Of a DNA stretch of 20,881 nucleotides, positions 1-20,881 are shown piece by piece (the stretch's first letter is position 1; every line of letters starts with the position of its first letter). The position numbers were made by a program, and so were the translations under genes. This DNA comes from a virus. The DNA lies in the IMG/VR virus record IMGVR_UViG_3300021962_000783, positions 1 to 20,881 of that record. One strand, written 5' to 3'. The notes under the pieces were generated by a model. The model did not search any database, was not told where the DNA came from, and saw only the letters and a program-made list of their open reading frames with translations.

Positions 1-21
1 TAGTGTTCTTAAATTTGACAT
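1..21 (-). CDS. Start of a further gene, cut off by the window edge
   Basis: Only seven codons (MSNLRTL) are inside the window. The ATG occupies 21-19 and shares its A with the TAA stop of the upstream gene (TAATG). The same junction occurs at three other places in this window, which supports a real, translationally coupled start. The product cannot be named. Its position at the end of the fibre block suggests another virion gene, but that is inference. Confidence 0.5.
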
Positions 22-686
22 TATGCTATTCTCCATCCCGTTACGTTATTATAATATGTTAAGTCAAATGATGCTGAAGCAACATTGACAATTAAATCTT
101 CAGCCAAAGACTGTATTGGATTACCATTTCTTGCTATTGTAAAATTTGTTGTACCTGCAGTACCTGCTGCATCTAAAAATTTAACTGTATCTCCAGGATT
201 TGGCAAGGAAGGTAAAGTAATAATCATACCCTCTGCTGGAACTACAAGCAATCTATCTCTTACTGTAGCCTGATAATTTGCTGTTATAGTTTGCCAAGCT
301 TTCATTACGTTTGGACTAACTGATGAGTCTAAGGCGGTGACTGTTGAAGACAATTGGGCAATATCTCCACCTGCAGTATTTACATAATTTTCTACAGCGT
401 AAATTCTTGTTTCATATGAATCTGAGGTGTCTTCAAGATCTGTTAACCTTTGTCCATTTACAGAATTGTTAATTGTAACTATTGCAGCATCTTTTGCTGC
501 TTCTAAAGCAGCAATTCTTTCATTTGTTGCTGCCAAAATATCATTTACACCCATTGATCTTGCTAGGGTATCAAGTGCTGAAGCTAATAAAACTAAGTCG
601 TTTGCATCAAGTGTTTCTGATGTTAGCGCAGTAACTTTTGTTTTAAATAAATCAACTTGGCTTGATAGGGTTGTATAGTCTGGCAT
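21..686 (-). CDS. Putative tail-fibre / appendage protein with coiled-coil stalk
   Basis: This is a 221-residue protein. Residues about 1-120 are Ala/Leu/Thr/Asp-rich with heptad-like spacing, as in a trimeric fibre stalk. Residues about 130-221 look like a small all-beta head: a stretch with PAEG, NPGD and FLDAAG followed by alternating hydrophobic residues and ending GWRIA. The end of the 10755-12068 protein has a similar Gly/Asn-rich beta pattern. No enzymatic motif is seen. A good ribosome site (AGGAGA) lies 6 bases before the ATG, in the 8-base gap after the 1165-residue virion gene. The stop overlaps the next ATG by one base. Virion role is inferred from composition and neighbours; the exact family is not recognised. 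Confidence 0.65.
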   Translation of the reverse strand: MPDYTTLSSQVDLFKTKVTALTSETLDANDLVLLASALDTLARSMGVNDILAATNERIAALEAAKDAAIVTINNSVNGQRLTDLEDTSDSYETRIYAVENYVNTAGGDIAQLSSTVTALDSSVSPNVMKAWQTITANYQATVRDRLLVVPAEGMIITLPSLPNPGDTVKFLDAAGTAGTTNFTIARNGNPIQSLAEDLIVNVASASFDLTYYNNVTGWRIA

Positions 687-694
687 TTTGTCTC

Positions 695-3600
695 CTAGGC
701 CTGTGCTTCAGTCCAAGAAATTCTAGCAAGGATATTTGCTGCAGAAGATCCTAAGTTTGTAGCAATAACTGTTAGTACGTCTGGACCATTAGGGAACGAT
801 GGGTTTGCCTGAGATCCATTACCATTTAGAATACAGTTTGCAAGGTCTCTAACTTTCTTAGCATCGAATGATGTAACAGAGAAGTTTGTACCACCAGCGT
901 TTTCTGTATAGAAGGCAAAAATACGATCTCCACCAGTGATGGTATTTGTAGGAGATGTAACTGGGGCACCAGTACCTCTAATACCAGTTCCATCGTGGTA
1001 AATTACTTGGGCCAAGGAACCAGAACCAACTCTTACTGATTCCCACTCTGCAGGTATTGCAATACCGTTCATTGTTGCTGGATTCAAAACACCTTCAATT
1101 AGGAACTGTCCTTGAGACAATACTCCAACTGAGTCTAGTTTCATCTGCATGCGGTTTGCAAGTTCACGTTGTCCGAAGTTTCTACCTAATCCGTTATCTG
1201 CCGAAGGTGCTACTCTAATTGAAATTAAAGGACGTGGGGTTGGTGTGCTTCCGAATGTCTGAATTGCAGTACCATTAGGGTTAATTGCAGAAATTGCTTC
1301 ATCTGCACCCTGAAGAGCATAAGTAAATGATGTTGGTGCAACAGAAGTGATTAAGAACGTTCCGTTAAATCGACTTGATGCAGTAATTCTTGCAGTTGAT
1401 ACAACCGATTGGAATCCAATGTTTGCAGATACTTTACTGAATGCAATTCTAGTAGCATCTGGAACTAATGACACTGTATATGTTCCGTTAAATATTGTAT
1501 CTACGCCAGTTATCGTCACTGACTGTCCAACTGTATAGTAGTGAGGAGAGCTTGTTGTTAGATAAGCAATATTATTTGTAAGCTGCTTATATGTAACTGT
1601 TGATATATCTTGAACACCTGAAATGGTTACGTTAGTTCCTGATGCCAATGTATGTGGACCAGATGTTGTAAGTGTTGCAACATTTGATAATGCTTGACGA
1701 TTTGTTACTGTAGCTGAAATTGTTCCAGATCCACCGACCTGAAGGTACTTCTGCATACCAGCTGTAAAGATGAATGACTTATCATCATTAAACCCGCCAT
1801 CCATAATTACGGATGATCCCCAGTGTGACATAACTGGTGCACAGTTTTGAGAAATTGTTTGTACCGAAACCTGTGAGGTTCCAGAGCCGCCTGGAATTGT
1901 AGAATCTGGAACAAAGTTTACCTGAGCAGATGTTCCATAAAGATTTAGTGGGACTCCACCATAAACTAGAGGCTGTGCAACTCTTCTTACAATATTTACT
2001 GCCCATGCCTGAATTGTTGGATTATATGCTCCAACTGATGTATATTCACAAATTTCAAAGTTAGAGCCATCTGCAATTCTCAAGAATCCGTTTGATGGCC
2101 AGAAACTTACGTCATTAACATAAATTACTGTATCTTGAGGAAATAAGGTAGACCCGCTAATTCCAGATCCTCCAGAAATTAATTTTGCAGAATTTAGAGG
2201 CTCATTAATTGTCTCATATCTTGCTGGAAGGTTGCCTGATCTCATGTATGATGCAGTATTAATATTATTCATTACCATCTTATGACACCAAACAACATTA
2301 CCATCAGTTGCTCTCATACCGAATCTAATTGATCCCGCTCCGTACCATGAGTAATCGATGTATGTCATCTGCATTTTAGATATGTCAAGAGTATATCCTG
2401 AAGGACCGTCTCCTAACATTGTATCTACGTTCCATTCTGATTGAGGAACCTTTTGAATTTGTGTTTTAATGTAAGGTGAATTTACAATACTTGGCCCACG
2501 ATATGCTGGAGCAATGTTTAAAGATGTATCAGAGTTAATTTGAATAACTCTATATGATTGGCCTCTAATTACAATTAGATCTCCAACTAGAAGCTGTTTT
2601 CTAAATCGTGTCTCCACTCCAGTTATTACATTTGAGAATTGTGTAGCAGAAATTTTTCCAAATAGTTCTTTGTTTGAAAATCTTCTTACTGCATATAAAG
2701 TCTTTCCGTCATATTCAAAATAAAATCCGTTTTGATCATCATATAGACCAGCTCTTGTTGCAGAGCCTTTCCATTGATATGCTGTTACGAATGCGTTAAC
2801 TCCGCCTGGCAACTGATCAATTGCAGTAATTGCAGAAGTAAATGTTTTTTGAACTTTAATAGTATTTGAATCTGTTACTTCATTAATAACAAACAAACCA
2901 TTAAATGGATTGTATGATCCAACAGTTTCAATTCCTTCAATTTTAACTGTAGCTCCTGCCTGTAAATTGTGATCTTGTAAAAGCTTAATAGTAATTGTGT
3001 TTGATCCAATTTGAGTGCTTGATGATGCAATATAAGAAATATCAAAAGATGGTGTGAACTTTGTTCCTGTTGAGAATTGAATTGACTTACCTGACTGATA
3101 TCTAAAGTATCTGCGTGTTTGTCTTAGTGTCTGAGTTCCGCATACGTTATTTCCTGTTGTTAAAATAACTCCGCCGTCGAATGGTCTGTGCTCAACGTAT
3201 CCTTCTGGCTTACAGAAAAGACCGATTCCTAAAGTATTTACTGTTCCTACTGGAACCTGGCCTTGTGTTATAAATGAGAATGAGTTTGGTGTTGTTACCC
3301 TATCAATCAAAAAGCTACCATTAATTGCGCTTCCTGAAGGGGCAGAAATCAAAATTGGAGTTCCTGGGTAAAGTCCATGTGGGTTTGTAGTAACAACATT
3401 AATTCTTGATAGTGCTGCGCCATCTGATGTTGCTGACCAAGCGTTTAAGTTTCCAGTGTTTCCTCCTGGAATATGAGCATTGTCAAATAATCCTCCACCA
3501 TAAACATTTGTTAATACTCCATCTTGTACGCTAGTTCCTGATGCAACAACTCCCTTAGCAACATATGAGAATACTGTTGAGCTTAATACTGTAACAAGAA

Positions 3601-4192
3601 ATGTTCCGTCTGTTAATGGGCTTGTAGACTCATTAACGCTTACAACATCTCCGTTATTTAATCCATGTGCGGATGCTGTTGTGATGTTAATTGTAGATCT
3701 TGGGGAACCTCCAGCTGAGAGTATTGAAACTACGTCTAGCGAGTTACCTCCAGTATTTCTAGAAAAGAATGTTGGGTAGTTATTTTGTAGAGAAAGTGAT
3801 TCCCATTTAGAGCCCTGAACGCCATACTCGAAGTCTGTATCAATTAAAGATTCTGGGTCAGATATTCTTAGTTTTCCAACTGCATCCACCATCGTTGGTT
3901 CTGGAATAAATGTTTCATATGGCTCATCAACCATAATTTGAAGAATGTCTGTTGAAGACATTGATGCTGTGTTATATTCAAGAACAAGTGTTGTTGAAGG
4001 GTCATTAGCGCTATTGCTAAGAGAATAAGAGGCTAGGCCTACTGCTGGATCTGAAAAATTATAGATTATCTTATTTTGAGTAACGTTTGTTATCAAAAGG
4101 AGATTTTTTCTCAAGACAACTCTTGGAATTATAATTGTAGATGTTGCAGGGGAAAATAGAATTCCCTGATCAGTAATTGCTCTTCTTGCCAT
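695..4192 (-). CDS. Large virion structural protein, baseplate/tail type, with HGL beta repeats
   Basis: This 1165-residue protein resembles large structural proteins seen in aquatic myophages. Recognisable stretches are SLIDTDFEYG near residue 120, YDDQNGFYFEYDG near 484-496, a central IDYSWYGAGSIRFG stretch, and SGNLPARYE. Interspersed are beta repeats of the form HGL-x2-GD-x-V ... NGTF-x-V ... T-FSY, near residues 165-215, 262-312 and 398-452, with about three more around 830-985. The last copy lacks its HGL half. The C-terminal ~170 residues form a separate conserved-looking domain (SQGQFLIEGVLNPATMNG). No signal peptide or enzyme motif is visible. The ribosome site is AAGGGAGA. The resemblance to phage virion proteins is from memory of the family; whether it is baseplate or fibre hub is inference. 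Confidence 0.75.
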   Translation of the reverse strand: MARRAITDQGILFSPATSTIIIPRVVLRKNLLLITNVTQNKIIYNFSDPAVGLASYSLSNSANDPSTTLVLEYNTASMSSTDILQIMVDEPYETFIPEPTMVDAVGKLRISDPESLIDTDFEYGVQGSKWESLSLQNNYPTFFSRNTGGNSLDVVSILSAGGSPRSTINITTASAHGLNNGDVVSVNESTSPLTDGTFLVTVLSSTVFSYVAKGVVASGTSVQDGVLTNVYGGGLFDNAHIPGGNTGNLNAWSATSDGAALSRINVVTTNPHGLYPGTPILISAPSGSAINGSFLIDRVTTPNSFSFITQGQVPVGTVNTLGIGLFCKPEGYVEHRPFDGGVILTTGNNVCGTQTLRQTRRYFRYQSGKSIQFSTGTKFTPSFDISYIASSSTQIGSNTITIKLLQDHNLQAGATVKIEGIETVGSYNPFNGLFVINEVTDSNTIKVQKTFTSAITAIDQLPGGVNAFVTAYQWKGSATRAGLYDDQNGFYFEYDGKTLYAVRRFSNKELFGKISATQFSNVITGVETRFRKQLLVGDLIVIRGQSYRVIQINSDTSLNIAPAYRGPSIVNSPYIKTQIQKVPQSEWNVDTMLGDGPSGYTLDISKMQMTYIDYSWYGAGSIRFGMRATDGNVVWCHKMVMNNINTASYMRSGNLPARYETINEPLNSAKLISGGSGISGSTLFPQDTVIYVNDVSFWPSNGFLRIADGSNFEICEYTSVGAYNPTIQAWAVNIVRRVAQPLVYGGVPLNLYGTSAQVNFVPDSTIPGGSGTSQVSVQTISQNCAPVMSHWGSSVIMDGGFNDDKSFIFTAGMQKYLQVGGSGTISATVTNRQALSNVATLTTSGPHTLASGTNVTISGVQDISTVTYKQLTNNIAYLTTSSPHYYTVGQSVTITGVDTIFNGTYTVSLVPDATRIAFSKVSANIGFQSVVSTARITASSRFNGTFLITSVAPTSFTYALQGADEAISAINPNGTAIQTFGSTPTPRPLISIRVAPSADNGLGRNFGQRELANRMQMKLDSVGVLSQGQFLIEGVLNPATMNGIAIPAEWESVRVGSGSLAQVIYHDGTGIRGTGAPVTSPTNTITGGDRIFAFYTENAGGTNFSVTSFDAKKVRDLANCILNGNGSQANPSFPNGPDVLTVIATNLGSSAANILARISWTEAQA

Positions 4193-4207
4193 ATTGGTTA
4201 GTCTCCC

Positions 4208-4828
4208 TTAGAAAATAAAACTTGTTGCCATAATTGTACCATTTATCTGTGCCAAAGATGATGTCAGTGCATATTTTGGATAATAAATACCTAAATTAAG
4301 CAATGTATCTAATTCATACGCAGAAACTCTTCTTTCAATATCCGCCACCACTACATCTCCAATTGGACCAACTGGACCTTGTGTTCCTTGTGGCCCTGGA
4401 TCTCCTTGCAAGCCCTGTGGCCCTCTTACATTTCCTTGCAAAACCCAGGTTGTTGTTGATGCACTATATACATAGTACTCTCCAGTATTTAGGTTTATAA
4501 AATTATCGCCTTCAATTAAATTAGTTAGTCCTGCATTTTGAGGAATTGATTGAGCTGTATATGTCTTTGTTCCTCTTGTACCTGGAACGCCTGGAGATCC
4601 AGTTTCTCCAGTTAAACCTTTTGGTATTGCAAAATTTAAAATAGCTGCTGTTGCTGTACCAGCATTTGTAATTGATGGATTGGCTGCTGGAGATAAAGAT
4701 GTTACAGTTCCTACAGATATAGTTGCTGCAGTTCCAGCTGGTCCCTGTGGACCAGTTGCTCCTGTAGGGCCAGGTCGAGATCCTGCTACGACTACCCATT
4801 CACTTCCGTTATAGCGTTTTAATGACAT
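4208..4828 (-). CDS. Collagen-like tail-fibre protein
   Basis: This 206-residue protein opens with a YNGSEWVVV beta module like those ending modules in neighbouring fibres. It then has three collagen-like Gly-X-Y tracts: residues about 19-33 (GPTGATGPQGPAG), 71-87 (GLTGETGSPGVPGTRG) and 135-156 (GPQGLQGDPGPQG and on). Beta-rich linkers separate them. The C-terminal ~50 residues have no repeats and probably form a trimerisation or tip region. Most prolines are in the X position, but G-S-P, G-V-P and G-D-P place proline in Y, the classic prolyl-4-hydroxylase site. The ribosome site GGAGAGG lies 9 bases before the ATG. Collagen-like phage fibres are well known; the receptor is unknown. Confidence 0.8.
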   Translation of the reverse strand: MSLKRYNGSEWVVVAGSRPGPTGATGPQGPAGTAATISVGTVTSLSPAANPSITNAGTATAAILNFAIPKGLTGETGSPGVPGTRGTKTYTAQSIPQNAGLTNLIEGDNFINLNTGEYYVYSASTTTWVLQGNVRGPQGLQGDPGPQGTQGPVGPIGDVVVADIERRVSAYELDTLLNLGIYYPKYALTSSLAQINGTIMATSFIF

Positions 4829-4847
4829 ATTTGATTACCTCTCCACT

Positions 4848-4853
4848 ATTATA
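4848..4853 (-). promoter_or_regulatory. Possible -10 box upstream of the collagen-like fibre gene
   Basis: TATAAT preceded by TG lies in the 39-base gap before the collagen-like gene, just upstream of its ribosome site. No -35 match was found at 16-18 bases. The same arrangement (TGTATAAT then a GAGGT ribosome site) recurs at 6956. It could be a -10-only phage promoter or just AT-rich sequence. Confidence 0.25.
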
Positions 4854-4867
4854 CAACATATTTTCTA

Positions 4868-6937
4868 TTAAACGCCAGCCCATATTAATGCTTCTGAATC
4901 AAAAGTTGGAAATATCTTGATCCATTGACCTGCTGCTGCTACGTATAAAGAAGCCTCTGAAGAAACGTATGCTATCATTCCGCCGTGCAAAGATGCTGTT
5001 GGCAAACTGGCATAGTCTGTTATTTGTGCTGCATTATTTTTAAACAAATCAGAATAAGTTATTTCGCCTTCTTCTGTTGTTAGATCTAGCCAAAATTCTG
5101 TTTGAGATGGGCTTGGTGGTGTTGTAGAAGACAAAATTGATTGACCACTTGTGTCGTCAAGATCTACCCAGAAGTCTCCTTCAATTGCAGTGTATGTAGG
5201 TGGCTCCTCATCTGAATAAATTAAAGGAAGATCTGGCTCATCTGTGTCTATCCACAGAGTGTCTAGTCCATATGTTCCCTCTGCTGGAGGATTAGGTCCC
5301 GCAAAAACAAATTCAGTAGAGCCTGCATCATCGTCAACATCTATCCAAAGATCACCTTCTGTTGTGGCTCCAGATGGCGGTGCAACTAATCCAACAAAGA
5401 ATGAACTTGGTGGTAATGATGTATCTGTTGGAAGTAACGCTAAACCTCCGCCTCCGCCTCCTTCTCCTTGAATATCTTGCCAAAGCAAACCATCCCAAAC
5501 TTTTAGTTTGTCTAACGGCTTGTTGTAATAAATTTGCCCTTCTACTGGACTTAAAGGTGCTGCATCAAGACCAATAATTATTCCATTAGTAAAAGTATTT
5601 TTAGATGTCCATGTGTTTGTTGTAGAAAGAGATAGGTCTGTTGCTATATACTCCCAAGAAGATGATAGCGCATTCCATACTTTTAATGCTCTAGTGTTTC
5701 CACTTCTATACTCATCTGTGTCAAACCAAAATTGTCCATCTATAGGATTTGTTGGTGCGGATGCAGACATTATAGCAGTTGATGGAGGAACATAAGCCTC
5801 TAATATCATCTTATTGGCTTCGTCATCATAGGTAACAGATATATTTGGATTTAAGCCATGTGCAAATAGAGGACCTATTGCATCCTGTACTTGTTCTTGG
5901 GTTAATTGAGCTACTGCGGTAAAATTAATTTTTCCAGTTACATCATCATAGGATGCAGTTAAATTAGTGTGTGTTCCAGAAGTTATTAGGCCTGCTGCCA
6001 CGTCTTGAATTTTTTCATCAATATCAAGTTCGCTTAAAGGAACTTTGCCATTTTCGTCAAGTGTAGCTATTCCATCTGGTTGACCAACTTGTGAAATTGG
6101 AACATATGTCTGAGCAGATGTATTGCCAAGCGCTGAGACTGCTGCGTCTGTATATGCTTTTGATGACGCTAAAGCTGTAGATATGGCTGTTGTTATTGTT
6201 GTTGAAAAATTTGGGTCATCATTAATTGCTGCAGCTATTTCGTTTAGGGTATCTAGTAGAGCTGGAGATGTATCAACTAAATTTGCAATTGCTTGATTTA
6301 CGTAGGCTTGGCTTGCTATGGTATTTGTATTTACTGCAATAGTAATTGATTGAGAAAAGTTATATAAAGACCAAGAGGCGTTTGTTGCTCCGCCTGGCTC
6401 TGGTGGATACCCAGGGTTGCTTGGGTTGCCTGTTCTTATAAAATAAGATCCTACTATTCCATAAGGACTTCCTTCTGGAATACTTACTACATCATTAAGA
6501 GCATAAGAATATCCATTGTCATAATCTCCTAGGTAGTTGGGTGGATTTTGGTTATATGTTTTTGTTATACCTGATCCAGCTGTTAAAGCATTTGCAACTG
6601 CAGAAATTGCTTCTTGATTATCATATGTTCCTGTTAAATTAATTTTTCTTGCATTATCATCATATGAAACTGTTATGTTTGTATGAGAGCCAGAAGTTAT
6701 GAGGCCTGCCGCTAGGTCTTCTATGGCATCTACGTTTAAATAATTATTTTCTAAAGATCTTACTTTATAGTCTAGGGAGTTGGGGTTAGATGAGTTATCT
6801 GCTCCGACTTTTTGTTCAAGTGCTTCAATGGCATCATTTGCGTCAGCGTGTTGCTTGGCATGGGGAACTACCTCAACCGAGTCAAGTGGTTGTGGGTTAA
6901 CTAAAACGTCTAGATTTGCTGGGAAGCTTGTTGCCAT
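4868..6937 (-). CDS. Long repeat-containing tail-fibre protein
   Basis: This is a 689-residue protein. Domain order: an N-terminal segment with LDYKVRSLEN; a repeat near 75-103 (LAAGLITSGSHTN..SYDD), repeated near 312-341 and again, more divergent, near 352-381; an insert at 137-192 with RTGNPSNPGYPPE, shared with the plus-strand collagen-like protein; a helical module 217-257; a module 258-305 (KAYTDAAVSALGNTS ... GIATLDENGKVP). After these come about six tandem beta repeats of the form P-P-x-EGD-x-W-x-D-x-DD between about 390 and 625. A GEGGGGGG hinge sits at 491-498. Both the helical and KAYTDA modules recur in the 10755-12068 fibre. The many Asp clusters could bind metal ions. The ribosome site is AGAGGTG. 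A fibre role is inferred from architecture. Confidence 0.75.
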   Translation of the reverse strand: MATSFPANLDVLVNPQPLDSVEVVPHAKQHADANDAIEALEQKVGADNSSNPNSLDYKVRSLENNYLNVDAIEDLAAGLITSGSHTNITVSYDDNARKINLTGTYDNQEAISAVANALTAGSGITKTYNQNPPNYLGDYDNGYSYALNDVVSIPEGSPYGIVGSYFIRTGNPSNPGYPPEPGGATNASWSLYNFSQSITIAVNTNTIASQAYVNQAIANLVDTSPALLDTLNEIAAAINDDPNFSTTITTAISTALASSKAYTDAAVSALGNTSAQTYVPISQVGQPDGIATLDENGKVPLSELDIDEKIQDVAAGLITSGTHTNLTASYDDVTGKINFTAVAQLTQEQVQDAIGPLFAHGLNPNISVTYDDEANKMILEAYVPPSTAIMSASAPTNPIDGQFWFDTDEYRSGNTRALKVWNALSSSWEYIATDLSLSTTNTWTSKNTFTNGIIIGLDAAPLSPVEGQIYYNKPLDKLKVWDGLLWQDIQGEGGGGGGLALLPTDTSLPPSSFFVGLVAPPSGATTEGDLWIDVDDDAGSTEFVFAGPNPPAEGTYGLDTLWIDTDEPDLPLIYSDEEPPTYTAIEGDFWVDLDDTSGQSILSSTTPPSPSQTEFWLDLTTEEGEITYSDLFKNNAAQITDYASLPTASLHGGMIAYVSSEASLYVAAAGQWIKIFPTFDSEALIWAGV

Positions 6938-6955
6938 TTATACACCTCTTTCCTA

Positions 6956-6961
6956 ATTATA
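6956..6961 (-). promoter_or_regulatory. Possible -10 box upstream of the 689-residue fibre gene
   Basis: TATAAT preceded by TG lies in the short gap between the 199-residue protein gene and the long fibre gene, 14 bases before the AGAGGTG ribosome site. No convincing -35 element is seen. The similarity to the site at 4848 is the only support beyond the match itself. Confidence 0.25.
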
Positions 6962-6973
6962 CACTTAAATCTA

Positions 6974-7573
6974 TTAAAGGATTGGTATCCACTTATTAGG
7001 ATATTGCCTTTCAAGCATTGAAAGTGGGGCAATGCTAAAGGACAGGACCTTTGTATCAGAACTACCATATACTATTTTTTTACTAGATTCAAATAGCAGC
7101 AGGGATCCAGTCGCCGAGGACTCTTGAATATCATTAACCGTTACTTTGCTTTCGTTACTTGATTCAATAAAATATAGACCAGAAAAACACGGAATACCAC
7201 CTCCACCAATGTCATACCAAACGTCTGTGCGAATTTCTTCAGAGTATGAAGAGGATATATAATATGGCACATTTTTATTTATTCCATAATAGGAAAGGGC
7301 ATCCTTAAATAAAGAAGATATCTCCTTTAATAAATCATGCATTTGTTTATTATATGAGGCTAGGTAGTTTTTTGCATTTGGGTCCTCAACTGGTATAGAG
7401 CCAATAAACTCTGCCTTTAGTCCTCCAGTAAATCTATATACGTGGTCTAGGGGTGTCTTATTTTTTATAACATCTTGGATAACATTGTCTAATTTTAAAT
7501 TAGACTTAAAAATATAAAAAGGCTTTGTTTGTTTATTTATTAATAACTTTTCTGATTGACTAGAATTAATCAT
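6974..7573 (-). CDS. Hypothetical protein, possibly a degenerate 2OG-oxygenase-fold protein
   Basis: This 199-residue protein matches no family I can name with certainty. Its second half follows the strand order of phage 2OG-Fe(II) oxygenases: VWYDIGGGG, SGLYFI near 131, GSLLLFESSKKIVYG near 156-170, then LSFSIAPL. The positions where that family has the HxH/HxD iron ligands read GGGGIPC, and the distal His position reads KIVYG. If the fold is right, the iron site is lost. The start overlaps the stop of the GNAT-like gene by 8 bases, with ribosome site AGGTGG. It sits between the long fibre and a cluster of enzyme-like genes, so a fibre modification, chaperone or structural role is possible. 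Fold assignment is weak. Confidence 0.6.
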   Translation of the reverse strand: MINSSQSEKLLINKQTKPFYIFKSNLKLDNVIQDVIKNKTPLDHVYRFTGGLKAEFIGSIPVEDPNAKNYLASYNKQMHDLLKEISSLFKDALSYYGINKNVPYYISSSYSEEIRTDVWYDIGGGGIPCFSGLYFIESSNESKVTVNDIQESSATGSLLLFESSKKIVYGSSDTKVLSFSIAPLSMLERQYPNKWIPIL

Positions 7574-8105
7574 TTATTCCACCTATTCTTTGCTCATACC
7601 AAATTACTGGAGATGTAGGATCCCTTGGAGGTTCCTGTTCGTTCATAAAAAACCTTCCATTCATAATTGGAGAGTTTGGGTTATTATGTTTTAATACTTT
7701 TGAAATATTTTTATAGAACTTATTTGCAACTGGGCTTCTATTTCTTGAACCTTCTATAACAAGATTAAAGTTTGTATAAAAAACAGACCTTAAAAGTCCA
7801 GCTAGGTATTTCCAGTACCCACGTCTTCTGTATATGGGATTTGTATACATTCTATCTGATACAAAGCTGTCGCCTTCAACTTTTTGTAAGGTATACATAT
7901 CTGGATATTTATTGCTAACAAATTCAGAAACTATAATAGTTCCCTTTGGATAAGTATTATCTTTGTACATAGATATGGATAGGCTTATAACACTTCCATT
8001 AATAAAAGAAGCATGTATCCAGGAGTCTCCCAACTCTGAAGGATACTGAGATAATTCAACTAGCGAGATCCCGTCTATTTCTACGGCATTTAGAACCGTA
8101 CTCAT
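7566..8105 (-). CDS. Probable GNAT-like N-acetyltransferase
   Basis: This is a 179-residue protein. A hydrophobic strand-rich first half is followed by the GNAT-type acetyl-CoA loop in NPIYRRRGYWKYLAGLL near residues 88-104. The R-R-R-G matches R/Q-x-x-G, but the usual following G/A is a Trp. A later ANKFYKNI segment resembles GNAT motif B. GNAT enzymes transfer acetyl from acetyl-CoA to amines; the substrate here is unknown. The gene starts 2 bases after the Hint-protein stop, without a strong ribosome site, so translation is probably coupled. It also overlaps the next gene by 8 bases. Its place inside a fibre block suggests acetylation of a virion protein or host surface target (inference). 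Confidence 0.5.
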   Translation of the reverse strand: MSTVLNAVEIDGISLVELSQYPSELGDSWIHASFINGSVISLSISMYKDNTYPKGTIIVSEFVSNKYPDMYTLQKVEGDSFVSDRMYTNPIYRRRGYWKYLAGLLRSVFYTNFNLVIEGSRNRSPVANKFYKNISKVLKHNNPNSPIMNGRFFMNEQEPPRDPTSPVIWYEQRIGGIND

Positions 8106-8107
8106 TT

Positions 8108-9028
8108 TTAAATTGATACAGAATCGTGAACAAGCATATGCTCTGTAAAGAATATGTCGTATGGTTCGCAGTTTATAGATATAACCTCATGTGGAATGTC
8201 TGCAACCTGAATATCTACAATTTCAACCCAATTACTATCTGCTAAATCATAAACAAGGTCTGAATAAATTACCTCTGTAGATAAAACAAATTTAGAAACA
8301 CCTTCTCTTTTTATAAAGATATAGTGTGTGTCAGAAAATACATCTCCATTAATTAAAACACCTCTTGCAGAGGTTCTTCTATTTAAACTAACAATTGTTG
8401 TTGTTGTTTCTGATACAGAAGGGTCTATTGCGGTCCAATCTAGTGCTTGTTGTGCTGTGTTTAATAAGCTGTCATACGGAAATCCCTGTATGTCTGCAGA
8501 AACTAACGTATCTCCTACTTGTAGGTCTTTAGCAGGAACCAGCCCGTTTGGCGTAATTATTAAAGTAGTTATCCCAATTGATTTTTGTGGAGGGGTAAAA
8601 TTTAAAGGTGGAATATCAATTGGTGGTGATTCTGGTGGCGCATTAAAGTATGGCGGAGCATTATCGTATGGTGGTGGGTTAGAATATGGATTGTAGTATA
8701 CGTTATCATATGGCGGCGGATTACTATATGGATTATAGTATGGATTATAATAAGGATTATAGTAAGGTGCAACATATGATCTAAAAACAAAATTTACTGT
8801 AGATCCGATTGTGACAGTTGTGCCTGCAGGAATACTTTGAGTAGAAAGAATTCCATCTAAACCAGAGTCTGATGTGCTTTCAGATGATTCAGAGTAGCTT
8901 AAACCTACATTTAATAATGCCGCTTGAGCTGCTAATCTTGAAAGGCCCGTAAGGTTAGGCACATTAACTTTTCTAGATCCAAATTTTGCTTTTTTAAGTT
9001 TTGCAACTATCTTTTTGCCTTTTGCCAT
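8108..9028 (-). CDS. PASTA - Tyr/Pro/Asn repeat - Hint domain protein
   Basis: This 306-residue protein has three parts. Residues 1-20 are Lys-rich. Residues about 21-83 form a PASTA-like domain (VPNLTGLSRLAAQAALL ... IPAGTTVTIGSTVNFVF), a fold that in other proteins binds peptidoglycan. Residues 87-140 are a repeat linker built from YYNP and a 14-residue unit, YYNPYSNPPPYDN plus one residue, present twice at 97-124. Residues about 150-302 look like a Hint (Hedgehog/intein) domain: TPNGLVPAKDLQVGDTL at 159-175, TH at 234-235, and the ending FFTEHMLVHDS. The first Hint residue aligns with Ser150 instead of Cys, the penultimate is His301, the last is Asp302 instead of Asn, and Ser303 follows. 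No signal peptide is seen. The ribosome site AGGGAGG is strong. Autoprocessing is possible but unproven. Confidence 0.75.
   Translation of the reverse strand: MAKGKKIVAKLKKAKFGSRKVNVPNLTGLSRLAAQAALLNVGLSYSESSESTSDSGLDGILSTQSIPAGTTVTIGSTVNFVFRSYVAPYYNPYYNPYYNPYSNPPPYDNVYYNPYSNPPPYDNAPPYFNAPPESPPIDIPPLNFTPPQKSIGITTLIITPNGLVPAKDLQVGDTLVSADIQGFPYDSLLNTAQQALDWTAIDPSVSETTTTIVSLNRRTSARGVLINGDVFSDTHYIFIKREGVSKFVLSTEVIYSDLVYDLADSNWVEIVDIQVADIPHEVISINCEPYDIFFTEHMLVHDSVSI
8657..8740 (-). repeat. Two 42-bp tandem repeats encoding the Tyr/Pro/Asn linker
   Basis: Two imperfect 42-bp units encode a 14-residue YYNPYSNPPPYDN-type repeat, and extra YYNP units continue to about 8764. The copies differ at several bases, mostly silent, so the peptide is conserved more than the DNA. 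Such a track can vary in copy number by slippage. Confidence 0.8.
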
Positions 9029-9412
9029 TTACTTTGCCTCCCTGTATCCGATAGCAGCATTACCTGCAGGGACTCTTATAAAATTAAATACTCTTGGTCC
9101 ATCATGCCGTGGAATTAAATTATTTTTTTCTATTTCATTATAAACATCTTGAATACTTAAAAAACTACCATTATTTTGTAAGCTATTAAATTCTTTTACT
9201 AAATGGTTGTGACTGGACAAAGCATCTTCTTCATTTAAATAATACTTAGAATATAAAATTGCTAGCTGCCTGACTCTTCCTTTTTCATCACACTCAAAAA
9301 CTGCAGTTTGATATTTACCAGCCGCTGTTTTTATTGTCTCTAAAAGCAAATGTGTATCTGGAAATAAGAAGATGTCTTCGTGCTGCCATCTGACTAACGT
9401 TGGATCATGCAT
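9029..9412 (-). CDS. Hypothetical protein
   Basis: I do not recognise this 127-residue soluble-looking protein. The start chosen is the ATG at 9412 rather than an in-frame GTG 24 bases upstream. AGGAG lies 8 bases before this ATG, and the ATG shares a base with the TAA stop of the preceding gene (TAATG), the junction used repeatedly here. Visible features are an aromatic/acidic beginning (MHDPTLVRWQHEDIFLFPD), a charged middle and the end GNAAIGYREAK. No zinc, nucleotide-binding or membrane motifs are seen. It lies between the PASTA-Hint protein and the protein with the dUTPase-like motif, in a cluster of non-fibre genes. Confidence 0.7.
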   Translation of the reverse strand: MHDPTLVRWQHEDIFLFPDTHLLLETIKTAAGKYQTAVFECDEKGRVRQLAILYSKYYLNEEDALSSHNHLVKEFNSLQNNGSFLSIQDVYNEIEKNNLIPRHDGPRVFNFIRVPAGNAAIGYREAK

Positions 9413-10137
9413 TAGGAATACTCCTTTTTTTGCCACTTTTCTTTTTTATAAAATCCTGAAAATAAATTCATTCTTTTTTCTTGTTCTTTTTGGCCTTCGT
9501 ACCTCAAAGATAGATTTTTTTCTGAAATCCAAGGTTCTCTTTTTATTGGAATAATTTGATATATTGGAGTTCCTTTTGATATTATACCTTCAAATCCTTC
9601 TTTTAGGTGAAAGCTTATATTTCCTGGAGAAGAGTAATGGTCTGTATCAATAATTGCAGATGGTGTTATAAACGGAAGCTCTGGTCTATTCATTGGGCTA
9701 GTTAATATACAAGACCATCCTGGTGGGGTTTTGATGCCCCACTGCATAAGCCAAGCAAAGTGTTTTGAAGAATATCCTAGCGATGTATCAATTTCATCTC
9801 GGTTTCTTACTTGAATAGGATTTAATGGGGATCTCCATTTAGCATATTGCTCACCATTTTTTATAGTTATTTGTATGTCACAATGTAGCTCTTGAATATA
9901 TCCTGCAGTCATTGCGTCAAAATACGGTATGCAGTGCTTAAGTCCAGTATTTGGAACTGCGTTTCCAGCATCGTCCTTGCCGTATAGCACAAGATCTTCT
10001 GATCCAACATATCTTGGTTTATCTTTCCAGCTTGCAGGAATATGTGATTTTGCCAATGATGGCATTTTAGAAACGTTTTCTGCTAATTCGCTCCATGAAT
10101 AGAATTCTATTTTATTAACATTTGTTTTACTTTTCAT
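9412..10137 (-). CDS. Conserved phage-type protein with a dUTPase-like motif (possibly DUF6065)
   Basis: This 241-residue protein has a layout I associate with an uncharacterised phage family, possibly DUF6065: HCIPYFDAMTAGY at 68-80, WGIKTPPGWSCILTSPMNRPE near 133-153, IIDTDHY at 162-168, and KGTPIYQIIPIKREPW at 188-203. The pair IIDTD-Y plus G-T-P-x-x-Q-x-I resembles the GVIDxDY and G-x-R-x-A-Q motifs of trimeric dUTPase/dCTP deaminase folds, but the other dUTPase motifs are not evident. The start overlaps the oxygenase stop by 4 bases (ATGA), so the two are coupled. The C-terminus is Lys/Glu-rich. Function is unknown; a nucleotide-related or sugar/fibre-related role are both open. Confidence 0.7.
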   Translation of the reverse strand: MKSKTNVNKIEFYSWSELAENVSKMPSLAKSHIPASWKDKPRYVGSEDLVLYGKDDAGNAVPNTGLKHCIPYFDAMTAGYIQELHCDIQITIKNGEQYAKWRSPLNPIQVRNRDEIDTSLGYSSKHFAWLMQWGIKTPPGWSCILTSPMNRPELPFITPSAIIDTDHYSSPGNISFHLKEGFEGIISKGTPIYQIIPIKREPWISEKNLSLRYEGQKEQEKRMNLFSGFYKKEKWQKKEYS

Positions 10138-10751
10138 TGAGGAAGCCTATCTTTATGTGACTCAAAATACGTGTAAAACATATTTACAGTATATCTGCAT
10201 CCTTCTTCTATTTTTCTTACGCCGTGTGCATGGTGCTTATCTCCTGGGAAAAAGGCTAACATTCTTTTTTTAATCTCTATTATGTGATCATGTTGTGGGA
10301 AATAAATTTGTCCGCCCTTAAAGTCATCATTTAAATAAAGAACAACTCCAATATCTCTCCAGTTCCAAATATGTGGCTCTCTACCAAAATTTTCATAGTC
10401 TGAATGAGGAGGCTGCTCTTCTCCCAGCGGCCATCTAATTAAGTTTAATGAATCTGCATAAATATCTTCTTTTAGATTCCAGGTTTCAATAATTTTTTCT
10501 CTAATTCTTTTTCTAATTGATATGCATAGATTCATTATCTCAAGATCTTTTGGATTATTAAATCCTTTTTCTGGTACGGTAAGATTTATAACGCCTAGGA
10601 ATCTTTTTGACCAGTGCTGGCTTGGATCGCTTTTAATATCACTCTTATCCCACAAATCATTATCCGTTAAATACTTTTCATAATCCAATATAGCGTTACA
10701 TTCGTCTTCTGATATAAAATCATATACAACGGTGATGTCTTCTTTTGCCAC
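10134..10751 (-). CDS. 2OG-Fe(II) oxygenase, prolyl-4-hydroxylase type
   Basis: This is a 205-residue protein. The enzyme family couples oxidation of 2-oxoglutarate to hydroxylation of a substrate, using iron. Ligands visible are H116-x-D118 (PPHSDYENFG) and a distal His in HHAHGV, most likely H176. R186 in GCRYTVNMFYTYF is the expected 2-oxoglutarate-binding Arg. The GGQIYFPQ segment and FFPGD also match the family. Length is usual for phage members. The start is a GTG 3 bases after the stop of the fibre gene; no better start is near. It overlaps the next gene by 4 bases. Substrate is unknown. Its position between fibre genes, in a phage with collagen-like proteins, makes a fibre protein a candidate (inference). 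Confidence 0.88.
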   Translation of the reverse strand: MAKEDITVVYDFISEDECNAILDYEKYLTDNDLWDKSDIKSDPSQHWSKRFLGVINLTVPEKGFNNPKDLEIMNLCISIRKRIREKIIETWNLKEDIYADSLNLIRWPLGEEQPPHSDYENFGREPHIWNWRDIGVVLYLNDDFKGGQIYFPQHDHIIEIKKRMLAFFPGDKHHAHGVRKIEEGCRYTVNMFYTYFESHKDRLPQ

Positions 10752-10754
10752 TTC

Positions 10755-12068
10755 TTATACCGCCAAGTCTCCGAGTATAACCCAACTATTTAAACCTCTT
10801 TTTAATAGCGTTGCGCTTGCCCATTGTGTACGCAATTTTAATCCTGGTGTTGCATTTGGTGTAAATCCATTTCCAGCAATTGTAACCTGAGAAGATCCTG
10901 TTTGAAGAATATCTATGGAACATCCGATAGGGAATGCTGCTGAGTCTGTTATTGTAACAGTACCCCCATCTGGCATTTCTATAATTTTATTAATGTCTTC
11001 TGGAATAGTTGTATAATTGCCAGAGACAACCTTAATCAATGTGTCGTTTTCTAATGAGCCTATGATTGCACCTTTCATGCTTGAGTGAAATTGGCAAGCA
11101 TAATATAATGAGCTTGGTCCAGATATGCTGTAATCAAAAACAATAATCCCATTATCTGTTCCACCATTTGTTATTCCTGTGCTATAAACATCGGCTTCTG
11201 AATATCCGCCAGGTACTGTTTGAATCCAAAATGGGTGCCCTACGGCGTTTATCTTAATAATATATTTTTTACCTTTTACAAAATACATGTTGCCATTTAA
11301 TACACCATTAACTATATATCCGCCAGTTCCTGAATTTGTAATAACATAATCAAATGATTGATCAGAAATATTTAACTTTAAATCTAGAGCTGCTTGTTGT
11401 GCAGTTGAAACAGGTTTACTTACATCTAGTGTGTTGTCTACGCTTCCAAGTCCGACCATTGCTTTTGTAATTCCGCTTACTGTACCAGTAAATGTTGGAT
11501 CCGCAATTGGTGCTTTAAGAGAAAGTGATGTTGTAATTGATGTTGCATAAGATGCATCATCTGCTAAGGCTGCTGCTAACTCGTCTAGAGTATTTAATGT
11601 CTCTGGTGCAGAATTAATAAGATTTGCAATTGCTGTTGAAATTTTTGAATCTGCTGCGGTTCCTGCAGCAATTACAGCTGCATCAATTGCTGCGGCTGCG
11701 GCTGAAGAAACCTCTGTATCTCTAGCTATTCCTGAAGGAATTTCTGAGTCTGGTATTTTACCATTGCTATCAAGTGTTGCAATACCATCTGCAACGCCAA
11801 CTTGCGATACTGGAACATAGCTTGCATCTGAAGTATTTCCTAGTGCAAATATTGCTGCGTCCGTATATGCTTTTGCAGAGTCAAATGCAAATGTTAGATC
11901 GCTTAAATTAGCATGAAAAAAATAAAGATCAGACCATAAAGATGTTCCGTTTCCAAATTTTATTTTACCTAAAGTTGTATCAATGCCAAGTTCGCCTTGA
12001 GCTAATGGTACTGTTGATGCAGCCCATTGTGCACTAGTGCCTCTTTTAATTCTTATCTTAGTTGCCAT
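10755..12068 (-). CDS. Tail-fibre protein with Mtd-like N-terminus and cupredoxin-like domain
   Basis: This is a 437-residue protein. Residues 1-50 (IKRGTSAQW ... LAQGELGIDTTLGKIKFGNG) match the N-terminal module of major-tropism-determinant-type fibres. Residues 64-110 and 146-184 are modules also found, in the opposite order, in the 689-residue fibre. Residues 185-232 form a PTFTGTVSG / VGLGSVDNT stalk-type module. Residues about 238-337 look like a cupredoxin: GHPFWIQTV gives H278, and YYACQFHSSM gives C325, H328 and M331, the complete type-1 copper ligand set. Residues 345-437 form a C-terminal beta domain. The gene starts with TAATG coupling to the upstream 101-residue gene. The fibre role is well supported; copper binding is predicted from motif only. 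Confidence 0.85.
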   Translation of the reverse strand: MATKIRIKRGTSAQWAASTVPLAQGELGIDTTLGKIKFGNGTSLWSDLYFFHANLSDLTFAFDSAKAYTDAAIFALGNTSDASYVPVSQVGVADGIATLDSNGKIPDSEIPSGIARDTEVSSAAAAAIDAAVIAAGTAADSKISTAIANLINSAPETLNTLDELAAALADDASYATSITTSLSLKAPIADPTFTGTVSGITKAMVGLGSVDNTLDVSKPVSTAQQAALDLKLNISDQSFDYVITNSGTGGYIVNGVLNGNMYFVKGKKYIIKINAVGHPFWIQTVPGGYSEADVYSTGITNGGTDNGIIVFDYSISGPSSLYYACQFHSSMKGAIIGSLENDTLIKVVSGNYTTIPEDINKIIEMPDGGTVTITDSAAFPIGCSIDILQTGSSQVTIAGNGFTPNATPGLKLRTQWASATLLKRGLNSWVILGDLAV

Positions 12069-12373
12069 TATGGTGTTCCTCCATCAAGACTTCCGCCTGG
12101 TAAATTTCCGCTATCTGAAAAAGCAGAGCCTCCATCTATTGTACCATTTGAAGGAATCTGATTATCTGATACAGAAAAAATTTGTCCATCATAAGTATGA
12201 ATATGATCTAGCAATCCTGTTATTGCTCCGCCACTAACTAAATTCCAGGAAGAGCCGTCATAATATTTTAGGGCATTTTCGGTGGTATTGTAATAAAGAT
12301 CTCCAATTCTTGAATTGGCTGGATCTGATTCTAATGCTACTGCATGTAAGGGAACTAATCTTTTAACTGACAT
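12068..12373 (-). CDS. Small fibre-associated protein
   Basis: This 101-residue protein consists of one beta module (NSRIGDLYYNTTENALKYYD, then GSSWNLV; residues about 20-46) followed by a Gly/Ser/Asp-rich tail (SDSGNLPGGSLDGGTP). The same GDxYYN ... YYDGSSW module occurs in the neighbouring 465- and 150-residue proteins. It may be a separate fibre subunit or connector. The ribosome site AAGGAGAA is strong, and the stop overlaps the next start by one base. No specific family is recognised. Confidence 0.7.
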   Translation of the reverse strand: MSVKRLVPLHAVALESDPANSRIGDLYYNTTENALKYYDGSSWNLVSGGAITGLLDHIHTYDGQIFSVSDNQIPSNGTIDGGSAFSDSGNLPGGSLDGGTP

Positions 12374-12384
12374 TCAGTTTCTCC

Positions 12385-13782
12385 TTATCCAGTAATTACG
12401 ACTCTATATGCTCCACTTGCAGGGGCTGTTGCAAATTTTAATGTAATTGAGTTAGCAGATGTGCGCTCTACGTCTGTTTCAACAAGTGCTTTTGATCCAG
12501 AGGTCTCAAAAACATTAACAGTTACATCATCTGTGCCTAAATTGTGATTTACTATAATAGAAGTTAGTGTGCTTGGATTAGAGAGATCTTCTGCATACTT
12601 TCTTGCAATTGAATGATAATTTGTGCCGTTATTTGTTAATGTCCAGTTGTCTGTGGTTTCGTTCCACTTAAGATCGACATCCGCTTCTATTCCACGGTGT
12701 ACTTTAATACCAGCATCAACAGAAGGGGTATTCTCTTCTGGCATATCGCTGTTAAGATTAATATAATTATCAGAAATATTAACTTGTGTTGTATTAACAG
12801 CATTAATTGATCCAGTAACATTCAAATCACCAAGAACATTAAGGTTATTTCCAATTGTTACGTCATCTGGTAAACCGATTGTTACTGTGGTTCCTTCTCC
12901 AGAAGTTGGGCTTACGGTTATTTCATTTTCTGTGCCTTGGATATTAGCAACATAATCACCAGTTGTTTGTGTTCCAAGATTTACATTTTTGATGCCGACG
13001 GCACCGTCTGTTACGTTAAAATCGTTTGTGTCAAAAGAAGCAACACCACGATTTGTAGTTGTTGCAATTTCTGCATCTACTGTTAATGTTCCTGCTGTAT
13101 CATCATAAGTTACATCAATGCCTTCGCCAGCAATAACTTGAGAGGCTACAATATCTTGTACACGTTCAGCATTTAAAGTAATATGTCCTGCTGTTGCTGT
13201 AAAATCTACTGCATTAAAAGAAGCTACACCTTTATTTACTGCAGATGCATCTTCTCCAGAAATAGTAATTGTATTATTTGTTACTTCTGTATTTATTCCT
13301 TCTCCGCCTGCAAAGGTTAAAGTGTCTGTAAGAAGATTTACTGTGTCTGTATCGCCAAACTCTGCGGCGATAGAAAGAGTAGTTGCTACATCTATTTCAC
13401 CAGCTGCTGTTAAGCGACCTTGTGCGTCTACTGTAAATGTTGGTATCTTTGTTTGTGAACCATATGAGCCAGGTGTTACAGCTGTATCGTTAAGCTTAAG
13501 TGTTGTTGTTCCAAGCGCATCATTATATGTAGAAGTTAATGCTGTTCCAGCAAGTACAGAGGCACCAATGATATCTTGGACAACTTCTGTAGAGCCAGAC
13601 ATAGGCATCCATGGACCATCTGGGGCAGTTTTGCCATTGTAGTAGTACATGGTATTGTCTGCTGTGTCATAGTAAATCTGACCAGTGACTGGACTTGATG
13701 GGGCAGAACCTAAGTTCTGAATTCTAGCATTTAGGAGCTCATTCTTGTTGAGATCTACGCTAACTAAAAATTTTCTTGCCAT
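12385..13782 (-). CDS. Tail-fibre protein with repeated AG-x-YDD modules
   Basis: This 465-residue protein begins with MARKFLVSVDLNKNELLNA and a GQIYYDTADNTMYYYNG module (residues about 34-50). Beta-repeat units follow of the type VQDIV-x-AG-x-YDD-x-GT-L: VQDIIGASVLAG near 68, and VQDIVASQVIAGEGIDVTYDD near 207. Copies of NKGVASFNAVDF / NRGVASFDTNDF lie between them. Residues about 305-345 contain the NNLNVLGDLNVTGSINAVNT repeat typical of phage fibres. The C-terminus has a HNLGTDDVTVNVFE fold, also seen at the end of the 150-residue neighbour. The ribosome site is GGGAGAA. A fibre or receptor-binding role is strongly suggested by architecture. Confidence 0.8.
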   Translation of the reverse strand: MARKFLVSVDLNKNELLNARIQNLGSAPSSPVTGQIYYDTADNTMYYYNGKTAPDGPWMPMSGSTEVVQDIIGASVLAGTALTSTYNDALGTTTLKLNDTAVTPGSYGSQTKIPTFTVDAQGRLTAAGEIDVATTLSIAAEFGDTDTVNLLTDTLTFAGGEGINTEVTNNTITISGEDASAVNKGVASFNAVDFTATAGHITLNAERVQDIVASQVIAGEGIDVTYDDTAGTLTVDAEIATTTNRGVASFDTNDFNVTDGAVGIKNVNLGTQTTGDYVANIQGTENEITVSPTSGEGTTVTIGLPDDVTIGNNLNVLGDLNVTGSINAVNTTQVNISDNYINLNSDMPEENTPSVDAGIKVHRGIEADVDLKWNETTDNWTLTNNGTNYHSIARKYAEDLSNPSTLTSIIVNHNLGTDDVTVNVFETSGSKALVETDVERTSANSITLKFATAPASGAYRVVITG

Positions 13783-13794
13783 TTTATTTCTCCC

Positions 13795-14247
13795 TTACGA
13801 CAGATGCGCTGTCCCTGAGAATGGTTGGGCCATTGTCAGTGTTAAAGTATTAAGACTATTATAATCTATTCCTGTTTCCAATACGTCGCCTGCGCTGGAC
13901 TTAACAGTTACATTTGGGCTAAACCCTAGATTATGATTCACTACTACAGAATATATACCAGAGACAGGTCCTTGAACTTGAGACATTTCCCATGAATAAA
14001 CAAAGGCTATGTCGTCTTTAGTTACTAGATCAATTACATTGGCTCCCGCCCAAGTCGCATTTGAGAGCTTTGGGCCATAAAACTCGTTTGTAACGGTATT
14101 GAAATAAAAATCTCCTTCAATGCCTAGGCTGTTTGAAGGGGTGGTAGTGCCATTTAGGATAGTCCTTCCTCTTGGACCTTGTGGGCCAGAGGATGATACT
14201 ACAACTTTATTTACTTGCTCATAAACCTTTACAGTATTTTCTGCCAT
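13795..14247 (-). CDS. Short tail appendage protein with a HNLG beta domain
   Basis: This 150-residue protein starts with a short helical/beta segment, then two collagen-like triplets (GPQGPRG, residues 21-27), an EGDFYFNTVTNEFYG module, and a C-terminal HNLGFSPNVTVKSS domain matching the end of the 465-residue fibre. It looks like an assembly partner or minor fibre subunit. The start overlaps the previous stop by one base (TAATG), so it is translationally coupled to the 115-residue gene. Confidence 0.7.
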   Translation of the reverse strand: MAENTVKVYEQVNKVVVSSSGPQGPRGRTILNGTTTPSNSLGIEGDFYFNTVTNEFYGPKLSNATWAGANVIDLVTKDDIAFVYSWEMSQVQGPVSGIYSVVVNHNLGFSPNVTVKSSAGDVLETGIDYNSLNTLTLTMAQPFSGTAHLS

Positions 14248-14594
14248 TATATGGTCACCGATCTACTTAAAGTTAAAAATCCTTCAAGAAGTTTTGTTTT
14301 TGTATTGTTGGTATCTGTAATCATTAAATCATAAGATGATTTTGGGTGGAACAATTTGCTTGTTTGAGCTGGTGTCATAGTGCAAGTAACTTTACCTTCT
14401 GGGCCATCTATAACTATTCCTTCAAAAGGAGATGATATTGTAAATGATAGCTTTGATCCACCTTTTGTATCTCTAACCTGCATTTTTGCTGTTGCGCCAG
14501 TCAAATTAATTGGTAAGTTATTATTATCCAGATACTCTACGGTAAATGAAAAAGTAGTGTTTTGATCAACTTCAAAGTTTTTTTGTGCTGCCAC
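14247..14594 (-). CDS. Small baseplate/fibre-attachment-like protein
   Basis: This 115-residue all-beta protein shows FSFTVEYLDNNNLPINLTGATAKMQVRD, with GKVTCTMTPAQTSKL in the second half. This pattern resembles the N-terminal domain of BppU-type baseplate upper proteins and other small phage immunoglobulin-like proteins that anchor fibres; the assignment is from general recollection of that pattern. The start is a GTG at 14594 with AGGGG five bases upstream. It is the first gene after the hairpin terminator and overlaps the next gene by one base, so it heads the fibre cluster. Confidence 0.65.
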   Translation of the reverse strand: MAAQKNFEVDQNTTFSFTVEYLDNNNLPINLTGATAKMQVRDTKGGSKLSFTISSPFEGIVIDGPEGKVTCTMTPAQTSKLFHPKSSYDLMITDTNNTKTKLLEGFLTLSRSVTI

Positions 14595-14610
14595 TGTTAC
14601 CCCTAATTAG

Positions 14611-14642
14611 AAAAGCCCTTATGGCTATTTTACCATAAGGGC
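14611..14642 (-). terminator. Hairpin terminator after the holin-like gene
   Basis: A perfect 10-bp stem (GCCCTTATGG and its complement, arms 14615-14624 and 14633-14642) with an 8-base loop is followed, reading leftward, by TTTT. It ends the nrdJ/holin-like transcript and separates it from the fibre cluster. Confidence 0.85.
14627..14635 (-). promoter_or_regulatory. Possible extended -10 box inside the terminator hairpin
   Basis: TGGTAAAAT in the loop and inner arm of the hairpin differs by one base from the TGGTAGAAT boxes of the two minus-strand promoters at 14953 and 16952. No good -35 match is present. If used, it would start the fibre-cluster transcript just past the terminator. Confidence 0.3.
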
Positions 14643-14666
14643 ACTCCTAATCTATATTAGATTTTA

Positions 14667-14894
14667 TTACTTTTTGGTCTTAAAACCAAATTCTTGGTTG
14701 CTAGGGCTTAGAGCCTTTAGGATGACTGGTGCCACTGCTGCGACTCCACCCATTAACAAATCTTTTGGATTCGTATTCCCTGTCATATACAAAGCAATAG
14801 CTGCTGAAAGAAATGCTCTCGCATATGTTCCTAGCGCTGCTAAAATTTCCTCTGTCATTGTAACCTTTCCATCCTTGTTAAGATCTTTTGTCAT
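14667..14894 (-). CDS. Holin-like small membrane protein with an EF-hand loop
   Basis: This is a 75-residue protein. Residues 4-15 (DLNKDGKVTMTE) fit a canonical 12-residue EF-hand calcium loop: Asp at 1, Asn at 3, Asp at 5, Gly at 6, Val at 8, Glu at 12. Two hydrophobic segments follow, near residues 24-37 and 45-62, with a Lys-rich C-terminus. Size, two membrane segments and charged tail are typical of phage holins or other small phage membrane proteins. The lysozyme-like gene lies on the other strand beyond nrdJ. An AAGGAG ribosome site and its own promoter (14953-14980) precede it. Holin function is inferred. Confidence 0.65.
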   Translation of the reverse strand: MTKDLNKDGKVTMTEEILAALGTYARAFLSAAIALYMTGNTNPKDLLMGGVAAVAPVILKALSPSNQEFGFKTKK

Positions 14895-14909
14895 CTTAAT
14901 CTCCTTCTT

Positions 14910-14945
14910 GGGCGTTGTGCCCTAGAATTTTCGGTTTTATCCGAA
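14910..14945 (-). promoter_or_regulatory. Two hairpins in the leader of the holin-like gene
   Basis: In transcript order, a TTCGG/CCGAA stem (14945-14930) is followed by a GGGC/GCCC stem (14922-14910). The second ends three bases before the AAGGAG ribosome site. They could stabilise the leader or limit ribosome access. Neither has a T-run, so they are not obvious terminators. Confidence 0.45.
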
Positions 14946-14952
14946 TACTATA

Positions 14953-14980
14953 ATTCTACCATACTAGGCAGATATGTCCA
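14953..14980 (-). promoter_or_regulatory. Promoter of the holin-like gene
   Basis: TGGACA (five of six bases match TTGACA) at 14980-14975, a 16-base spacer, and TAGAAT at 14958-14953 with an upstream TGG extended element. The -35 lies inside the end of nrdJ. The -10 and its TGG are identical to those of the nrdJ promoter. Confidence 0.65.
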
Positions 14981-16898
14981 CTATCTCACAATTTCCATCG
15001 GAAGTACAAGCAAGAGTGGCATTAGTTGAGGTTCCATCTTCTGTTTCATAGAATGATAAATCTTCCCACCGAATGTTGTTGGGCATTTTTGCAACAAGCG
15101 CATCATACTCTGACTTATCAACTTCTTGATATGGGGCTTGCTTATATGTGTGGTCTGAGTGTGGTAGGAATGAAATTCCTGATACCTCATCAAAATGTTT
15201 GTAAACCCAAGCGCCAACTTCCATCCATTCATCTTCCTTTACAGAAACTGTAATTGATGGCTTATGCTCACACCATGCACGTTGGTAAACTAACCATGTA
15301 TTTAAATGGTCCAACGCCGTTAAATCATTTCTGACAATTGCACCTTCTGGTGCTTTTACTGGAAATGAAAATACATAGGTGTCGTTTGGCTTCATTACGT
15401 CGTCTTCTACTGGAATCCCCACCTCTTTAAGGAAAGTAGAAATTGGATCTCCTTTAGATCCACGTACTGTGCGAATGTAATATGGTGAATGCCAAGGGTG
15501 CATTCCTGAAGATACTCCTACTAATTGAGATACTGTTCCCGAAGGCTTTACGCAAGTAATTGCGGCTGATTCTGGGATTCCAATTTTTTCAGATTCTGCT
15601 TTATTAATTTCTCTTGCCTTTTCACGCATAGACATTAAAAATGCCTCAAGTGCAATAATGTCTTCTTTGCCAGACATGAACTTGTGTCCGAACTGACCAG
15701 TTAAAGAAACTCCAAGCAACCGCTCTTCTTCTGTATTGTCTTTCCAAATTTTTCTAAGGTACTTAAAGTCTGTTAAAGTTGATTGCCAGGTGCCAAGTAT
15801 GGTGGCAAGTTCTACTTTTCTTTGAATATCCTTCTTTGTATCTTTTTCACGTAATACGACTTCTGAAAGGTTACAAAACTGATAAGGACGTAAGATAATC
15901 TCTGAGCAGGGGTTAGTTCCGTAGTGAATATCTGGATCTCTTCTGCCAAATTTAGCTGCCTGCGCTTGTGCTGCTGCAACATTATAGATTCCACGTTCTC
16001 CTGATTTAGAGTCATAAAGGTTTTTCCATTCTGCTATAAATTGCTCCATCTCTGGCTTGCGAGAATATGCAACAGAGTTATTTGAAAGTGCACGTTGTGT
16101 ATTATTTTCCCACCAGTTACCTGATTTTGCTGCGGCCATTTCAATGTCATTAATATTAGAAAGAGAAATCATTGCAGAACGTCGAACTCCACCAACTACA
16201 ACCACTTCTCCAATTTTACACATAATATCATGTGCTTCAATTGGCTTCAATTGGCGACCTGCTGCATTTTTAAACTTTGCAATTGTAAAATCAAATAAAT
16301 TAATTAATGGTTGTGGTCCAGATGATCTTCCGCCCATTGTCTTAAGACGTGCACCTGCTGGGCGTACCTTACTAACATCGATTGCTGGAATATGTCCAGT
16401 CCAAAGAAGTGCTAAAAGTTCACGATATGCTTTTGCCCAACCCTGCTTAGAATCTTCTACAACAATTACTGTATCTGACTTTTCAAATGAATCTGGGACG
16501 GCAGGAAGTTTATTAACATATTTATATTCAACAGAAAATCCAACACCTGTACCGCACATAAGGATATACATAGTTTCGTCAAATGATCTTGGATTGTCTA
16601 CTGGAACAAATGAGCAATTGTATCCTGCAACATTGTCTCTTTCTAGTGCAGCTCCAGCAGTCATTACTGATCGCATAGAGGGCATAACATTTCTTTGGAA
16701 TACACCGTCTTTTAATTCCGCTACAAGCTTCTCATCTGGAATATAATTATGGTTTTCTTTTAGATGATTTAACATAAAGTCAAAGTATCTATCTACTGTT
16801 TCTCCCCAAGTCTCACGTCGGTTTTCTTCTGGGATCCAACGTGCATATCTTGATAATGCAATAAAATTTTCATATGGGTTAGCAATAGTCTTTGACAT
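14964..16898 (-). CDS. nrdJ: Adenosylcobalamin-dependent (class II) ribonucleoside-triphosphate reductase
   Basis: This 644-residue enzyme reduces ribonucleotides to deoxyribonucleotides for phage DNA synthesis, using adenosylcobalamin to generate a thiyl radical. Visible motifs: GYNCSF with C95 (first redox Cys); NPCSEI with C331 and E333; FCNLSEV with C342, whose 11-residue spacing from C331 matches C408/C419 of the Lactobacillus enzyme; KPSGTVSQLVGVSSG at 451-465; and a C-terminal pair C631/C637 (CTSDGNC) that would re-reduce the active site. The length is shorter than the roughly 740 residues of the Lactobacillus form. It has its own promoter and no cobalamin riboswitch in the short leader. 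It is a monocistronic or two-gene unit with the holin-like gene. B12 must come from the host. Confidence 0.95.
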   Translation of the reverse strand: MSKTIANPYENFIALSRYARWIPEENRRETWGETVDRYFDFMLNHLKENHNYIPDEKLVAELKDGVFQRNVMPSMRSVMTAGAALERDNVAGYNCSFVPVDNPRSFDETMYILMCGTGVGFSVEYKYVNKLPAVPDSFEKSDTVIVVEDSKQGWAKAYRELLALLWTGHIPAIDVSKVRPAGARLKTMGGRSSGPQPLINLFDFTIAKFKNAAGRQLKPIEAHDIMCKIGEVVVVGGVRRSAMISLSNINDIEMAAAKSGNWWENNTQRALSNNSVAYSRKPEMEQFIAEWKNLYDSKSGERGIYNVAAAQAQAAKFGRRDPDIHYGTNPCSEIILRPYQFCNLSEVVLREKDTKKDIQRKVELATILGTWQSTLTDFKYLRKIWKDNTEEERLLGVSLTGQFGHKFMSGKEDIIALEAFLMSMREKAREINKAESEKIGIPESAAITCVKPSGTVSQLVGVSSGMHPWHSPYYIRTVRGSKGDPISTFLKEVGIPVEDDVMKPNDTYVFSFPVKAPEGAIVRNDLTALDHLNTWLVYQRAWCEHKPSITVSVKEDEWMEVGAWVYKHFDEVSGISFLPHSDHTYKQAPYQEVDKSEYDALVAKMPNNIRWEDLSFYETEDGTSTNATLACTSDGNCEIVDISA

Positions 16899-16951
16899 TT
16901 ATAGTACCTTTTCTCCGCCTTGCGGTTAGTTTGATTTTTGTGTGAAGTCCT

Positions 16952-16980
16952 ATTCTACCAAACAACTATTCATATGGGAA
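16952..16980 (-). promoter_or_regulatory. Promoter of nrdJ
   Basis: Reading leftward: TTCCCA (four of six at -35), a 17-base spacer, and TAGAAT preceded by TGG (extended -10). The leader then contains a CCGC-AAG-GCGG mini-hairpin and an AAAAGG ribosome site before the ATG at 16898. Confidence 0.6.
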
Positions 16981-17021
16981 GTGGTAAAAAATATTTATAG
17001 CCTTTATTTTAAAATATTATT

Positions 17022-17063
17022 AGTCAACTATACACGTTTACTTGATATTTATCCTAGTTGACT
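17022..17063. promoter_or_regulatory. Inverted repeat, candidate operator between divergent promoters
   Basis: AGTCAACTA (17022-17030) and its exact complement TAGTTGACT (17055-17063) face each other across 24 bases. The right arm abuts the -35 of the rightward promoter. The core AGTYRACT palindrome recurs at 20174 and 20576. A repressor or activator site is plausible; no regulator gene is visible in the window. Confidence 0.5.
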
Positions 17064-17066
17064 GGC

Positions 17067-17096
17067 TTGACAGATTTATGGAATTAATGTTATGCT
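17067..17096 (+). promoter_or_regulatory. Promoter of the lysozyme-like operon
   Basis: Perfect TTGACA (17067-17072), an 18-base spacer and TATGCT (17091-17096) with a TGT extended -10 element. This is the strongest rightward promoter before the lysozyme-like gene, and transcription should begin about 17103. Confidence 0.75.
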
Positions 17097-17129
17097 TAGA
17101 GTTCGTTATCTCTAGAGGAGGAAATGCCA

Positions 17130-17681
17130 ATGGAGAAAATAAAACAACAGGTGAGTGATCTGGTTCACAACTTGGTAACAATAGTAATGATTACATTATT
17201 TATGTTTCCAGTACAGCCAGTGAATGCACTAGAAGTAAAACCTTTAGTGAAAACTGAAGCCCAACTAAAGCAAGAAGTCTTGGATAGTTTTAGTAAAGAG
17301 ATTTACAAGCCATCTGAGATGCTTACAGATCAAGAGTTAGTATTACTACTTAAGACTGTAGGATTCGAAGGAGCAGGCCTTAAGAAAGCTTGGTCAATAG
17401 CAAAGCGTGAATCTAACGGAAGACCGCTTGCATATAACGGGGATAAGAAAACTGGAGATAGTTCCTATGGAATATTCCAGATTAATATGATCGGAGACTT
17501 GGGTCCAACAAGACTTGAGAAATTCGACCTAAAGAGTAACAAAGAGTTATTCGACCCAGTAACAAACGCAGAGATAACGTACTACATGACCAATGGCGGT
17601 CAAGATTGGTCCAGCTGGAAGGGTATGACCCCAAAGGCGCAGGAATGGCTATTGCGATTCCCAACAACTGAAGAGAAGTAG
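17130..17681 (+). CDS. Secreted lysozyme-like / lytic transglycosylase
   Basis: The start was set at the second ATG (17130): GGAGG lies 8 bases upstream of it but only 2 bases from an in-frame ATG at 17124. The resulting 183-residue protein has a positively charged start and a hydrophobic signal segment (LVTIVMITLFMFPVQPVNA), with likely cleavage after Ala33, so it is exported. The catalytic domain contains AKRESNGRP with the presumed catalytic Glu94, followed by DSSYGIFQINM, a lysozyme/transglycosylase signature. The substrate is expected to be the peptidoglycan sugar backbone. It heads a small plus-strand operon and has no cell-wall-binding domain. It could be the phage endolysin or an entry enzyme; the signal peptide favours an exported lysin. 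Confidence 0.8.
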   Translation: MEKIKQQVSDLVHNLVTIVMITLFMFPVQPVNALEVKPLVKTEAQLKQEVLDSFSKEIYKPSEMLTDQELVLLLKTVGFEGAGLKKAWSIAKRESNGRPLAYNGDKKTGDSSYGIFQINMIGDLGPTRLEKFDLKSNKELFDPVTNAEITYYMTNGGQDWSSWKGMTPKAQEWLLRFPTTEEK

Positions 17682-17686
17682 GATAA

Positions 17687-17902
17687 ATGAAGATACAGTA
17701 TGTATCGAAGTATCTCTCTTTATCAAGAGAGGGCCTTGTTCCAGAGCTTTTATGCCCCCTGGATCAGGGCTCTCTTTATCCTAATCAGGATCTTGAAGAC
17801 AACATATTTTTATATTGCTTAACCTGCTCATACAAAAAAACAATCGGTATTGTTGATTATGAAAATCTTGTAGAATTAGTAGAGAAAACCATAAATGGAT
17901 AA
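17687..17902 (+). CDS. Small zinc-ribbon-like protein
   Basis: This is a 71-residue protein. LLCPLDQG near residue 22 and YCLTCSYKK near 43 give a Cys-Pro plus Cys-x-x-Cys pattern, as in half-degenerate zinc ribbons of phage proteins. The gene starts 5 bases after the lysozyme-like stop with a modest AGGA ribosome site. It overlaps the next cistron by 8 bases, so the set is translationally coupled. Role is unknown; DNA/RNA binding or a small host-takeover protein are possibilities. Confidence 0.6.
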   Translation: MKIQYVSKYLSLSREGLVPELLCPLDQGSLYPNQDLEDNIFLYCLTCSYKKTIGIVDYENLVELVEKTING

Positions 17903-18035
17903 AAAACAAGAAATTAGTGCGCCGAAAAAAGAACAGCCATTCTCAACATATGAGTTTGAGTCTGGATCCATTTTGGAGACAGATGCTATGGGACGTGAAA
18001 AGTTCTGGGAAGATTTAGGAAGACCAAATGAGTGA
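17895..18035 (+). CDS. 46-residue hypothetical protein
   Basis: This short gene (MDKKQEISAPKKEQPFST, continuing to GRPNE) is easily missed. It overlaps the upstream gene by 8 bases and the downstream gene by 8 bases, filling what would otherwise be a 125-base gap between coupled genes. Sequence is charged with no membrane or metal motif. The tight packing argues it is translated; the ribosome site is weak (AGAGA), so coupling is needed. Confidence 0.5.
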   Translation: MDKKQEISAPKKEQPFSTYEFESGSILETDAMGREKFWEDLGRPNE

Positions 18036-18243
18036 AAATAAAGAACAACCTCAAAATTTAGAAGACAACCTGCCCATGGTTAACTACATTATGCTGCATC
18101 GTATATATGACATGATGACTCTTATTGCTAATCATTTTGACCCTGAGAAGGCCGAGAAAATGATCGAGTATCATGAGCAGGGATACTTGCTTGGGCCTGG
18201 ACCATCTTTTACTCCACCAGAAGAGGTTGACCAAAATGCTTGA
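18028..18243 (+). CDS. Small conserved-looking phage protein
   Basis: This 71-residue soluble protein has the segment YIMLHRIYDMMTLIANHFD (residues 20-38), probably one helix, and YHEQGYLLGPGPSFTPPEE near the C-terminus. I associate this layout with small conserved proteins of actinobacterial phages, but cannot name a function. AGGA sits 7 bases before the ATG. It is the last gene of the lysozyme-like operon before a new promoter. Confidence 0.65.
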   Translation: MSENKEQPQNLEDNLPMVNYIMLHRIYDMMTLIANHFDPEKAEKMIEYHEQGYLLGPGPSFTPPEEVDQNA

Positions 18244-18268
18244 CATAGAAAATAACCTATAATACAAT
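18240..18268 (+). promoter_or_regulatory. Consensus promoter for a short RNA
   Basis: Perfect TTGACA (18240-18245), 17-base spacer and TACAAT (18263-18268, five of six). The -35 overlaps the stop region of the preceding gene. The predicted start is near 18275. Confidence 0.75.
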
Positions 18269-18274
18269 TAAGGT

Positions 18275-18362
18275 GTGTAGGTGACGGCAGCAATGTCTCC
18301 CTATATAATGTATAGTAATATACTACATAAACCCAATCGGATCCGCCTCTGATTGGGTTTTG
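18275..18362 (+). ncRNA. Candidate small RNA or attenuated leader of about 90 nt
   Basis: A consensus promoter lies at its 5' end and a 10-bp terminator at its 3' end, with no convincing coding frame in between. The interior can fold: GGTGAC against GTCTCC (five of six), then an AT-rich hairpin around 18309-18328 (TAGTA/TACTA). A separate extended -10 box follows for the next gene, so this RNA may be independent rather than a leader. No match to a known riboswitch or phage RNA is recognised. Confidence 0.55.
18329..18362 (+). terminator. Intrinsic terminator of the short RNA
   Basis: AAACCCAATC and GATTGGGTTT (arms 18329-18338 and 18351-18360) form a perfect 10-bp stem with a 12-base loop. 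The 3' arm runs into TTTTGTGTTT. The loop contains CGGATCCG-type palindromic sequence. Confidence 0.8.
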
Positions 18363-18372
18363 TGTTTATATC

Positions 18373-18381
18373 TGATATAAT
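18373..18381 (+). promoter_or_regulatory. Extended -10 promoter of the plus-strand fibre genes
   Basis: Perfect TGATATAAT (TGn plus TATAAT). A weak TTGGGT -35 lies 17 bases upstream within the terminator arm. It precedes the AGGAGG ribosome site of the 86-residue gene by about 15 bases. The same TGATATAAT recurs upstream of the tRNA on the other strand. Confidence 0.6.
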
Positions 18382-18405
18382 TAATTTATATTTTAGGAGG
18401 AATAA

Positions 18406-18666
18406 ATGATCAGAACTAGAAATTTAACTTTAACATCAACAGCTCAAGAAATAACTATTGACGATATGATAGATACAGCAAATACCATATCTGTACAAAA
18501 CACTGACTCTTCTGACCCAGTATACATCGGCAACGAATCAGTTACTTCATCTAATTACGGAATTAAATTATCGGCTGGACAAATCTGGAGTGCAGATTTA
18601 GGCCCTAATGATCAGGTTTATGCAGTTGGAACTTCAACAGCCTCTATCTTGATTTTGGAGAGATAA
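18406..18666 (+). CDS. Small phage appendage-associated protein
   Basis: This 86-residue all-beta protein begins MIRTRNLTLTSTAQEITI, with TISVQNTD, VYIGNESVTSSNYGIKL and a final LILER. The layout (a bonding-surface strand, then VYIGN and YGIKL motifs) matches small virion or fibre-associated proteins often found beside collagen-like fibres. It begins after a strong AGGAGG site and sits one base before the collagen-like gene start, so it is likely its partner. Confidence 0.65.
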   Translation: MIRTRNLTLTSTAQEITIDDMIDTANTISVQNTDSSDPVYIGNESVTSSNYGIKLSAGQIWSADLGPNDQVYAVGTSTASILILER

Positions 18667-18667
18667 G

Positions 18668-19480
18668 ATGCCATTTACATTTACATCAACAAGTGGTTCT
18701 GGTGAAGGAACCCCAGGAGCACCAGGTGCAGACGGAGAAGACGGTTCAAGTTTTGGAATTTATTATTTAGGAAACTATAATGCAGAAAATGGATACTCTC
18801 CAGACATTGCAGTAGTTAGAGGATCAGATGGACAACTCTATCTTGCTAAAGCAAGCGGACAACTTGGTGATCCAGTTGGAAACACTGCACAATGGGAAGT
18901 TTGGATTCCTAAAGGTGCAGACGGTACAAACGGGACAAATGGTACAGATGGAGCAACTCCATTTACATTGATAGGTGCATACGATAATGGTGCGTCTTAC
19001 AATTTAGGGATTGCTGTTTATTATAATGGCGGTACATATGTAAGAACTGGTAATCCACTTAATCCTGGATACCCTCCAGAAATAGGTGCTATAAATGGAT
19101 CATGGACACCTATTGCAGAAAAAGGTGCAGATGGTTCAGATGGAACTAACGGCACAGACGGTACAGACGGTGAAAATGGAATAACAGTAGCAGGCTCATT
19201 AGACAATTTAACAGATGTAACAATAACTGGATCGCCAACAAATCAACAGCTATTAGTTTATGATTCAACAACAGGACAATGGCACAATGCAGATGCAATT
19301 ACATCAACTGGTCTTGCATATAAAGCTTTATATCCTAATACAAAAACTGCAACTGGAACTTTAGGTCAAATATCTATTGACGGTGCAAACGGAACAATGT
19401 ATGTATGTACTGGAACAGATACTTGGCAAAAAATATCATTAAACTCTGCTAATTTTACTAATACTGGTGGATTTAACTAA
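18668..19480 (+). CDS. Collagen-like tail-fibre protein
   Basis: This is a 270-residue protein. Residues about 14-27 (GTPGAPGADGEDG), 82-96 (GADGTNGTNGTDGA) and 152-171 (GADGSDGTNGTDGTDGENG) are Gly-X-Y tracts, the later ones Asp/Asn/Thr-rich and without proline. Between them are two beta inserts. One (YDNGASYNLGIAVYYNGGTY ... RTGNPLNPGYPPE) resembles a carbohydrate-binding-like fold and matches an insert of the minus-strand 689-residue fibre. The C-terminal ~90 residues hold a WHNAD / GTDTWQKI beta domain. No collagen-type modification enzyme lies beside it. Fibre role is supported by architecture. Confidence 0.8.
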   Translation: MPFTFTSTSGSGEGTPGAPGADGEDGSSFGIYYLGNYNAENGYSPDIAVVRGSDGQLYLAKASGQLGDPVGNTAQWEVWIPKGADGTNGTNGTDGATPFTLIGAYDNGASYNLGIAVYYNGGTYVRTGNPLNPGYPPEIGAINGSWTPIAEKGADGSDGTNGTDGTDGENGITVAGSLDNLTDVTITGSPTNQQLLVYDSTTGQWHNADAITSTGLAYKALYPNTKTATGTLGQISIDGANGTMYVCTGTDTWQKISLNSANFTNTGGFN

Positions 19481-19496
19481 TACAATACGGACATAT

Positions 19497-19520
19497 AGTG
19501 CAAAAAGTGCGAAAAAGTGC
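19497..19520. repeat. Three short AGTGC direct repeats
   Basis: AGTGC occurs at 19497, 19506 and 19516, spaced by A-rich 4-5-base gaps. It lies just after the collagen-like gene. It may be a binding-site array or chance. Confidence 0.4.
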
Positions 19521-19554
19521 GTCGAAACTAGAAGAACCATACTCACATATACGC

Positions 19555-19560
19555 TATAAT
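19555..19560 (+). promoter_or_regulatory. -10 box of a possible leaderless ORF
   Basis: Perfect TATAAT ends only 6 bases before the ATG at 19567, so the transcript start would fall at the ATG. No -35 match or extended TGn is seen. Confidence 0.35.
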
Positions 19561-19566
19561 TAAATC

Positions 19567-19701
19567 ATGCCTAGACATTTCTTTAAATTATGGAATCAGC
19601 CTAAAAGCTATAGCGATAATATTAATCCTAGACTAGAGAAAAAAATAGAATCTTTTATTAAATCTACAATACGTTCAATACTAAACCATAGACCTTTTTA
19701 A
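19567..19701 (+). CDS. Possible 44-residue basic protein
   Basis: The short ORF MPRHFFKLWNQPKSYSDN and on, ending NHRPF, is Lys/Arg-rich and has no ribosome site; a TATAAT box lies just upstream. It may be a leaderless gene or a chance frame. No family is recognised. It is placed between the collagen-like gene and a convergent, hairpin-rich stretch. Confidence 0.35.
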   Translation: MPRHFFKLWNQPKSYSDNINPRLEKKIESFIKSTIRSILNHRPF

Positions 19702-19878
19702 AAATATGCCGTAGAAGGCTCTAGAAGGGCCATAGCGGGATTTTTACACCATACTTGGTGGGTAATCCCAAAGAGGGCCAGAAAAGGGCGGAGATAAAAG
19801 ATTAGCAATTATCTCAATTGCAAGTATATGCCAGAGATATAGGTGATCATAATGACCATAGAGATATAGACGAAGATT
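19702..19878. other. Gene-free, repeat- and hairpin-rich segment between convergent genes
   Basis: No plausible gene is seen. It holds a GC-rich run with repeated TAGAAGG and GGGCCA units (19712-19793) and a long imperfect stem, GGGAT...ATCCC plus TAC-ACCA/TGGT-GTA (about 19738-19770). There is a GCAATT/AATTGC inverted repeat (19805-19821) and two AGAGATATAG direct repeats (19833-19842 and 19860-19869) flanking a near-palindrome at about 19843. A structured RNA or a protein-binding site is possible. Confidence 0.5.
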
Positions 19879-20025
19879 CTATATGTCTTCAGAATCGATA
19901 TCCTCATCTAGGTCAAAATCAAAGATTTCTATCTCTCCCGCCCAATTTAAAAATTTAGAGAATGCTTTAGCAGAAAGAATTGCTGACGCAATTATTATAG
20001 TTAATCCAACTAGTTTCTTTTTCAT
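19879..20025 (-). CDS. 48-residue membrane or exported peptide
   Basis: MKKKLVGLTIIIASAILSAKAF begins the protein: three Lys followed by about 15 hydrophobic residues, a signal-anchor pattern. The last 19 residues are acidic (EIEIFDFDLDEDIDSEDI). CAGGAAAT upstream, with AGGA about 7 bases from the ATG, supports translation. The tRNA gene ends 17 bases upstream on the same strand, so it probably shares the transcript. A phage membrane peptide of unknown role; not recognisable as a spanin. Confidence 0.55.
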   Translation of the reverse strand: MKKKLVGLTIIIASAILSAKAFSKFLNWAGEIEIFDFDLDEDIDSEDI

Positions 20026-20041
20026 AGATTTCCTGACATTG

Positions 20042-20116
20042 TAGGGATACTGGGATTTGAACCCAGAGTCGTTTGTATATAAGACAAATGCTTTAACCAG
20101 ATTAAGCTATATCCCC
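20042..20116 (-). tRNA. tRNA-Ile(UAU), reading AUA codons
   Basis: The cloverleaf is complete. Acceptor stem GGGGATA/TATCCCT (first pair G-T), D-arm GCTT/AAGC, anticodon stem TTTGT/ACAAA with loop CTTATAT, variable loop of 5, T-arm CTGGG/CCCAG with loop TTCAAAT, discriminator A. Anticodon TAT decodes AUA directly. The 3' end is followed by CAA, so CCA is not encoded. Bacteria normally read AUA with a CAU tRNA modified to lysidine by TilS; this phage supplies a different tRNA. In the lysozyme-like gene five of nine Ile codons are ATA. Total length is 75 bases. Confidence 0.92.
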
Positions 20117-20158
20117 AAGGGATTAGCGTATTCGATTCCAGCTTTTGATCATATTTAT

Positions 20159-20167
20159 ATTATATCA
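20159..20167 (-). promoter_or_regulatory. Extended -10 box before the tRNA
   Basis: TGATATAAT, a perfect extended -10, lies 43 bases upstream of the tRNA on its strand and overlaps the end of the previous gene's downstream sequence. The TTGACT at 20174-20179 is too near (9 bases) to be its -35. Confidence 0.5.
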
Positions 20168-20171
20168 TATT

Positions 20172-20570
20172 CTAGTCAACTGCATTTAAACGTTCATCTA
20201 CTAACAAAATCATTTTATCTGCAAGTCCTGGTTGAAACGCATCAAAGAATGTGCGATGATCTTTATTGTATCTTAAAACAAATGCCATAAGAGTTAAATA
20301 TTCTTTATCGACATTAAAAAAATATTTATTTATATGTTCACCTAGATAGTCTAAAGATTCTTGAGCTATATCGGACTTTGGATCTATATTTTCTGTAACT
20401 AAAAATTTTAATTTATCTACTGCTATTTCAGCATCTAATATCATATCTTGCCAGTCCGCTTTTTTATACTCTGACATTCGTTTTTTTGCTTCTAGAACAT
20501 GTTTACTATTTGGATTTTGTTTTGACCAAGCTTGCCAAAGATAGGAGCAATTTACTTTTCTATCTTTCAT
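20172..20570 (-). CDS. Hypothetical protein, 132 residues
   Basis: The start chosen is the ATG at 20570, since the longer frame would begin with TTG at 20612 and run through the upstream 36-residue gene. The protein (MKDRKVNCSYLWQAW and on) is mostly helical and charged, with LDYLGEHINKYFFNVDKEYLTLM in the second half and a final DERLNAVD. No catalytic motif is recognised. It follows the zinc-finger-like gene by 5 bases and is probably translated by coupling. It ends with the GACTAG stop that contains the AGTYRACT-type motif. Confidence 0.7.
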   Translation of the reverse strand: MKDRKVNCSYLWQAWSKQNPNSKHVLEAKKRMSEYKKADWQDMILDAEIAVDKLKFLVTENIDPKSDIAQESLDYLGEHINKYFFNVDKEYLTLMAFVLRYNKDHRTFFDAFQPGLADKMILLVDERLNAVD

Positions 20571-20575
20571 ATATT

Positions 20576-20686
20576 CTAGTCGACTGTAATATTTAATGCA
20601 TGATCTGAACAATAATATTTCATTGTTCCATCAGATAGTATCTTAGAAGTATACGACATCTTATCGCAATAACTACAAAATTTCAT
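20576..20686 (-). CDS. 36-residue zinc-finger-like protein
   Basis: MKFCSYCDKMSYTSK with C4-x2-C7, then YYCSDHA with C26-x2-H29: a C-x2-C-x18-C-x2-H metal-site pattern in a very small protein. It starts within the stop of the HNH gene (ATGA overlap) and has the strong AGGAAGG ribosome site. It ends 5 bases before the next gene's ATG. The pattern makes translation credible. Function unknown; a small DNA-, RNA- or protein-binding factor is likely. Confidence 0.6.
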   Translation of the reverse strand: MKFCSYCDKMSYTSKILSDGTMKYYCSDHALNITVD

Positions 20687-20881
20687 GATGCCTTCCTTCC
20701 ATGCTTTCTATTATGTGTTCTAGCCCTGTGGCAATTAGAACATACTACTTCACACTTGGCTATTTCTTCATCTAGCCGTTTCTTAGATAACGTATTGATT
20801 AGTTCCGCCACGTTTGAATGCTTCTGACCACGAACATGATCAAAATCCATCATATAATAAGGATATGAAACCTTGCAATCC
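20683..20881 (-). CDS. HNH endonuclease, C-terminal part (5' end beyond window)
   Basis: The last 65 residues are present. MDFDHVRGQKHSNVAELI gives the first His of the HNH fold, and EIAKCEVVCSNCHRARTHN gives the Asn/His part with Cys-x3-Cys-x2-Cys, so zinc ligands probably include C47 and C50 of the visible part. This is the common phage HNH layout (FDHV ... KCEVVCxNCHRxRT). It could be a homing endonuclease, a packaging-linked nuclease or a host-takeover nuclease. Its stop overlaps the 36-residue gene start by 4 bases, forming an operon with it. The missing N-terminus prevents choosing between roles. Confidence 0.85.
   Translation of the reverse strand, partial: DCKVSYPYYMMDFDHVRGQKHSNVAELINTLSKKRLDEEIAKCEVVCSNCHRARTHNRKHGRKAS

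Follow-up and report, generated by a model that had tools for sequence, protein, structure and literature searches.

The window analysed here is a stretch of viral DNA of 20,881 nucleotides (IMG/VR record IMGVR_UViG_3300021962_000783, positions 1 to 20,881). Within it, six genes, here called g1 to g6, are packed tightly on the minus strand between fibre genes, and the coordinates, order, and spacing given for them in an initial annotation, made from the sequence alone, all hold. The carrier of the six-gene block is a phage of freshwater type. The features are as follows.

10755..12068, minus strand: upstream flanking fibre gene with an Mtd_N domain (PF18454, E 1.8e-12); conserved hotspot border by synteny
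10134..10751, minus strand: g1, predicted 2OG-Fe(II) oxygenase of prolyl-hydroxylase type (2OG-B family) with a GTG start (PF13640, phrog_61)
9412..10137, minus strand: g2, DUF6065-like/phrog_7084 protein with a dUTPase-like fold (phrog_7084 E 8e-29; AlphaFold)
9029..9412, minus strand: g3, small protein, reading frame open from 9436, likely start 9412 (homologues begin at MHDP)
8108..9028, minus strand: g4, PASTA - (YYNP/PPPYDN)n linker - Hint protein, candidate substrate (PASTA profile; homologues)
8783..8968, minus strand: g4 residues 21-82, PASTA domain (E 1.9e-9)
8582..8770, minus strand: g4 residues 87-149, tandem-repeat linker rich in Pro, Tyr, and Asn (sequence and composition)
8123..8581, minus strand: g4 residues 150-302, Hint-like domain with Ser at position 1 and the end LVHD, then Ser 303
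7566..8105, minus strand: g5 (179 aa), resembles GNAT by eye only and recurs beside HDS-type Hint proteins (aligned homologues)
6974..7573, minus strand: g6, pseudo-oxygenase without the HxD/H...H...R residues (homology to an intact 2OG-like family)
4868..6937, minus strand: downstream flanking fibre gene (tail fibre PHROGs); conserved hotspot border by synteny
4208-4828, strand not given: collagen-like fibre near the block (PF01391, E 1.4e-6)
14964-16898, strand not given: class II ribonucleotide reductase (RNR) near the block

The first of the six genes begins 3 nt past the upstream fibre gene and overlaps g2 by 4 nt (ATGA). The probable ATG of g3, at 9412, overlaps the stop of g2 (TAATG), and g3 ends at 9029, where g4 directly abuts it. 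The spacing between g4 and g5 is 2 nt, g6 overlaps g5 by 8 nt, and the next fibre gene starts at 6937. The GC content of the cassette is 0.341, compared with 0.379-0.392 in its flanks. The arrangement exceeds chance: many other phage lineages have the block, whole or in part, at this same position.

The assignment of g1 as a 2OG oxygenase is borne out by a match to PF13640 above the cut-off (E 1.9e-8) and by a match to phrog_61 (E 8e-17). The iron triad HxD...H and the distal Arg for 2-oxoglutarate are kept, and they are invariant across seven homologues. The nearest solved chains are prolyl 3-hydroxylase 1 (P3H1; E 1e-6) and a bacterial prolyl 4-hydroxylase (P4H; 1.4e-3), values that become 1.7e-11 and ~3e-7 when a profile is compared with the PDB, where P3H1 and P4H entries are the only matches. 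By its nearest characterised relatives, g1 is peptidyl-prolyl-hydroxylase-like, and hydroxylation is its predicted activity. A second 2OG family, present in related cassettes, is nearest to P4H, P3H1, and PHD2.

In g4, the PASTA domain noted initially stands with the E value listed above; the alignment used for the PASTA scan contained 8 of the 12 members, the full 12 being too diverse. The Hint domain is supported by weak profile matches (Intein_splicing/Hint_2), with a Pfam score below the cut-off, and by homologues with the canonical Cys1 and HN. Its features in g4 are Ser150 at position 1, an SDTH block, HD, and the following Ser303; its relatives have Cys1, a TxxH-like block (TFEH), and HN. 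Between the two domains, tandem repeats with units of 12-42 bp are found in the DNA of the linker region (8661-8767). A literature search for Hint or PASTA domains in phage fibres found no papers.

The dUTPase-like motif reported for g2 holds at the level of the fold. An AlphaFold model (pLDDT 95.7) has dUTPases as its best PDB matches (Z 10.2, 121 aligned residues, 4.7 A), and the stretches IIDTDHY and GTPIYQIIP resemble dUTPase motifs 3 and 4 when aligned and judged by eye. Motifs 1 (Mg-binding) and 5 (C-terminal) were not recognised by eye in the alignment or consensus of the family, and the score against PF19541 (DUF6065) is below the cut-off (20.5 bits versus 26.6; E 4e-4). Because a search of PDB sequences with the family profile gave no match, kinship with dUTPases is argued from the fold and the motif-like stretches. 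These features are shared with the dUTPase/dCTP deaminase superfamily, from which the g2 family differs in being multi-copy and fibre-linked, and in the result of that profile search. In 50 of 81 loci, family members occur 2-4 at a time as divergent tandem copies, and g2-type genes are widespread and often present without the rest of the cassette.

For the remaining small genes, tblastn of g3, g5, and g6 against 50,697 phage records gave no match, and single-protein scans for relatives of g5 and g6 found none; relatives of these last two turned up only as neighbours of g2 homologues. The GNAT-like call for g5 was not confirmed, with no Pfam or PHROG match for g5 or a homologue and an AlphaFold pLDDT of 36 (8 sequences), and acetylation by g5, a role that depends on this call, may be considered only in that light. 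The description of g6 as a degenerate oxygenase fared better: it is homologous to an intact HxD/H family (profile match E 3e-8), and alignment with intact homologues shows that the metal-binding residues have been lost, so that g6 is presumably inactive as an oxygenase.

The gene content of related cassettes follows the type of repeat protein that they encode. Among 36 non-redundant repeat/PASTA proteins, sorted into linker classes that were set after the sequences had been seen and drawn from lineages that are not fully independent, so that p-values serve as guides, a PPPYDN/YYNP linker was accompanied by a g1-type gene in 8/8 cases (1/28 elsewhere), FGFTP or FYHGF repeats by another 2OG family in 9/11 (0/25), NPGF or PPV repeats by a third 2OG family in 6/6 (3/30), and YYAP repeats by GT60 in 3/3 (0/33). 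Genes of the g3 type lie beside (PPPYDN/YYNP)n-linker proteins only (8/8 versus 0/28). The g2-type genes do not track linker type, being found with 7 of 8 PPPYDN/YYNP proteins and 17 of 28 others. At the C-terminal end, Hint domains that end in HDS go with g6 (15/17 versus 0/19) and with g5 (10/17 versus 0/19). The six genes are divided, on these sequence associations, into two sub-modules, g1 and g3 with the linker and g5 and g6 with the Hint domain. The g4 protein of the window unites a PPPYDN/YYNP linker with an HDS-type Hint domain, and its cassette combines the two corresponding gene sets.

Proteins with the PPPYDN linker fall into two separate, supported PASTA sets, and in L009 the same linker stands behind FN3 domains; the head and tail domains have therefore changed around a linker that kept its enzymes. 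Where a PASTA protein has no repeat linker (L149, L224, L232, L233), these enzymes are absent. The Pro-repeat proteins of L221, L225-227, and L222 have no intact 2OG gene adjoining them, and the records of L221 and L225 hold a 2OG gene elsewhere. A raw threshold of proline density relates to 2OG presence with p values of only 0.003-0.08, and linker type rather than proline content is therefore the useful variable. Linkers of the FYHGF type are nearly free of proline, which rules proline out as a universal target.

The site of the block is a hotspot: relatives retain the fibre genes on either side but carry other cassettes there. In L017, L015, L002, and L039-43, fibre genes are kept on both sides and the contents between them differ. 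A DNA comparison of L143 with L132 gives 87-92% identity upstream, no detectable similarity across the cassette, and ~75% identity in the downstream fibre gene. When loci were picked by the upstream gene and not by the cassette, the count of lineages with a 2OG gene was 5 of 9 where a PASTA/FN3-repeat protein was encoded and 0 of 22 where it was not (p 7e-4). Related cassettes additionally carry genes for Trp halogenase, GT60, APS kinase, and sulfotransferase. Of the proteins guessed to be sulfotransferases, that of L072 alone has database support, and the assignment was dropped for the protein of L009.

The initial annotation took location beside fibre genes in related phages as a test of its proposal. 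The outcome was mostly favourable: in relatives the genes keep to a single position flanked by two conserved fibre genes. 2OG genes also occur far from it in large phage genomes. In distance tests, 2OG genes lay within 3 kb of g2 homologues more often than expected, with weak significance (14/37 versus 8.8 expected, p 0.025) and without significance in records of at least 40 kb; the corresponding counts were 15/16 versus 6.1 expected for Trp halogenase and 11/13 versus 3.2 expected for GT60, both with p 2e-4.

On the observed associations, we consider it reasonably probable that this exchangeable cassette makes and finishes one fibre-associated protein, g4. The enzyme g1 would hydroxylate residues of the g4 linker, most likely prolines, with the help of g3 and probably g2, for which a role in binding, in assembly, or as a scaffold is more likely than nucleotide hydrolysis. 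For its part, the Hint domain would cleave, or would pass on the PASTA-linker part via an ester at Ser150; g5 and the pseudo-oxygenase g6 would be its partners. The finished, modified repeat stalk would become part of the tail-fibre apparatus, and a swap of cassette would change its surface chemistry. Against this reading stand the Pro-repeat proteins that have no adjoining intact 2OG gene, the near absence of proline from FYHGF-type linkers, and the failure of g2-type genes to track linker type. The common role first suggested for these genes draws support from the way they vary with the types of linker and C-terminus in the PASTA/FN3-repeat protein; the likely main target has moved from the flanking fibres to g4, within the cassette.

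Other explanations have been weighed against this modification of g4. That the genes act on nucleotides or DNA appears very unlikely, even with the dUTPase-like fold of g2, the class II RNR nearby, an RNR adjoining the g2 homologue in haloviruses HF2 and HJTV-2, and a match of g1 to phrog_2297 'DNA endonuclease'. Sets of phage 2OG enzymes and glycosyltransferases can build modified bases. However, the divergent tandem copies of g2 homologues are unlike a housekeeping dUTPase, the nearest solved relatives of g1 are peptidyl-prolyl hydroxylases, and gene content tracks the repeat type of a fibre-like protein. The site is clearly a recombination hotspot and the GC content of the cassette differs from that of its flanks, as would be expected of ordinary moron insertions in which linker and enzymes co-occur merely as co-moving neighbours. 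We judge this improbable, given that linker and enzyme remain matched even where the end domains of the protein change (PASTA or FN3 at the N-terminus, Hint or Cys-rich at the C-terminus), that the hybrid g4 of the window comes with both matching gene sets, and that PASTA proteins lacking a repeat linker lack the enzymes as well.

The enzymes might instead modify other fibre proteins of the block, as first proposed, for example the collagen-like fibre close by, a role that has been suggested for viral P4Hs; there are reports of P4H encoded by viruses and of viral proteins that contain hydroxyproline (Eriksson 1999, as cited in PMC9301287). This seems doubtful, since oxygenase type tracks the g4-type linker instead and Y-position prolines are nearly absent. 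GXY repeats show no association with the oxygenases (runs of at least 6 occur in 3/5 of the 2OG-bearing lineages and in 8/26 of the others), and a collagen-like fibre is not supported as their target.

Beyond the modification of g4 itself, a wider proposal is more tentative. Low-complexity fibre stalks and matching enzymes (hydroxylases, halogenases, glycosyltransferases, a sulfotransferase, and a dUTPase-fold helper) might form a modular system that is swapped together at one hotspot, with fibre chemistry changing as a unit; in some cassettes a PQYYAAP stalk, which has no Ser or Thr, might be glycosylated on tyrosine or hydroxyproline.

Several known systems have features in common with this locus. 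In Mimivirus, a collagen lysyl hydroxylase/glycosyltransferase hydroxylates and glycosylates a viral fibre protein, although this is a single fused enzyme of a giant virus that acts on collagen lysine. In the Skp1 hydroxyproline pathway, a prolyl hydroxylase is followed by a GT60 GlcNAc transferase (Pfam PF11397). Genes of the GT60 family are found in related cassettes, but the window has none, and in L017, L018, and L218/L219 GT60 adjoins YYAP linkers but has no 2OG gene as its direct neighbour. The P4H of Chlorella virus PBCV-1 is a viral 2OG prolyl hydroxylase whose likely substrates are repeat proteins, rich in Pro, that the virus also encodes (Eriksson 1999, cited in PMC9301287). This algal virus differs in that it is not known to have an exchangeable cassette in a tail-fibre operon, a Hint or PASTA protein, or co-variation of enzyme type and repeat type.

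Phage 2OG-Fe(II) oxygenases of phrog_61, which g1 matches by profile and resembles in being prolyl-hydroxylase-like, are structurally similar to EGLN3 and are reported, without mention of a substrate, to be widespread in marine phages (PMC12774648); here a specific substrate class is proposed. More generally, prolyl-hydroxylase-like 2OG oxygenases are described as widespread in aquatic phages, their substrates not known (PMC12774648, PMC9301287). The locus names a concrete candidate substrate class for them, one that is expressible in E. coli. If the proposal is correct, exchangeable cassettes would choose fibre modifications (hydroxylation, perhaps sulfation, halogenation, and glycosylation), adding a level of variation among fibres that escapes genome annotation. 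A literature search found no paper on DUF6065-like proteins, and these widespread proteins, present in at least 586 viral stretches in one scan, gain a fold and a setting.

The window is a 20,881-base piece of a virus record. Fibre genes form a long block on its minus strand, and the placement within this block of six non-fibre genes, as proposed in the initial annotation, was borne out: neighbours overlap or sit a few bases apart at most. These genes (g1–g6, from 10751 down to 6974 between two fibre genes, hereafter the cassette) have a GC content of 0.341, against 0.379–0.392 for the surrounding fibre genes. A strong terminator-like hairpin of 11 pairs (14642–14615) lies directly upstream of the fibre block and terminator-like sites between 4700 and 14600 are not above shuffle level, so that fibre genes and cassette may share a single transcript. 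Elsewhere in the window, a tRNA-Ile(tat) prediction (20041–20116) adjoins a small protein matching the TipAS antibiotic-recognition domain (20172–20612, E 2e-10).

Comparison of related loci indicates that the cassette site is a fixed hotspot. In L017, L015, L002, L039–43 and others, the genes flanking the cassette are homologous to those of the window in unchanged order, and what lies between the pair of bordering fibre genes varies. To avoid selection by the cassette, 80 loci (31 lineages) were fetched by an upstream gene. Across these lineages the site is empty of such genes, is occupied only by g2 homologues, or houses PASTA-repeat proteins accompanied by 2OG enzymes, g5, g6 and g3. In this set, 2OG genes occur in 5/9 lineages with a PASTA/FN3-repeat protein compared with 0/22 without one (p 7e-4). 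L143 and L132 share 87–92% identity upstream and ∼75% in the downstream fibre gene, with no detectable similarity between their cassettes. Arrays of six ORFs (∼109–138 aa) replace the enzymes at the hotspot in L155, L160, L168 and L191.

The first gene, g1, encodes a 2OG-Fe(II) oxygenase that keeps every metal and 2-oxoglutarate residue, and its matches in solved structures are limited to prolyl 3-hydroxylase 1 and bacterial prolyl 4-hydroxylases. The g6 protein can be aligned with an intact 2OG-like family whose HxD/H, His and Arg are absent from g6. For g5, profile searches found no match and structure prediction gave no usable model; g3 received no assignment. In g4, a PASTA domain is followed by a (YYNP/PPPYDN)n linker and then by a Hint-like domain that has Ser in position 1 and finishes in HD-Ser.

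The PASTA domain served to retrieve a third set of loci, and 36 non-redundant repeat/PASTA proteins from all sets were classed by linker and C-terminus; the classes were formed after looking at the sequences, the lineages are partly related, and gene calls are simple ORF calls. PPPYDN/YYNP linkers are accompanied by the small gene g3 in 8/8 cases (0/28 elsewhere) and by g1-type genes in 8/8 (1/28 elsewhere); this holds for PASTA and FN3 heads alike, as it does for Hint and Cys-rich tails. These proteins fall into two separate supported sets in the PASTA tree (window g4 with L209, L210 and L223; L015 with L251), and L009, with its FN3 head, is a third background. Irrespective of linker, Hint domains ending HDS are accompanied by g6 (15/17 vs 0/19) and g5 (10/17 vs 0/19). 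Other linkers go with other enzymes: FGFTP and FYHGF with the 2OG34 family (9/11 vs 0/25), NPGF and PPV with the 2OG20 family (6/6 vs 3/30), and YYAP with GT60 (3/3 vs 0/33). None of these enzymes lies alongside the PASTA proteins of L149, L224, L232 and L233, which have no such linker, and g2 homologues do not discriminate between classes. Some Pro-repeat proteins have no adjoining intact 2OG gene, and some of those records carry one elsewhere. The window's g4 combines a PPPYDN/YYNP linker with an HDS-type Hint, and its cassette holds exactly g1 and g3 (with g2) and g5 and g6; chiefly on this match, we infer that g1 and g3 serve the linker and g5 and g6 the Hint domain.

FYHGF linkers contain little proline, so the modified residue in some cassettes may be Tyr, Phe, His or Asn. 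PASTA-(PQYYAAP/PYYAP/PYHAP)n-Cys-rich proteins adjoin GT60 genes in L218/L219, L017 and L018. Because their repeat units lack Ser and Thr, the predicted GT60 acceptor would be tyrosine or hydroxyproline.

Phages of aquatic habitats widely encode prolyl-hydroxylase-like 2OG proteins, for which the published accounts name no substrate (PMC12774648; cyanophages, PMC2984593). Viral use of prolyl 4-hydroxylase is called "cryptic" in a Baltic Sea survey that cites the PBCV-1 enzyme (PMC9301287), and cyanophage Trp halogenase genes are likewise unexplained (PMC2984593). Our literature search found no paper linking enzymes of these types with fibre-repeat proteins. The proposed reading, in which virion proteins are modified by enzymes that the virus itself encodes, is of a known kind; here the genes would form a swappable cassette that fits the substrate presumed for it.

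The g2 product is a DUF6065-like protein (phrog_7084), and a literature search found no paper mentioning DUF6065. The dUTPase resemblance initially noted holds at the level of fold, since dUTPases are the top structural matches of a confident model (pLDDT 95.7) and two conserved stretches resemble, by eye, dUTPase motifs 3 and 4. It does not extend to family membership: sequence searches with the g2 family did not recover solved dUTPases, and 50/81 loci carry 2–4 divergent copies, which argues for a separate family. Viral stretches with a homologue number at least 586, and 49 records of haloarchaeal tailed viruses also match. In the three of these opened (HSTV-2, HJTV-2 and HF2; L010, L011 and L012), the homologue adjoins the tail module at its fibre/adhesin end and is on the opposite strand, and RNR is near in HJTV-2 and HF2. 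Rhizobial homologues are often near a secreted subtilase-type gene (for example in the bacterial locus L110:6934–8367; cluster in 18/39 loci).

Neighbours of viral g2 homologues include several 2OG families, SDR, a methyltransferase, a small CxxC protein, Trp halogenases (PF04820, E 1.9e-100) and GT60 GlcNAc transferases (PF11397, E 4e-26). Across 50 whole records, 15/16 halogenase genes (6.1 expected, p 2e-4) and 11/13 GT60 genes (3.2 expected, p 2e-4) are found no more than 3 kb from a g2 homologue, and the proximity is much looser for 2OG genes. One or two halogenase genes adjoin g2 homologues in L003, L034, L035, L037 and L063/L065, often with a c22-type gene (phrog_17480). An APS kinase match (PF01583) is found in L009; L072 encodes one protein that, by eye, starts like the L009 protein, and a sulfotransferase (PF03567, Sulfotransfer_2, E 1.4e-5). 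The L009 APS kinase match and the L072 Sulfotransfer_2 gene lie next to proteins with (YYNP)n or (PFFPP)n repeats (L009:1137–6474; L072:379–7170), which makes sulfation of fibre repeats a possibility.

Follow-up and report, generated by a model that had tools for sequence, protein, structure and literature searches.

The stretch analysed here (the window) comprises the 20,881 nucleotides of IMG/VR record IMGVR_UViG_3300021962_000783, which stems from an uncultured aquatic phage. The open reading frame (ORF) at positions 8108..9028 of its minus strand encodes a protein of 306 amino acids, in which a PASTA domain is joined through a Tyr/Pro stalk to a C-terminal Hint domain. These three parts had been proposed in a first-pass annotation of the sequence, and all of them were recovered by Pfam, composition and modelling. 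The PASTA domain (residues 21-82, 8783..8968) matches PF03793 with an E-value of 1.9e-9 and 37.8 bits, above the gathering cut-off of 23.2, and resembles the PASTA chains of PrkC/PknB in the PDB. The Tyr/Pro/Asn-rich repeat stalk (residues 86-148, 8585..8773) contains 33% Pro, 21% Tyr and 16% Asn and was modelled with low confidence (pLDDT about 50-60). The predicted scissile bond is located at the Lys149-Ser150 junction (8579..8584), and the Hint domain, delimited by the family profile and model alignments, covers residues 150-302 (8123..8581). It includes the block-B histidine H235 (8324..8326) and the end motif H301-D302-S303 (8120..8128), Asp302 being followed by a tail of four residues, SVSI (8111..8122). 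For a cut at 149/150 the computed masses are 16.28 and 17.30 kDa, in agreement with the fragments near 16 and 17 kDa predicted earlier.

The neighbouring genes described here lie on the same strand. A gene encoding a 179-aa protein with a predicted GNAT fold, p179, which the first-pass annotation had missed, starts 2 nt downstream (7566..8105). It is followed by the conserved neighbour p199 (6974..7573), which has homologues in 50 of the 86 loci examined first. In one p199 homologue (locus L053, 9312-9971) a WHEHGG...HGYY stretch resembles an iron-binding site; the window copy reads WYDIGGGG instead, so p199 may be a degenerate oxygenase. Upstream of the Hint gene are a conserved 135-aa neighbour (9029..9436, homologues in 6 loci), a DUF6065-like gene (phrog_7084, 9412..10137), recognized by Pfam/PHROGs and by locus comparison, and a 2OG-Fe(II) oxygenase gene (10134..10751, PF13640 E-value 2e-8, homologues in 29 loci). 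Genes of the latter two types are often found directly behind the Cys1 and other-Ser1 Hint genes described below, and the Cys1-type loci carry two 2OG-Fe(II) oxygenase genes in tandem. In the window as in locus L001 (3294-4485), 2OG-Fe(II) oxygenase genes adjoin Pro/Tyr-rich stalk proteins, and one idea is that the enzyme could hydroxylate prolyl or other residues of the stalk. The window also contains a gene for a B12-dependent ribonucleotide reductase (14964-16898, 644 aa; TIGR02505 score 307 for a cut-off of 340) and a tRNA-Ile gene with a TAT anticodon (20041-20116, minus strand).

The ORF lies in a tail-fibre-like gene cluster that includes Mtd_N and virion structural proteins, and its homologues carry virion structural or tail protein annotations. 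For the large neighbour at 695-4192, the nearest named relatives include Synechococcus myovirus virion proteins with about 40% identity, a likeness by which the host is not fixed. The product of the ORF is probably a phage tail-region protein, and we infer that it acts as a virion adhesin.

With the single sequence, Pfam and PHROGs yielded weak Hint matches (Intein_splicing 0.012 and Hint_2 0.2 in Pfam), and family profiles were required for a clear match. The family profile matched the bacterial intein-like (BIL) domain 2LWY of C. thermocellum (E-value 7.4e-9) and, with an E-value of about 1e-7, the gp41-1 intein, which supports the Hint fold suggested in the first-pass annotation. The Hint core of the AlphaFold2 model has a pLDDT of about 97. 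VIA-align superposed it on the BIL2 domain 6TMM with a Z-score of 18.1 and an rmsd of 1.9 over 138 residues, and on Hedgehog 1AT0 with a Z-score of 16.8; the top Foldseek rows for this predicted model were likewise BIL, intein and Hedgehog domains, in lists that report matches and do not serve to exclude other folds. Position 150 pairs with Hedgehog residue 258, and in the alignment with the Mtu RecA intein 150..302 is matched to 1..440; S150 thus corresponds to position 1 and D302 to the position of the terminal Asn. By fold equivalence on the model S150, H235 and D302 occupy Hint active-site positions, which bears out the earlier reading of Ser150 as position 1 and of H301-D302-S303 as the end of the domain. 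As modelled, the C-terminus of the protein belongs to the Hint superfamily by its fold, its position-1 Ser and its block-B His. Inteins usually have Asp at position 4 of block F and most Cys1 members Asp or Asn; the window protein has Ser there.

Relatives were collected by scans of IMG/VR, resulting in 184 loci with 190 Hint genes, among them the window and a few loci of named phages; some contigs were fetched twice, so these counts are partly non-independent. Both named-phage rows were left out of fold modelling. A non-redundant set of 117 sequences falls into three groups: 14 of the type Cys1...His-Asn, 52 of the type Lys(-1)-Ser1...(His 42/Tyr 10)-Asp, including the window protein, and 51 with a residue other than Lys at -1 and Ser1...(mostly Phe)-Asp/Glu. 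In a phylogeny from which the trait columns had been excluded, support was 97 for the Lys-Ser group, 100 for the Cys1 group and weak for the other-Ser1 group. Three members with Lys-Gly-Ser at the junction fall inside the Lys-Ser clade, with a joint support of 97. A search of bacterial genome contigs with a single peptide pattern yielded no relative.

The catalytic positions are strongly conserved. H235 is invariant (117/117) and a nucleophile is kept at position 1 in all relatives, so that no homologue lacking Ser, Cys or Thr at this position was encountered. Position 1 is Ser in all 103 Ser1 relatives and their terminal residue is Asp in 101 and Glu in 2; the Asp end is therefore a signature of the whole Ser1 clades and no oddity of this protein, residue 301 being His, Tyr or Phe depending on the clade. 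Ten columns have zero entropy over these 103 rows (S150, T155, G172, H235, I285, E288, P289, D291, F293 and T295). In the Lys-Ser clade Ser1 is encoded by TCN in 37 members and by AGY in 15, and the use of both serine codon boxes indicates that it is under selection. K149 is present in 52/52 members of this clade; since ten different residues occupy position -1 in the other-Ser1 clade, the fold does not need a Lys there. In these sequences, the Ser1...Asp Hint type is common among environmental phages.

The N-terminal parts are exchanged among the relatives: PASTA occurs in 33/117, and others carry fibronectin III, List_Bact repeats or unassigned parts. Peptidoglycan binding, which the first-pass annotation considered possible for the PASTA part, is a putative function of that part. 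Most have a low-complexity stalk before the junction, made of YYNP, FFPP, FGFTP, FGAF, FSHYAG or Pro-rich repeats. An N-domain, a low-complexity stalk and a Hint domain are thus combined in many environmental phage contigs, and the three-part layout, for which the first-pass annotation named no phage system, is not unique to this phage. The tails after the terminal Asp mostly contain 2-7 residues, and because they are so short only the N-terminal junction is likely to matter.

The junction lysine is linked to p179. Of the 85 Lys-Ser Hint genes, 69 have p179 as their immediate neighbour and 7 have it elsewhere in the locus; 3 have no room for it, and 6 lack it (L054, L059, L055, L068, L074 and L080). 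In the case of L055 it is present elsewhere in the full record, and the other five are short or cut records in which absence cannot be judged. Two of these, L074 and L080, are YDG-type loci with an 81-aa Cys-rich protein (DUF6171-like; 6561-6803 and 622-864, respectively) in the position of p179. No p179 accompanied any of the 105 Hint genes of the Cys1 and other-Ser1 groups, nor was it found in 41 whole records of these groups, some of them over 100 kb, one of the whole-record searches also giving three positive matches. In the reverse direction, 45 loci were fetched with p179 alone, partially overlapping with the earlier loci and with one at a contig edge. A Hint gene lies upstream of p179 in 44/44 testable loci, within 80 nt in 42 and at about 600 nt in 2. 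The junctions are K-S in 40 of them and K-G-S in 3, and in the remaining one (L214) the contig ends before the start of the Hint gene; the lysine is present wherever the junction is visible. We looked for multiple independent acquisitions of Lys and p179 and found none; Lys-Ser and K-G-S members form the single clade mentioned above. As far as the sequences tell, the K149/p179 link is of single evolutionary origin and strictly kept.

The model of p179 has a pLDDT of 87. GNAT acyltransferases make up nearly all of its structural neighbours, with modest VIA-align Z-scores of 5.8-7.4 and weak Foldseek E-values (0.025); Acetyltransf_1 matched 7/43 members, at best with 2.6e-4. The model thus assigns p179 a GNAT fold at modest scores. 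In the acyl-CoA loop, for which GNAT proteins have (Q/R)xxGx(G/A), Arg93 is invariant, RxxG is found in 34/44 members and the full RxxGx(G/A) in 9/44, the window copy reading RRRGYW; as most members lack the canonical RxxGx[GA] motif, p179 may conceivably be an inactive enzyme. It was not found in named phages, nor in IMG/VR with the window sequence as query, and the p179 loci were recovered with subsets of the family, the full alignment being too diverse.

Hedgehog and BIL domains cleave or attach at their N-terminal junction. The most likely interpretation of the sequences is that the Hint domain likewise processes the Lys149-Ser150 bond and that Lys149 is the residue which the GNAT-like protein modifies or makes use of. 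The reading that uses most of the evidence, and to which we are led by inference, is that of an ester formed at Ser1 of the N-junction with the help of His235 and resolved by a nucleophile. In a His235-assisted N-to-O acyl shift, the Hint domain would convert the Lys149-Ser150 peptide bond into an ester at Ser150. This ester would then be resolved by water or another nucleophile, whereby the PASTA-stalk part would be freed or attached to an acceptor. Asp302, which replaces the cyclising Asn, would serve as an acid/base or positioning group; as only four residues follow, it is more likely a non-splicing residue. p179 would most likely acylate or otherwise use Lys149, the best candidate for its target because this Lys is dispensable for the fold and fixed only in the p179-carrying clade. 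We tentatively favour, at somewhat less than an even chance, a self-processing tail-region adhesin with a dedicated GNAT-fold partner acting on or using Lys149. It builds on the domains, the predicted fold, the identity of the catalytic positions, their conservation and the gene linkage. Against it count the Ser of block F, the loss of the motif and the weak Foldseek E-values of p179, and the single origin of the K149/p179 linkage, which could for that reason reflect shared history. A more specific version, which we regard as speculative, is a two-component maturation of surface proteins, in which the GNAT-fold enzyme acting on the adjacent Lys would license or direct the N-junction reaction of the Ser1/Asp Hint domain, so that the stalked adhesin would be set free or covalently linked to another virion or host molecule.

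The strongest alternative, in our view a possible but rather doubtful one, is a purely structural role of a recruited Hint fold, as a non-cleaving C-terminal tip or folding cap, with p179 as a fibre chaperone encoded where such a chaperone usually lies, directly downstream of the fibre gene. Fibre chaperones can be co-encoded with the fibre gene and may serve as caps (PMC10579305). Five contigs (L052, L062, L065, L067 and L069) carry two Lys-Ser Hint genes and one visible p179, which suggests that p179 acts in trans and would suit a chaperone. However, the invariant residues coincide with the Hint superfamily's catalytic positions, Ser1 is kept over two codon boxes, and p179 has a GNAT fold and not the helical or beta-hairpin form of fibre chaperones.

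True splicing, by which the Hint domain would be excised and the PASTA stalk joined to SVSI, seems improbable. Splicing has been described for inteins that end in Asp (review PMC4031507), and Ser303, a Ser in 42/52 members of the Lys-Ser clade, could act as the +1 nucleophile. Yet the YDG members have Gly at this place, and it is unconserved in the sister clade, which has also lost the penultimate His; moreover, the C-extein would have just 2-7 residues in most relatives, and an intein-free host gene for comparison is absent. We consider slightly less probable still a covalent cross-link, either an isopeptide between Lys149 and Asp302 or a transfer of the Ser150 ester to a Lys of another chain. 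The two residues flank one active site by fold equivalence and do not vary within the p179-linked clade, but three members have the K-G-S spacing and the sister clade retains the Asp without the Lys. Finally, a decayed Hint relic devoid of function, as the presence of Ser in place of Cys1 and of the block F Asp, and of Asp in place of Asn, might suggest, is highly improbable and already contradicted by the strict conservation over 103 diverse sequences, the use of both codon boxes and the fixed partner gene.

Labels such as "Hint", "PASTA" and "intein domain" are already found on phage proteins in databases. In the open-licence literature we found no papers on the Ser1/Asp Hint type, its repeats or its GNAT link, and this type is apparently an undescribed branch of the Hint superfamily, neither intein nor A-type BIL. 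The branch is large, has its own active-site signature, resides on exchangeable phage surface proteins and is tied to a GNAT-fold gene; the Hint gene and the adjacent predicted acetyltransferase suggest a two-gene machine processing phage surface proteins. If active, it would represent a natural Ser/Asp protein-processing or ligation module, possibly under enzymatic control, and a new route for phages to mature their host-recognition proteins.

Class 1 inteins have a C-terminal Asn and a +1 Cys, Ser or Thr, and are inserted in an otherwise conserved host protein. The window domain does not fit this class: it has Asp302 in place of the Asn, a +1 residue that is Ser303 here but Gly or others in relatives, and a C-terminal location, with variable parts before it and a tail of 4 aa after it. 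Class 3 inteins lack a position-1 nucleophile and have a block F Cys (WCT); here Ser1 is invariant and the block F position is mostly Ser. Peptidase S74, the intramolecular chaperone of tail fibres, is a self-removing C-terminal domain (PMC7824862); it is similar in concept but has a different fold, and Pfam found no S74 match in the window protein. Phage NCTB ("intein domain") and jumbo phages of Erwinia, Dickeya and Yersinia also carry C-terminal Hint domains on tail-cluster proteins, but of the Cys1...His-Asn type with Gly at -1 and with no p179 in the whole records searched. In NCTB (L090; 1-744, 744-1205 and 2356-6483) there are two Cys1...HN Hint tail proteins and a protein of 153 aa, labelled "intein domain protein", whose last two residues are His-Asn and which has no evident Cys1 start. 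A full-length structural match is A0A6J5NY54, an uncultured Caudovirales "PASTA_pknB domain containing protein" annotated solely as PASTA. The Hedgehog autoprocessing domain 1AT0 shares the fold, and chemistry at the N-junction only would be expected for both; the window domain differs by its Ser1, its terminal Asp and the lack of a visible sterol part. The best structural and profile match is with BIL domains (2LWY and Tetrahymena BUBL BIL2 6TMM), which have the same fold and block A/B/F/G layout and are, as predicted here, auto-processing domains on a non-conserved host protein. A-type BIL domains end in His-Asn (PMC7765530), which separates them from the His-Asp end found here and from the Asp or Glu of all Ser1 relatives. 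Compared with BIL domains, the window domain is thus distinguished by Ser1 instead of Cys1, its Asp end, the Ser of block F, its location at the C-terminus of the protein and its GNAT-fold partner gene.

Follow-up and report, generated by a model that had tools for sequence, protein, structure and literature searches.

A predicted cupredoxin domain forms a modular cassette in a phage tail fibre

Introduction

Amicyanin and plastocyanin are free secreted electron carriers of the cupredoxin fold, and rusticyanin, with a ligand loop longer than C-x2-H-x2-M, is a periplasmic electron carrier. A phage-encoded protein of this fold has been described in cyanophages, in which petE is an auxiliary metabolic gene encoding a host-derived plastocyanin as a separate short gene of 324-369 bases (PMC3037559). 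Phage virions carry accessory domains of another kind, the promiscuous Ig-like domains, beta-sandwiches that occur as insertions in tail and fibre proteins or as additions to them. A few phage fibres are known to contain a metal, iron or zinc, with a structural role. The literature searched did not describe a cupredoxin domain in any phage virion protein, although absence there is not proof.

Here we analyse a stretch of viral DNA of 20,881 nucleotides (the window; IMG/VR record IMGVR_UViG_3300021962_000783). A preliminary description, made from the sequence alone, had claimed a complete cupredoxin-like copper site inside a tail fibre. That claim held with respect to fold and ligand conservation, and copper binding is inferred. 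The further claim that a copper domain in a phage fibre is unusual has to be corrected, as the domain recurs widely, as a module, in the tail proteins of aquatic phages.

Results

The fibre gene and its surroundings

The gene at 10755-12068 on the minus strand encodes a protein of 437 residues, read as a tail fibre from its open reading frame and translation, an N-terminal Mtd_N module and matches to many tail-fibre PHROGs. Mtd_N, which tail fibres commonly have at their start, occupies residues 5-43 (11940-12056, minus strand; Pfam PF18454, E 1.8e-12) and scores above the cut-off, and the PHROGs matching the shaft and the tip are annotated as tail proteins, so that the identification is well supported. 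Residues 122-185 (11514-11705, minus strand) form a predicted helical shaft, assigned from shaft PHROG matches and from DSSP of a low-confidence full-length model in which pLDDT is below 50 over most of the stretch. The cupredoxin cassette spans residues 234-343 (11040-11369, minus strand), as delimited by its presence or absence between conserved flanks in related fibres, and AlphaFold2 together with PDB matches places the eight-stranded fold core at residues 241-338 (11055-11348, minus strand). The range given in the preliminary description, residues 238-337 or thereabouts (11065-11355), was slightly too narrow. A C-terminal beta domain, the tip, follows at residues 344-437 (10758-11039, minus strand); it matches phrog_8780, a minor tail protein, best over residues 344-435, and is also present in relatives that lack the cassette. 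The full-length model is poor overall (pLDDT 57.9), as would be expected when a trimeric fibre is modelled as one chain, and exposure of the cupredoxin domain is therefore an assumption.

The window probably derives from an actinophage, since its class II ribonucleotide reductase (14964-16898, minus strand) shares 66% identity with its Streptomyces phage counterparts; the phage is probably a freshwater one. The neighbourhood contains no indication of copper handling, and no constant partner gene was seen at the domain-carrying loci examined. Directly downstream of the fibre lies a 2OG-Fe(II) oxygenase gene (10134-10751, minus strand), and in P-SSM2 the piuC oxygenase is found three genes after the cupredoxin fibre. 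This proximity may be a coincidence, because such genes are common in these phages. Further along, the protein encoded at 8108-9028 (minus strand) contains a PASTA domain (Pfam, above cut-off) and Tyr/Pro/Asn-rich repeats, with a C-terminal part that appears Hint/intein-like by eye only.

The ligand set and the predicted fold

Four residues make up the putative copper site. His278, the first His ligand, lies in the motif GHPFWI (11235-11237), and Cys325 (11094-11096), the second His ligand His328 (11085-11087) and the axial Met331 (11076-11078) form the ligand loop C325-QF-H328-SS-M331, all on the minus strand. These positions, given in the preliminary description, were confirmed exactly by translation. 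The three loop residues are conserved and align with the ligand Cys, His and Met of amicyanin. The whole fibre contains just three His and two Cys, two and one of which, respectively, belong to the motif, and the pattern H-x(35-60)-C-x2-H-x2-M arose in 3 of 200,000 shuffles of the fibre protein.

Modelled by itself, with 21 relatives added to the input, the domain is predicted by AlphaFold2 with high confidence (pLDDT 92.5, pTM 0.84) as eight strands covering residues 236-338 approximately. The top PDB match in Foldseek is rusticyanin (E 3.4e-5); plastocyanin, AcoP and amicyanin rank next, and these too are cupredoxins, with plastocyanin and amicyanin at E <1e-3. Alignment to rusticyanin with VIA-align gives a Z score of 10.5 over 95 residues at 2.5 Å. 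In domain numbering, the model places H45 directly before the strand 47-50 and C92 at the end of the strand 87-92; H95 and M98 sit in the loop, with M98 before the last strand, 99-105. Such placement of ligands relative to strands matches that in solved cupredoxins. The model thus has the Greek-key sandwich of about eight strands and the match to solved structures that define the cupredoxin fold, as well as the layout of a type-1 site, in which the Cys ends a strand and the C-H-M loop precedes the last one. The predicted fold of residues 236-338 is very likely a genuine cupredoxin fold; a prediction other than a Greek-key cupredoxin, which would have refuted the original proposal, was not obtained.

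Single-sequence searches gave nothing useful for the domain, and profiles were therefore needed. The window domain alone found no relative in the PDB and matched no copper family in Pfam at E up to 1 (PF00127 Copper-bind, PF13473 Cupredoxin_1). PF00127 is touched by seven of 35 diverse relatives, with a best E of 1e-4. When these 35 members were combined into a profile and compared with the PDB, nearly all matches were copper proteins, and the C, H and M of the C-x2-H-x2-M loop aligned with the amicyanin ligands. Comparison by hhalign with amicyanin and plastocyanin (E 1.5e-5) puts C, H and M in the same register; the amicyanin portion in the PDB profile alignment agrees with the amicyanin sequence used here. 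One PDB relative, 4hcg, was deposited with zinc bound. An Ig-like label for the domain was considered and rejected, as an Ig model (I-set) was matched by just one of the 35 members, and that weakly (E 0.06).

Conservation and joint loss of the ligands

A first scan of viral contigs yielded 65 relatives, and a profile scan at least 600 stretches, of which at least 561 were confirmed. The seeds of these two scans partly include the ligands and bias the conservation counts, so the scan was repeated with a ligand-free middle segment. In this ligand-blind set, H, C, H and M are all kept in 57 of 57 distinct new sequences, His278 included. Across all relatives the four ligands are kept in 218 of 226, two of the exceptions being cut sequences or partial matches. 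When relatives are grouped into 40 clusters below 60% identity, 35 retain HCHM, and the ligand positions rank with the best conserved ones. In an alignment of 35 sequences with a mean column identity of 44%, the invariant columns are G33, H45, Y90, C92, H95 and G100, and column M98 holds Met in 34 of the 35. The spacing from the first His to the Cys is mostly 46-47 residues in the relatives. Freely varying ligand positions would have counted against the original proposal, and they were not observed.

The informative exceptions have lost the site in a particular way. In copies reading QSQM, HSDM, HSNM or YNNM, the Cys and the second His are gone jointly and never singly, and in each case an intact copy is found elsewhere in the same protein. 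The two losses would coincide by chance with a probability of about 1e-4 (3 of 40 clusters affected), an approximate figure that assumes independent clusters. Joint loss in redundant copies is the pattern expected of relaxed selection on a metal site. Taken together, these comparisons show that the ligand set is under selection. The persistence of ligand-free copies also means that the fold does not strictly need copper.

At the loci L335, L363, L381, L383 and L398, copies without the Cys and second His, and sometimes without the first His, occur in long proteins. The axial Met is replaced once by Gln (L107, 5885-6157) and once by Asn (L372, open reading frame at 3565). Gln is the axial ligand in stellacyanins.

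A removable cassette

A search with the tip gave 537 confirmed relatives, of which 80 were kept. Among 76 distinct fibre open reading frames with the same C-terminal tip, the cupredoxin domain is present in 32 and absent from 44. In the alignment, the fibres without it pass from the conserved shaft end to the conserved tip across a clean gap of about 110 residues, and the flanks are often collinear. Some of these reading frames are cut by contig ends, which may hide their N-termini but not the stretch beside the tip. The cupredoxin domain is thus a modular, self-folding cassette inserted between shaft and tip, and the many sister fibres that lack it indicate that a fibre can dispense with it. 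The fibre of Gordonia phage Sapo, which aligns over 202-435, was considered as a carrier of a decayed cupredoxin and rejected; its sequence is different, and no GHPF or CxxHxxM was present in the stretch examined.

Distribution among phages and the gp9 connector

The domain was found in hundreds of aquatic viral contigs. Searching with the window sequence retrieved 27 phage records, and searching with a bridging member retrieved 358 of 50,697, nearly all of them marine cyanophages; by name, 274 are Synechococcus phages, 54 cyanophages, 21 Prochlorococcus phages and five marine phages, with two Pelagibacter phages, one Actinomycetia phage and one uncultured phage making up the remainder. A Prochlorococcus podovirus and a Pelagibacter phage carry the domain with its ligands intact. 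Its usual place in T4-like cyanophages is the C-terminus of gp9, the baseplate wedge tail-fibre connector. Elsewhere it occurs in many unrelated tail and collagen-like proteins, at the C-termini of large structural proteins and in short, nearly stand-alone proteins from about 135 residues upward, sometimes twice in one chain. In BFVD, fibres and connectors of cyanophages match at a TM of about 0.8. Giant viruses give weaker matches; there, the same fold is matched by proteins called beta-sandwich protein (A0A481Z6J5 and others) in relatives of Pithovirus and Marseillevirus. Seven bacterial or archaeal contigs carry relatives (L070-L076), whose proteins appear secreted or lipoprotein-like by eye and have intact ligands. 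It is possible that such cellular proteins are the source of the module.

The C-terminal 100 residues of the gp9 connector family phrog_677 represent the same domain as that of the window fibre (E 2.3e-13), and the ligands are kept in every gp9 relative examined in full, as they are in the window. The position within the protein differs. In gp9, for example that of P-SSM4, the domain follows the T4 gp9/10 N-terminal domain, whereas in the window fibre it lies between Mtd_N and shaft on one side and the C-terminal tip on the other. The window fibre is not itself a gp9, as it matches positions 217-407 of the 412 in phrog_677 only, sharing the C-terminal domain and not the whole length.

In the Synechococcus phage S-SCSM2R (PQ898602.1; L319, 388-894), the gene for XQU50115.1 is annotated as PetE. 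The protein matches phrog_677 with an E of 1.7e-39; its matches to Pfam copper models all fall short of the cut-offs, and it has an N-terminus like that of a phage structural protein (L143). We consider XQU50115.1 likely to be a gp9-connector-like virion protein with a cupredoxin domain and not a plastocyanin. Phage genes called plastocyanin by similarity may accordingly be virion parts and not photosynthesis genes, and some petE calls may need checking.

Discussion

Our data show that the type-1 ligand set in the fibre is complete, with His278, Cys325, His328 and Met331 arranged around a short, amicyanin-like loop. That the site binds copper is an inference, supported by neither spectroscopy nor metal content, and we regard copper binding in the virion as likely. 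In the reading we prefer, the cupredoxin cassette serves on the virion surface as an accessory or adhesion module stabilised by metal; to this reading as a whole we give a probability of roughly 0.6. Within it, the choice of a stabilising or adhesive role over a redox one is also inferred, and there we would not argue strongly for either side. Earlier suggestions that the domain stabilises the fibre or senses copper at the host surface remain inference, as does copper occupancy.

In the preferred reading, the fibre would be made in its apo form in a copper-poor cytoplasm and would pick up copper after lysis. Free copper is very scarce in the cytoplasm where phage proteins fold, and apo-cupredoxins are known to fold, so that loading after lysis would be the simplest route. 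The bound metal would then lock and stiffen an accessory beta-sandwich whose exposure is assumed, and the stiffened module may help the virion to make or keep contact with host surfaces, in the way that Ig-like modules do on other phages.

Several other explanations can be considered. The copper site could be redox-active during infection, exchanging electrons with a partner at the host surface or in the periplasm, or with the redox change of its copper acting as an attachment switch. In favour of this, selection has kept the full type-1 ligand set including the Met, a residue that tunes the potential but is dispensable for copper binding itself, and the single replacement of Met by Gln (L107) recalls stellacyanin. 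However, electron transfer usually needs a dedicated partner, and the hosts of the carriers differ greatly in their envelopes (cyanobacteria, Pelagibacter and probable actinobacteria). The many unrelated structural contexts and the lack of any constant partner gene at the loci examined lead us to favour an accessory surface module over dedicated electron transfer, and we consider the redox explanation unlikely. A plain beta-sandwich spacer or a sugar-binding module, in which the ligands bind zinc or nothing and copper is irrelevant, would be compatible with the free loss of cassettes, with ligand-free copies that retain the fold signature and with the zinc in 4hcg. It does not explain, however, why H, C, H and M belong to the best conserved positions or why the Cys and His are lost together, and it too seems unlikely.

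Still less probable is a protective chore, in which the domain scavenges copper or reactive oxygen near virion or host and shields the particle in sunlit water. That the domain, within the phage collection, is nearly limited to phages with aquatic bacterial hosts would fit such a role, but the neighbourhood gives no hint of copper handling, and the aquatic bias may stem from host range and sampling. A chance motif in an ordinary fibre domain, for which the empty single-sequence PDB and Pfam searches could be cited, is all but excluded, because relatives conserve the site and the fold is predicted; the profile matches and the rarity of the pattern among shuffles also speak against it.

Besides the accessory-module reading that we prefer, we cannot exclude redox switching, a receptor role or a copper-bridged host contact. 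A bolder version is possible, though we do not think it likely, in which aquatic phages share a mobile copper module across fibres, baseplates and other tail proteins, and many virions of seas and lakes are copper metalloparticles whose copper is involved in adsorption, through redox switching or through a copper bridge to the host surface. Should copper be bound, a large share of the particles of marine cyanophages and freshwater phages would be copper proteins, with consequences for adsorption, for trace-metal accounting and for how virions survive in sunlit water. The copper question can be tested now, as cultured cyanophages that carry the domain exist (P-SSM4 and S-SM1).

The fold and the site are already known; what is new, as far as the literature searched goes, is a blue-copper domain, with copper binding inferred, as a mobile virion module. 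The window domain has the cupredoxin fold and the H, C, H, M ligand order in common with amicyanin and plastocyanin, at an identity of about 13-16% in structural alignments, and its family shares the ligand loop Y-x-C-x2-H-x2-M-x-G with amicyanin. The stretch from the first His to the Cys is 39 residues in amicyanin, shorter than in the phage domain. Rusticyanin is its closest structural match by both Foldseek and VIA-align. In contrast to the free carriers amicyanin and plastocyanin, the window domain is a cassette inside a virion protein. Cyanophage PetE is likewise a phage-encoded copper-protein fold, but it is meant for host photosynthesis (PMC3037559), whereas the window domain belongs to a virion protein. 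In its promiscuity as a beta-sandwich, the cupredoxin cassette is reminiscent of the phage Ig-like accessory domains, which, however, have no conserved metal site.
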